Positions 1-64,000 of a stretch of DNA of 64,000 nucleotides are shown one piece after another (positions within the stretch are counted from its first letter, which is position 1; each line of letters begins with the position of its first letter). The stretch is taken from the NCBI GenBank assembly GCA_013152755.1, contig JAADFR010000008.1:1-64000 (forward strand), in the 5' to 3' direction. The stretch comes from Alphaproteobacteria bacterium (GTDB lineage: Bacteria; Pseudomonadota; Alphaproteobacteria; Sphingomonadales; Emcibacteraceae). Under the pieces are notes generated by a model, which searched no databases, was not told where the DNA came from, and saw only the letters and a list, made by a program, of their open reading frames with translations. The position numbers and the translations under genes were made by a program.

Positions 1-661
1 GCTGTCCCAGGCGGCGGATGGGAATGGTGCGGATATAGGCCTTGCCCCGGTCCGTATCGAAGAAATCCGCATTCATCTCGGTCTTGAAATAGCCCGGCGC
101 GATGCTGTTGACCCGGATGTTATAGCGCATCATTTCCGATGCCATACAATGGGTCATATGGATGACCGCCGCCTTTGAGGTGGCATAGCTGGTCTGCAAT
201 GTTTGAAAGGCCATGCCGAGCAGGGATGAGATATTGATCACAACGCCGCCCTTGTCCGCCGCCACCAGCCTTTTACAGCCTTCCTGCGCCACCTGCATAA
301 CGCCTTTCAGGTTGGTATCCATGGTGAAGTCCCAGCTGTCGTCGTCTATGTCCAGAAAGGCTTTGGAATCGGCGACCCCGGCGTTATTGAGAATTATGTC
401 CACCAGCCCCATTTGCTTTTCGGCCATGTCATAGGCGGCGCGGATGCTGCCCAGATCGGTCACATCCATGGTTACGGCCATGACCTCGCCGCCATCCTCG
501 GTAATCTCCCGGACCAGCTGGTCCAGCTTGTCCCGCCTGCGGGCCGCAACGACCACTTTGGCCCCGGCCTTGGCCAAGGTTTTGGCAAAATGATGACCAA
601 GGCCGCTGGAGGCTCCGGTGACGAGGGCGATTTTGCCGCTCAGGCTAAAAAGATCAGTCAT
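1..661 (-). CDS. SDR family NAD(P)-dependent oxidoreductase (3' end cut by window edge)
   Basis: Reverse-strand reading from ATG at 661: MTDLFSLSGKIALVTGASSGLGHHFAKTLAKAGAKVVVAARR...; TGxxxGLG nucleotide motif, NNAG, YxxxK (YATSK). Confidence 0.9.
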   Translation of the reverse strand, partial: MTDLFSLSGKIALVTGASSGLGHHFAKTLAKAGAKVVVAARRRDKLDQLVREITEDGGEVMAVTMDVTDLGSIRAAYDMAEKQMGLVDIILNNAGVADSKAFLDIDDDSWDFTMDTNLKGVMQVAQEGCKRLVAADKGGVVINISSLLGMAFQTLQTSYATSKAAVIHMTHCMASEMMRYNIRVNSIAPGYFKTEMNADFFDTDRGKAYIRTIPIRRLGQ

Positions 662-672
662 TGGCATATTCC

Positions 673-1932
673 TTATTTTTCATCCCGCAGGGGCGGGGTC
701 AGATAGGGCAGGGTGAAACCGGGTTTGTTCTGGGCTTCGCGGATTTCCATGCGGGCAATGCTACGCAGGTGAACCTCATCCGGCCCATCGGCAAAGCGTA
801 ACGCGCGGCCCCATGTCCAGATGTCAGCCAGCGGCGTGTCCGGCGAAATGCCCATGGCGCCAAAGACCTGCATGGCCCGGTCGGCGATGGTGGTCTGCAT
901 TTTCGGGATGATGGCCTTGATCATGGAGATTTCTTTACGCGCCCCCTTGGCCCCGGCCTTGTCAATCATATCGGCAGTTTTCAGGACGAACAGGCGCGCC
1001 TGATCAATTTCCATGCGGGACCGCGCAATCCATTCGCTAACCGCGCCGTGCTGGTGCAGATATTTGCCAAAGGCCTTGCGCTCCTGCGCCCGTTCCACCA
1101 TCAGGTCGAGGGCAAGCTCGGACTGCCCGATGGAGCGCATGCAATGATGGATGCGGCCCGGGCCAAGCCGTGCCTGCGCCATCATAAAACCTTCGCCTTC
1201 CCCGCCCAGAAGATTGCTGGCGGGAACTCTTACATCGCGGAAGGTGATTTCACAATGACCCTCGGGAGAATGGTGGCTCATGATGGGGATATTGCGCTCT
1301 ATGGTCACGCCCGGCGTATCCATGGGGATGATGATCATGCTTTGCTGGCGGTGGCGGTCCGCATTATCCGGATCGGTCTTGCCCATGAGAATCATCACCC
1401 GGCAATTGGGATGGGCGGCGTTTGAGATAAACCATTTGCGGCCATTGATCACATAATCATCGCCGTCCCGCTGGATCAGGGTCTGAATATTGGTGGCGTC
1501 AGAGGAGGAAACATCCGGTTCGGTCATGGCAAAGGCGGAGCGTATTTTACCGTCCAGCAGGGGGTTTAACCATTGTTCTTTCTGGGCCTCGGTGCCGAAC
1601 ATATGGAATATTTCCATATTACCTGTGTCGGGGGCGTTGCAGTTAAAGACTTCCGGCGCCCAGATGACCCGGCCCATAATTTCGGCCAGCGGGGCATATT
1701 CAAGGTTGGTCAGCTGGGTGCCGCTCTCCCCCTCTTTCAGATGGGGCAGAAACAGATTCCACAGCCCCTCGGATCGGGCGAGGGCTTTTAAGTCCTCCAT
1801 AAAGGATACTGGGAAAATCCCGGCCTTGATCTCCTCATGGTGGGCGCGGATGCGCGGCACGATGTGATCTTCCATAAAGGCGGACAGGCGGCGGCAGAGG
1901 TCTTGAACTTTCGGGCTGTGATCAAAATCCAT
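673..1932 (-). CDS. acyl-CoA dehydrogenase family protein
   Basis: 419 aa ORF; FAMTEPDVSSSDATN, GRKWFISNA, RMYR-like C-terminal FADGPDEVH motifs. Confidence 0.9.
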   Translation of the reverse strand: MDFDHSPKVQDLCRRLSAFMEDHIVPRIRAHHEEIKAGIFPVSFMEDLKALARSEGLWNLFLPHLKEGESGTQLTNLEYAPLAEIMGRVIWAPEVFNCNAPDTGNMEIFHMFGTEAQKEQWLNPLLDGKIRSAFAMTEPDVSSSDATNIQTLIQRDGDDYVINGRKWFISNAAHPNCRVMILMGKTDPDNADRHRQQSMIIIPMDTPGVTIERNIPIMSHHSPEGHCEITFRDVRVPASNLLGGEGEGFMMAQARLGPGRIHHCMRSIGQSELALDLMVERAQERKAFGKYLHQHGAVSEWIARSRMEIDQARLFVLKTADMIDKAGAKGARKEISMIKAIIPKMQTTIADRAMQVFGAMGISPDTPLADIWTWGRALRFADGPDEVHLRSIARMEIREAQNKPGFTLPYLTPPLRDEK

Positions 1933-1947
1933 GATTTTTCTCCTGGG

Positions 1948-2616
1948 TTAGCTATAGGTGATGGCATCGGACCGGTCGGGTCGGTCCAGATGCGGAATAT
2001 TGTTAAAGCTGGACAGGTGAAATCTGTCCCGGCCCGGATAGATATGGCTGAAGCTGGCGTTTTTAATTTGCAGGTTTAGGTCGATTATTTTTTGAGCCTC
2101 AAGGCCAAGGATATGTCCGATGGCCATGGATATGGCCCCGCCGGAACTGACCACCAGACTGATGCCGTCCGATTGCCGCCGAATATGAGCAAGGGCATCG
2201 GCCACCCGACCCGTGAAATCCGCCCAGCTTTCCGGCAGATCACCCGTTAATTTGTCCTGTGACCATAACATCAAGGCCTGTTTCAACCGGTGGTAAAAAA
2301 CTCGCCGATCACCATTTTTTGCGGCTTCGTCCTCTGTGGGATGCTGGGCCATATAGGCCTTGTAAAGGGCGGCGAAATCATATTCGTTGAGGCCATTGTG
2401 AATGTCATAGGGGGTGTTCGTGTGATCCAGAATAGCATCCGCCGTTTGCTTATGGCGAAGCTGGCTACCAGTGAAGATATGGTCAAATTTTATGGCGCGC
2501 TCGGTAAAATATTGGCCCAGATACTGGGATTGCAGGCGGCCAAGGTCCGACAATTTATCGTAATTGTCGGAATGAAACGAAGCCTGCCCATGTCGTATCA
2601 GATATATCTCAGCCAT
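1948..2616 (-). CDS. histidine phosphatase family protein
   Basis: MAEIYLIRHGQASF (RHG motif) phosphoglycerate-mutase-like; start likely the internal Met. Confidence 0.85.
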   Translation of the reverse strand: MAEIYLIRHGQASFHSDNYDKLSDLGRLQSQYLGQYFTERAIKFDHIFTGSQLRHKQTADAILDHTNTPYDIHNGLNEYDFAALYKAYMAQHPTEDEAAKNGDRRVFYHRLKQALMLWSQDKLTGDLPESWADFTGRVADALAHIRRQSDGISLVVSSGGAISMAIGHILGLEAQKIIDLNLQIKNASFSHIYPGRDRFHLSSFNNIPHLDRPDRSDAITYS

Positions 2617-2722
2617 ATGCACCCTTTGTATTTAAGGGCAGTATAGGATTTATCTTATTATTTTTGAAATTTATTATATGTATAGTATAGTATTGATTTG
2701 ATAAATAGTAGAGGCAAGTATC

Positions 2723-3619
2723 ATGCGCCTGAATCAGGTTGATTTAAATCTGTTTATCGTCTTTGAGACAATTTATGCCGAGCGGAACCTGACCCGGGCC
2801 GCCGATATTTTATGCCTGAGTCAGCCGGCAGTCAGCAACGCGCTTGCCCGTCTGCGCCGGACCTTTGATGATCCGCTGTTCATTCGGGCCAATAAGTCGA
2901 TGGTGCCGACCCCGGCAGCGGAAAATATCATTGGCCGGGTGCGGGAGGCCCTGCAATTGATGACCAGCAGTCTGACGGAGGAAGGTATTTTCCAACCGGA
3001 TCGGGCCGACAAGACCTTTCGCATCAATATGTCCGATTTGATTGCCGCCATGATTCTGCCGCCGCTGGAGGAAATGGTCAGCCGCCGGGCACCGGGCCTG
3101 AATTTTGAAAGCTATCATATCCCAAGGGCCGATCTGTTGCGGGAATTATCCGGCGGCACCATGGATTTCGCCATAGATGTGCCGATGTTTAATGATCCGC
3201 AACTGTGTCATGCGCCGCTGTTGAAGGAACGGTACGTCTGTATGCTGGGCCGGGATCATCCTTTTAAAGGCGATAAGCTGACGCTGGAGGATTATCTGGG
3301 CTTTGATCATATCCATGTGTCCAGCCGCCGCAGCGGTCCCGGTCATGTGGAAATCGCCCTGAATCGCCTCGGCCATCGGCGGCATATTCAGCTCAGGCTT
3401 CAGCATTATCTGGTGGCACCTCTGGTGGCTCTGCGGTCTGATCTGGCTCTGACGGCCCCCCTGCGTTCGGTCAGCCAATATGACGCCCGTCTTATGGAAC
3501 TGCCTTTTGAGCTGGCGGATTTGGAACTGCATCTTTATTGGCATAAAAGCCGCTCTGAGGATCAGGCCAACAGCTGGATGCGGGACAGGATCATGGATGT
3601 CACCGCTGAATATCTTTAA
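2723..3619 (+). CDS. LysR family transcriptional regulator
   Basis: N-terminal HTH: LNLFIVFETIYAERNLTRAADILCLSQPAVSNALARLRRTFDDPLF. Confidence 0.93.
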   Translation: MRLNQVDLNLFIVFETIYAERNLTRAADILCLSQPAVSNALARLRRTFDDPLFIRANKSMVPTPAAENIIGRVREALQLMTSSLTEEGIFQPDRADKTFRINMSDLIAAMILPPLEEMVSRRAPGLNFESYHIPRADLLRELSGGTMDFAIDVPMFNDPQLCHAPLLKERYVCMLGRDHPFKGDKLTLEDYLGFDHIHVSSRRSGPGHVEIALNRLGHRRHIQLRLQHYLVAPLVALRSDLALTAPLRSVSQYDARLMELPFELADLELHLYWHKSRSEDQANSWMRDRIMDVTAEYL

Positions 3620-3685
3620 CCCCCTCACAAAGCTTTGATGTGTATGTGACCCTGTCATCTCGTAAACTGTTCTCAACAGGAGCAG

Positions 3686-4708
3686 ATGATGACAGCGGCA
3701 TATATCCGGCAGGGGAAAAAACAGCTTATCTTTTTGATGATATTCTGGGGGACTATCTCAGCGGCCTTTGCGGGGGATGTGCCCCAAAGCTGGCGCTTTG
3801 AATGGCAGCGCACGGATTTTAGAAAAACCACCATTGATTTCAAAGAAATTATTGAAGGCGGGCCGCGCAGGGATGGCATCCCGCCCATTGACAAGCCTCA
3901 ATTCAAGGCGGTCTGGGAAATCAAGGGCATGGGCAAGAAGGAACCTGTGATCAGTCTGAATATCAAGGGCGATGTAAGGGCCTATCCGGTGCGCATACTG
4001 ATGTATCATGAGATCGTCAATGACACGGTGGGCGGGGTGCCGGTGGCGATCACCTATTGCCCGCTGTGCAATGCGGCGCTGGTTTTTGAGCGGACATTTG
4101 AGGGGAATGTGCTGGATTTTGGCACCACAGGCAAGCTACGCCAGTCGGACATGGTCATGTATGACCGCCAGAGCCAAAGCTGGTGGCAACAGTTTACGGG
4201 CGAGGGGATTGTAGGCAAATATGCCGGAAAGACATTAAAGGCCATCCCGTCCCGCATGGAATCTTTTACCCTGTTCCGCACGCGCCATCCTAAAGGCCGG
4301 GTTCTGGTGCCCAATAATGACAGGATGCGCCGTTACGGCAAGACCCCCTATATGAAATATGACACATCGCGCTGGCCCTTCTTATTCGATGGCAATTATG
4401 ATGGTCCGCCAAAGCCCCTGTCCCGTGTGGTGGCGGTGGGAAGTGAAGCCTGGCCCCTGTCCTTGATCCGCAAACATAAGATCGTCCGTTCCGGTGATCT
4501 GGTTATCAGCTGGCAGAAGGGGCAGAATTCGGCGCTTGATTCCCGCAATATCCGGCGCGGGCGGGATGTTGGCAATATCACCGTGACCCGGGACGGGGCG
4601 GATGTGGTCCATCATATTCCGTTTGCTTTTGCCTTCAAGGCTTTTTATCCTGACGGGGTGATCCATATGAAAGTGAAGGATAAGTCCCCGGATGTTGCTG
4701 GAAAATGA
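3686..4708 (+). CDS. DUF3179 domain-containing protein
   Basis: Signal-like N-terminus; RILMYHEIVNDTVGGVPVAITYCPLCNAALVFER signature. Confidence 0.85.
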   Translation: MMTAAYIRQGKKQLIFLMIFWGTISAAFAGDVPQSWRFEWQRTDFRKTTIDFKEIIEGGPRRDGIPPIDKPQFKAVWEIKGMGKKEPVISLNIKGDVRAYPVRILMYHEIVNDTVGGVPVAITYCPLCNAALVFERTFEGNVLDFGTTGKLRQSDMVMYDRQSQSWWQQFTGEGIVGKYAGKTLKAIPSRMESFTLFRTRHPKGRVLVPNNDRMRRYGKTPYMKYDTSRWPFLFDGNYDGPPKPLSRVVAVGSEAWPLSLIRKHKIVRSGDLVISWQKGQNSALDSRNIRRGRDVGNITVTRDGADVVHHIPFAFAFKAFYPDGVIHMKVKDKSPDVAGK

Positions 4709-5501
4709 AGCTGCCCTGCGCCTGATATTTTTTATCGGCGTACTGGTTATTGTCGCCTTGTGGGAGGCCATTAGGCCTAAACGCCCGCGTCATATTACCC
4801 GCGCTGTACGCTGGACACGCAACCTGTTGCTTGTCCTCATCAACAGCGTCCTTGTGCGCCTGATTGTGCCCATTACCGCGACAGGAGCCGCTATCTTTGC
4901 GGTGCAGAACGGAATTGGGCTGTTTAATCAGTTGTCATTGCCCTTTGTGGTTACGGTTATTCTGTCGGTTCTGTTGCTAGATTTGCTGATTTATGGTCAG
5001 CATGTGGTTTTTCATTATGTGCCGATGCTCTGGCGATTGCATAAAATTCACCATATCGATCAGGAAATTGATGTGACCACCGGCCTGCGGTTTCATCCTC
5101 TTGAAATCATTCTGTCCATCGGGGTTAAATGCGCCGGGGTTATCGCTCTGGGCGTGCCGGTGGCGGCGGTGGTTATTTTCGAGATTCTCCTGAACGGTAT
5201 GGCCATGTTTAACCATGGCAATATTCGCCTGCCGAAAGCACTGGATAAAATCCTGCGCCTGTTTGTCGTAACGCCGGATATGCACCGGGTTCACCATTCA
5301 GTTATCCCGCAGGAGTTTAACAGCAATTTCGGCTTTAACATGCCGTGGTGGGACAGGATATTCGGTACTTACCGCGCGCAACCAGGCAAAGGCCACGACC
5401 AAATGGAAATTGGCCTTGTGGATTATCGGGATGATCATAAGACCGGATTATGGGCCTTGATGATCATTCCATTTTTACGCCAGAAAAAAGATGGCGTTTA
5501 A
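4692..5501 (+). CDS. sterol desaturase / fatty acid hydroxylase family protein
   Basis: Membrane segments and histidine boxes HVVFH, HKIHH, HRVHHS. Confidence 0.9.
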
Positions 5502-6820
5502 GCCAGTTTCTGGCCTATGGTTTCCAGAATTTCCATAACATCATGGGAGGCATTTTCAGCCCTTTTTACGGCCTCAATAGCCCCTTTAATATTGCCATCA
5601 GCATATTGCCGGGCGGCTTCGATGCCGCTGGCATGGACATCATGATGGGGGCCGCTTAACGCCTGCCATTCGGGAAGGGAGGTAAATCTCGGGTCATTCT
5701 GCTTGTCGTACCATTTGCCAAGGCGGCAGCTGTGATGGTCGGCAAGTTCCGCAGGGTTAAGTGTCGTGCGACCCACAAGCATTTGGGATAATTTGCGCAT
5801 CCAGATCATATGATCTGATTTCGCGGCCTGTATAATGGCTGTCTTGCCGCCGCGCGGCACCATATCGTTGACGCTTTCCAGAATGGGCGCTTCGGTTTTT
5901 TCAAGAATGTCAATCACTTCATTGACTTTTTCCACATTTGTCGCGCTCATGCGGGCAATGGTGATGACGCCGCTGGAGACTTCCTGAGAGGCTTCGGCCT
6001 GTTGGCTCAGGATACCGTTAATTTCCTGCATACGATTGTTGACAATATCCACCTGATCGGCGATTCCGGCCATTTCCTGGGTTGATGTATTGATAACATC
6101 CTTGCCTTTGGTAACCTTTTCACTGCCCTCATGCATGACCGTAATTATGCCGCTCATTTCAGTGCGCAGATTATTAATACGATTTCGGATATTTTCCGTC
6201 GCGGTGGCCGTCTGATTGGCCAGATTTTTGACCTCATTGGCGACTACGGCAAATCCCTTGCCTGCATCCCCGGCCCGGGCGGCCTCGATGGTGGCATTGA
6301 GGGCAAGCAGGTTGGTTTGTTTGGCAATATCTTCAATATCTTTGACGATCTTGCCAATTTCTTCAGAGGCGGCAGATAAGTTATTTACCTTCTGGGCCGA
6401 CTGTTCAACGGAATCCGCAATCTCATCCATGGTGGTTTGGGCCATTCTGGCTGAATTAAGGCCGGTGGCGGCACTTTCAGCCACATGGTAAATTTCGCTA
6501 GTCGCGCCGCTGGCACTTTCGGAAATACTGCCCACGGAGGCGGCAAGTTCTTCGACGGCGGCGGCAATGGATTGGGTCTGGTTATCAACTTCGCTGATGT
6601 CCCGGATCATTTCGGCAACACCGGAGACACTTTTGCTGGCAGTGACGGACATATCAACCGTCCGGCGCAGGTTGCGGTCAACACGGGCAACATTCTTGTC
6701 TGAGATTTGTTTGATCAGGGCTGTATATTTACACGCCCCTTCGTTAATTTTCTGAAATTCCCCATTAAGTAAATACTGTAAATTTTCCTCGATTTGCTCA
6801 AGTTGTAGTTCGTGTGACAT
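5498..6820 (-). CDS. methyl-accepting chemotaxis protein with C-terminal CZB (zinc-binding) domain
   Basis: MCP signalling hairpin core ([48 protein letters not shown]); C-terminal [13 protein letters not shown]...[15 protein letters not shown]-like; no obvious TM segment. Confidence 0.9.
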
Positions 6821-6904
6821 ATGATACTCTCTACCTATTAACGTTACTGAAAAACTTGGGTAGGATAATAGGGGGAGAGGTCTTAATAGTTTGATAAAAT
6901 TTAT

Positions 6905-8110
6905 CTAAATTTCTTCTATGGGTTGTTTTGATCTCAGGATCGTTCGGGCGTTTAAAATAATTGCTAAATTCCATATGGTTAGGCCGAAAATTAGAAATTC
7001 TGGAATATAGCGTCCAAATCCTAACAGGCCAAAGACGGCAAAAATAAAGGCAAAGGCATCCCGCTTCAGGCAATAATTGCAAAAATTAAAGATTTTCAAC
7101 AGGACGGGCCTGCCCACATAATGAGTCCGGATGGTGTTGGCCAAAATATCAAATCGCCCGCCGCCCGGGCCGAAATAGAGAAGCGATGTCATCAGCAGAA
7201 CCCCCATCAGGGCGAGCAGGACCACATAGATCCCGAGAATCAGATAGGCATCGCCATATGTGCTCCATAAGGCATAGCTCAGGGCGGCCATAAAAAGTAT
7301 ATTGGTGATCATATCTATGGTCGTATCAAGTTTCGCCCCGTTCAGGCTGGCCTGAAATTTAGCCCGGGCAATCTCGCCGTCTATACCGTCGGCTACAGAC
7401 ACCACATGGAATAAGATGCAGCCCCACAATATTCCGCTTTCGCCGCCCATAAGCAGGACGTAAGTCATTAAACCCGCCAGCAAAGCTGTCAGAGCGGTAA
7501 AATAGGCCGGATGTATGGGATAATCGGCAAAAAATTTACTGAATAAAGTGGATACGGGCCGGTTTAGGGTTCTGGAAATAAAGCCGTCTGAGGGCTTGTC
7601 CAGCCACTTGAACAGGCGGGTGCGGGCTTCGGCCAGATTTTCCCCCTGTATGGGGAATATATGGAAGGGGTCACCGGCAAATATTTCATCTTCGGAATAG
7701 CTGCTTTTCGCCTGTGTTTCAAAATCATCCCGCGCAAAGATATTTTTCCCGCCATATGGGTCTTTCAGGATTTTAGCGCCGGAGGAGAGGAATGTTTCCA
7801 ACAAAGAATTATGAACCAGAAAACCATCTTTAATATAGAGAATTGTGTCACGGGGGCTGATATTCGCCGCCGCCATGTCCTTGACATATTCCACGGTGGC
7901 GGATTTCTCGTTGGCATATTCGACACGGGACTTTTTTGTTGTACCGACAGGATCAAGAATGATGATCTTCTTGATGTCATTGGAGATGCAGTTTTTAACA
8001 AGACGGTCCCGGACGCTGATGGCGGAGACGATAAGCTCTCCTTCGGGTGCCGCTGATAAGATCGCAGTCGTTGGTGTAAATATGCCAACTTCTGTTACAG
8101 TGTCCTTCAT
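6905..8110 (-). CDS. CDP-alcohol phosphatidyltransferase family protein with a divergent N-terminal nucleotidyltransferase-like domain
   Basis: DGEIARAKFQASLNGAKLDTTID fits the CDP-AP signature DGx2ARx8Gx3Dx3D; multiple TM segments. Confidence 0.85.
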   Translation of the reverse strand: MKDTVTEVGIFTPTTAILSAAPEGELIVSAISVRDRLVKNCISNDIKKIIILDPVGTTKKSRVEYANEKSATVEYVKDMAAANISPRDTILYIKDGFLVHNSLLETFLSSGAKILKDPYGGKNIFARDDFETQAKSSYSEDEIFAGDPFHIFPIQGENLAEARTRLFKWLDKPSDGFISRTLNRPVSTLFSKFFADYPIHPAYFTALTALLAGLMTYVLLMGGESGILWGCILFHVVSVADGIDGEIARAKFQASLNGAKLDTTIDMITNILFMAALSYALWSTYGDAYLILGIYVVLLALMGVLLMTSLLYFGPGGGRFDILANTIRTHYVGRPVLLKIFNFCNYCLKRDAFAFIFAVFGLLGFGRYIPEFLIFGLTIWNLAIILNARTILRSKQPIEEI

Positions 8111-8111
8111 A

Positions 8112-9620
8112 TTATGACTTCTTTAACCTTAACTTTTGCAAGAGAATAAACCTTTCTTCCTTTTGTGCAATGATTAAAAAGGCAAGAAAATAAACTAATA
8201 TTCCCCCTGTCAGGCCCAGAAAAACACCCAGCACCCCTTGGAGGTTTATGACGGTGGAGAGCAGGGACAGAAAAGCATACAAAGCCCCGGACATGATCAC
8301 GGGTTTGAATATCGTTCTGTCAAAGGGAAAGATAGTGAAAAAATACCGGGCAAGCATCAGGCGAATGATCTCCATAATGCTATAGGAAATAAGCAAGCTG
8401 GCCGCCGCGCCGACGATGCCATATGTCACCGACAAGGCATAACACAGGCTGCCGTGCAGGATCAGAATGGCCACAGATAAAACGGGATTGACCCCCGGTT
8501 TTTTATAAAGGAATATCAGCTCGCTCAGGCCGAAACTACCCTGAATCATAATGGCGCTGGTCAGTAGCAACAGGGTCAGATGGGCCTCGTCACCACCCAC
8601 TTTGAACAGGCCTAGCAAGGCCCCGCCGTAAAAAAACAACAGGGTGATGATCAGGGCCTGAATTGAGAAAATCCAGTAGCTCACCCGGGCCAGTTCCTTG
8701 GCGACATTTTTAAGGGGAGCATGCTTCACCGTCTGGGAGATAACTGGCTCCAATATGGGGTCAAAACTTTGGCGGACTTTCTTGACGATGGTCATGATCT
8801 GTAGCGCGATACCGTATATGCCCAGGGCCCCCGGCGTGACAATCGCCGCCAGCAAATAGATGTCAATACGCAGGATCAGCACACCGATCAGGTCATAGGC
8901 GGCGGTGGGCGCGGAAAAGGTGACCATCTCTTTTATCCGCTGCCCTGTGAGGCCCCGAAAATGGCGAATGTCTTTTTCATAAATCCGGCCAAAGCCATAG
9001 AGGGCATAGAGCAGAACGCTGATATTCATGACCCAATAGGCTATGAATAACCCGGTTCCCACCTGTCCCAGAAAAAACAGTCCGGCGGAAAAAAGCAGCA
9101 AGACATAAGGCTCCACAAGACTTTTGGCGGTGACTTCATAGCGCATTTTTCGGGCGGCGCGGGTGGCGGTAAGGAATATCTCCGCATAGGCATAGAGGAG
9201 GGCGGCGGGCAGGAGGAAGAATATCCCCCGCGCCATATCACCGGGGAACAGCCGATACAGGAAATCTTCCATCATATAGACCGGAATAATAATCGCCCCG
9301 CCAATAACAGTACAGATAATCAACGCCGCAATGATCGTGTTATAGACCCCTGTCCGGTCATTATTATGCAGGTCATCATGGATGAAGTGGAACAGGGATC
9401 TTTTGAAACCAAACAGGATAATGGCGGTCAGGGTTTCGACCAATGTGACGGCAAACAGATACTGGCCGAATATTTCCTTGCCATATAGCAGGGCGACTAC
9501 AAACAGAAAGGGCAGGCGCGCGCCGAGCCTGATAACAAAGCCGAATAAATTTGCCGCCGCTCCTTTTAACAGGTCTTGCTGGTTGTTTCGGGCGGTATTG
9601 TCTGGCACGTCATCAGGCAT
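8112..9620 (-). CDS. oligosaccharide/lipopolysaccharide flippase (MOP superfamily)
   Basis: 502 aa polytopic membrane protein with Wzx-like N-terminus and layout. Confidence 0.75.
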   Translation of the reverse strand: MPDDVPDNTARNNQQDLLKGAAANLFGFVIRLGARLPFLFVVALLYGKEIFGQYLFAVTLVETLTAIILFGFKRSLFHFIHDDLHNNDRTGVYNTIIAALIICTVIGGAIIIPVYMMEDFLYRLFPGDMARGIFFLLPAALLYAYAEIFLTATRAARKMRYEVTAKSLVEPYVLLLFSAGLFFLGQVGTGLFIAYWVMNISVLLYALYGFGRIYEKDIRHFRGLTGQRIKEMVTFSAPTAAYDLIGVLILRIDIYLLAAIVTPGALGIYGIALQIMTIVKKVRQSFDPILEPVISQTVKHAPLKNVAKELARVSYWIFSIQALIITLLFFYGGALLGLFKVGGDEAHLTLLLLTSAIMIQGSFGLSELIFLYKKPGVNPVLSVAILILHGSLCYALSVTYGIVGAAASLLISYSIMEIIRLMLARYFFTIFPFDRTIFKPVIMSGALYAFLSLLSTVINLQGVLGVFLGLTGGILVYFLAFLIIAQKEERFILLQKLRLKKS

Positions 9621-9702
9621 AAATATTTTTATCTATTGTTCTTTGCAGGGGACATTATATAGTTCCTAATACAGTTTAATCAAAAAAAATACAGGGATAA
9701 AA

Positions 9703-11556
9703 ATGAAAAATACATTATTGGCAACCACCGCCATGATTGCTCTGCTGACTTTAAGCGGATGCGGGGAGGATAAGGCCACTCAAAATAGCACAAATTCATC
9801 CGAAACAACGCAGGTTACATCGGAGGTCGCACAGACGGAATCTGACCGGCTGAACGCGAATTTTGAAAAAGTCTTCATGCGCGATGTGATGGACAGCCCG
9901 GAATTTCAGACCTATCAGGGGATTAAGAAAGATTACGGCAAATGGGATGTACGGACCGAGGAAAAGGCCGCTTCCGATCATGCCCGGACGATCAATGACC
10001 TGAAAGAATTACAGACCAATTATGATTATGACAAATTGGATAAGGCGACAAAGCTCAGCTATGATCTGGCGGTTCGGGCTCTGAAGGAACAGATTGAAGG
10101 CTATAAATGGCGGTACCACGGCTATCCCGTCAATCAGATGTTCGGTTGGCAGTCGCGGATTCCGGCGTTCCTGATTAATTTTCACCGGGTGACGTCCCTG
10201 TCCGATGCGGAGGCCTATATTTCCCGGCTTGAAGGGGTGAAAGCCACTGTTGATCAACGAATGGCGGCCATGAAACGTAATCAGGACAAGGGTATTTTGC
10301 CGCCGAAATTTGTATTTCCTTATGTGATAGATGATGCGAAAAACCTGCTCACCGGGGCGCCGTTCACGGATGGGGATGACAGCACCCTGCTGGCGGATTT
10401 TAAAAAGAAGGTGGCGGGGCTGAAACTTGAGGATAAGGCGCAGGCGGACGCGCTGATCGCGCGGGCCACAAGTGCCCTCCTGACCTCTGTCAAACCGGCC
10501 TATGAAGGCCTGATAACGTTGGCGGAAAGCCAGCAGGCGGCGGCGACCACCGATGACGGGGCCTGGAGGCTGCCTGACGGCGCGGCCTTTTATAAATATC
10601 GCCTGAAGCAGATTACCAGCACCGATATGACCGCCGATGAAATACATCAACTTGGTCTGGATGAGGTGGCGCGGATTCATGGTGAGATGCGCGACATTAT
10701 GAAGAAGGTCAATTTTAAAGGCTCCTTGCAGGATTTCTTTGAATTTACCCGTACCGACAAGCAATTTTATTACCCGAACACGGAAGAAGGCAGGCAGGCC
10801 TATCTGACAAAAGCCGAACAGATTATCAATACCATGAAGGGTCGCCTGGACGAGGTTTTCATCAGCAAACCAAAAGCGGAGCTGATTGTGAAGAGGGTGG
10901 AGGCCTTCCGCGAGAAATCTGCGGGCAAGGCTTTTTACAATCGTCCGGCTCCCGATGGTAGCCGCCCCGGCATCTATTATGCCAACCTGTATAAAATGTC
11001 CGAAATGCCCACTTATCAGATGGAGGCACTGGCCTATCACGAAGGCATCCCCGGCCACCATATGCAACTGGCGATCATGCAGGAATTAAAAGGCATTCCC
11101 AAATTCCGTAAATTTGGCGGCTATACCGCCTATACAGAAGGCTGGGGGCTGTATAGCGAATTTCTGCCCAAGGAAATGGGGTTTTATGCGGACCCCTATT
11201 CAGACTTTGGCCGTCTGGCCATGGAACTCTGGCGGGCCTGCCGCCTTGTGGTGGATACGGGGATCCATGACCAGAAATGGACCCGGGAACAGGCCATAGA
11301 CTATCTGGCCACCAATACCCCGAACCCCAGAGGTGACGTGGTCAAGGCCATTGAACGCTATATCGTTATGCCGGGGCAGGCCACGGCCTATAAAATCGGC
11401 ATGCTCAAAATTCAATCCCTGCGGGCCAAGGCCAAGGCCGAACTGGGCGATAAATTTGACATACGGCAGTATCACGAAGTTGTCCTGCGGGACGGGGCCT
11501 TGCCGCTGTCAACCCTTGAAGATAAAGTCAATGAATGGATTGCCTCAAAGAAATAA
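9703..11556 (+). CDS. DUF885 domain-containing lipoprotein
   Basis: Lipobox LTLSGCG; HEGIPGHHMQ, YTEGWGLYSE motifs. Confidence 0.88.
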   Translation: MKNTLLATTAMIALLTLSGCGEDKATQNSTNSSETTQVTSEVAQTESDRLNANFEKVFMRDVMDSPEFQTYQGIKKDYGKWDVRTEEKAASDHARTINDLKELQTNYDYDKLDKATKLSYDLAVRALKEQIEGYKWRYHGYPVNQMFGWQSRIPAFLINFHRVTSLSDAEAYISRLEGVKATVDQRMAAMKRNQDKGILPPKFVFPYVIDDAKNLLTGAPFTDGDDSTLLADFKKKVAGLKLEDKAQADALIARATSALLTSVKPAYEGLITLAESQQAAATTDDGAWRLPDGAAFYKYRLKQITSTDMTADEIHQLGLDEVARIHGEMRDIMKKVNFKGSLQDFFEFTRTDKQFYYPNTEEGRQAYLTKAEQIINTMKGRLDEVFISKPKAELIVKRVEAFREKSAGKAFYNRPAPDGSRPGIYYANLYKMSEMPTYQMEALAYHEGIPGHHMQLAIMQELKGIPKFRKFGGYTAYTEGWGLYSEFLPKEMGFYADPYSDFGRLAMELWRACRLVVDTGIHDQKWTREQAIDYLATNTPNPRGDVVKAIERYIVMPGQATAYKIGMLKIQSLRAKAKAELGDKFDIRQYHEVVLRDGALPLSTLEDKVNEWIASKK

Positions 11557-11563
11557 ACGTGAA

Positions 11564-13045
11564 ATGGGCCGTCATGCCCTACTGACTACCGATGAAATGG
11601 CGCGGGCGGATCAGATGACCATCCGCGCCGGAACGCCGGGGGTGGACCTGATGGAGGCGGCGGGCCTGTCCGTGACCCGCCACATCATGCATCGTTATGC
11701 GGGGATCAAAACGCTGATACTTTGCGGGCCGGGCAATAATGGCGGCGATGGCTTTGTCATTGCTCGCCACCTGAAAGAAGCCGGATGGTCAATGACCTTG
11801 GCTCTGCTCGGGACGCAAGAAAAATTAACCGGGGATGCGGCGGTGATGGCCGGAAGATGGGACGGTGATATTCTGCCCTTGACGCCGGAGGTCATTCAGG
11901 ATCACGGCCTTGTGGTGGATGCTATATTCGGGGCCGGGCTATGCCGGGACATAGAGGGGCCAGCGGCCAAACTCATTGCAAAGATCAACGGCCTTGACCT
12001 TGATGTGGTGGCGGTAGATATGCCGTCCGGCCTGTCGGGGGACAGCGGGCAGATAATGGGGGTTTGTCTCAAGGCCACGTCCACGGTGACTTTTTTCAGG
12101 CGCAAGCCAGGCCATCTGCTTTATCCGGGCCGCGATTATTGCGGCACGCTAGAGGTGACGGATATTGGCATTTCAGACCGGGTGCTGACGGATATTCCCC
12201 CTCAAACTTATCATAATGATCCGGCGCTTTGGCGGGACCAGTTTCCCCGCCCCACCTTGACTGGTCATAAATATAACCGGGGTCACGGGGCGGTGATCAG
12301 CGGGGGATTGGCCCACGGCGGCGCGGCGCGGCTTGCGGCCCGGGCAGCACTCAGAATCGGGGCAGGACTGGTCAGTGTGGTCTGCCCAGAGGCGGCAATT
12401 CAGTCCCACGCTGCCCAATTAAACGCTGTCATGATAAAACCTTTTATGGGTAAGGAGGACATTGGGGGCTATTTGAAAGACGACCGGATTGGTCATTGGT
12501 GCGTCGGGCCGGGCGGCGGGGTCAACGAGCGCACAAGGGATCATGTTTTACAAATATTGGCCGCTGAACGCGGCTGCGTCATTGATGCGGACGGGTTAAG
12601 CGTCTTTGCCGATCAGCCGGACAGGCTGTTCAAAGCTATTGCCAAGTCCGGTCAATGCCCTGTCCTCACCCCACATGCCGGTGAATTCGCTCGCCTGTTC
12701 CCGGATGGCACAGGCGGCAAGCTTGCGGCGGCCCGGGCGGCGGCCCGGCGGGCCGGAGCGGTGGTTATTTACAAGGGCCCGGATACAGTGATTGCGGGTC
12801 CGGATGGACGGGCGGTGATTAATGATAATGCGCCGCCGACCCTAGCTACGGCGGGGTCGGGCGATGTTCTGGCCGGGCTGTGCCTTGGTCTGATGGCGCA
12901 GGGGATGGCGTCTTTTGAGGCGGCCTCGGCGGCGGTGTGGGTTCACGGGGCGGCGGCCACAGCCTTTGGCCCCGGCCTGATTTCAGAGGATATTGAGGGC
13001 CAAATCCCCGCCACACTCTCATATATTTCGGAATCCGCCGGATAA
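11564..13045 (+). CDS. nnr: bifunctional NAD(P)H-hydrate epimerase / ADP-dependent NAD(P)H-hydrate dehydratase
   Basis: N-terminal epimerase (GPGNNGGDGFVIARHL) fused to dehydratase (LTPHAGEFARL, ATAGSGDVLAG). ORF track opens at 11333 but homologous sequence begins near MGRHALLTTDEMARAD. Confidence 0.9.
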   Translation: MGRHALLTTDEMARADQMTIRAGTPGVDLMEAAGLSVTRHIMHRYAGIKTLILCGPGNNGGDGFVIARHLKEAGWSMTLALLGTQEKLTGDAAVMAGRWDGDILPLTPEVIQDHGLVVDAIFGAGLCRDIEGPAAKLIAKINGLDLDVVAVDMPSGLSGDSGQIMGVCLKATSTVTFFRRKPGHLLYPGRDYCGTLEVTDIGISDRVLTDIPPQTYHNDPALWRDQFPRPTLTGHKYNRGHGAVISGGLAHGGAARLAARAALRIGAGLVSVVCPEAAIQSHAAQLNAVMIKPFMGKEDIGGYLKDDRIGHWCVGPGGGVNERTRDHVLQILAAERGCVIDADGLSVFADQPDRLFKAIAKSGQCPVLTPHAGEFARLFPDGTGGKLAAARAAARRAGAVVIYKGPDTVIAGPDGRAVINDNAPPTLATAGSGDVLAGLCLGLMAQGMASFEAASAAVWVHGAAATAFGPGLISEDIEGQIPATLSYISESAG

Positions 13046-13129
13046 GGCATTTTTTCGGTGGAAATTTATTCTTAAATGACTATAAAGACCAACATATATG
13101 CAGATTCGGCCATATTTTATGAATAGAAT

Positions 13130-13214
13130 GCGGGTGTGGCGAAATTGGTAGACGCGCTAGATTTAGGTTCTAGTGTCTTATGACGTGGGGGTTCAAGTCC
13201 CTTCACCCGCACCA
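13130..13214 (+). tRNA. tRNA-Leu (anticodon TAG)
   Basis: gcgggtg...cacccgc-acca acceptor; CTAGA-TTTAGGT-TCTAG anticodon arm; long variable arm; encoded CCA. Confidence 0.93.
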
Positions 13215-13289
13215 TTCTTTTGATGTCTGTCGATATGCGGTTTAACATTAAAACGGGCTTTACGGCCCCTCAGGAAAAGCAGAGTAAAC

Positions 13290-14814
13290 ATGCAGGTAAC
13301 GGAAACAGTCTCAGAAGGTTTGAAGCGCGGATATAAAGTTGTCATTTCCGCAGACGATATTGATGCCAAGATCGATGCAGAAGTGAAAAAAATTCAAGGG
13401 CAGATAGGGCAGATTAAAATGCCCGGTTTTCGCCCCGGCAAAGCACCCCTGTCTTTGCTGAAAAAACTGCACGGCAAAAACCTGTTGGGTCAGGTATTGG
13501 AAGAAACCATCAACAGCACCTCGCAGGCCGCGCTGGACGAACAGAATGTCCGACCCGCCATGCAGCCAAAGATCGAAGTGGTGTCCTTTGATGAGGGCGC
13601 AGACCTTGAATATTCCATTGATGTGGAAATCACCCCGGAATTTGACATCCCTGATCTGGCCAAATTGAAGCTGGAGCGGTTTGTGGTTGAGGCCAGTGAT
13701 GATCAGGTCATGGAAGCCGTGACTAAAATCGCCGGCCAGCAGAAAAACTTTAAAAAAGCCGCCAAGACATATAAAGCCCAGAACGGCGATGCGGTTCTGA
13801 TGGATTTCCGGCAAGGTGGACGGCGAAGCCTTTGACGGCGGCGCGGCAGAAGGTCATCAGCTGGAGCTTGGCTCCAACAGCTTTATCCCCGGCTTTGAAG
13901 AACAGCTGGTTGGCGTAAAAGCGGGTGATGAGAAAAATGTTGAAGTAACCTTTCCAGAGGATTATCAGGCCAAGAACCTTGCCGGAAAATCAGCAGTTTT
14001 TGAAGTGAAAATTCACGAAGTCCAAAAGCCTGCTGACATGGTAATTGATGATGATATGGCCAAGAAATTCGGTCTGGAAAATCTTGATGCCCTGAAAGAT
14101 CTGGTGAAGAAACAGGTTGAACAGGAGAATCAGGGACTGGCCCGGACCAAGCTGAAACGTTCTCTGCTTGACCTGCTGGCGGATGAAGTTTCTTTTGAGG
14201 TTCCCGCAGGCATGGTTGATCTGGAATTTGACCAGATATGGCAACAGTTGAAAATGGACCTGCACCGGGAAGCTCTGGAAGAAAATCCGGAAATTAAACC
14301 GGAAGATATTGATGAGCCGGGCGATGATGTGAAAGAAGAATATCGTGCCATCGCCGTGCGCCGGGTTCGTTTGGGCCTGCTTCTGTCCGAAATCGGTCAG
14401 AAGAATGAGGTCAGTGTCTCTCAGGAAGAAGTGACCCGTCAGATTTCACAGGAAGCCCAGCGTTATCCGGGTCAGGAAAAAGAGGTTTTTGAATTTTATC
14501 AGAAAAACCCGCAGGCTATGGCCCAGATGCGCGCGCCTTTGTTTGAGGAAAAAGTGGTTGATTTCATTCTGGAACTTGCCAATGTCAAGGACAAGAAGGT
14601 TTCCCGCGACGAATTGATCGCCGCCATTGAGGCTGAAGAAGCCGAGGATATGGCCAAGAAAGACACCAAGAAAGCGGCCAAGAAAAAACCGGCAGCCAAG
14701 AAGGCAGCACCGAAAAAACCGGCGGCAAAGAAAGCGGCGCCCAAGAAGCCTGCCGCTAAAAAAGCCGCCCCGAAAAAAGCACCGGCAAAAAAGACCAAAG
14801 CTGAGAAAAAATAA
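13290..14814 (+). pseudogene. tig: trigger factor, reading frame interrupted by a frameshift near 13806-13812
   Basis: ORF 13290-13835 (MQVTETVSEGLKRGYKVVI...PGFRPGKAPLSLLKK) and ORF 13816-14814 (DGEAFDGGAAEGHQLELGSNSFIPGFEEQLVG...) are adjacent halves of one trigger factor in different frames. Confidence 0.88.
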
Positions 14815-14895
14815 TCAGCGGGCCAAAAAGTTAAGGATTTGGTGACGGGCATTGGCTAAGATGCCCGCACTTACTTTAAAAACAGGAAAGCTGAT

Positions 14896-15531
14896 ATGAG
14901 CGACGTGCGCGATACATTTATGAATACTCTGGTGCCCATGGTGGTGGAGCAAACCAGCCGGGGCGAGCGGTCCTATGACATTTTCTCCCGCCTCCTGAAA
15001 GAAAATATTATTTTTCTGACCGGGCAGGTCAATGATCAGGTAGCCGGGCTTATTACCGCACAGCTTTTGTTTCTGGAAGCGGAAAATCCCAAAAAGGATA
15101 TTGCTTTTTACATTAATTCACCGGGCGGTGTGGTCACGGCGGGCATGGGCATTTATGACACCATGCAATATATCCGCAATAAGGTCAGCACCATCTGTAT
15201 CGGTCAGGCCTGTTCTATGGGGTCATTGCTTTTGGCGGCAGGTGAAAAGGGACAGCGTTATTCCCTGCCCAATTCCCGCATTATGGTTCATCAACCGTCC
15301 GGCGGCGCGCAGGGGCAGGCAACGGATATCGAGATTCAGGCACGTGAAATTCTGGCTCTGCGGGCAAGATTGAATGAGATTTATGCCAAACATACCGGGC
15401 AGAAGCTGGCCAAAATTGTTGATGCGCTGGAACGGGATACTTTCATGTCCCCGGAAGAAGCCAAGGCATTCGGCCTGATTGACGAGATTTTTGACAAACG
15501 TCCCGGCCCTACAAAAGCAGAAGATAAATAG
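14896..15531 (+). CDS. clpP: ATP-dependent Clp protease proteolytic subunit
   Basis: [27 protein letters not shown]..., [26 protein letters not shown]. Confidence 0.97.
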
Positions 15532-15542
15532 AATAAACCATG

Positions 15543-15578
15543 CGATTAATTTGCAAACGATTAATTTGCAAATTAATC
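15543..15578. repeat. 15-bp tandem repeat containing a perfect 20-bp palindrome, clpP-clpX intergenic
   Basis: CGATTAATTTGCAAA at 15543-15557 and 15558-15572; GATTAATTTGCAAATTAATC (15559-15578) is its own reverse complement. Confidence 0.9.
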
Positions 15579-15753
15579 ATTTTTGTTAATTAATTGTTTC
15601 CTAGTTTTTTGCTAAACTACGTCTTGATTAAGCATCATTTTGTGTGGTTTGGGGAAAAACGATAGAAAAATATGACAATCTGGCAAAAAATTCGTTGAGA
15701 TTTATAGCGTAGTCAGAGTAGCATATAAGGGAACTTTTAGGAATAGATACCTT

Positions 15754-17028
15754 ATGACGAAATCAAAGTCCGGTGAAAGCAAGAATACACTCTATTGCTC
15801 ATTTTGTGGCAAGAGCCAGCATGAAGTAAAAAAACTCATTGCGGGACCAACCGTTTTTATCTGTGATGAATGTGTTGAGCTTTGTATGGATATTATCCGC
15901 GAGGAAAATAAAACCTCCATGGCCAAAACCGGTGACGGGGTTCCCACACCGCTTGATATTCTGCAAACCTTGAATGATTATGTGATCGGTCAGGAACAGG
16001 CCAAAAAGGTTCTGTCCGTTGCCGTTCATAACCATTACAAGCGTCTGCAACATTCCACAGAAGGCGATGATGTTGAACTGGCGAAATCTAATATTCTTCT
16101 GCTCGGCCCTACGGGGTGCGGCAAGACATTGCTGGCTCAGACTTTGGCCCGTATTCTGGATGTGCCTTTCACCATGGCCGATGCCACCACGCTGACCGAA
16201 GCCGGTTATGTGGGCGAGGATGTGGAAAATATCATCCTGAAATTGCTTCAGGCCGCTGAATATAATGTGGAAGATGCCCAGCGCGGTATCGTTTATATTG
16301 ATGAAGTGGACAAGATCAGCCGCAAGTCTGACAATCCGTCCATCACCCGGGATGTATCCGGGGAAGGCGTACAGCAAGCCCTGCTGAAAATCATGGAAGG
16401 CACCGTTGCCAGCGTGCCGCCTCAAGGCGGGCGCAAACATCCACAGCAGGAATTTCTGCAGGTGGATACCACCAATATACTGTTTATTTGCGGCGGCGCT
16501 TTTGCTGGCCTTGACAAGATTATCGCCCACCGCCTTGAGGGTAAATCCATTGGCTTCGGTGCTAATGTGGCCCCTGATGATGACCGCAAGGTCGGTGAGA
16601 TTCTGTCAGATCTGGAACCGGATGATCTGTTGCATTTTGGTCTGATTCCTGAATTTGTTGGCCGTCTGCCGGTTCTGGCAACCCTGATGGATCTGGATGA
16701 GGACGCCCTTGTCGAAATTCTCAGCCGACCCAAGAACGCCCTGATCAAGCAGTATCAGCGTCTGTTTTCCATGGAAGAAGTGGACCTTACCTTCACCGAC
16801 GGCGCGTTGATAGAGATTGCCAAAAAGGCCCTTCTTCGCAAAACTGGTGCCCGGGGATTGCGGTCGATTATGGAAGATATTCTGCTGGATACCATGTTTG
16901 AACTGCCCGGTCTTGATGGGGTTGATGAGGTCGTGGTCAATGCGGATGTGGTCAAGGGTAAAACCCAGCCGCTCTATATCTATACCAAAACCAAACAGGG
17001 TGAAGCATCTGCGCCTGCGGGTGCCTGA
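15754..17028 (+). CDS. clpX: ATP-dependent Clp protease ATP-binding subunit ClpX
   Basis: N-terminal Cys4 zinc domain ([15 protein letters not shown]...CDECVELC); Walker A GPTGCGKT. Confidence 0.98.
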
Positions 17029-17087
17029 TCGCCCTTTTCCCGTCACATCATTTTGGGGGTTTTGAGGCGTAATAACTCAAGGCAGGC

Positions 17088-17117
17088 CTTGAACTTAGGC
17101 GTTTTATGCCTAAATAT
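17088..17117 (+). promoter_or_regulatory. candidate heat-shock-sigma (RpoH-type) promoter upstream of lon
   Basis: CTTGAA (17088-17093) - 15 nt - CCTAAATAT (17109-17117), ~30 bp upstream of lon. Confidence 0.5.
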
Positions 17118-17149
17118 ATGAAGATTACAGTCAACGAATGGACGCCCTG

Positions 17150-19543
17150 ATGAGCATTACATACCCCGTACTTCCCCTAAGAGACATTGTGGTTTTTCCG
17201 CATATGATCGTGCCGCTGTTTGTGGGCCGGGAAAAATCGGTCAAGGCACTGGAAGATGTGATGAGCAATGACAAGAAAATTCTTCTTGTCTCGCAAAAAG
17301 ATGCCAATGATGATGACCCGGCTACGGACGATATTTATTCGGTTGGTACGGTCTCGACGGTTTTGCAGCTCCTGAAACTGCCGGACGGGACAGTAAAGGT
17401 TCTGGTGGAAGGCGGCGAGCGGGCGAAGGTCACCCGTTATCTGGATAATGATGATTTTTTTGAAGCCGAAGCAGAGATTGATCAGCCGGTTGTAGAAAAG
17501 TCAAAAGAGCTGGAAGCCCTTGTCCGCTCTGTCCTCAAACAGTTTGAGCAATATATCAAGGTCAATAAAAAAATTCCTTCGGAAATACAAAGCACAGTGA
17601 GCCAGATTGAAGACCCGGCGAAATTGTCCGATGTGGTGGCGTCTTATCTGTCGCTGACCATATCCTCCAAGCAGGAATTGCTGGAAAATTCCAACCTCAT
17701 ATCGCGCCTGGAAAAAATTTACAGCGTGATGGAAGGTGAGATCGGCGTCATGCAGGTGGAGAAGAAAATTCGCCACCGGGTGAAAAACCAGATGGAAAAA
17801 ACCCAGCGGGAATACTATCTTAATGAGCAGATGAAAGCCATTCAGAAGGAATTGGGCGAAGGCGATGAGGCCAAGGATGAGATTGGCGAACTTGAAGACA
17901 AGATCAAAGCCACCAAGCTCAGTAAGGAAGCCCGTGAAAAATGCCTTGGCGAATTAAAAAAACTTAAATCCATGAGCCCTATGTCCGCTGAGGCTACGGT
18001 GGTACGTAACTATCTTGACTGGATGCTGTCAGTGCCGTGGCAGAAAAACAGCCGGACCAAGCTGAATCTGGAACAGGCTGAAAATATCCTTAATGAGGAT
18101 CATTACGGTCTGGAAAAGGTCAAGGAACGTATTCTGGAATATCTGGCGGTTCAGCAGAGAACCAAAAAAATCAAAGGCCCGATCCTGTGTCTGGTGGGGC
18201 CGCCCGGTGTGGGCAAGACGTCACTGGGCAAATCCATCGCCCGGGCCACGGGTCGTAATTTCGTTCGCTTCTCCGTGGGCGGGGTGCGGGATGAGGCCGA
18301 GATTCGCGGCCATCGGCGCACCTATATTGGCTCCATGCCCGGCAAGGTTATTCAGAGCATGAAAAAAGCCGGTTCCAGCAATCCCATGTTCCTGCTGGAT
18401 GAGATTGACAAGATGGGCAATGATTTTAGGGGTGATCCATCATCGGCCCTGCTGGAAGTTCTGGACCCGGAACAGAATAACAAATTCAACGATCATTATC
18501 TGGAAGTGGATTATGACCTGTCCAATGTGATGTTCGTGACCACGGCCAATACCCTGAATATGCCGCAACCGCTTCTGGACCGGATGGAGGTTATTAACCT
18601 GTCCGGCTATACGGAAGATGAGAAGGTTGAAATTGCCAAACGGCATCTGATCAACAAACAGATGAAAGATCACGGGCTGAAAGCCAGTGAATGGTCAATT
18701 TCCGAGGGAGCCCTTCGCGAAGTTATCCGCAGCTATACCCGAGAGGCCGGGGTGCGTAATCTGGAACGTGAAATTGCCAAGCTGATCCGCAAGGCGGTTA
18801 AGGAAATCGTGCTGGGCAAGGTAAAATCAGTGAAAATCACCTGCCGTAATCTGGAAAAATACGGCGGCATCAAACGCTTTATCTTTGGTGAGCTGGAAGA
18901 CAAGGATATGGTTGGGGTTACCACCGGTCTTGCCTGGACCGAGGTCGGCGGCGTTATTTTGCAGATTGAAGCTATTTCATCTCCCGGCAAGGGCAAGGTT
19001 ACGATTACCGGCAAGCTGGGTGATGTGATGCAGGAATCAATTCAGGCCGCCATGAGCTATGTACGTTCCCGGGCGCTGGAATTTGGTATTCAACCCTCCC
19101 TGTTTGACAAGACGGATATTCATATCCATCTGCCCGAAGGGGCGACACCGAAAGACGGCCCGTCTGCCGGGGTTGGCATGATCACCTCTATTGTGTCGGT
19201 TCTGACCAATAACCCGGTGCGGCGCGATGTGGCCATGACGGGCGAGATCAGTCTGCGCGGGCGGGTGTTGCCTATTGGCGGATTGAAAGAAAAACTGCTG
19301 GCGGCTTTGCGCAGTGGCATTAAGACGGTTTTGATCCCCGAAGAAAATATGAAAGACCTTGCGGATATACCTGATAATGTTATTCGGGGCCTTGATATTT
19401 TACCGGTTAGCAAAGTGCATCAGGTTTTAAAAGTTGCTCTGGTGGAATCATTGATACCTCTTGCCCCTGAGGATGTGGAAGCGGCGGTATCTCTGGCCAA
19501 GGATAAGTCCGAATCTGAATTTGGCACCACGGTCCGTCATTAG
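17150..19543 (+). CDS. lon: endopeptidase La (Lon protease)
   Basis: [45 protein letters not shown]; catalytic [11 protein letters not shown]. Confidence 0.98.
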
Positions 19544-19694
19544 AAAGCGGGTAAACCGGTAACTTTTCCGGGCATTTCTGCCCGTAAAGCACCCTTCTGT
19601 ATAAGTCGGATGCTTTTTTGTTGGTGAAAATCACAGTGTTTTCAATGTCAAGCAAACTTTATTCAAAAAACCGCAGTTTTGTGAGGTTTTCCCT

Positions 19695-19723
19695 TTGACG
19701 AAATAAAAAACGGCGGCTACACT
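19695..19723 (+). promoter_or_regulatory. candidate sigma70-type promoter for HU
   Basis: TTGACG - 17 nt - TACACT, about 50 bp upstream of the HU start. Confidence 0.6.
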
Positions 19724-19771
19724 GCATCCACTTTTAACCAATTCAGTAATACTTTACATAAGGGGAAGATA

Positions 19772-20047
19772 GTGAATAAAAATGATCTCGTCGCCGCTGT
19801 GGCAACTGCCGCCGGTCTTTCAAAAGTTGATGCAGCTTCTGCTGTAGATGGCGTATTCTCATCTATTACCGATGCATTGGCATCTGGCGGTGATGTGCGT
19901 CTGGTCGGTTTTGGAACATTTAGCGTTGCACAACGTGCTGCCAGTGAAGGCCGCAACCCGCGCACCGGTGAAAAAATCCAGATTCCTGCGTCCAAACAGC
20001 CTAAGTTTAAAGCCGGTAAAGGCCTTAAAGACGCTGTTAACAAGTAA
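19772..20047 (+). CDS. HU family DNA-binding protein
   Basis: [29 protein letters not shown]...[31 protein letters not shown]. Confidence 0.97.
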
Positions 20048-20060
20048 TTTGCCTGTTTTT

Positions 20061-20100
20061 AAAAGACGGTTGGCGGAAAAATCGCCAACCGTCTTTTTTT
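20061..20100 (+). terminator. Rho-independent terminator after HU
   Basis: GACGGTTGGCG-GAAAAAT-CGCCAACCGTC followed by T run. Confidence 0.93.
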
Positions 20101-20177
20101 AGGCTTTACATATCTTCAAACAGTCTGTAGACATGCATCCACAAGATGACGGAAGCATGTTGTTGTTTTAAGAAATG

Positions 20178-20253
<76 letters not shown>

Positions 20254-20374
20254 TTATCTTAAATATTACAATGTGTTAACCATATATTTTGTAATATAAC
20301 GGATTTGATGAAAAGCCCCTTGACTGTGTCAGGTGAATGGCTTAAATCAATCCCACGCCTCAGCGATATTCTCT

Positions 20375-20451
20375 GGGGGTGTAGCTCAGTTGGTTAGAGC
20401 GCTGGCCTGTCACGCCAGAGGTCGCGGGTTCGAGTCCCGTCACTCCCGCCA
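20375..20451 (+). tRNA. tRNA-Asp (anticodon GTC)
   Basis: gggggtg...cactcccgcca; CTGGC-CTGTCAC-GCCAG anticodon arm. Confidence 0.95.
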
Positions 20452-20620
20452 TTTCCCCTTATTTTTTCGTCAATTGTATATTCTTCACATGTAAAGCTTT
20501 TTCCCAAAAAAAGCATTGGCATTTTATGTCACTTCGGGCTATTAAATCAGAGAGGGTTAGACGTCACGGTTGGCGTGAATTTCGCCCGTAACAATATTAA
20601 ATAGAAGGGGTTGGGCACAG

Positions 20621-20986
20621 ATGGATGGATTGCTGCTCGAATATCTTCCAATTCTGATTTTCTTTTTCATTGCAATAATTATGTCTTGCATGTTCATTAT
20701 GCTCCCCATGATGCTGGTCGAGCAAAAGCCGGACGCGGAGAAATTATCCGCTTATGAATGTGGGTTTGAGGCCTTTGATAGTGCCAGAAAGCCCTTTGAT
20801 GTGCGCTTTTATCTGGTGGCCATTTTATTCATTATCTTTGATCTTGAGGTAGCCTTCCTGTTTCCCTGGGCAATTTCTCTGGGCAAGATCGGCCTTTTCG
20901 GCTTTGTATCCATGATGATTTTCCTGGGCGTGCTGACCATTGGATTCATCTATGAATGGAAGAAGGGGGCTTTGGAGTGGGAGTAG
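20621..20986 (+). CDS. nuoA: NADH-quinone oxidoreductase subunit A
   Basis: [44 protein letters not shown]. Confidence 0.97.
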
Positions 20987-20988
20987 AA

Positions 20989-21525
20989 ATGTCAAAAGGT
21001 GAAAATGTGGGAACCCTGCCCGCCGTGGATCAGGATGTTTATTTCAAATCCTTGTCCGATGATCTGTCCGACAAGGGCTTTGTGGTTGCGAACCTTGACG
21101 ATGTCATTGCCTGGGCCAGAACTGGCTCCCTGTGGTGGATGACATTTGGTCTGGCTTGTTGCGCTGTTGAGATGATGCATTCCAGTATGCCCCGCTATGA
21201 TGTGGAGCGTATGGGATTTGCCCCCCGTGCGTCCCCGCGTCAGTCCGATGTGATGATCGTGGCGGGAACCCTGACCAATAAAATGGCCCCGGCCATGCGC
21301 AAGGTCTATGACCAGATGGCCGAACCCCGTTATGTGATTTCTATGGGTAGCTGCGCCAATGGCGGCGGCTATTACCATTATTCCTATTCGGTGGTGCGCG
21401 GCTGTGACCGGATTGTACCGGTGGATATTTATGTTCCGGGTTGTCCGCCGACGGCGGAGGCACTGGTTTACGGTATTTTGCAACTTCAGAAGAAGATTCG
21501 CCGTACCGTGGCGTTGGACAGATAA
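20989..21525 (+). CDS. nuoB: NADH-quinone oxidoreductase subunit B
   Basis: [41 protein letters not shown]. Start set at internal ATG overlapping the end of nuoA. Confidence 0.97.
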
Positions 21526-21535
21526 GGAGGGCTAT

Positions 21536-22171
21536 GTGAGTAATCAGGAAACACTGAATGACATGGGCGAGTCCATCGTTCGGGCACTGGAAAATGAAGT
21601 CCACGGTTTTGAGATCGTTTTGGGTGAGCTGACGGTTCGGGCGCGGGCGGACAGGATTGTTACGGTTCTGACCACTCTGCGGGACGAGGCTCTGTTTAAA
21701 TTTGTCCAACTCATTGATATTTGCGGGGTTGATTATCCCGAACGAGCGCGGCGTTTTGACGTTGTTTATCATCTGTTGAGTCTGAAACATAATATCCGGG
21801 TGCGCATAAAAATTCTGGCCGATGATGAAACGCCGGTGCCGTCGGTAACGGACGTCTATCTGGCGGCCAACTGGTATGAGCGCGAGGTATGGGACATGTA
21901 TGGGGTCATGTTTGACGGCCATCCTGACCTGCGCCGTCTGCTTACTGATTATGGTTTTCAGGGCCACCCACAGCGCAAGGACTTCCCCCTTACTGGCTAT
22001 GTAGAACTGCGCTATAGCGAGGAAGAGCGGCGGGTTGTTTATGAGCCGGTTAAATTGCAACAGGAATTCCGGGATTTTGATTTTATGAGTCCCTGGGAAG
22101 GGGCCAAATATATATTGCCCGGTGATGAAAAAGCGGACGGCACGGCTGAATCCGGCGGGCAAGAGAGTTGA
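21536..22171 (+). CDS. nuoC: NADH-quinone oxidoreductase subunit C
   Basis: ERDVWDMYGV-type [40 protein letters not shown]; likely GTG start after AGGAGG; ORF track opens upstream inside nuoB. Confidence 0.95.
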
Positions 22172-22175
22172 GAAT

Positions 22176-23354
22176 ATGGCTGAAGTAGATATTAAAAACT
22201 ATAATATAAACTTTGGGCCACAGCATCCTGCGGCTCACGGGGTTTTGCGGCTCATTCTGGAGCTTGACGGTGAAGTGGTCGAACGCGCCGACCCCCATAT
22301 CGGTCTGTTGCACCGGGGCACAGAAAAGCTGATCGAGCATAAAACCTATCTTCAGGCGATCCCCTATTTCGACCGGCTGGATTATGTCTCGCCCATGAAT
22401 CAGGAACATGCCTTCTGTCTGGCCATTGAAAAGTTGTTGGGGCTTGAAGTGCCGGAGCGCGGCCAGTATATTCGCGTGCTTTATTGCGAAATAGGCCGGA
22501 TCCTCAATCATATTATGAATGTGACCGCCCATGGCATGGATGTGGGCGCCTTGACACCGATCCTCTGGGGGTTTGAGGAGAGGGAACTGCTCATGGAATT
22601 TTATGAGCGGGTAAGCGGCGCGCGGCTTCATGCCAATTATTACCGGCCCGGCGGCGTGCATCAGGATCTGCCCGAGGGGTTGACCGATGATATTCTGCGC
22701 TGGTGTGATAATTTCCCCAAAACCATGAATGATATTGAAACGCTGGTCACGGAAAACCGTATTTTCAAACAGCGTAATGTGGGTATCGGCAAGGTCACCG
22801 CAGAGGAATGTTACGCGCTCGGCTTCACCGGGGCCATGTTGCGCGGCTCCAACGTGGCGTGGGACTTGCGCAAGGCGCAGCCCTATGATGCCTATAATGA
22901 TATGGATTTTGACGTGGTCGTGGGCAAAAACGGTGATTGCTATGACCGGTTTGTCCTGCGCATTGAGGAAATGTATCAAAGCATACGGATCATTCGCCAA
23001 TGTATTGAGAAAATGCCAAAGGGCGATGTGTTGTCCGCAGACCATACAGTGACACCGCCGCGCCGGGCCAATATCAAAACCTCTATGGAGGCTTTGATTC
23101 AGCATTTCAAACTCTATACCGAAGGCTTCAAAGTGCCGGAGGGTGAGGTCTATGCCGCTGTTGAAGCCCCCAAGGGCGAGTTCGGTGTCTATCTGGTTTC
23201 TGACGGCAGCAACAAGCCTTACCGCTGTAAAATACGTGCCCCGGGCTTTGCCCATTTGCAGGCCATGGATCATGTGGCGCGGGGGCATATGCTGGCCGAT
23301 ATTCCGGCCTTGATGGGGTCTTTTGATATTGTGTTCGGAGAGGTTGACCGATGA
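22176..23354 (+). CDS. nuoD: NADH-quinone oxidoreductase subunit D
   Basis: [45 protein letters not shown]. Confidence 0.97.
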
Positions 23355-23968
23355 ACATCAGTGTAAGAAACGCGGAAAAATTTGAGTTTACGGCTGAGAA
23401 TATGACTTGGGCCGAAGGACAGATGGCGAAATATCCTGCAAATCGCAAGCAAAGCGCGGTGATGCCTCTGCTGACCCGGGCGCAGGAACAGAATAACGGC
23501 TGGGTTTCAATCCCTGTGATGGAATATGTAGCCGATCTTCTGGGTATGGCTTATATCCGGGTGCAGGAAGTGGCGAGCTTCTATACCATGTATAATCTGA
23601 AACCTGTAGGCAAGCATGTGATAGAGGTCTGTACCACGACCCCCTGCTGGTTGCGGGGGTCCGACGATGTGGTAGCCGCCTGTAAGGATGAGCTGGGCAT
23701 TGGTTTCGGTGAGACCACGGCGGACGGCGAGTTTACCCTGCTTGAGGTGGAATGTGCCGGGGCTTGCGTTAATGCGCCGGTGATCGCCTATAAAAAGGAA
23801 TATTACGAGGATCTGGATAATGACAGCACCCGTAAATTCATCAAAGCCATCAAAAGCGGCGAGGTTCCCGTATCGGGACCGCAAACCACAGACCGTCATA
23901 AATCGGCACCGCAGGGTGGCCCGACAACCTTGAAAGAATTTTGCGCCGTGCAGGGAGGGCAGGAATAA
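23351..23968 (+). CDS. nuoE: NADH-quinone oxidoreductase subunit E
   Basis: 2Fe-2S thioredoxin-like: [14 protein letters not shown]...[14 protein letters not shown]. Confidence 0.96.
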
Positions 23969-25251
23969 TGCTTGCAGATAAAGATCGCATCTTTACCAAC
24001 CTATATGGCTATCAGAGCTATGGTCTGGACGCCGCAAAGAAACGCGGTGACTGGGACGGGACCAAACAGATACTGGAAAAGGGCATTGACTGGATCATCG
24101 GCGAGATGAAATCTTCTGGTCTGCGTGGTCGGGGCGGGGCGGGATTTCCCACCGGCCTGAAATGGTCTTTCATGCCCAAGGAATCCGATGGACGTCCTCA
24201 ATATCTGGTGGTCAATGCGGATGAGGGCGAACCGGGTACCTGTAAGGACCGGGAGATTATGCGCCATGACCCCCATAAGCTGATCGAAGGCTGCCTTGTG
24301 GCCGGGTTCGCCATGCGGGCTTGCGCGGCCTATATCTATATTCGCGGTGAGTTTGTCCATGAGGCCGATGTGCTGGATGCGGCCATACAAGAGGCCTATG
24401 CCGATGGTTTGATCGGCGATAATGCCTGCGGCAGCGGCTATAAATTCGACGTTTATGTCCACCGGGGGGCCGGCGCTTATATCTGCGGCGAGGAAACGGC
24501 GCTCATTGAAAGTCTTGAGGGCAAGAAGGGTCAGCCACGTCTGAAACCACCTTTTCCGGCCAATGTTGGCCTTTATGGCTGTCCGTCCACAGTGAATAAT
24601 GTGGAGTCCATTGCGGTGGCCCCGACCATTCTGCGGCGCGGCGGCGCGTGGTTTGCCGGTCTGGGCCGGGAGAATAACACCGGGACGAAACTGTTCTGTA
24701 TTTCCGGTCATGTGAACAACCCGTGTAATGTGGAAGAGGAAATGGGCATCCCGCTGAAAGAGCTTATTGAAAAGCATGCGGGCGGTGTTCGCGGGGGCTG
24801 GGACAATTTGCTGGCAATTATTCCGGGTGGCTCGTCGGTCCATATGCTGCCCAAAAGCATTTGTGATGCCGTCTTGATGGATTTTGACAGTCTGCGCGCT
24901 GAAGGCAGTGGCCTTGGTACGGCGGCGGTGATTGTCATGGACAAGTCAACGGATCTTGTGCGGGCCATTGCGCGTCTTAGCGCCTTTTACGCCCATGAAA
25001 GCTGCGGCCAATGTACGCCGTGCCGGGAAGGCACTGGCTGGATGTCGCGGGTGATGCAGCGCATGGTTACGGGCGAGGCGGAAATGGAAGAAATTGACAT
25101 GCTGCTGGATGTGACCAAGAAGGTGGAAGGTCATACCATTTGTGCCCTTGGCGATGCGGCGGCCTGGCCCATTCAGGGATTGTTCCGTCATTTCCGGCCC
25201 GAAGTGGAACAGCGGATACTGAATTATAAGAAAAGCCGTAATGCGGCGTGA
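23968..25251 (+). CDS. nuoF: NADH-quinone oxidoreductase subunit F
   Basis: [37 protein letters not shown]. Confidence 0.97.
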
Positions 25252-25280
25252 TGAAATAAGAGAAGTGTGGAGTTTACATA

Positions 25281-27326
25281 ATGCCAACGCTTAATATTGA
25301 CGGGATAGAGGTCGAGGTCGAGAATGGGTCAACTGTTCTTCAGGCCTGTGAGGCGGCGGGAATCGAGATTCCGCGCTTTTGTTACCATGAACGCCTGTCT
25401 ATTTCCGGCAATTGCCGGATGTGTCTTGTGGAGATGGAGAAGGCACCAAAACTGATCGCCTCCTGCGCTATGCCCGCCGGTGACGGCATGGTCATTCATA
25501 CCAACAGCGACAAGGTCCGGCGGGGCCGCGAAGGGGTTCTGGAATTTACCCTGATCAATCATCCGCTGGATTGCCCGGTCTGTGATCAGGGCGGGGAATG
25601 TGACCTTCAGGATCAATATCTTTATTACAGCGGCGATGATGCCCGCTATACGGAAGCCCGGCGCGTGGTGTCAAAAGAGGATTTTGGCCCGCTGGTCAAG
25701 ACCATGATGACCCGCTGTATCCATTGTACGCGCTGCGTTCGTTTTTCCGAGGAAATCGCAGGCGTCCCGGCCCTTGGCGGTATCGGGCGCGGCGATCATC
25801 TGGAAATCACCACTTATATGGAACAGCCTTTCGCCTCTGAATTATCGGGCAATGTGGTTGATCTATGCCCGGTGGGAGCCTTGACCAACAAGCCTTACGC
25901 TTTTTCCGCCCGTCCGTGGGAATTGAAATCAACGGAAACATTTGATGTCCATGACGCCATGGGGTCAAGCATCCGCGCCGATGCGCGGGGCCGTGAAGTG
26001 ATGCGCTTCCTGCCCCGGGTTCATGAGGATGTGAATGAGGAATGGATTTCCGACAAGACGCGTCAGGCCGTGGACGGCCTGAAATATAACCGCCTTGATA
26101 CGCCTTATGTACGCCGGGACGGCACCTTACAGCCCGCCTCATGGGATGAGGCCTTTGACGCTATCGCGGATAACATCAAGGGCAAGAAGATGGCCGCTTT
26201 GGTGGGTGATCTTTGTGACCTTGAAAGCATGTATGCCCTGAAAGGTCTGATGACCGCGCTGGGCAGTGAGGCCATTGACTGTCGTCAGGACGGGGCCAAA
26301 TATGGGGGCAAACATCGGGTCGGTTATCTGTTCAATTCGGGCATTGCCGGTATTGATGAGGCCGACGCCTGTCTGCTGGTGGGCAGCAACCCGCGTAAAG
26401 AGGCACCGGTCTTGAATATTCGCCTGCGCTATCTGTCAAAACGCGGACCAATAGCCTCCGTGGGTGATGTGGAAAACCTGACCTATCCGGTGCAGCATCT
26501 GGGCAATACGGTCAAGGCTCTGGAAAATATTCTGGCGGGCAAGGGCGATTTTGCCAAGGCTTTGAAAGCCGCCAAAAATCCCATGATCATTCTGGGGTCT
26601 GGGGCGGCAAGCCATAAGGACGGGGCCTATATCCTGAAACTGGCCCATGATATTGCCGATAAATTCGGCATGGTTCGGGACGGTTGGAACGGCTTTAATA
26701 TCCTGCATCATGCGGCGAGCCGAGTCGGGGCCATGGACCTTGGTCTGGTGACGGACGGCGGTGTGGACGGCATTCTGGACGGAGCCGCGTCTGGTGAAAT
26801 TGACGTGGTCTTTAATATGGGCGCGGATGAGATTGATCTGGGCCGTCTGGAAAAAGCCTTTGTGATTTATCAGGGCAGCCACGGGGACGCAGGCGTGAAA
26901 TACGCCGATGTGATTTTGCCCGGTGTAGCCTATACGGAAAAGCCGGGAACCTATGTCAATATGGAGGGCCGGGTGCAAATGGCCCCTCGGGTGATCTTTG
27001 GCCCCGGTGATGCGCGGGAGGATTGGACAATTCTCCGGGCCTTGTCCGAAAGGCTGGGACATGTGCTGCCCTATGATAACCTGGCAGAGCTCAGAGCCAA
27101 AATGATCGCGGATCATCCGGCCCTTGCGGCGGTGGATCAATTGCCTGAGGAGCCTTGGGCTGATTTTGGCGTTGCGGGCAAGGCATCGGACGTGCCGATC
27201 ACCAATCTGATTGGTGATTTTTATCAGACCAACCCGATCGCAAGGTCGTCCAAAGTTATGGCGGAATGCAGTACGGCTTACGTAGGCGCAAAATTTGTAG
27301 CGGAGGCAACAGGAACCAATGGCTGA
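25281..27326 (+). CDS. nuoG: NADH-quinone oxidoreductase subunit G
   Basis: CNRMCLVE-type [34 protein letters not shown]. Confidence 0.97.
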
Positions 27327-28383
27327 TTTACTCGTTCAATTTTTTCAATGGGCCTTTGGGGTAACACTTGCGCCGTGGCTGGCGACCATTTCCGGCATTG
27401 TGGTTGGTATTCTGGCCATTGTTTTGCCGCTTCTGATTGTGGTTGCCATGAGCGTCTATATGGATCGCAAGGTCTGGGCCGGGATGCAGATGCGGCGCGG
27501 CCCCAATGTGGTTGGCCCGTGGGGTCTGTTGCAATCTTTTGCCGATGGGTTGAAGCTCTTTCTAAAAGAAACCATAATTCCGGCCAGTGCAAACAAGTTC
27601 ATTTTCCTGCTGGCCCCGGCGTTAACCTTCCTGCTGGCTCTTGTTGCCTGGGCGGTGATTCCCTTTGATGTGGGAGTGGTTCTGGCTGATCTGAATGTAG
27701 GTATCCTGTATCTGTTCGCCATATCATCCCTTGGGGTTTACGGCATTATCCTGTCCGGTTGGGCCAGTAATTCGCGCTATGCTTTTCTGGGCGCGCTCCG
27801 CTGTTCGGCGCAGATGGTCTCTTACGAAGTGTCCATCGGTTTTGTGCTGGTGACGGTATTGATGACCGCAGGCTCGTTGAATTTAAGCGAAATCATTATG
27901 GCGCAGAAAGATGTATTCTGGGGCGTCAATGGTTATTGGTTCACCCCATTATTTCCCATGATGATCGTGTTTTTCATCTCGGCGCTGGCGGAAACCAACC
28001 GGCCGCCGTTTGATTTGCCTGAGGCCGAGGCCGAGATTGTTGCCGGTTATCAGGTTGAATATTCCTCTATGGCCTTTGCTCTGTTCTTCCTCGGCGAATA
28101 TGCCAATATTATTCTGATGTCCGCCATGACCAGCATTCTGTTTCTGGGCGGATGGTTGCCGCCGGTGGATTGGGCGCCGCTCTATATCATTCCGGGCTGG
28201 ATATGGTTCTTTGGCAAGATATTTTTCGTCTTTTTCGTCTTCGCATGGGTCAAGGCCACGGTGCCGCGCTATCGTTATGATCAGCTGATGCGTCTGGGCT
28301 GGAAAGTATTTTTGCCGATTTCATTACTTTGGGTCGTTTTAACCGGACTGTTCTTGTTGCTTACCGACAAGATACCGGCGTAA
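27319..28383 (+). CDS. nuoH: NADH-quinone oxidoreductase subunit H
   Basis: [52 protein letters not shown]. Confidence 0.97.
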
Positions 28384-28395
28384 AGGAATAGTGAT

Positions 28396-28884
28396 ATGAT
28401 GCTCATAAAACATGCCGCCCGAACGTTTCTGCTCAGCGAATTTGTCAAAGCTATGTGGCTGACATTCCGCTATATGTTCCGGCCCAAGGCCACCATCAAC
28501 TATCCCTATGAAAAGGGACCGCTTAGCCCGCGCTTTAGGGGCGAACATGCTCTGCGCCGTTATGCCAACGGCGAAGAACGCTGTATTGCCTGTAAATTAT
28601 GCGAGGCCATTTGCCCGGCGCAGGCGATCACGATTGAGGCCGCCGAGGCCCCGGACGGATCGCGCCGCACCACCCGCTATGACATTGACATGACCAAATG
28701 TATTTACTGTGGCTATTGTCAGGAAGCCTGCCCGGTGGAAGCCATCGTGGAAGGCCCTAATTTTGAATTTGCCACCGAAACCCGCGAGGAGCTGTTCTAT
28801 AACAAGGACAAGCTGCTGAAAAACGGCGATATGTGGGAACAGGAAATCGCCACCAATATCAAACTTGATGCACCCTACAGGTAG
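28396..28884 (+). CDS. nuoI: NADH-quinone oxidoreductase subunit I
   Basis: Two 4Fe-4S motifs: [12 protein letters not shown] and [12 protein letters not shown]. Confidence 0.97.
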
Positions 28885-28889
28885 AGACT

Positions 28890-29504
28890 ATGATTTATAC
28901 ATTATGCTTTTATCTTTTTGCCATCGTCACGGTCTTTTCCGGGATCATGGTCATATCAAGCCGCAACCCGGTGCATTCGGTGCTGTATCTCATTCTGGCT
29001 TTCTTTAACTCTGCGGGGCTGTTCGTTCTGCTGGGGGCGGAATTTGTCGCCATGATTTTGGTGATTGTCTATGTGGGCGCGGTGGCAGTTCTGTTCATGT
29101 TTGTGGTGATGATGCTGGATATTGATTACAGCGAGATGCGCAAGGGATTTCAGAAATATCTGCCTATTGGTGCTTTGATCGGGCTTGTCCTGTTGGCGGA
29201 GCTGGTGCTGGTCGGTATGGGCTGGAGCCTGCAGGGGCCGGTGACGACAGACCCCGCGACCGCTATTCCGGCTCTGGATCAAATGACCAATACGGAAGCT
29301 TTGGGCAGTCTGATCTATACCAAATATATCTTTTTGTTTCAGATGGCGGGCCTGATTCTGCTGGTGGCGATGATCGGGGCTATTGTGCTCACCCATCGCA
29401 AGCGTCCCGGTGTCAAGAAACAGAATATCAACGAACAGGTCATGCGTCGTCGCGGCGATGCCTATGACATTGTTAAAGTAAAACCCGGTCAAGGGTTAGG
29501 GTAG
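28890..29504 (+). CDS. nuoJ: NADH-quinone oxidoreductase subunit J
   Basis: Position in operon; SRNPVHSVLYLILAFFNSAGLFVLLGAEF. Confidence 0.96.
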   Translation: MIYTLCFYLFAIVTVFSGIMVISSRNPVHSVLYLILAFFNSAGLFVLLGAEFVAMILVIVYVGAVAVLFMFVVMMLDIDYSEMRKGFQKYLPIGALIGLVLLAELVLVGMGWSLQGPVTTDPATAIPALDQMTNTEALGSLIYTKYIFLFQMAGLILLVAMIGAIVLTHRKRPGVKKQNINEQVMRRRGDAYDIVKVKPGQGLG

Positions 29505-29510
29505 GAAAAT

Positions 29511-29822
29511 ATGATGGAAATCGGACTCGTACATTATCTGACCGTAGCGGCCATGTTGTTTACCATTGGCATCTTCGGCATTTTTCTGAACCGGAAGAAT
29601 GTAATTATTATCCTGATGTCGGTGGAGCTTATCCTGCTGGCGGTCAATATTAATTTCGTTGCATTCTCTTCTTACCTCAATGATATGGTAGGGCAGATTT
29701 TTACCATGTTTATTCTGACGGTTGCGGCGGGGGAGGCGGCCATTGGTCTGGCCATCCTTGTGATCTATTTTAGAAATCGCGGGTCGATCGCGGTTGAAGA
29801 CATTCGTCTGATGAAAGGATAA
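29511..29822 (+). CDS. nuoK: NADH-quinone oxidoreductase subunit K
   Basis: [42 protein letters not shown]. Confidence 0.96.
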
Positions 29823-29830
29823 GTCATAAA

Positions 29831-31774
29831 ATGTATCAGATAATTGTTTTCGGACCTCTTCTTGCCGCCATTATTGCCGGCCTGTTTGGGCGACAGCTTG
29901 GCGACAAGGGATCTCAGGTCATCACCTGTGGGTCCCTGATAATTTCGGCTATCCTGTCGTGGGTTGTTCTGTTCCAGATTGGCTTTGGCCATACGGTGGA
30001 CCATGTGACCATCATGACATGGGTCAATTCCGGTGACCTTAATTTTAACTGGGCCTTCAAGATTGATACCCTGACGGCGGTGATGCTGGTGGTGGTTAAT
30101 ACAATTTCCTCGCTGGTTCATATTTATTCCGTGGGCTATATGAGCCACGATCCTCATAAGCCGCGCTTTATGGCGTATTTGAGCTTTTTCACTTTTGCCA
30201 TGCTGATGCTGGTGACGGCGGATAATTTTGTTCAACTGTTCTTTGGCTGGGAAGGCGTGGGGCTGGCGTCTTACCTGCTGATTGGCTTCTGGTATAAAAA
30301 GCCCTCTGCCTGTGCGGCGGCCATTAAGGCTTTTATTGTTAACCGGGTTGGTGACTTTGGTTTTGCCTTGGGGATCTTTGCCATCTTTATGGCCACCGGC
30401 TCCGTGGATTTTGATACGGTGTTCGCCATGATACCGGATTTGGTGGGACAGAAGATTCACTTCCTGTGGATGGATCTGGATTTGATCACCACTATTAGCA
30501 TATTGCTGTTCATCGGTGCCATGGGCAAGTCGGCTCAGCTTGGTCTGCATACCTGGTTGCCGGACGCCATGGAGGGGCCAACCCCGGTGTCAGCCCTGAT
30601 CCATGCGGCGACTATGGTGACGGCGGGTGTCTTTATGGTGGCCCGGACCTCACCAATTTTTGAATATTCCCCGGATGCCTTGGCTTTTGTTGCTCTCATT
30701 GGCGCGTCAACGGCCATCTTTGCCGCAACCATTGGCACGACCCAGACGGATATCAAGCGAGTGATTGCCTATTCCACCTGTTCCCAGCTGGGTTATATGT
30801 TCTTCGCCCTTGGCGTATCGGCCTACGGTGCGGCCATATTCCATCTGTTCACTCATGCCTTCTTTAAAGCGTTGCTGTTCTTAGGCTCCGGTTCCGTGAT
30901 CCATGCTATGAGTGATGAGCAGGACATGCGGAAAATGGGCGGCCTGCGCAAGAAAATCCCCGGCACTTTTATTATGATGTTGATCGGCACATTGGCCCTG
31001 ACCGGCTTTCCTTTCTTCGCCGGATATTATTCCAAGGATATGATTATCGAGGCCGCCTTTGCTTCTGACTCTTCCTTTGGCGGCTATGCCTTTGCCATGG
31101 GTGTGTTGGCGGCGCTCTTGACCTCTTTCTACAGCTGGCGTCTGATCTTCATGACTTTCTTCGGTAAAAGCCGGGCCAGCCAGTCGGTACAGGATCATAT
31201 CCATGAAAGTGGTAACTGGATGATGGTGCCGCTTTATGTTTTGGCGGCGGGGGCGGTTGCTGCCGGGTTCTTGTTCAAGGATTATTTCATCGGAATTCAT
31301 TATGAGGATTTCTGGGGTCATGCCCTGTTCCTGAAGGATGCGGCCAACAATGTGCTTGAGGAAGCCCACCATATCCCCGGATGGGTCGGGACCGCGCCAT
31401 TTATCGTTATGGTGATTGGTTTTCTGGTGGCCATCTATGCCTATATCTGGAAGCCGGAAACCCCGGCCCAGTTCGCAGGCACCTTCCGTTATCTTTACGC
31501 CCTGTTCTATAACAAATGGTATGTGGATGAGATTTATGACTTCCTGTTCGTTAATCCGGCCAAGCGGCTGGGTACATTCCTGTGGAAGCAGGGGGATGAG
31601 AATATCATTGACCGTTATGGTCCGGACGGGGCGGCGGCCAGCGTTATGGCCCTTGCCCGACGGTTCCGCGCCCTGCAAAGCGGTTATGTCTATCATTACG
31701 CCTTTGCCATGCTGATGGGCGTTGCCGCCTTTGTCACATGGTTCGTCTTTATTTCCGGGGGGGGAGCAAGCTAA
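29831..31774 (+). CDS. nuoL: NADH-quinone oxidoreductase subunit L
   Basis: [47 protein letters not shown]. Confidence 0.97.
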
Positions 31775-33273
31775 TGGAACATTTTCCAATTCTTTCAATC
31801 ATCACTTTCCTGCCCCTGTTGGGCGTGGTGTTTATCCTGCTGACCAAGGGTGAGAATGCGGACCGCAATGCCCGCAACGCGGCCCTGTGGGTGACGGTCT
31901 TTACCTTCCTTGCCTCTCTGATTCTGTGGTTCAGCTTTGACAAGACCACCGCCGATTTCCAGTTCGTGGAAAAGGCAAGCTGGTTTGGCGATAACATCAA
32001 TTATCACATGGGGATAGATGGTATCTCGATCCTGTTTGTGATGCTGACCACCTTTATCATGCCCATCGTTATCCTGACCGGATGGGATACGGTGCATAGC
32101 CGGGTCAAGGAATATCTGATTGCTTTCCTGATTCTGGAAACCCTGATGATTGGGGTTTTCTGTGCGCTGGATATTGTGCTGTTTTACCTGTTCTTTGAAG
32201 GCGGACTTATTCCCATGTTCCTGATTATCGGGGTATGGGGCGGCAAAAACCGGGTTTATGCCTCTTATAAATTATTCCTCTATACGCTTCTAGGTTCGGT
32301 GCTGATGTTGCTGGCCATGCTCTATATGTATTTTCAGGCCGGGACCACGGATATTCCGACCCTGATGCAATATGGCTTTGACGTGAATGCGCAGATATGG
32401 CTGTTTCTGGCTTTCTTTGCCTCTTTCGCGGTTAAAACACCCATGTGGCCGGTTCATACGTGGCTGCCCGATGCCCATGTGCAGGCCCCAACGGCGGGCT
32501 CGGTCATTCTGGCGGGGATATTGCTGAAAATGGGCGGGTACGGTTTCTTAAGGTTCTCATTGCCCATGTTCCCGGTGGCGTCTGTGGAGCTTGCGTGGTT
32601 GATTTATACATTGTCGGTGATTGCCATTATCTATACCTCCTTTGTGGCCCTGGTACAGCAGGATATGAAAAAACTGATTGCCTATAGCTCGGTGGCTCAT
32701 ATGGGTTTTGTAACCCTCGGCATTTTTACCTTTAATACGCAAGGGATCGAAGGCGCGATCATTGTAATGCTGGCCCATGGTTTTGTGGCCAGCGCCTTGT
32801 TCTTGTGTGTCGGGGTGATCTATGACCGGTTGCACACGCGGGAGATCGAACGCTACGGCGGGCTGGTCAATGTGATGCCCAAATATGCCCTGACCTTCAT
32901 GTTCTTTACCATGGCGTCGGTGGGCTTGCCGGGAACCGGGAATTTCGTTGGCGAGATTCTTGTCCTGATCGGCCTGTTCAAGGTCAGCATTTGGGCCACT
33001 TTCTTTGCGGCGACCGGATTAATCCTCGGCGCGGCCTATATGCTGTGGCTCTATCGCAAGGTGGTCTTTGGTGAATTGATCAAGGAAGACCTGAAGGCCA
33101 TGATGGATATGAACAAGCGGGAGATTATAATCTTTACCCCGCTGGTCTTTTTCACCCTGTTGATGGGGATATATCCATCCGTATTTTTGGATTTCATACA
33201 TGTGTCCGTTGATAATCTTATTACGCATCATCAGGCCGCGCTCGCCGCGGTTACTGATGTCGTGGCTCATTAG
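31774..33273 (+). CDS. nuoM: NADH-quinone oxidoreductase subunit M
   Basis: [51 protein letters not shown]; start set at internal ATG. Confidence 0.97.
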
Positions 33274-33285
33274 GGAGAATATGAA

Positions 33286-34776
33286 ATGATTGAAACAATG
33301 CTTCCTGATTTGGCCCCGGCGTATGGTGAAATCCTCATGGCCATTGGTGCCATGGCCTTGCTTATGCTGGGCGTCTTTCGCGGGAATAGTTCCACAGGCT
33401 TTGTGTCGCTGATGGCGGCGGCGCTAATGATTGTGACCCTGTTTTTCACGGTCACATGGCAAGAGGGGGCCGTCTATACCTTTGGCGATATGTTCGTGGT
33501 GGACCGCTTTACATCCTTCATGAAAATGTTGGTCCTGATTGCCTCAGCCCTTGCGGTGCTCATGTCCATGCAATATTTTCGCGATGAGCAGGAGGAACGG
33601 TTTGAATATCCGATCCTGATTTTGCTGGCGACGCTCGGCATGATGGTCATGGTGTCGGCCAATGACCTGATGTCGCTCTATATGGGCCTTGAGCTGCAAT
33701 CTCTCAGCCTGTATGTGCTGGCCTCTATCCGCCGGGATAGTGAGCTTGCCACCGAAGCGGGCCTGAAATATTTTGTTCTGGGGGCCTTGTCCTCAGGCAT
33801 ATTGCTATTCGGCAGTTCCCTGATTTATGGTTTTGTGGGCACCACCAACTTTACGGTGATCGGAACTAATTTGGCCCAAGCCGGGGCTCATGGTCCTGAC
33901 ATCGGGGTGATTATCGGGATGGTATTGGTGCTGGCGGGGCTGGCCTTTAAAATCTCTGCTGTGCCATTTCATATGTGGACACCGGATGTTTATCAGGGCG
34001 CGCCGACACCGGTGACAGCCTTCTTTGCGGTCGCCCCAAAAGTGGCCGCATTGGCCCTGCTGGTGCGGGTGCTGTATGTGCCTTTTGGCGAGCTGGCCCA
34101 CTCATGGACTCAAGTGATCGTCTTTATGTCACTGGCCTCTATGGTATTGGGCGCGGTGGCCGCCGTGGTTCAGACCAATATCAAGCGTATGATGGCCTAT
34201 AGCTCCATCGGGCATGTGGGCTTTGCGCTGGTTGGCCTTGCAGCGGGTAGTCAGGAAGGCGTGCGCGGGCTTGTGATCTATATGACCATTTATCTGGTGA
34301 TGAATGTGGGTGCTTTTGCCTGTATCCTGTCCATGCGCCGCAAGGATGGCATGGTTGAGGAAATCAACGACCTGTCCGGTCTGGCCCAGACACGGCCCGG
34401 CATGGCGGCGGCTTTGGCGATCTTTATGCTGTCTCTGGCGGGAATACCACCACTGGCGGGTTTTTGGGGAAAATGGTTTGTGTTCAAGGCGGTGATTGCC
34501 ACCGCCGTGGCCGATCCCATGGCGACCAATTACGGCCTGATTACCCTGGCGGTGATCGGGGTGATTGCCAGCGTGGTCGGGGCCTATTATTATCTGAATG
34601 TGGTCAAGGTCATGTTCTTTGACAAACCGGAAGAAGAATTCATGGCGCCCAAAACCCGTAAACTGGGCGCGATCATGGGCATCGGAGCCGCGCTCCTGAT
34701 TCTCTTTTCTCTGCCGCAGGTGAACAGCCCGGTTCTGGATTATGCCAGAATGGCGGCGGCGGCATTGATTTCTTAA
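33286..34776 (+). CDS. nuoN: NADH-quinone oxidoreductase subunit N
   Basis: MGLELQSLSLYVLAS; FHMWTPDVYQGAPTPVTAFFAVAPKVAA. Confidence 0.97.
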   Translation: MIETMLPDLAPAYGEILMAIGAMALLMLGVFRGNSSTGFVSLMAAALMIVTLFFTVTWQEGAVYTFGDMFVVDRFTSFMKMLVLIASALAVLMSMQYFRDEQEERFEYPILILLATLGMMVMVSANDLMSLYMGLELQSLSLYVLASIRRDSELATEAGLKYFVLGALSSGILLFGSSLIYGFVGTTNFTVIGTNLAQAGAHGPDIGVIIGMVLVLAGLAFKISAVPFHMWTPDVYQGAPTPVTAFFAVAPKVAALALLVRVLYVPFGELAHSWTQVIVFMSLASMVLGAVAAVVQTNIKRMMAYSSIGHVGFALVGLAAGSQEGVRGLVIYMTIYLVMNVGAFACILSMRRKDGMVEEINDLSGLAQTRPGMAAALAIFMLSLAGIPPLAGFWGKWFVFKAVIATAVADPMATNYGLITLAVIGVIASVVGAYYYLNVVKVMFFDKPEEEFMAPKTRKLGAIMGIGAALLILFSLPQVNSPVLDYARMAAAALIS

Positions 34777-34780
34777 CGCC

Positions 34781-35539
34781 ATGACTTTATCACCGTCTTT
34801 TATCATGCCCGGGGGTTACAGCCTTCGGGCATTTGACTGTCTGGACAGTACGAATGCGGAATGCGCCCGGCTGGCCGGGGCGGGGGAACGTGGTCATATC
34901 TGGGTCATGGCGGCCACGCAATCTGCGGGCCGGGGGCGGCGTGGGCGCGCGTGGGTGTCTAGGTCCGGCAATCTATTTGCTTCCCTGCTTTATGCCATCG
35001 ACTGCGGTCTTGCCCAGGCATCACAGCTGTCCTTTGTGGCCGCTTTGGCGGTGCGGGATGTAGCGGCGGATATGTTGCAGGCCAATGAAGCCGTGACCTG
35101 TAAATGGCCCAATGACATTCTGGTGGGCGGACGGAAGATCGCTGGTATCCTGCTGGAAACGGCGGGGCAGGGCGGGGCTAGCCCAAGCCATGTGATTATT
35201 GGCATCGGCATCAATCTGGCCCATCATCCCGACAACCCCCATTTCCCGGCCACCAGCCTGATAGACGAAGGCTTGTCGGATAGTGCACCGGAGGATGTTA
35301 TGGAACGCCTGATTCTGTCCATGTGTCACTGGGTTGCTATCTGGAAAGATCACGGCTTTACCCGTATCCGTTCCGCGTGGAAAGAGCGGGCCAGCGGCCT
35401 TGGCAAAGAGATCATTGTCCGCCTGCCGGATGAGGAATTGCGGGGCCAGTTTGTCGATCTGGATAAGGACGGCGCACTAATACTTGCCCTTGAGGGCGAA
35501 AGACGACATATTACCGCTGGTGATGTATTTTTCACATAA
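34781..35539 (+). CDS. birA: biotin--[acetyl-CoA-carboxylase] ligase
   Basis: QSAGRGRRGRAWVS; CKWPNDILVGGRKIAGIL. Confidence 0.93.
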   Translation: MTLSPSFIMPGGYSLRAFDCLDSTNAECARLAGAGERGHIWVMAATQSAGRGRRGRAWVSRSGNLFASLLYAIDCGLAQASQLSFVAALAVRDVAADMLQANEAVTCKWPNDILVGGRKIAGILLETAGQGGASPSHVIIGIGINLAHHPDNPHFPATSLIDEGLSDSAPEDVMERLILSMCHWVAIWKDHGFTRIRSAWKERASGLGKEIIVRLPDEELRGQFVDLDKDGALILALEGERRHITAGDVFFT

Positions 35540-35548
35540 GGAAAGCCC

Positions 35549-36337
35549 ATGCTTCTTGCCATAGATGCCGGAAATACCAACATTGTCTTTGCCATCCATG
35601 ATGGGGCGGAGCTGCGCCATAAATGGCGTATATCCAGTTCTTCCAGCCGGACGGCAGACGAATATATGGTCTGGCTCACCCAATTGATGAATCTGGAGAA
35701 TATTTCACCGGATAATATCTCCGGCGCGATCATTGCGACGGTAGTGCCGCAAGCCCTGTTTCCCTTGCAACTTTTGTGTCGGCGTTATTTTAACTGCGCG
35801 GCCCTTGTGGTGGGTGAGGATGATATTGAACTGGGGCTGAAGGTCTGTCTGGATAATCCGAAAGAGGTCGGGGCGGACCGCCTGGTCAATGCGGTGGCGG
35901 CGCACAAGAAATATGGCGGCCCCATGATCATCATTGATTTCGGCACCGCTACGACCTTTGATATTATTGATAAGGCTGGCAATTATTTTGGCGGCATTAT
36001 TTCCCCCGGCGTCAATCTGTCGGTGGAGGCCCTGCATATGGCGGCGGCGAAACTGCCGCGTGTGGCGGTGGAAAGACCGGAACAGGTAATCGGCACCGGC
36101 ACGGTAAGCGCCATTCAGTCGGGAATATTCTGGGGTTATGTCGGCCTTGTGGAGGGCGTGGTCAAACGTATCAAGGCAGAATTTTCTGAGACAAATCCGG
36201 GGCAGAAGATGACGGTCATGGCCACGGGCGGTCTTGCCCCGCTGTTCCGGGATGAGGTGACGGATATTGAGATTGTCGATCAGGAATTGACCACCTACGG
36301 CCTGTTTGAAATCTATAGCCGGAATATAGCCTCCTGA
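35549..36337 (+). CDS. coaX: type III pantothenate kinase
   Basis: MLLAIDAGNTNIVFAI; GADRLVNAVAA; DFGTATTFD; GGIISPG. Confidence 0.96.
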   Translation: MLLAIDAGNTNIVFAIHDGAELRHKWRISSSSSRTADEYMVWLTQLMNLENISPDNISGAIIATVVPQALFPLQLLCRRYFNCAALVVGEDDIELGLKVCLDNPKEVGADRLVNAVAAHKKYGGPMIIIDFGTATTFDIIDKAGNYFGGIISPGVNLSVEALHMAAAKLPRVAVERPEQVIGTGTVSAIQSGIFWGYVGLVEGVVKRIKAEFSETNPGQKMTVMATGGLAPLFRDEVTDIEIVDQELTTYGLFEIYSRNIAS

Positions 36338-38010
36338 TGTCCGCGCGCACGCAAGATGACGGCCTGTATTTCCTACCTCTTGGCGGGTCGGGCGAGATCG
36401 GGATGAATCTCAATCTCTATAAGACCGAGGGCACATGGCTGATGGTGGATTGCGGCATATCCTTTGCCGACAATTATCTGCCCGGTATTGACCTGATCAT
36501 GCCCAATACAAATTATATCGAGCAACGCCGGGACAAGCTGGCGGGCCTGATCATCACCCATGCCCATGAGGACCATGTGGGGGCATTGGTGCATTTATGG
36601 CCGCGGTTTCGCTGTCCGGTTTATGCCACGCCCTTTACCATGATCCTGATCCGGCTCAAGCTGGGCGCGGCGGGGTTGCTGGATCAGGTGCCTTTGATAG
36701 AGGTGCCTCTGGAAGGCCGGGTGGATGTTGGGCCTTTCACCGTGGATTTCCTGTCGCTCACCCATTCCATACCGGAGCCAAATGCGGTGCGGATCACCAC
36801 AAAGGCCGGAACCATCTTTCATACCGGGGACTGGAAACTGGACCCGGACCCGCTGGTCGGGGTAAAGACTGATGCCGCCCGCATGACACAGATGGGGGAT
36901 GAGGGGGTTCTGGCGCTGGTCTGCGATTCGACCAATGTGTTTAATACGACGGCTTCCGGTTCTGAAAGCAAGGTGCGGGAAAATATCACCCGTATATTGT
37001 CGGAAAAGAAGGGCAAGGTCTTTTGCGCAACCTTTTCGTCCAATGTGGCGCGGGTGGATACATTGGCACAGGCGGCGCGGCAGAACGGGCGCGAGATCTG
37101 CCTTGTGGGCCGGTCCCTGAAACGTAATGTGGCGGCGGCGCGGGAAGCGGGATATTTAAAAGATTTCCCCAATATGGTCCATGAACGCGATGCGGGTTAT
37201 CTGCCCAATGAGAAAATTCTCTATATCTGTACCGGGTGTCAGGGCGAGGCGCGGGCGGCGCTCATGCGCATTGCCGAGGGCAACAATCGGGATCTGGTTA
37301 TATCGCGGGGCGATACGGTGATTTTCTCCTCCAAGATCATTCCGGGCAATGAGATTACGATCGGACGGCTCCATAACATGCTGGTGGATATGGGGGCCGA
37401 GGTGATTACGGAAAAGGATGCCTTTGTCCATGTGTCCGGTCATCCGGGACAGAGCGAACTGAAACAGATGTATGACTGGATCAGGCCCGACATTCTGGTG
37501 CCGGTTCATGGCGAGCTGCGTCATATGCAAAAGCAGGCGGAATTTGGCCGCGCGTCGGGTATCCGGGAGGCAATCGTTCCCCGTAACGGCACCTTAATTC
37601 GTCTTGCCCCCGGCCCGGCGCAGATTGTGGAATATGCGGATGTGGGCCGCTTTGCTCTTGACGGGCATTTTTTAATTCCGGCTGAGGATCAAGCCATTGT
37701 CACCCGTCGCCGGATATTATATAACGGCGCTCTGGTTATTGCCCTGACGGTTGATGGATCGGGTGAATTTCTGGCGGCGCCGAAAATCACAAACCTTGGT
37801 AATCCGGAAGCAGGGATAGATAATTTTGAGACGGTCATTATAGAGGCTATCTTTGCAGCCGTTCGTAAGCTGACAACAAAACAGCGGACGGAAGATAACA
37901 GGTTGGGTGAAGCGACCCGCGCTGCCGCCCGCAAGGCGGCAAAGATATATACCGGCAAGGAAACCGGCCCCGTGACCACGGTCACCATAACCCGGATAGA
38001 GGAATATTAG
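36337..38010 (+). CDS. rnj: ribonuclease J
   Basis: LPLGGSGEIGMNLNLY; ITHAHEDHVGAL metallo-beta-lactamase motif; VHVSGHPGQSELKQMYDWIRP. Confidence 0.93.
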   Translation: MSARTQDDGLYFLPLGGSGEIGMNLNLYKTEGTWLMVDCGISFADNYLPGIDLIMPNTNYIEQRRDKLAGLIITHAHEDHVGALVHLWPRFRCPVYATPFTMILIRLKLGAAGLLDQVPLIEVPLEGRVDVGPFTVDFLSLTHSIPEPNAVRITTKAGTIFHTGDWKLDPDPLVGVKTDAARMTQMGDEGVLALVCDSTNVFNTTASGSESKVRENITRILSEKKGKVFCATFSSNVARVDTLAQAARQNGREICLVGRSLKRNVAAAREAGYLKDFPNMVHERDAGYLPNEKILYICTGCQGEARAALMRIAEGNNRDLVISRGDTVIFSSKIIPGNEITIGRLHNMLVDMGAEVITEKDAFVHVSGHPGQSELKQMYDWIRPDILVPVHGELRHMQKQAEFGRASGIREAIVPRNGTLIRLAPGPAQIVEYADVGRFALDGHFLIPAEDQAIVTRRRILYNGALVIALTVDGSGEFLAAPKITNLGNPEAGIDNFETVIIEAIFAAVRKLTTKQRTEDNRLGEATRAAARKAAKIYTGKETGPVTTVTITRIEEY

Positions 38011-38014
38011 ATTT

Positions 38015-38419
38015 ATGATCGGAAAATTAAACCATGTGGCCATTGCGGTGAATGATCTGGATGCGGCGGTGTCGCTCTACCGGGATGTGATGGGGGCTAA
38101 AGTCTCAGAGGCTACGGAGCAACCCGACCACGGCGTGATCACGGTCTTTGTGGAATTGCCCAATACCAAGATTGAACTGCTTTACCCTTTGGGCGCTGAT
38201 TCGCCTATTGCGGGTTTTTTGGCCAAGAATAAATCTGGCGGCATTCATCATATCTGTTATGAGGTCGACGATATTCACGCGGCGCGGGACAGGCTTCTGG
38301 CGGCTGGCATGCGCATATTAGGCTCCGGCGAGCCAAGAATAGGCGCTCACGGCAAGCCGATTTTATTTTTACATCCCAAAGATTTTTGCGGCACACTCGT
38401 CGAATTGGAAGAGGTATAG
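38015..38419 (+). CDS. mce: methylmalonyl-CoA epimerase
   Basis: MIGKLNHVAIAVNDLDAAVSLYRDVMGAKVSE; GGIHHICYEVDD; FLHPKDFCGTLVELEE. Confidence 0.94.
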   Translation: MIGKLNHVAIAVNDLDAAVSLYRDVMGAKVSEATEQPDHGVITVFVELPNTKIELLYPLGADSPIAGFLAKNKSGGIHHICYEVDDIHAARDRLLAAGMRILGSGEPRIGAHGKPILFLHPKDFCGTLVELEEV

Positions 38420-38421
38420 AC

Positions 38422-38664
38422 ATGACCATAGCTAATCATCTTGTTGTCTTTTTTGTCTGTTGGTGGCTGATCTTTTTTATGGTCCTGCCCTTTGGTATTC
38501 AGGGCTTGCATGAAAGCGGCGAGGACTATGAGGATGGCATTGAACCCGGGGCCCCGGTCAAGGCCAATATTGGCCGAAAAATGCTGATTACCACCGGAAT
38601 AACCTTTGTGGTATGGGGCTTGTTCTGGGCTGCAGTAACCTTTGATCTGATTGGGGTCAGTTGA
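38422..38664 (+). CDS. DUF1467 family membrane protein
   Basis: MTIANHLVVFFVCWWLIFFMVLPFGIQ; position after mce as is typical in alphaproteobacteria. Confidence 0.85.
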   Translation: MTIANHLVVFFVCWWLIFFMVLPFGIQGLHESGEDYEDGIEPGAPVKANIGRKMLITTGITFVVWGLFWAAVTFDLIGVS

Positions 38665-38907
38665 TTGCTTTTTAGTGAATCGGGGCAATTTTTCTGTTTA
38701 AGGCATCAATAAATTCTGATTTTAGCCCCTTTTCCAAATATTTTTTTGGTCGTGAGAAGATGTGACAAAAATGCTTCTTTAGGGCTAAAAAGGAGATATA
38801 TCCTTGAATATATTACCCTTTTCCGCATTTTTTATACTGTTGCCAAAAAGACACAGTGTGCTTTTCATGTCAAAGCTAAGGCATTGTAAAATAAAGACAA
38901 TTTTTCC

Positions 38908-38937
38908 CTTGATTTCATAAGCTTTAGGCCTAAATAT
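38908..38937 (+). promoter_or_regulatory. candidate RpoH-type promoter for the putative sRNA
   Basis: CTTGAT (38908-38913) - 15 nt - CCTAAATAT (38929-38937); same layout as upstream of lon. Confidence 0.5.
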
Positions 38938-38942
38938 AGAGG

Positions 38943-39038
38943 AGAGGATACTCTTGGTGTAGGAGTATTTCTCTAGCCCTTCGTGGGCGTTTCCTCCCTA
39001 AACTTGGGCCACTCTGATTTTCAGAGTGGCTTTTTTTT
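38943..39038 (+). ncRNA. putative trans-acting sRNA with anti-Shine-Dalgarno loop (cuckoo/suhB/ar14-like)
   Basis: No ORF. Hairpin 1 with ATACTC/GAGTAT stem core; hairpin 2 GCCC-TTCGT-GGGC; hairpin 3 GTTT-CCTCCCT-AAAC (38989-39003); perfect 10-bp terminator GCCACTCTGA-TTT-TCAGAGTGGC-T8. Confidence 0.65.
39008..39038 (+). terminator. Rho-independent terminator
   Basis: GCCACTCTGA TTT TCAGAGTGGC TTTTTTTT. Confidence 0.95.
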
Positions 39039-39131
39039 ATTTGTGGCTTTTTTTATTATTGTGTGAGAAATATAGCTGAAATACGATCAACAAATGGAAT
39101 ATGTCCAAAATATTCTCAAGGAAGAAAAACA

Positions 39132-40142
39132 ATGACTGATTTTAAACAACGCATTTTCTCCGGTGTTCAACCCTCCGGCAATTTAACCCTCGGTAATTAT
39201 CTGGGGGCTATTCGTAACTGGGTGACGTTACAAAAAACATATGAGAGCATTTTCTGCGTTGTTGATCTTCATGCCATCACCGTCTGGCAGGACCCGGCCA
39301 TATTGCGGGACGCGACCCGTGAGGTTGCGGCGGGTATGATCGCCAGCGGCATTGATCCCAAAGAATGTATTATTTTTAACCAGTCACAGGTGCCGGGCCA
39401 TGCGGAACTGGCGTGGATTTTCAACTGTGTGGCACGCATGGGCTGGCTCAACCGTATGACCCAATTCAAGGAAAAGGCGGGCAAAAACCGGGAACGGGCC
39501 AGTGTGGGGCTTTATGTCTATCCCGACCTGATGGCGGCGGATATTCTGCTCTATAAGGCCACCCATGTGCCGGTGGGCGAGGACCAGAAACAGCATCTGG
39601 AACTGACCCGCGATATTGCTCAGAAGTTTAACAATGATTACGGCACGGATTTTTTTCCGATTACAGAACCATTGATTCTTGGGGAAGCCACGCGCGTTAT
39701 GTCTTTGCGGGACGGCAATGCGAAAATGAGCAAATCCGACCCGTCAGAAAACAGCCGTATTAACCTGACCGATGACCGGGATACTATCGCCCGGAAAATT
39801 AGAAAGGCCAAAACCGACAGCGAACCTATTGCCGCAACGGTTGAGGGGCTGGAAGGCCGCCTGGAAGCAAAAAATCTGATCAATATCTTTGCCGCCCTCA
39901 GCGACCGGCGGGCCGAGGATATTTGCGCCGAATATGGCGGTCAGGGGTTTGCCGCTTTTAAGAGTGATCTTGCGGAATTAAGCGTTTCCATTCTGGGGCC
40001 GATCACAGAGGAAATGAAACGGCTTTGTGATGAAAAAACCTATATTGATCAAATCCTTAAAGAAGGGTCAGAGAAGGCACGGGCTATTTCGGCACCCATA
40101 TTAAAAGATGTTCACAATATCGTGGGGTTCTTGCAATCTTGA
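39132..40142 (+). CDS. trpS: tryptophan--tRNA ligase
   Basis: [32 protein letters not shown] (KMSKS). Start set at MTDFKQ. Confidence 0.97.
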
Positions 40143-40203
40143 TGGTAACATACTATCTTAATAGTATCTCTTGTGGAGAGGGATAAAGTTTAAGGTAAAA
40201 GTT

Positions 40204-40863
40204 ATGTATAAAACGATCAGATTTTTAATCATAATAGGTGTTGTCGGGTTGATTTCCGCCTGTAGCAGCACATTCAAATCCAATGTGTCACGCTTCCATG
40301 AATTGCCGCCGCCCAAGGGTGAAACAGTGGTGATTGTGCCATCGGATCCGGCGAAAAACACCAGCCTTGAATTTGCCTCCTATGCCAATATGGTGGGGAG
40401 CTATCTCGCGCGTCAGGGCTATACGCCCGCAGGTGATAAAAAACCGGACCTGATTGTGGAACTGGATTATTCCGTGGATGACGGCAAGGTCATGGTCAGA
40501 AGCTATAATTTCGGTTACGGTTATGGCTATGGTTACGGATATGGTTATGGTTATGGCTTTGGCCATTATTCCCCTTATGGTTATTTTGGGCATTACGGCG
40601 GTTTCGGTTATCCCTATTTTGGCTATTCCGGTTTCGGGAATGGGGATATACGGTCTTACGTCAATTATACCCGCAAACTCAGCATGACCATCCGGCCAAA
40701 TGTTGAGGGCAAGAAAAATCTGTTTGAAGGAACGGTGGAAAGCACCGGGCGAAGCAATAATCTGGCAAAATTGATGCCTAATATGGTTCAGGCCCTGTTT
40801 ACCAACTTTCCCGGTGTCAGCGGCACAACGGATAAGGTTGTCATAGAGCTGGATAAAAACTAA
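40204..40863 (+). CDS. DUF4136 domain-containing lipoprotein with Tyr/Gly-rich insert
   Basis: Lipobox LISACSS; YGYGYGYGYGYGYGYGFG tract; DUF4136-like C-terminus (NLAKLMPNMVQALFTNFPG). Confidence 0.75.
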   Translation: MYKTIRFLIIIGVVGLISACSSTFKSNVSRFHELPPPKGETVVIVPSDPAKNTSLEFASYANMVGSYLARQGYTPAGDKKPDLIVELDYSVDDGKVMVRSYNFGYGYGYGYGYGYGYGFGHYSPYGYFGHYGGFGYPYFGYSGFGNGDIRSYVNYTRKLSMTIRPNVEGKKNLFEGTVESTGRSNNLAKLMPNMVQALFTNFPGVSGTTDKVVIELDKN

Positions 40864-40941
40864 ACGCGCATATTTCCATAGGCGTTTATGGCCTGATAAT
40901 GTAAATCTATACTAAGCTTTGAAAATTTAAGGGCAGGATGC

Positions 40942-41910
40942 ATGTGGAAAAGAATAAAGCTGGTGTTCCAGTGGTTGCGTGAGAGAATCACTGTGAAGAT
41001 TGCCAGACGAATTTTGGCAATCTTTGCGACCGTTGTCTTCTTTTATTATTTAATCGGCATGGTGCTGGTCGAAAATATCAATACAGATAAAAATTTCGCC
41101 GCAGAGCGCCTGACGGAGTCGACCGTGGGCAGCTATGTGGTGGCCATGTCCGCTGCCATGATTGACCGGGAGATAAATCAACATGCGTGGATTTCCAATG
41201 ACCCGTGGTTCAAGCCCGGCTCCCTGTTGGATAATATGGCACATTTTCAAAAGGGTATGATTGCCGCCAATGCCATCTTTGCCATTGAACTGAAGGACCA
41301 GTTGAGCCGTATGCGTGGCTCCAGCCAGCTTGATAAAAATCTGACCCAGGTGGCCAGCGGTATAAATTATGCCCCGGACCGGTGGTACTGGGATCCCAGT
41401 GTATCCATATTCCTGTTCGTGGCTCCGGCGGAAAAGCAATATAACAGTGCCCTGAAAAACTTGAAACTATATAACACCCGCCTTGCCGCAGGGGAGGCTA
41501 CGTTCGAGCGACGCACAGATAACCTACTGTCTACGTTGGATAAATTCTCTCTTGATCTCGGGTCGTCATCGGATGCCATCGCCCAGAAAATAGACAATGG
41601 TATCGGCTGCGTTCTGGACACCAAGGCCGATGACCTATTCTATGATGTCAAAGGGCGGACCTATGCCTATTGGCTGTTGCTGAAAGGGCTGCGGGCGGAT
41701 TTCAGTAAGGTTATAGCGGATAAGGATATTGGCAGTAGTTGGGATTTGCTGGAACAAAGCCTGTCGCGTCTGATTGACCTTGACCCCATGATTGTATCAA
41801 ATTGTGATCCGGATGCTTTCCTGTTTCAGAACCATATTGCGGCACAGGGTTTCTATCTGCTTCGGGCCAGAACACGTCTGAAAGAGATCACCAATATTCT
41901 GTTAAAATAA
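40942..41910 (+). CDS. DUF2333 family protein
   Basis: Single N-terminal TM, MVLVENINTDKNF, MIDREINQHAWISNDPWFKPGSLLDNMAHFQKG. Confidence 0.75.
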   Translation: MWKRIKLVFQWLRERITVKIARRILAIFATVVFFYYLIGMVLVENINTDKNFAAERLTESTVGSYVVAMSAAMIDREINQHAWISNDPWFKPGSLLDNMAHFQKGMIAANAIFAIELKDQLSRMRGSSQLDKNLTQVASGINYAPDRWYWDPSVSIFLFVAPAEKQYNSALKNLKLYNTRLAAGEATFERRTDNLLSTLDKFSLDLGSSSDAIAQKIDNGIGCVLDTKADDLFYDVKGRTYAYWLLLKGLRADFSKVIADKDIGSSWDLLEQSLSRLIDLDPMIVSNCDPDAFLFQNHIAAQGFYLLRARTRLKEITNILLK

Positions 41911-41969
41911 AAAATTCTTGCCAAACTTCTCTTTTGAGTGGCAAGATGCGCGGAGAACAGAATGAGGGG

Positions 41970-42449
41970 ATGATGATGCCCGAACAAGAAAACAAATGGA
42001 AATTTCTGGTGATCGCCGATGACACGCCGGAATTCAAGAAAGTTTTACGGCTGGCCGCCTTGCGGGCAGAGCGTGTGGGCGGAACCCTTGTCATGCTTCG
42101 TATTATTCCACCCAGCGAATTTCAGCATTGGATGTCTGTGCAAGACCTCATGGAGGAGGAAGCCATGCAGGAAGCGCAGGAAATGATGGATCAGTTTGCC
42201 CGGGAGGCAAAGGAAATGTCCGGCCTTGATTGTGAACAAATTATCCGCAAGGGTGAACCGGGCGAAGTCATCACCCAATATATTGAGGAAGACAAGGACA
42301 TTCATCTGCTGGTGCTTGGGGCCAATGTGGATGGCGACCCCGGTCCGCTGGTCAAGGCGTTTCGTGAGGAATTGCTGGATGTATTGCATATGCCCGTCCT
42401 TGTGGTACCCGGCAATATGACCGACGGGGAGATTGATAAATTCGTCTGA
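41970..42449 (+). CDS. universal stress protein
   Basis: KFLVIADDTPEFKKVLRLAALRAERVGGTLVMLRII; LLVLGA; MPVLVVPG. Confidence 0.88.
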   Translation: MMMPEQENKWKFLVIADDTPEFKKVLRLAALRAERVGGTLVMLRIIPPSEFQHWMSVQDLMEEEAMQEAQEMMDQFAREAKEMSGLDCEQIIRKGEPGEVITQYIEEDKDIHLLVLGANVDGDPGPLVKAFREELLDVLHMPVLVVPGNMTDGEIDKFV

Positions 42450-42546
42450 TCCTGACTTTTTTATCATTTAAGACCGTTTCACTCTTGATTTTATCCTGAA
42501 ATATTGCCATTTATGTCCTATGTACTTAAAGAAGTAGGATAGATAC

Positions 42547-43098
42547 ATGTTTATTCAGACCGAAACCACGCCCAACCCCGCCACTTTGAAATTTGTTCCC
42601 GGCGAAACCGTTATGGAACAGGGGACGGCTTTTTTTGAGAGCCGAGATGAGGCGGAAAACTCACCGCTGGCCCGTCGGCTTTTTGCCGTAGAGGGGGTTT
42701 CGGGGGCTTTTTTCGGGTTTGATTTTATCGCTGTTACCCTGACGGATCAGGATTGGGATGATCGCAAGACCGAGGTTCTGGGGGCCATCATGGAGCATTT
42801 CACGTCCGGTGACCCGGTTGTGGAACGGGACGAAGTTGAGGTTCCCGCAGTGGATGAAAATGCCGAGGATGCCGAAATCATTGCCCAGATCAAGGAACTT
42901 CTTGAAGCCCGCGTCAGGCCGGCTGTGGCCCGTGACGGCGGTGATATTACTTTTCATGCCTATACCCACGGGACCGTATATCTGCGGATGCAGGGGGCTT
43001 GTGCCGGTTGTCCCAGCTCAACCGCTACCCTGAAATACGGTATTCAGAATCTGCTGAAACATTATATTCCCGAAGTGGAAAATGTTGAGGCTGTATAG
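42547..43098 (+). CDS. NifU family Fe-S scaffold/carrier protein (Nfu type)
   Basis: MFIQTETTPNPATLKFVPGETV (Nfu N-domain); CAGCPSS NifU motif. Confidence 0.95.
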   Translation: MFIQTETTPNPATLKFVPGETVMEQGTAFFESRDEAENSPLARRLFAVEGVSGAFFGFDFIAVTLTDQDWDDRKTEVLGAIMEHFTSGDPVVERDEVEVPAVDENAEDAEIIAQIKELLEARVRPAVARDGGDITFHAYTHGTVYLRMQGACAGCPSSTATLKYGIQNLLKHYIPEVENVEAV

Positions 43099-43101
43099 GC
43101 G

Positions 43102-44151
43102 TTAATTCACGAAAAACGGCAAGCCAAACCAATACCATCTTTTGTCCGGACCGGGCATGGTGCAGTTAAGGCGACTGCGGCCAACCGGCAATGGTTTGTC
43201 AAAACGAACCTCGATACGGTTACTGCCGATACGGATGATTTTGGCGGCTTCGCCCAGATGGGACGGGTAGCAACTCATGGCCGACAGACCCCGCACGCCC
43301 TTTTTTACCGTAAAGCCGATATGGGGCGGATTGGCGCTTATGACCGGACTGATGGGCAGGATGTCATAGGCAGGTAAAGCCCGGGCATTGACGATCAGGT
43401 TAAAGCGACTCATTTTTGAATATTTTTCATTAAAGGCAAAGCGCGGCAAGCCAAACAGATTGCTGTTGCTGCTGGCGGCGCTGGAAAACTGGCCAAAGGC
43501 GGCTTTTATTTTTTGATCTTTCAGGATTTTTTCCAATGTGGGGCTGAATTCACCAAATGGATAGGCGAAAATATCAGGGACAGCCCCCAGTTCTTTCTGG
43601 TAAATTGCGCTGGCTATCTCAATGTCTTTTGTTGCCCGGACAGGGGACATATGGATCAGATGATTATGAGTATGGCCGTGATGGCCGATGGTGACAAGTG
43701 GGTCACGGGTCATCTTGCGTATCTGGTCCCAGGTCATATAACCGGGGATTTTCTGACTGACAGGTTCCGTAGAAATGAACAGGGTGAAAGGAAACCCCGC
43801 TTGTTTTAATCTGGGCCAGGCATTGTCCAGAATGGAAACATAGGCATCATCAATGGTGATGGCGATGGTGCGCGGTGGCAGCTTGTCCTTGTTTTTCAGG
43901 GCGGTGACAATGACATCAAGCGGGACAATATTATATTTCCCTTTTTTCAATTCCGCAAGCTGGGCCTCAAATTGTTCAAGGGTGATATTGGTGGTGGGGT
44001 ATTTATCTTCGCCGAAACGGTGATACATGAGGATAACGGCGGAATCTTCGCCCTGTGGGGTCTGTGCATTTGCCATCATGGCCGACGCCCAGACGAAATA
44101 TATCCCCAAAAAAATTTTACCCAACAGGGAATATTGATCAGCTTTAAGCAT
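43102..44151 (-). CDS. polysaccharide deacetylase family protein
   Basis: AVILMYHRFGE; IAITIDDAYVSILDNAWP; IGHHGHTHNHL. Confidence 0.88.
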   Translation of the reverse strand: MLKADQYSLLGKIFLGIYFVWASAMMANAQTPQGEDSAVILMYHRFGEDKYPTTNITLEQFEAQLAELKKGKYNIVPLDVIVTALKNKDKLPPRTIAITIDDAYVSILDNAWPRLKQAGFPFTLFISTEPVSQKIPGYMTWDQIRKMTRDPLVTIGHHGHTHNHLIHMSPVRATKDIEIASAIYQKELGAVPDIFAYPFGEFSPTLEKILKDQKIKAAFGQFSSAASSNSNLFGLPRFAFNEKYSKMSRFNLIVNARALPAYDILPISPVISANPPHIGFTVKKGVRGLSAMSCYPSHLGEAAKIIRIGSNRIEVRFDKPLPVGRSRLNCTMPGPDKRWYWFGLPFFVN

Positions 44152-44260
44152 TACAGGTCCTCTTTTACCGGCTGAGTATAACAGGATAATTATAAAAGAA
44201 AATATGCTTCGTACGCGGTATTTATATGTTAATATATCCTTTTAACTGATGGGAAAATTT

Positions 44261-44857
44261 ATGACGCAGGATATACTTTCAGATCGGGATTTGGACGTTA
44301 TTTTCAGGGAGGCGCGTTCTTTCAAAGGCTGGCAGGATATGCCGGTTTCGGAAATTACTATTCGGGCGGTCTATGACCTCCTGCGGTGGGGGCCGACGGC
44401 TTTTAATTGCAGCCCGGCCCGATTTACCTTTGTCCAGACAGCGGACATGAAGGAAAAGCTGGCGGCTTGTGCCATGGAACTGAACCGGGAAAAAATTATG
44501 GCCGCCCCCTTTACAGTCATTGTATCCAGCGACGCAAATTTTTACCAAAAACTGCCGGACCTCTATAAAGCCAGTAGCCGCCCAAAAGATATGTTTGCCA
44601 AGAATGAGGACATGGCCCGGGAAACGGCCTTTCGTAACAGCTGCCTTCAGGGGGGCTATATGATCATTGCCGCCCGCGCCCTTGGTCTGGATTGCTGCCC
44701 CATGTCAGGCTTTGATGCGGGTGCGGTGAATAAGGCCTTTTTCGATGGTGACGGACGTCAGGCAAATTTCCTATGTAGTATGGGATATGGTGACAGGGGT
44801 GGCTTGCCGGACCGGGATGCCCGTCTGTCCTTTGATGAGGCGTGTGAAATCCTTTGA
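44261..44857 (+). CDS. malonic semialdehyde reductase (RutE-like nitroreductase)
   Basis: EARSFKGWQDMPVSEITIRAVYDLLRWGPTAFNCSPARFTFV. Confidence 0.87.
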   Translation: MTQDILSDRDLDVIFREARSFKGWQDMPVSEITIRAVYDLLRWGPTAFNCSPARFTFVQTADMKEKLAACAMELNREKIMAAPFTVIVSSDANFYQKLPDLYKASSRPKDMFAKNEDMARETAFRNSCLQGGYMIIAARALGLDCCPMSGFDAGAVNKAFFDGDGRQANFLCSMGYGDRGGLPDRDARLSFDEACEIL

Positions 44858-45549
44858 AGATACTTGCTCTTGATTCTGCCCTGTCGTCCTGTTCCGCTGC
44901 GGTGATAGAGGACGGCAAGGTCTTGTGTGAACTTTATGAGGACCGGATGCGGGGGCAGGCGGAACGCTTGATCCCCATGTGCCGGGAGGTCTGCGATACA
45001 ACCGGGCTGTCCTTTGGCGATATGGATGCATTGGCGGTTACATGTGGACCGGGAACATTTACCGGGGTGCGCATCGGCCTTGCGGCGGCCAAGGGGCTGG
45101 CGCTGGCCTTAAATATTCCGCTGATCGGCCTCACCACTTTGGAGGTCGTAGCTCAAAATGCGGTGGTGGCTGGGTTAGAAGGCCGGATCGCTGTGGCCCA
45201 TGATGCGCGGCGGGGAGAGGTTTACCTGCAAATTTTTGAGGCGGCGGATGGGTGCGCTCTTGCGGCTACTGATCCGGCGGCGGTGCCTTTGGCCGATGTG
45301 GCGTTAAAGTTATCGGCGGTCAGGGCCGTGGTTGGCACCGGGGTTGATCTGATAAAGCCCTTTTTGTCTGACGGGCCTACTGTGCAATTTCCTGATATTG
45401 CGGCACAACCTAATGCCGGAATGATAGGCCAAATGGCCTATGATAAATGGCAGGCAGGAGAGGAGCCAGCGGTGGTTATACCGCTTTATTTACGGGCGCC
45501 GGATGCTGTGGCGGCAAAGCCTGTCCATTATCCCTTTCAGAATCCATGA
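44854..45549 (+). CDS. tsaB: tRNA threonylcarbamoyladenosine biosynthesis protein TsaB
   Basis: MKILALDSALSSCSAAV; DALAVTCGPGTFTGVRIGLAAAKGLA. Confidence 0.95.
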   Translation: MKILALDSALSSCSAAVIEDGKVLCELYEDRMRGQAERLIPMCREVCDTTGLSFGDMDALAVTCGPGTFTGVRIGLAAAKGLALALNIPLIGLTTLEVVAQNAVVAGLEGRIAVAHDARRGEVYLQIFEAADGCALAATDPAAVPLADVALKLSAVRAVVGTGVDLIKPFLSDGPTVQFPDIAAQPNAGMIGQMAYDKWQAGEEPAVVIPLYLRAPDAVAAKPVHYPFQNP

Positions 45550-46007
45550 CAATATCTTTTCAGAAAATCGGACCGGCGGGGGCGCAACTGCTCTCTGAAT
45601 TACAGAAGGGAAGCTTTCAGGACGAAGAGCAGCTTTGGTCCGCAGAGGATATGGCAACTCTCCTGCGCGGTCCACATGTGTTGGCCATGACCATATCACA
45701 GGCCGAGCAGGTGGCGGGCTATATTCTTTGGCGACATGCGGCGGATGAGGCGGAAATACTGTCTATCGGTATATTACCGGACTATCGGGGCCGGGATATG
45801 GCCAGCCAGTTAATGAGCGAGATTCTTGCGGAGGCCGCAGGGCGGGATATTCAGGAAATTTTCCTTGAAGTACGGGCAGACAACAGGGCGGCCATCGGGC
45901 TTTATCTCAAATGTGGTTTTACGCAGGTTGGTCAGCGAAAAGACTATTACGGCGATGCGGTTACAGGAAAACAGGATGCTTTGGTTTTAAAATATTCTGC
46001 AAAGTAA
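45546..46007 (+). CDS. rimI: ribosomal protein S18-alanine N-acetyltransferase (GNAT)
   Basis: AEILSIGILPDYRGRDMASQLM; FLEVRADNRAAIGLYLKCGF. Confidence 0.9.
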   Translation: MTISFQKIGPAGAQLLSELQKGSFQDEEQLWSAEDMATLLRGPHVLAMTISQAEQVAGYILWRHAADEAEILSIGILPDYRGRDMASQLMSEILAEAAGRDIQEIFLEVRADNRAAIGLYLKCGFTQVGQRKDYYGDAVTGKQDALVLKYSAK

Positions 46008-46080
46008 TATATTTGGACTCATTGAATATAGGGTGTATAATCCTAAAGTGATAATGAGTAGCAACAGGATAGTTCAGGTA

Positions 46081-46503
46081 ATGACGTCAGAAATAGAACT
46101 AATATGCATAGAAAAAGGTATGCGGATGACGGATCAGCGTCGGATCATCGCAAAGGTTCTGTCAGATGCCAGCGATCATCCGGATGTGGAAGAAGTTTAC
46201 CGGCGATCCACCGAAATTGATTCGCGGATCAGCATCGCGACCATTTACCGGACTGTCCGCCTGTTTGAGGAAGCCGGTATTCTGGAACGCCATGATTTTC
46301 GGGTGGAAAGCGGTGAAAACCGGGCCCGCTTTGAACTGGTCAGCGAACGTCATCATGATCACCTGATTGATGTGGAAAATGGTGAAGTTATTGAATTTCA
46401 TGACGATGAAATCGAAGAACTGCAAAAACGCATCGCTGAGAAATACGGCTACCGGCTTATTGATCACCGTATGGAATTATATGGCGTGAAAATTAAGCCT
46501 TGA
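46081..46503 (+). CDS. Fur family transcriptional regulator
   Basis: GMRMTDQRRIIAKVLSDASDHPDVEEVYRRSTEIDSRISIATIYRTVRLFEEAGI. Confidence 0.93.
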   Translation: MTSEIELICIEKGMRMTDQRRIIAKVLSDASDHPDVEEVYRRSTEIDSRISIATIYRTVRLFEEAGILERHDFRVESGENRARFELVSERHHDHLIDVENGEVIEFHDDEIEELQKRIAEKYGYRLIDHRMELYGVKIKP

Positions 46504-46606
46504 CCTCAAATAAGGCTATCATCATCAGTCAAAAAGTTGTAAAAGCCCCGGCATCCCTATATACAGGGACAGGTTTTTACATTAAGGCGGATACCAAGTC
46601 ATTCAA

Positions 46607-47404
46607 ATGAGAGAATATTACAGAATATTCAAGGCATTGTTATTTTTTGCCGTGCTGTTGCCGCCGACCATTATTTTCAAGAAATTGAGATTCCCCGGCT
46701 ATAAGATATGGCCGCATATTGTCCATCGCTCGCTATGTAATGCTCTGAATATCCGGGTTACCACATTTGGCGAACCACTGGAAGGTCCGCCGACCCTGTT
46801 TGTCAGCAACCATGTATCATGGATTGATATTCTGGTATTGGGCCATGTGATCAAGGCTTGCTTCATTGCCAAAAAGGATATGGCTGGCTGGCCGATCATT
46901 GGTTACTTATCCTCCCTGCAACGGACTATTTTCATTGACCGTGAGAAGCGCACCGATGTGATCGAACAGCGTAAAGAGATGCAGGACCGCATGCATAACG
47001 GTGATAACCTGATCCTGTTCCCTGAGGGAACCACATCGGACGGTGGGCGAGTGATGCCGTTCAAAAGTTCCCTGTTCGGGGTGACCGAAGACGCCATGCG
47101 GCTTCAGCCTGATGAGCAGGGGGGTATGCAGGAATTAATGGTGCAACCGGTGACGCTGGTGTACAAGCGGATCAATAATATGCCCACCATTCGGTCGAAC
47201 CGGCCCTCTGTTGCCTGGTACGGTGACCTTGAAATGGGGCCTCACTTAAAAGGGGTGCTTAATCTGCTCAAGGTAGAGGTGGAGGTGCATTTCCATGAAC
47301 CGGTATCGCGCAATCTGTTTAAAACCCGTAAAGAATTATCGACCTATTGTCAGCGGACCATTGAAAATCGTCTGCTTGATTCTTTAAGAGGCAAATATCC
47401 GTGA
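46607..47404 (+). CDS. 1-acyl-sn-glycerol-3-phosphate acyltransferase family protein
   Basis: [13 protein letters not shown] (NHxxxxD), [10 protein letters not shown]. Confidence 0.93.
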
Positions 47405-48768
47405 CCAAAAAGCTGTTTATCAAGACTTATGGCTGTCAAATGAATGTCTATGATACGGAACGTATGGTGGATGTGATGGCCCATGAGGGCTATCAGGTAA
47501 TAGACACGCCTGATGAGGCTGACCTTGTGGTGCTCAATACCTGCCATATCCGGGAAAAGGCCGCTGAAAAGGTCTATTCGGATATTGGCCGCCTGCGGGT
47601 GATGAAGGAAAAACGCCGGAAGGCCGGGGCCAAGGACAGCATCCTTGCGGTCGGTGGTTGTGTGGCACAGGCTGAGGGAGCGGAGATACATCGGCGTGCG
47701 CCGGTGGTTGATATGGTCTTTGGCCCGCAAACCTATCACCGTTTGCCCGAAATGACCCGGGCGGCGGACAAGTCGAAATCAGCAGGCGATCGTCCACGCA
47801 TTGTGGATACGGATCTTGCGGTCAGCGAGAAATTTGCCGCCCTGTCCAAAAAAGCTGTCGCTGCCAAAAAAACCGCCTTCCTGACTGTGCAGGAGGGCTG
47901 CGATAAATTCTGCACCTATTGCGTGGTGCCCTATACCCGGGGCGGTGAGTTTTCCCGGTCTTTCGAAGATGTGATGGCGGATGCGGTCAAGCTTAATGAG
48001 GCCGGGGTTCTGGAAGTCACCCTTCTGGGCCAGAATGTGAATGCCTATCATGGCCATGACGTGTCCGGCACGGAATGGTCGCTGGCCCGCCTGATCCGTC
48101 ATCTGGCAGAGGTTACGGATTTCAAGCGGATCCGCTATACCACGTCCCACCCCCATGATATGACCGATGAATTGATTGCGGTTCACGGCGATGTGGCAGA
48201 GTGCATGCCCTATCTGCATTTGCCGGTACAGGCGGGGTCGGACCGGATTGTCAAGGCCATGAACCGCCATCATACGGTGGCTGCTTACTTGAAAACTATT
48301 GAGGATATTCGCGCCGTCCGATCCGATATTGCCCTGTCCGGGGATTTCATTGTTGGTTTTCCCGGTGAGACGGACGCGGATTTTCAGGCAACCATGGATT
48401 TGGTGCGGCAAGTGAATTATGCTCAGGCCTATTCCTTCATGTATAGCGAGCGGCCCGGCACCCCGGCGGCGGGTTGGGACGATCAGGTGGAAAGCCATGT
48501 GAAGTCGGAACGGCTGGCGGAATTGCAGGAAGAGCTGAACCGTCAGCAGCGGGCCTTTAACGATAACAGCGTGGGCCAGACATTGCCGGTTCTTCTGGAA
48601 CGCACGGGCAAGGAAGCCAGCCATCTTGTGGGCCGCAGCCCCTATATGCAGGCGGTTTATGTGGATGTTGGTGATGGGGCGCTGGCGGAACAATATTTTG
48701 GCAAGCTGGTGGATATGAAAATTATCAGTGCTGGCCCGCGTAGCCTGAAAGGGGAATTTGTTGGCTGA
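47401..48768 (+). CDS. miaB: tRNA (2-methylthio-N6-dimethylallyladenosine) methylthiotransferase
   Basis: [17 protein letters not shown]; radical [23 protein letters not shown]. Confidence 0.97.
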
Positions 48769-49729
48769 AATAACCCTTGAATTTGAAGATAACAGCCGAT
48801 TATCTAGCCTTTACGGTGAACATAATTGCTATTTGTCCCGTATCGAGCAGAAAACCGGCAGCAGCTTTACCGTCAAAGGTAATATTCTGCTTATTGAGGG
48901 CAAAAAGGCGGCCCGTGAGGTGGCCAAACAGATCATCATAAGCCTCTATGACAAGCTGGAACAGGGCGCGGAAATTACCATGGGGGATGTGGACGGCGCC
49001 ATCAGGATGGCTGATTTTCTGGAAGAGCGTCCCCAGAAAAAGGTGGTGGAGCGCAAGAATTTTGCCCCCCATGAAAATAAAATACGCACCCGTAATGCGG
49101 TGATCTCGCCGCGTTCCACCAATCAGGCGCTTTATATCGAAGCCCTGCGTGAGACAAATATGACCTTTGGCCTTGGCCCGGCGGGGACGGGCAAGACGTT
49201 CCTTGCGGTGGCCATGGCGGTGTCTTTTTTGCTGGAAGGCCGGGTTGAGAAAATCATCTTGACCCGCCCGGCGGTGGAGGCCGGGGAAAAACTTGGTTTC
49301 CTGCCCGGTGATATTCGGGAAAAGGTCGACCCTTATCTGCGTCCGCTATATGACGCACTGGGTCAGATGATTTCCATGGAACAGACCGAACGGCGACTGG
49401 AAAACGGCGATATAGAGGTCGCCCCGCTGGCCTTCATGCGGGGCCGGACCCTGTCCAATGCCTTTGTCATTCTGGATGAAGCCCAAAATACCAGCCCCAT
49501 GCAGATGAAAATGTTTCTGACAAGATTCGGCGAAAATTGCCATATGGTGGTGTGCGGTGACCCGTCACAGGTGGACCTGCCCGATGGCACCCCGTCCGGT
49601 CTTTATCACGCCATGGAAATTTTGCAGGATATTGACGATATTTCTTTTATCAATTTCACCGCTGATGATGTGGTGCGCCACCCGCTGGTGGGGAAGATCG
49701 TTCGGGCCTATGACAAGGCGGAGAGATGA
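48758..49729 (+). CDS. PhoH family protein
   Basis: [57 protein letters not shown]. Confidence 0.96.
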
Positions 49730-50256
49730 CGGCGGATAATATCGATCTTGATATATCTATGGGCGGCGGGGACTGGTCAGCGTTGCTTCCCGACTATAGG
49801 CAACAGATAACCGCCTGCTTTGCAGAGGTTATTGCGCATGTACCGCTGGCCCGTCATTTTGATAAATTCAGCCACCTTGAGCTGAGTGTCCTGCTCACCG
49901 ACGATAAGGCTATCCAAAAATTGAACCGGGAGTACCGGCATAAGGACAGTCCCACGAATGTTCTGTCCTTTCCGTCCCTGTCCGGGGATGAGATTGATCT
50001 GTATTTAGAACAGGGCCGGGACATCCCGGACTATCCTGTATCATTGGGTGATATTATTTTTGCCTGTGAAACTCTGAGCCGTGAGGCTCAGGCACAGGGT
50101 AAGAGCTTTCGGGATCATTTCTGTCATCTGTGCCTGCACGGGATGCTGCATCTTTTGGGCTATGACCATATGGACGCGGATCAGGCAGAGGATATGGAAC
50201 GACTGGAAAAACAGTTATTATCAAAACTATCTATTGACGATCCCTATCAGGATTGA
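49726..50256 (+). CDS. ybeY: rRNA maturation RNase YbeY
   Basis: LNREYRHKDSPTNVLSFP; LCLHGMLHLLGYDH. Confidence 0.96.
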   Translation: MTADNIDLDISMGGGDWSALLPDYRQQITACFAEVIAHVPLARHFDKFSHLELSVLLTDDKAIQKLNREYRHKDSPTNVLSFPSLSGDEIDLYLEQGRDIPDYPVSLGDIIFACETLSREAQAQGKSFRDHFCHLCLHGMLHLLGYDHMDADQAEDMERLEKQLLSKLSIDDPYQD

Positions 50257-50292
50257 GACAATCACAGGCATTTTTAATATGGTCAGAAGGTC

Positions 50293-51231
50293 ATGAACGA
50301 AGCAGATAGTCCCCCGGAAGGCGGCAAAGATACGGACCCCCCGTCGCGTGACGGCGGTGGTTTTATTAATTGGATCAAAGGGATATTCTCCGGCGGCGGC
50401 GGGGATAACAGCCTGAAAGAAAGCCTTGAAGAGGTCATTGACGAGCTAGAGGATGAAGAGTCTTCTTTCGGTGAAGAAGAGCGCTCAATCATCAAAAACG
50501 CCCTGACCTTTCGCAACAAACGGGTTGATGACATCATGGTGCCGCGCACGGACATCATTGCTGTGCCGACCTCGGCCACTTTTGAAGAAGTCATGGACGT
50601 CTTTGTGGAGGGCACCACCTCACGCTTGCCGGTCTTTCGCGAAACGCTGGACGAAGTGATTGCCATGGTCCATATCAAGGACGCTTTTCGGGAGCTGGTC
50701 ACGGCAAAGGACAAGGGCGGTGACAGGAGCCTGAGCGCCATACAGCGGCCTATTCTGTTCGTACCGCCGTCCATGAAGCTGTTTGACCTGTTGACCAAGA
50801 TGCAGACGACCCACATTCATATGGCACTGGTGGTGGATGAATATGGCGGCACCGATGGTCTGTTGACCATTGAAGATCTGGTGGAACAGATTGTCGGCGA
50901 TATTGAGGATGAGCATGACGAGGTCGAGGCGGAATTGCTGCGCGAATTACCCGGCGGTGACCTGATGGCCGATGCGCGCCTGTCCATTGAGGATCTGGAA
51001 AATTTACTGGGCCTTGACCTGTTGCCGGATGATCAGGATGATGATGTGGATACATTGGGCGGCCTGCTGTTCACCCTAGCCGGATATATTCCGGCGGTGG
51101 GCGAAACTATTACCGACAAGAGCGGCCTGCATTATAAAATCATGGACGGTGATGCCCGGAGCATAAAAACGGTCCTCATTCGCCGCCGCGTTGGGGCCGA
51201 AGAAAACAAGGCTGAAACCCCGCCGTCATGA
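50293..51231 (+). CDS. hemolysin/CorC family CBS-domain protein
   Basis: VDDIMVPRTDIIAV; MALVVDEYGGTDGLLTIEDLVEQIVGDIEDEHD. Confidence 0.93.
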   Translation: MNEADSPPEGGKDTDPPSRDGGGFINWIKGIFSGGGGDNSLKESLEEVIDELEDEESSFGEEERSIIKNALTFRNKRVDDIMVPRTDIIAVPTSATFEEVMDVFVEGTTSRLPVFRETLDEVIAMVHIKDAFRELVTAKDKGGDRSLSAIQRPILFVPPSMKLFDLLTKMQTTHIHMALVVDEYGGTDGLLTIEDLVEQIVGDIEDEHDEVEAELLRELPGGDLMADARLSIEDLENLLGLDLLPDDQDDDVDTLGGLLFTLAGYIPAVGETITDKSGLHYKIMDGDARSIKTVLIRRRVGAEENKAETPPS

Positions 51232-52803
51232 CAGAGGCCCGCCAAATTCAGAAAATGACAGATTGGCTCGGCAGGCTTCGCCCCGTTCAAATGAGAGGGC
51301 TGTTGTTGCTGGCCGGGGGGGTGACGGGTTTTTCCTTTGCGCCTTTCTATCTGTTTCCACTACTTGCCATAAGTTTTCCGCTGCTGTTGCTGGCGCTGCC
51401 CCGGGCGCCAAGGTTATGGACGGCTTATGCTTATGGCTGGTATTTTGGTTTTGGTCAGTTTTTCACCGGTCTTATCTGGATTGCTACGGCTTTTGAGGTG
51501 GATGACCGTTATCCGGCGGCGGCGGGTTACCTTGCGGTAGGGGGGCTGGCCATTGTGCTGGCGATTTTTTCTGGTCTTGCCACGGCGGCTTGCTGGAAAT
51601 TGTTTCACACCAAAGACCCGAAAAAACATGCTCTGCCCATGACCCTTACTTTCGTGGTAATCTGGAGCCTGTCCGAATGGCTTCGGGGGCATGCCTTTAC
51701 TGGTTTTCCGTGGAACCTCACGGGCTACGTCTGGGGTTTCTCGGACATTATGCTCCAGACCACGGCCCTGTGGGGCGTTTACGGCCTTGGTGTATTCACC
51801 CTGTTCCTGGCGCTGATTCCCTATCTGTTGATACAATTGCCGACAAAATCCGGCTACAGGATGATGGGGGTAGCGGTCATTATAATTGGCGGCATGGCGG
51901 TTTATGGTATGGCACAATTATCCACGCCAACGCAATTTAACGATGCGGTTAAGCTGAAAATCATTCAGGCTAATATCAATCAGCAGGATAAATGGGACCC
52001 GGCGAAAAAGGCCGATAACTTCCTCAAATACCTGCGCATGAGTAAAAGTCCGCCGGCGCAGGGCATTACCCATGTGATCTGGCCGGAAACATCGGTGATC
52101 TATTTTCTGGACACCGACGACAGCCGCCGGTTTCTTATTTCGGATGTGCTGAATGAAAATTCAGTACTGATGGCGGGTTACCCCCGGGTTCAGCGATCAC
52201 CGGAATTTCAGGCCTGGAATTCTCTGGCCGAGGTGGATCATGAGGGCAATGTGCGCAATATTTATGACAAATATCATCTGGTGCCGTTTGGGGAATATAC
52301 CCCGGATTTTTTAAGTGATTCCCTATCGTTCTTGGGCCTTGGTATGATGGTGGAGGGCTTTTCCTATAGCCGGGGGACGGGCATCCGGACTCTGCATGCA
52401 TCGTGATGGCATGCCGCCAGTTGGTGTCCTGATCTGTTACGAAATTATCTTTCCCGGTGCGGTGGTCGACCCGAAAGACAGGCCGGACTGGCTGTTGAAT
52501 ATCACCAATGATGCCTGGTACGGCACGTTCAGCGGCCCCTATCAGCATTTACTGCAAACCCGGGTGCGGGCCATAGAAGAAGGCCTGCCAGTCATCCGCT
52601 CGGCGGGCACTGGAATTTCAGCCGTAATTGATTCGTATGGCCGGGTCAAAAAAAGTTTAGGTTTGAACGAACAGGGGGTGATCGTGTCACCTTTGCCCGT
52701 CAAGAGAGTTGCTGCAACGCTATATTCTGCAACAGGGGACGGGGTATTTTTCATTCTGTTGGCATTATTTTATGGGCTAAGTTTCTTGGCTAAACAACGA
52801 TGA
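51228..52803 (+). pseudogene. lnt: apolipoprotein N-acyltransferase, reading frame interrupted by a frameshift near 52394-52401
   Basis: ORF 51228-52406 (FRGHAFTGFPWNLTGYVW, WPETSV, DKYHLVPFGEY) and ORF 52396-52803 (PPVGVLICYEIIFP..NITNDAWYGTFSGPYQHL) are consecutive parts of Lnt in different frames. Confidence 0.9.
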
Positions 52804-52885
52804 AGGGCAGTATATAAGATAATGCTTGACCTTTGCGTTTTTCAGCTCTACCTGTACAACAGTATTTAGGGGTAATATGTTATTA

Positions 52886-52908
52886 GTAGGGATTAATGTA
52901 GGGATTAA
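52886..52908 (+). repeat. Two direct copies of GTAGGGATTAA spaced 12 bp apart, just upstream of the XRE regulator
   Basis: GTAGGGATTAA at 52886-52896 and 52898-52908; regulator ATG at 52911. Confidence 0.85.
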
Positions 52909-52910
52909 CA

Positions 52911-53339
52911 ATGATTAAATCTAAGCCAGAGCCGGTAGATGTTCATGTGGGGTCAAGGGTACGTTTGCGGCGCACGTTATTGGGGATGAGTCAGGACAAG
53001 CTGGGAAAAGCCCTGAGTCTGACCTTTCAGCAAATTCAGAAATATGAACGCGGGGCAAACCGTATCGGGTCAAGCCGACTGTATAAGCTTTCTCAAATTC
53101 TGGATGTGCCAGTGTCTTTTTTCTTTGATGATATGTCTGCGGAAGTGAGCGGCAAGGCAACCGGTATGTCCGAGGGTGGCCCGCAGAGCTTTGAAGTAGG
53201 CCAATTGTCCCGGCGGGAAACGCTGGAACTTGTCCGGGCCTATTACCGGATCAAGGACCCGGCTGTGCGCAAGAAGCTTTTTGAAATGGTCAAGGCACTG
53301 GGCAAATCTTCCTTAAGCCTCGATAACGCTGACGGTTAG
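52911..53339 (+). CDS. XRE family helix-turn-helix transcriptional regulator
   Basis: VGSRVRLRRTLLGMSQDKLGKALSLTFQQIQKYERGANRIGSSRLYKLSQIL. Confidence 0.93.
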   Translation: MIKSKPEPVDVHVGSRVRLRRTLLGMSQDKLGKALSLTFQQIQKYERGANRIGSSRLYKLSQILDVPVSFFFDDMSAEVSGKATGMSEGGPQSFEVGQLSRRETLELVRAYYRIKDPAVRKKLFEMVKALGKSSLSLDNADG

Positions 53340-53424
53340 AGCACCCATAAAGACAATATTTCATATTATTTTTGTTCGTGATAAGTTATGCATATGATTA
53401 TGTATGTTTATCCGAGGGTCTTCT

Positions 53425-54489
53425 ATGGGCTTGTATAATTTAGCCAGATCGATGATTTTTACCCTGTCGCCGGAAAGGGCGCATGGGCTTGCCTTGTTTG
53501 GCTTGAAACATGGTCTGATTTTTTCCGACCATCATCAGGATGATGATGTTCTGAATATTAAATTATGGGATATGGATTTCCCCAATCCTGTGGGTCTGGC
53601 GGCGGGCTTTGACAAGAATGCTGAGGTAGCCTGTCCCATGCTGGCGCAGGGGTTTGGTTTTGTGGAAACGGGAACCGTAACCCCGAAACCACAAAGCGGC
53701 AATCCAAAGCCACGCCTGTTTCGCCTGACAGAAGATAAAGCCGTGATTAACCGGATGGGGTTTAATAATTTGGGGCTTGCACTTTATGCCAAAAACCTGA
53801 AACGGCGTGCGGGGCTGGGCAAATGCGGCATTGTCGGGGCCAATATCGGGGCCAATAAGGACAGCGAAGACCCGGCACAGGATTATGTCACCTGCCTGAA
53901 GTCTCTGCTGGGGCTGGCCAGTTATTTCACCATAAACATTTCATCTCCCAATACGCCGGGCCTGCGTAAGTTACAGGGGCGGGCGGCTCTGGATGACCTG
54001 CTTGCCCGGTTGGTCGCGGTTCGGGAAGCGGCTGACCTGAAGGTTAAAACGCCGCTGTTGGTCAAAATCGCCCCTGATCTGGATGAGGGGGAAAGAGCGG
54101 ATATTGCGGATATTGTTTTGAAGCATGACATGGACGGCATGATCATCAGCAATACAACCATTGGCTTACGGGGCGGCCTGACGTCAGAATATGCCGGGGA
54201 AGGCGGTGGGCTGAGCGGGGCGCCGCTTTTTGATCTGTCCACGGAATTGCTGTCCGACATGTATCGTTTGACTAAGGGCAGGATTCCCCTGATCGGTGTG
54301 GGCGGTGTTGCCAGTGGGATGGATGCCTACCGTAAAATACGGGCCGGGGCCTCTTTGGTACAGCTTTATAGCGCCCTTGTCTTTCACGGACCCGGATTGG
54401 TACGCAAGATAAAGCTTGAATTGACGGCGGCTTTGAAGAAAGATGGTTTTTCATCCTTAAAAGACGCCATCGGCGCAGACCATAAATAA
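53425..54489 (+). CDS. pyrD: quinone-dependent dihydroorotate dehydrogenase
   Basis: PNPVGLAAGFDKNAE; TVTPKPQSGNPKPRLFRL; NISSPNTPGLRKLQ; LIGVGGVASG. Confidence 0.96.
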   Translation: MGLYNLARSMIFTLSPERAHGLALFGLKHGLIFSDHHQDDDVLNIKLWDMDFPNPVGLAAGFDKNAEVACPMLAQGFGFVETGTVTPKPQSGNPKPRLFRLTEDKAVINRMGFNNLGLALYAKNLKRRAGLGKCGIVGANIGANKDSEDPAQDYVTCLKSLLGLASYFTINISSPNTPGLRKLQGRAALDDLLARLVAVREAADLKVKTPLLVKIAPDLDEGERADIADIVLKHDMDGMIISNTTIGLRGGLTSEYAGEGGGLSGAPLFDLSTELLSDMYRLTKGRIPLIGVGGVASGMDAYRKIRAGASLVQLYSALVFHGPGLVRKIKLELTAALKKDGFSSLKDAIGADHK

Positions 54490-54504
54490 ATCAGGGAGCC
54501 AAAA

Positions 54505-54852
54505 ATGACCGTAACGATTTTTCACAATCCAAAATGCAGCAAATCCCGCCAGACTCTGGCTCTTTTGCAGGAACAGGGCATCACCCCCACCATCGTTGAA
54601 TATTTAAAAGACGTGCCGAGCGCGGCGGTTTTGTCGGACATATTGGATAAGCTGGGCCTTGAGCCTCGTGACCTGATGCGGCGCAAGGAAGCGGAATATA
54701 AAGACAATGATCTGGCCTCGGAAGAGCTAAGCCGGGATGAGTTGATCGCGGCCATGGTGCGCTTTCCGCGCCTGATTGAACGGCCTATTGTTTTGGCAGG
54801 CGGCAAGGCCGCCATTGGGCGTCCGCCAGAGGATGTGCTGAAAATTTTATAA
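54505..54852 (+). CDS. arsC: arsenate reductase (glutaredoxin-class)
   Basis: TIFHNPKCSKSRQTLALLQEQG; LIERPIVLAGGKAAIGRPPEDVL. Confidence 0.93.
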   Translation: MTVTIFHNPKCSKSRQTLALLQEQGITPTIVEYLKDVPSAAVLSDILDKLGLEPRDLMRRKEAEYKDNDLASEELSRDELIAAMVRFPRLIERPIVLAGGKAAIGRPPEDVLKIL

Positions 54853-54885
54853 TTAAAAGGGTTAGACCCGACACTGGGAGCTATA

Positions 54886-56619
54886 ATGCAGAAAACAGGC
54901 GCATGGTTGCTGAAAACCGCTTTGGAGGCTCTGGGCGTTCGCCATACTTTCGGCATTCCCGGTGTTCATACCACTGAAATCTATGATGAACTGAACAAGT
55001 CTAATCAGATCAGGCCCATGCTGGTCACCCATGAGGGCGGGGCGTCCTTTATGGCCGATGCGGTTAGCCGGACCTCGGACCATATCGGGGTTCTGGTGGT
55101 GGTGCCGGCGGCCGGACTGACCCATGCCATGAGCGGCATTGGCGAGGCCTTTCTGGACGGGATTCCCATGCTGGTGATCTCCGGCGGCGTGCGCACCGAT
55201 ACGGATCATAAATATCAGCTGCATGATATGGATATGCAGGCCCTGATGGCACCGCTGACCAAAAAGACTTTCAAGGTGGAAAGCCATGAGGATGTGATGC
55301 CGATCCTGTTTGCGGCGTATGATTGCGCCATGACGGGGGAGCCAGGGCCGGTTTATGTGGAAATTCCGGTCAATATCCAGTTCACAAAAGGCAAGGTTTC
55401 GCAGATCCCGGAACCTGCCCCGTTAAAGCTTTGCACGAAACCTTTAGCCGCCGAAGATATTACCGCCGCCGCCGAAATTCTGCGGTCGGCCAAGCAGCCG
55501 GGACTATTTCTGGGCTGGGGGGCCATGAAGGCGCGGAACAGTGCGATCACCATAGCCGAGAGCCTGAATGCGCCGGTGGCGACCAGCCTTCAGGGGTTGG
55601 CGGCTTTTCCCCATGATCATCCGTTACATACGGGTATGGGATACGGCATTGCGGCGGTTCCGGCGGCGGAGGATGCCTTTGCCGATTGTGATGTGATCCT
55701 GGCCGTAGGGGTTCGGTTCGGCGAGATCGCCACGGGAAGCTATTCCCTGCCCATTCCGCAAAAAATAATTCATGTGGATATAAACCCCGATGCGCTCGGG
55801 GCCAATTACGACGCCGAACTTGTCATAGAGGGTGATGCGACAGAGGTTCTTGCCGCCTTGGCGGATCGTCTGGGTCCAACTGAAAGCTCAGGTGACAGCA
55901 ACGGCATAGCGGCCCTGATTGCGGATCGGAAGCAGAGCTATCTGGCCGAATGGCGGGACCATAAATCGGGGGACAGAGTTAATCCGGCGGCTTTTTTTGC
56001 CGGTTTGGACAGGGCCTTATCCGATGACGCCATTATTCTGACCGATGATGGCAATCATACTTTCCTGGCGGCGGAATTGATGCCGATCAGCGGGGACCGT
56101 CATTTTATATCGCCGACAGATTTCAATTGCATGGGCTATTGCGTACCGGCGGCCATCGCGGCCAAGCTGGAAAACCGTGAGAAACAGGTGGTTGGTATTG
56201 TGGGGGACGGTGCGTTCTTGATGACTGCCATGGAAATTCTGACCGCCACTGCTGATGACCTTGGCGTGGTTTATTTTATCTTTTCTGACGGCGAGTTGAG
56301 CCAGATCGCACAGGCCCAGCAGGTGCCCTACAGCCGCAAGGTCTGTACCGTCCTGCCCGCCCTGAAATATGAACCCTTTGCCCGGTCCGTGGGCGCGGCT
56401 TATGTGCATATTGCCACGGATAAGGATGTGGATCAGGCCATAGCGCAGGCCTTGGACTATGCGGAGAAGGGCCAGCCCGTGGTGGTCGAAGTGACCATAG
56501 ACTATAGCAAGAAAACCCGCTTTACCAAGGGGGCGTTAAAGGCCAATCTGGACCGGTTTGACTTTGCCACCAAGATGCGTTTCATTGGCCGCGCCCTGAC
56601 CCGTAAAGTCACGGGGTAA
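54886..56619 (+). CDS. thiamine pyrophosphate-binding (acetolactate synthase-like) enzyme
   Basis: HTFGIPGVHTTEIYDEL; THEGGASFMADA; TPP motif GDGAFLMTAMEILTATADDLGVVYFIFSDGE. Confidence 0.88.
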   Translation: MQKTGAWLLKTALEALGVRHTFGIPGVHTTEIYDELNKSNQIRPMLVTHEGGASFMADAVSRTSDHIGVLVVVPAAGLTHAMSGIGEAFLDGIPMLVISGGVRTDTDHKYQLHDMDMQALMAPLTKKTFKVESHEDVMPILFAAYDCAMTGEPGPVYVEIPVNIQFTKGKVSQIPEPAPLKLCTKPLAAEDITAAAEILRSAKQPGLFLGWGAMKARNSAITIAESLNAPVATSLQGLAAFPHDHPLHTGMGYGIAAVPAAEDAFADCDVILAVGVRFGEIATGSYSLPIPQKIIHVDINPDALGANYDAELVIEGDATEVLAALADRLGPTESSGDSNGIAALIADRKQSYLAEWRDHKSGDRVNPAAFFAGLDRALSDDAIILTDDGNHTFLAAELMPISGDRHFISPTDFNCMGYCVPAAIAAKLENREKQVVGIVGDGAFLMTAMEILTATADDLGVVYFIFSDGELSQIAQAQQVPYSRKVCTVLPALKYEPFARSVGAAYVHIATDKDVDQAIAQALDYAEKGQPVVVEVTIDYSKKTRFTKGALKANLDRFDFATKMRFIGRALTRKVTG

Positions 56620-56621
56620 TC

Positions 56622-57404
56622 ATGATAACCGCTGAATTGGTGATGTCACTTGGCCGGGATGATTTCTTTCAGCAATTCAACCGGGCTTTGGGCAGGATAC
56701 TACCCGTGGACCATATTACCCTATTTTCATATGATCATGACTTCATTCCCCGTTTCATTGCCGGGGCCAGCCGGGGCGAAAGGAGCATCACGTCCAGATT
56801 GGGCAAGTTGTATGAAACGTCCCTTTATTACCACCACGATCCGAACCTGAAGTGGATTGGCAAAAGAAATAAAGACAAGAGCATTCCACTTTTGCAATTG
56901 CTCCACGCCAAGGATATCAGCAATGCCTCTTACAGAAAAAATATTTATGAGGATAATGGCTTGCTGGATCGATTGTCGCTTATAGACCATGACCATCAGA
57001 GATGGTTTGTGTTTAACCTTTACCGGGATGTGGAAAGCGGTTATTTCAGCGATGATGAGGTCAATATTATTCAGGATCAGGCGGATTTGATCGCCGCGCT
57101 GGTCAAACGGCATCTGTCTTTTAGCCCTGCGATTGGGTGGGATATAAAAACGATTCCGCCGATCGAAAAGCTGGAAAATATTGTGGCGGGTCTTGGTGGG
57201 AACCTCAGCAAGCGGGAGATTGAGGTCTGTGCCCGTGCCATGCAGGGCCTTACCCGTGAGGCCATTTCGTTGGATCTGTCGATTAAACAGCCCACTGTCG
57301 CGACCTTTATGAGCCGGGCCTATGCCAAGCTTGATATCTCAAGCCTGAATGAATTATTCGCCCTGTGCCTTGCCCGGACCAGCCAAATAATACACGGATC
57401 CTAG
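56622..57404 (+). CDS. LuxR family transcriptional regulator
   Basis: C-terminal HTH: GNLSKREIEVCARAMQGLTREAISLDLSIKQPTVATFMSRAYAKLDISSLNELFALC. Confidence 0.88.
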   Translation: MITAELVMSLGRDDFFQQFNRALGRILPVDHITLFSYDHDFIPRFIAGASRGERSITSRLGKLYETSLYYHHDPNLKWIGKRNKDKSIPLLQLLHAKDISNASYRKNIYEDNGLLDRLSLIDHDHQRWFVFNLYRDVESGYFSDDEVNIIQDQADLIAALVKRHLSFSPAIGWDIKTIPPIEKLENIVAGLGGNLSKREIEVCARAMQGLTREAISLDLSIKQPTVATFMSRAYAKLDISSLNELFALCLARTSQIIHGS

Positions 57405-57485
57405 TGTCATCCAACAGGATGATAGATTATTATTTATTTTACTGATTAAATAATAACCTTAAGAGAAATAAGGAGGTCGCAAAGA

Positions 57486-58349
57486 ATGTATATGTCATTG
57501 CCGGATAAATTATGTCGTGCCATAACGGCGGAGGAAATTGCCGCATATGAGGCGAACGGCGCCCATATATTGCGCGGGGTTCTGCCCATGGAATGGATCG
57601 AGGTCATGCGGGAGGCCGTGGAGCGCATACTCACCAATCCGGGCAGTGCGTCACTGGAATATACCCCCAAGGGCAAACCGGGGCGTTATTACGGTGACTT
57701 TTTTATCTGGCGCCGCGATCCGGCCTTTGAGGCCTTTATGAAACAGTCGCCCATGCCGGAGATTGCGGCACAGGTTATGGACGCCACCTGCCTGAATTTC
57801 TTTTACGATCAGTTGCTGGTCAAGGAGCCTAATACGGCGGAGCCGACCCCATGGCATCAGGATTTATCCTATTGGCCGGTGCGCGGTAATCAGATTATAT
57901 CCATCTGGGCCCCTTTTGATCCGGCGGATGAGGAAAGCGGGGTCGTGGTCTATGTGAAAGGCTCCCATAAATTGGGTAAACTCTATGCGCCCAGCACCTT
58001 TGGCGATAAAAGTGGCTTTGCAGACATATACGCCAAGGGGGGGCTTGAACCTTTGCCGGATATTGAGGCCCATCGGGATGATTATGAAATATTATCGTGG
58101 GAGATGGCGCCGGGGGATGTGTTGATCCATCATCCATTGACCCTGCATTATGCGTCCGGCAACAGATCAGCCACAGGTCGCCGCCGGGGGCTGGCCCTGC
58201 GCTATCTGGGCGATGATGCCACCTTTGACAGCCGTCCGGGAACCTTTCTGGAAAATAAAAAAGTCATGGATACGGTGCCGCCCATTACCCTGAAAGACGG
58301 GGAGCCTTTTTCCGGTGATCTGTTTCCCCGCGTCTGGCCCAGAGAATAG
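57486..58349 (+). CDS. phytanoyl-CoA dioxygenase family protein
   Basis: WHQDLSYWPVRGNQIISIWAPFDPADEESGVVVYVKGSHK; HHPLTLHYASGNRS (HxD...H Fe(II) site). Confidence 0.9.
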   Translation: MYMSLPDKLCRAITAEEIAAYEANGAHILRGVLPMEWIEVMREAVERILTNPGSASLEYTPKGKPGRYYGDFFIWRRDPAFEAFMKQSPMPEIAAQVMDATCLNFFYDQLLVKEPNTAEPTPWHQDLSYWPVRGNQIISIWAPFDPADEESGVVVYVKGSHKLGKLYAPSTFGDKSGFADIYAKGGLEPLPDIEAHRDDYEILSWEMAPGDVLIHHPLTLHYASGNRSATGRRRGLALRYLGDDATFDSRPGTFLENKKVMDTVPPITLKDGEPFSGDLFPRVWPRE

Positions 58350-58437
58350 GGGCATCACCGAAAAAAATATAGATTGGCCCTGACCGTTGGCTTCAAATAT
58401 TGTATAGTTTTGATCAAACGAAATTCAGGCGAGGGCT

Positions 58438-60243
58438 ATGGGGCAACAAAAAACGGCGGACATTATACTGAAAGAGGTTTTCGGTTATGGTGAGTTCCGC
58501 GACAGACAGGCCGAGATTATCAATGATCTGATGGCGGGCCGAAATATCCTGACTGTGATGCCCACCGGGGCCGGAAAATCCCTGTGTTTTCAGATTCCGG
58601 CTCTGCTGTTCGATGGCTTGACCATTGTGATCTCGCCGTTGATTTCCCTGATGCAAAATCAGGTTGAGGCTCTTAAACTTTTAGGCATTCCGGCGGCAAC
58701 GCTCAATTCCGGCAACAGTTCGGCGGAAAATCGGGACATCTGGCACAATATGCAGGACGGCAGTCTGAAGCTGCTCTATATATCACCGGAAAAATTAATG
58801 TCCGAACGGATGCTGGAGGCGGTACAGGGCCTGACGGTCAGCCTCTTTGCCATTGATGAGGCCCATTGCATTTCCCAATGGGGCGCGGCCTTCCGCCCGG
58901 AATATGAGGCATTAGGGCAGCTTCACAAACGTTTTCCCCATATCCCGATTATTGCCCTGACCGCCACGGCGGATCAGGCAACACGTGACCAGATTTGTGA
59001 AAAGATATTTTCAAATGAGGTTAAAACCTATCTCACCGGCTTTGACCGCCCCAATATCAGCCTGAATGTGGAGATCAAGAACGGCTGGAAGCAACAGCTG
59101 TTGCGGTTCCTGAAAAACCGTTCGCCGCAAAATGGCATTGTCTATTGCCTGTCGCGCAAAAAGACCGAAGAAGCGGCACGTCTGCTTCAGGAAAAGGGCC
59201 ATAACGCCCTGACCTATCATGCGGGTATGATGGCGGAACAGCGGGCGGAAAACCTTAACCGTTTTATGGCTGAACCGGACCTGATTATGGTGGCCACCAT
59301 TGCCTTCGGCATGGGAATTGACAAGGCCGATATCCGGTTTGTTTTTCACACCGACCTTCCGGCTTCACCCGAAGCCTATTATCAGGAAATTGGCCGGGCG
59401 GGGCGGGACGGGAAGCCTGCTGAGGCTCATATGCTGTATGGTATGGACGACATTCGTATGCGCCGCATGTTCATTGATCAGGAGGATGCGGCAGAAGATC
59501 ACCGCCGTCGGGGTCATCAGCGCCTGAATGCCCTGCTTGCTTACGCGGAGGCCCCGGAATGCCGGCGCCTTTCCCTGCTGCGCTATTTTGGGGATGAGCC
59601 GGATTATGAACGATGCGGAAATTGTGATTTATGTGATAATCCCAGAGAAACCATAGAGGCCACCGAAATCGGCCAGAAAATTCTCTCCGCCATCTATCGG
59701 ACGGGTCAGAGTTTTGGTTTGGGCCATATCGTGGATATTCTCACCGGCAAGGAAACGGACCGGATTCGTCAGCGCGGGGACGATCAGCTCCCGACTTTTG
59801 GTATTGGTAAAGACCTTGGCATCAATGACTGGAAATCCATTGCCCGGCAATTGATGGCCCGGGGCTTTGTCCTTTCAGATATGGAATTCGGGTCATTGAA
59901 AATAACCGATGAGGGCTTCAGGCTTCTGAAAGGGCAAACCGACTTTCGCTATCGGCCTGATGCCATTGTCCGAAAAACGGCGACGCGCAAGAGCAAAAAA
60001 ACCGCACCGGACCTGCCCCAAGAGGATGATGACCTCTTTCAGGCGTTAAAAGCCTTTCGCAAAGAGCTTGCTGCCGCGCGCGGCGTTCCCGCCTATATTA
60101 TATTCTCTGACAAGAGCCTGATTGATATGGCCATATGCCGCCCGCAAACGTTGGACCAATTCGGCGAGATATATGGTGTCGGGGCGGGCAAGAAAAAAGA
60201 ATTTGGCGAGAGGTTTATTACCTTTATAGCCGTGAAAAGATAA
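58438..60243 (+). CDS. recQ: ATP-dependent DNA helicase RecQ
   Basis: MPTGAGKSLCFQIPALL; DEAHCISQWGAAFRPEY; QEIGRAGRDG; Zn ligands CRRLSLLRYFGD..CGNCDLC; HRDC-like C-terminus. Confidence 0.96.
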   Translation: MGQQKTADIILKEVFGYGEFRDRQAEIINDLMAGRNILTVMPTGAGKSLCFQIPALLFDGLTIVISPLISLMQNQVEALKLLGIPAATLNSGNSSAENRDIWHNMQDGSLKLLYISPEKLMSERMLEAVQGLTVSLFAIDEAHCISQWGAAFRPEYEALGQLHKRFPHIPIIALTATADQATRDQICEKIFSNEVKTYLTGFDRPNISLNVEIKNGWKQQLLRFLKNRSPQNGIVYCLSRKKTEEAARLLQEKGHNALTYHAGMMAEQRAENLNRFMAEPDLIMVATIAFGMGIDKADIRFVFHTDLPASPEAYYQEIGRAGRDGKPAEAHMLYGMDDIRMRRMFIDQEDAAEDHRRRGHQRLNALLAYAEAPECRRLSLLRYFGDEPDYERCGNCDLCDNPRETIEATEIGQKILSAIYRTGQSFGLGHIVDILTGKETDRIRQRGDDQLPTFGIGKDLGINDWKSIARQLMARGFVLSDMEFGSLKITDEGFRLLKGQTDFRYRPDAIVRKTATRKSKKTAPDLPQEDDDLFQALKAFRKELAAARGVPAYIIFSDKSLIDMAICRPQTLDQFGEIYGVGAGKKKEFGERFITFIAVKR

Positions 60244-60340
60244 CTTCAACCAAATGGTAAAAAAAATAGCAATTAAGGATGTTATATGTTAAAGTTATTC
60301 TAATATAGGGGTTAAATAATTTTAATATATAGGCTTTAAG

Positions 60341-60823
60341 TTGCTAACTGACGGTATTTTAACAGATAATTTCAGCATTGATGATTTTCCCAACCCCATT
60401 TTGAAAGATATTTATCAATATTGGCTGGATATGAAGGGCGCGAGAGATATGCCTTGCAGGCGTGATCTGCACCCGGCGGATATTGTAAGATTATTGCCGT
60501 ATGTATGCCTTATAGACGTCAAGCATGATGTCAAAAGATATAAAATGCGATTAATCGGGACGGAAACCGTAAAGGCTCTGGGAAAAGAGATTACGGGAAA
60601 ATATCTTGATGAAATTCCTGAAATTGAACAGCACCTCAAGAACAGATATGAGTGGATTGTGCGGGAAAGACGCCCTTATTTGGTTTCGGATAAACTACGC
60701 TGGTCACAAAAATCATTTTTGAATTTCTGTTCTATCGGACTGCCCTTGTCTGAAAAGGGTCAGGATGTTGATATTATCATGTATGGTTCATATTATCAGT
60801 TTCCCTCATCAGTAATGAACTGA
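60341..60823 (+). CDS. PAS domain-containing protein (PAS_5-like); apparent TTG start
   Basis: YWLDMKGARDMPCRRDLHPADIVRLLPYVCLIDV...RYKMRLIGTETVKALGKEITGKYLDEI. Confidence 0.78.
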   Translation: MLTDGILTDNFSIDDFPNPILKDIYQYWLDMKGARDMPCRRDLHPADIVRLLPYVCLIDVKHDVKRYKMRLIGTETVKALGKEITGKYLDEIPEIEQHLKNRYEWIVRERRPYLVSDKLRWSQKSFLNFCSIGLPLSEKGQDVDIIMYGSYYQFPSSVMN

Positions 60824-60947
60824 TTTATCATTTTTTCACATTGCATATTGTGGAAAAGATAATTGATGATGATTTTTCACTTTCCCTTAAATAATCTTTG
60901 CGATAAAAGGGTAAGACTATTTATCAAGATAACCATCAGGTGACATT

Positions 60948-61235
60948 ATGACGGCCCGTATTTATTGCCCTACCAAAAATGCCATGCAATCTGGCCTGAA
61001 GAACACACATGAGTGGGTTTTGGAATATGAGGCGGCGCAGGGCAAAAGCCTTGATCCCTTGATGGGCTGGACTGGTACATCAGATATGGCAGGTCAAATC
61101 AAATTGAAATTTGCCTCACGGGAAGAGGCCATATCTTATGCCAAGCGGGCTGGTATCTCTTACGAAGTGATTGAACCAAAAGCACGGAAGGTAAGATTAA
61201 GATCTTACGCCGATGTTTTTGCTTATCATGGATAA
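60948..61235 (+). CDS. ETC complex I subunit (NDUFS4-like accessory subunit)
   Basis: ARIYCPTKNAMQSGLKNTHEWVLEYE...PLMGWTGTSDMAGQIKLKFASREEAISYAKRAGISYEV. Confidence 0.92.
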   Translation: MTARIYCPTKNAMQSGLKNTHEWVLEYEAAQGKSLDPLMGWTGTSDMAGQIKLKFASREEAISYAKRAGISYEVIEPKARKVRLRSYADVFAYHG

Positions 61236-61258
61236 TTCATGTCAATATACACATATGT

Positions 61259-61335
<77 letters not shown>

Positions 61336-61569
61336 ATTCCGTACAAAACCGGGAACTTCTTTATTTAGGGCTTTATCTGCTTGTACAGCACTAGCCAGAG
61401 CGGCCTTTGGCCCGGTAATTCTGATCTGATTCTTATCAACATCAATATGGCTTATTTTCAACCTCATATATTTCTTGCGGAACGCTTTTAAGTATTTTCC
61501 GTCATTGCCGGGGCAAGAAGTTTTATGGCAGTATGGGCAAGAATATTTCTTCTTAGGAACCATACCCAT
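61336..61569 (-). pseudogene. putative site-specific recombinase C-terminal remnant reading into the tRNA-Arg gene
   Basis: Minus ORF ...RLKISHIDVDKNQIRITGPKAALASAVQADKALNKEVPGFVRNW-CARQDSNLWPTD; the final residues are the antisense of the tRNA. Confidence 0.5.
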
Positions 61570-61610
61570 AGGAAAAATTGAAAAGAATGAGTATAATCAG
61601 CATGCCAGAG

Positions 61611-63176
61611 CACCCCGTATTTATAGACGGCCATTTGATGGTGGTATGCGGTAAAATGGATCATTTGAATAATAAAATCAAGGACTTGCCTGCGGTAGTT
61701 TTTGCCATACTTCTGTTCTTTTTTCAGATGCCGGTATGGGCTGATGATATTCCCCCCACCGTTACCGTTAAAACGCAGTATGGCATGTTAAGCGGCATCG
61801 TTGAAGAAGGGGCCCTGCATTTTCGGGCTATCCCCTATGCCTTGCCGCCCGTGGGTGAGAGGCGCTGGCAGCCGCCAGAGCCACCTCTGCCGTGGACAGG
61901 GGTGAAGTTGGCGACTGGTTTCGGCCCGAATTGTCCACAGCGGCAGGGTGGCGGCGTTACCAGTGAAGATTGCCTTACCCTGAATATAGCCACCCCGTCA
62001 CATATATCCCGCAGCGGCAAATTGCCGGTTTTGGTCTGGATACATGGCGGCGGGCTTGTGGCGGGGAGTGGGTCGTCACCCATTTTCAGCAATCGGGTCT
62101 GGACCGCAGAGAATATAATTTTCGTTTCCCTGAATTATCGGTTGGGGGCCTTGGGGTTTTTTGCTCATCCGGCATTGGACCAGCCTCAGGGGGTAAATTA
62201 TGGCCTGATGGATATGATTGCTGCCCTGAAATGGGTAAATAAAAATATTGAGGCCTTTGGCGGTGACCGGGACCGGATTACCATCATGGGCCTGTCTGCG
62301 GGCGGGATGGCGGTTCAATTGCTGATGGTTAGCCCCGAGGCAAAGGGATTGTTTAGCGCCGCTATATCACAAAGCGGTTACGGTACATGGCCCAAGCCCC
62401 GCATAAAGTCAGTGGTTAAATTAACAGGCTCCCCCAGGGCAGAGGGAATAGCCGCCGGCATTGTGGCCAGAGCCCTGAACGAACCGTCGCAAAGCCCCAT
62501 AACGAGAGAAGGGCTGTTGGCAATCCCGGCATCCCGGCTGGTTAATGCGGTTCAGGGTTTTCATCTTCCGATCGTGGACGGGATCACTTTGCCGGAGGAA
62601 ACCGCTATTTTATTTCACCGGGGACAGCAACATGCTGTTCCCTTTGTCAGTGGCGGCAATAGCTATGACGGTAGTGTCTTTGCGCTGTCGCTCTTGTCTC
62701 TGGATTCTGTAATGGCGCGTTTGGGCAACCGCCAGCAAGAGGTGCGGGATCTATATAAAGAGGATTTTGAGGTTAGCGATTTTCAGGGGACCAGCCGCCT
62801 GTTCGGGGACATGCGCTATATATTCTCCAGCTATTATATGACCCGCCAAATGGCGAAAGTTGGCCAACCCGGGTATCTGTATTTATATGATTATAATGCT
62901 GAGAAACAGCCGGACTGGCTTGGTGCGTCTCATGGCTCAGCGGCGATTAATCTCTTTAACAGCCATGATAAGACCACCGCGAAAATGCGCCGTTACTGGA
63001 TTAACTTTATCAAAACGGGCCATCCTTATGGTGAGGGCCTACCGCTCTGGCCAAGGCAAGAGGATGGACAAAACCGCTGGATGATATTTCGGGATAAAGC
63101 TGTGATTGAGAATGATATATTGCAGCGAAAAATGGATGTTTTGCAGGATATATATCTGAAACGGGTTTCCAATTAG
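61611..63176 (+). CDS. carboxylesterase family protein (type B), secreted
   Basis: Hydrophobic N-terminal signal; FRAIPYALPPVGERRWQPP; EDCLTLNIATP; VWIHGGGLVAGSGS; nucleophile elbow GLSAGGMA. Exact start uncertain. Confidence 0.9.
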   Translation, partial: HPVFIDGHLMVVCGKMDHLNNKIKDLPAVVFAILLFFFQMPVWADDIPPTVTVKTQYGMLSGIVEEGALHFRAIPYALPPVGERRWQPPEPPLPWTGVKLATGFGPNCPQRQGGGVTSEDCLTLNIATPSHISRSGKLPVLVWIHGGGLVAGSGSSPIFSNRVWTAENIIFVSLNYRLGALGFFAHPALDQPQGVNYGLMDMIAALKWVNKNIEAFGGDRDRITIMGLSAGGMAVQLLMVSPEAKGLFSAAISQSGYGTWPKPRIKSVVKLTGSPRAEGIAAGIVARALNEPSQSPITREGLLAIPASRLVNAVQGFHLPIVDGITLPEETAILFHRGQQHAVPFVSGGNSYDGSVFALSLLSLDSVMARLGNRQQEVRDLYKEDFEVSDFQGTSRLFGDMRYIFSSYYMTRQMAKVGQPGYLYLYDYNAEKQPDWLGASHGSAAINLFNSHDKTTAKMRRYWINFIKTGHPYGEGLPLWPRQEDGQNRWMIFRDKAVIENDILQRKMDVLQDIYLKRVSN

Positions 63177-63211
63177 GCATTTGCGTAAAAATAAGACATA
63201 AATAGCATCAT

Positions 63212-63391
63212 ATGAAAAATCGGATTTTACGGCATAGCAAGTTCAAGATTAACCGATTGTATAATAACAGTTATTTCTTTCTGTTCGAGGTAAAGAATGG
63301 CAAGATAATTGAGGCCGTAGAGGATATGGATGCTTCCCTTACCCAATGCGTTCTCTTTGATCAGAATATCGTTCCACGCGACTCAGTATAA
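63212..63391 (+). pseudogene. C-terminal fragment resembling a SnoaL/NTF2-like protein
   Basis: MKNRILRHSKFKINRLYNNSYFFLFEVKNGKIIEAVEDMDASLTQCVLFDQNIVPRDSV; only the last strands of the fold are present. Confidence 0.45.
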
Positions 63392-63765
63392 GAGGGCGTC
63401 CACAGTTAAATCCACACATCGGGCCCGTCACAAAGACCCGCTTCATTGACAATTGTCACCGTAACCCTTATTTGTTTGTGGGGTGCGGTATGGCTGGTTC
63501 CGTTTCCAAAAAATTTAAAAACACAGTTTCCAATAGGCAGCCAACGATTTCGCTGCGGCGTAATATTTCAAAGTAGTGCCCTATAATACCATCTATAGGG
63601 ATTGCTGGCGTTTCAATAACAGCAATTCAACAATTCAGTAAAACAATTTACCGAGTGGTTTCAAAAGTTATTTGAACTGTGTTTCTGGAACAGTTCCTAA
63701 TTAGGGTATAAACATAAATTACATAAAATATTGTCACTACAGTGGCGGTTAAATCGAGGTGGGAA

Positions 63766-64000
63766 ATGACGAAAACAAAACCGATCCATATTAATTTCCT
63801 GGTGGCATTTCTGATTTTATTTTTGAGTTTACAGTCGTCAGTTACGACTGCTGCTGTGGGCAGCACTCCTCTTATTGTTTTTAGTAATTCCTGCCGCGCG
63901 GAAGTCCAAGCTGATTTTTCCGAGGCGGTTGCGCTGTTACATTCATTTGAATACGCGCAATCATCTAAAATTTTTGAAAATATCATTCAACGAGATCCGG
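63766..64000 (+). CDS. exported protein with TPR-like start (truncated by window end)
   Basis: MTKTKPIHINFLVAFLILFLSLQSSVTTAA... signal peptide then FSEAVALLHSFEYAQSSKIFENIIQRDP TPR-like helices. Confidence 0.6.
   Translation, partial: MTKTKPIHINFLVAFLILFLSLQSSVTTAAVGSTPLIVFSNSCRAEVQADFSEAVALLHSFEYAQSSKIFENIIQRDP

Follow-up and report, generated by a model that had tools for sequence, protein, structure and literature searches.

An αR8 family small RNA gene with an additional 5′ hairpin lies upstream of trpS in an Emcibacteraceae genome

What is encoded in the gap between a DUF1467 gene (positions 38422-38664) and trpS (39132-40142)? The gap lies in a 64,000-nucleotide stretch of contig JAADFR010000008.1 (the window), part of a draft alphaproteobacterial genome of 2.9 Mb in 191 contigs. 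A first-pass annotation, made from the sequence alone, placed an ordered RNA module here, guessed that it was a member or diverged relative of the ar14/NfeR1, suhB or CcsR sRNA groups, and proposed an Rfam search and a covariation analysis as checks. The module is indeed present: a 138-nt stretch had a folding energy of -48.2 kcal/mol, compared with -33.7 ± 3.8 kcal/mol in shuffles (z = -3.8; 0 of 200 shuffles were as good). In an Rfam search of the whole window, the suhB/MmgR (αR8) model RF00519 matched 38969-39045 with 66.8 bits (E = 1.4e-11), over its gathering cut-off of 41 bits, and the alignment spanned positions 1 to 77 of the 77 in the model. The suhB part of the guess was therefore right, while no ar14/NfeR1, ar7 or CcsR model matched at E ≤ 10 in 38700-39200, where the next-best Rfam models fell far under their own cut-offs; CcsR may be without an Rfam model. 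The forward-strand sequence at 38943-39038, an sRNA gene of about 96 nt that is kept in relatives and has a putative 5′ end, is a clear member of the already known αR8 (MmgR/SisA, Rfam suhB) family. All αR8 structural features open to testing were found, namely, an above-threshold score over the full model, a single-stranded UUUCCUCCCU, a weak hairpin upstream of it, and a terminator directly after the core. The usual linkage of αR8 genes to an N-formylglutamate amidohydrolase (FGase) gene is absent, the immediate neighbors being DUF1467 and trpS. Such linkage is common but not defining, and in Caulobacter sisB-D are located elsewhere too (PMC12559287).

To characterize the structure, 22 distinct sequences from five genera were compared. 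Three helices were supported: a 5′ hairpin, the GCCC/GGGC hairpin and the terminator. Across these helices, 92.6% of cells were paired and 14 pairs showed changes on both sides; the covariation score was 0.49, while shuffles gave 0.25 ± 0.02 and sliding gave 0.09-0.15. The weak αR8 hairpin GCCC-TTCGT-GGGC (38976-38988, forward strand) was 100% paired, with a compensatory C-G to U-A change in 10 of the 22 sequences. It is followed by the αR8 decamer TTTCCTCCCT (38990-38999, forward strand), the anti-Shine-Dalgarno seed, which is invariant in the 22 sequences and identical to the SisA-D decamer. The core is followed by a Rho-independent terminator (39008-39038, forward strand), evident in the sequence and in a terminator scan, with a 10-bp stem (arms 39008-39017 and 39021-39030), a TTT loop and T8 at 39031-39038; 96.8% of its cells were paired, and compensatory changes were present. 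The first-pass annotation had described an ATACTC/GAGTAT first hairpin, the GCCC-TTCGT-GGGC hairpin and a perfect 10-bp terminator with T8, and all three lie where it placed them and covary. Conservation of the hairpins and of CCTCCCT in relatives, on which it had staked its reading, was likewise borne out.

A third hairpin, GTTT-CCTCCCT-AAAC, had been proposed to expose the anti-Shine-Dalgarno motif in its loop. The CCTCCCT motif is there, but the hairpin was rejected: the closing pair of the GUUU/AAAC helix cannot form in 10 of the 22 sequences, covariation is absent, shuffles score equally well, and the CCUCCCU stretch is unpaired in the Rfam consensus. Because this helix is unsupported, the anti-Shine-Dalgarno stretch is probably a single-stranded linker and not a hairpin loop. 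For a transcript starting at 38943, each base of UUUCCUCCCU was predicted to be 77-97% unpaired; with a start at 38939 instead, an upstream GAGG would be predicted to pair with part of the decamer.

The 5′ hairpin, which the first-pass annotation had called simply a first hairpin, is the part that goes beyond the family. It occupies 38943-38974 (forward strand), and the Rfam model, beginning at 38969, leaves it out. Nine of its 12 pairs have changed on both sides with pairing kept, and RNAalifold agrees with the fold. Its apical sequence CTTGGTGTAGGA (38953-38964, forward strand) is nearly invariant by column entropy and occurs together with the core: in the 22 sequences the loop CUUGGUGUAGGA averages 0.08 bits per column, whereas the stem arms average 1.1 and 1.27. 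The pattern GGTGTAGG-(15-45)-TTTCCTCCCT was found once each in 24 of 33 genomes of the Emcibacteraceae-like family, across all five genera, and in 1 of 385 sampled genomes of the class, that one being the window's own (0 of the 384 others). In other families of the order the 5′ hairpins differ, some having C-rich loops such as GGUUUCCCCCC in family f7. By these sequence comparisons, the 5′ module is lineage specific. Occurrences of GGTGTAGG in Rhizobiales (loci L041, L048 and L051) were set aside; they sit in a promoter-like region outside any such hairpin.

The most probable role of the loop CUUGGUGUAGGA is to dock a protein or another RNA. A broader proposal is that the αR8 sRNA of this family gained a further functional part in the form of a 5′ hairpin, with a purine-rich loop that is near-invariant and a stem that is freely rewritten. 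Unlike the C-rich 5′ loops of a sister family, it would dock a conserved protein or a sponge or target RNA, giving a two-headed αR8 regulator with a dedicated promoter box of its own; we offer this tentatively, as a possibility just short of an even chance. Elsewhere in the genome, the loop complement CCTACACCAA occurs at three sites and CCTACACCA at four. One loop complement lies in a 3′ untranslated region with a terminator (L005), and it is rejected as a conserved sponge because only one close relative among 32 other family genomes shares the site. As a separate observation, CCTACACCA occurs at 5 sites in this genome, against 95 for the reversed pattern and about 22 that length alone would predict; a scarcity of CTA may be the cause.

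Upstream of the gene, a putative promoter spans 38908-38939 (forward strand), with a -35 element CTTGAT (38908-38913) and a -10 element AAATAT within TAAATATAG (38931-38939); CTTG and TAAATATAG are kept in the upstream alignment, and the spacing is 17 bp from TTGATT. A strict sigma-70 consensus scan, using the E. coli consensus, misses it. Farther upstream, a conserved control region (38838-38895, forward strand) is kept in 25 family members while adjacent bases vary. It comprises TGTTGC (38838-38843), CACAGTGTG (38852-38860), GCTAAG (38875-38880) and ATTGTAAAATAAA (38883-38895), all on the forward strand. The pattern TGCnnnAAnnnCACAGTGTG matched in 8 of 13 genus g1 genomes, at a single site in each except one genome with two, and in the genus g1 genomes searched the CACAGTGTG block occurs almost nowhere but at the sRNA gene.

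The RF00519 family is present in 75 of 81 genomes (the window's own and 80 relatives) and over the cut-off in 65. The named records with the sRNA are metagenome assemblies labeled Emcibacter, Kordiimonas, Sphingomonadales or unclassified Alphaproteobacteria. In family f6, the matches (L027, L028 and L086) carry CCTCTCCC in the core instead of CCTCCC, a variant αR8 seed. The gene order rnj-mce-DUF1467-sRNA-trpS is largely kept in genus g1. TrpS proteins (window 39132-40142; L009, L010, L012, L014, L018 and L019) are 47-55% identical between congeners, and the adjacent mce product is about 84% identical; sequence comparison suggests that trpS has been replaced in part of the genus.

Since trpS follows directly on the same strand in most genus g1 loci examined, the element might be read as a cis-acting trpS leader, a T-box-like element or trp attenuator, and not as an independent sRNA. 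However, a strong terminator closes it about 94 bp short of the trpS ATG, its match is to a trans-sRNA family, and it persists in place in many congeners whose TrpS is only 47-55% identical. In genera g2 to g4, moreover, the RNA turns up with its promoter block and hairpin separately from trpS, at loci (L021, L025 and L029) that lack trpS, DUF1467 and mce. On account of these trpS-free loci and of the element's own terminator, the leader reading was rejected, and we regard it as very improbable. A coding role for the 5′ hairpin, as a small LGVG-type peptide, is exceedingly unlikely and was also rejected: in some relatives a possible start lies in frame with CTT GGT GTA GGA, but the window and several relatives lack an in-frame start, CTT GGT GTA shows zero synonymous changes in the 22 sequences, and the changes in the two stem arms compensate each other.

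The remaining alternative is an AbcR (αr15) sRNA, given that AbcR1/2 of S. meliloti (SmelC411/412) are listed among RF00519 matches (PMC2873474). The window copy, however, has just one αR8 decamer, along with the GCCC hairpin; the αr15 features of two anti-Shine-Dalgarno motifs and LysR/lsrB linkage were absent from this locus, with its one decamer and its DUF1467 and trpS neighbors. The genome also holds a better candidate, L003 (G000:C53:16587-16666), which adjoins a LysR-type regulator gene, has several CUCCCU-type motifs, and scores 37.1 bits against RF00519, under the cut-off. The AbcR assignment is thus highly unlikely for the window copy. A second αR8 copy in the same genome, L002 (G000:C3:38613-38693, minus strand, near a tRNA gene), scores 44 bits, over the cut-off, and keeps the decamer and terminator without the GCCC hairpin or the conserved 5′ hairpin. 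A weak αR8-like element with TTTTCCTCCCCAGACTTGGGC (L004, G000:C31:53478-53550, 27.8 bits) precedes an rnhB-like gene, after which comes a DNA methyltransferase gene.

The preferred reading, which we hold with high confidence, is a trans-acting αR8 sRNA with its own promoter and terminator. A sigma-70-like promoter would start a transcript of about 96 nt at approximately 38943, ending at the T8 terminator. By likeness to SisA, and with hfq encoded in the genome (108.9 bits), the RNA would be bound by Hfq. The single-stranded UUUCCUCCCU would then pair with several mRNAs at their Shine-Dalgarno regions, repressing their translation, while the 5′ hairpin would present its fixed loop to a partner. 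In Caulobacter, SisA pairs near the start codon of TonB-receptor and other mRNAs in an Hfq-dependent manner and represses them; for a TonB-receptor 5′ untranslated region, the pairing was shown by compensatory mutation and Hfq dependence, and CrfA sequesters SisA upon carbon starvation (PMC12559287). S. meliloti MmgR limits polyhydroxybutyrate (PHB) storage (PMC7143759). By analogy with SisA and from the candidate targets below, the repression of multiple mRNAs that the first-pass annotation proposed appears likely, and in all likelihood the RNA keeps transporter and metabolic mRNAs from being translated by masking their ribosome-binding sites.

The likely targets are TonB-dependent receptors along with further genes of envelope or energy functions. 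Perfect decamer complements occur at the start of several TonB-receptor genes in relatives. AGGGAGGAAA lies shortly before the ATG of 34 genes in 33 genomes, and 8 of these 34 carry a TonB Plug domain, compared with 0 of 18 genes with another purine-rich Shine-Dalgarno motif (Fisher p = 0.04, in a post hoc comparison pooled across genomes with one control motif), which suggests a small enrichment of TonB receptors. A candidate in the window's genome is petB (cytochrome b), whose start GGUUAGGGAGGAAAAAAUG forms a perfect 12-bp complement to the RNA at the ribosome-binding site (predicted -19.4 kcal/mol), one that is also present in three congeners (G011, G014 and G015). This complementarity could simply reflect a strong Shine-Dalgarno sequence. 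In a search for a CrfA-like sponge using exact 10-mers, AGGGAGGAAA occurred at only four sites outside the pair of αR8 genes, and no structured RNA was obvious at any of them.

Compared with known systems, the window RNA resembles AbcR1/AbcR2 (αr15) in its anti-Shine-Dalgarno CU-rich motif and in partial RF00519 similarity, but those RNAs have two such motifs and are LysR linked, and this genome has a separate AbcR-like locus. With MmgR of Sinorhizobium meliloti (αR8, SmelC689), it shares the RF00519 model, the anti-Shine-Dalgarno motif and the terminator, whereas MmgR is about 77 nt long and the window RNA, with its family-specific 5′ hairpin, would be about 96 nt. From the available part of the report on Caulobacter crescentus SisA-D (PMC12559287), three differences emerge: sisA adjoins the FGase gene, while the window RNA lies between DUF1467 and trpS; a CrfA-like sponge is known for SisA but was not found here among exact 10-mer complements; and no invariant 5′ loop like CUUGGUGUAGGA is described there, whereas the window RNA has one. 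The two systems are alike in the single-stranded UUUCCUCCCU after a weak hairpin, the Rho-independent terminator, the genomic paralogues and the presence of Hfq in the genome. The comparison carries the recently explained SisA/CrfA circuit, which acts in the carbon feast-to-famine transition, into a little-studied marine lineage. The αR8 family was already known; the lineage-specific 5′ module is what is added here and the part worth pursuing, and its conserved 12-nt loop and upstream promoter block could reveal how αR8 RNAs acquire lineage-specific partners and control.
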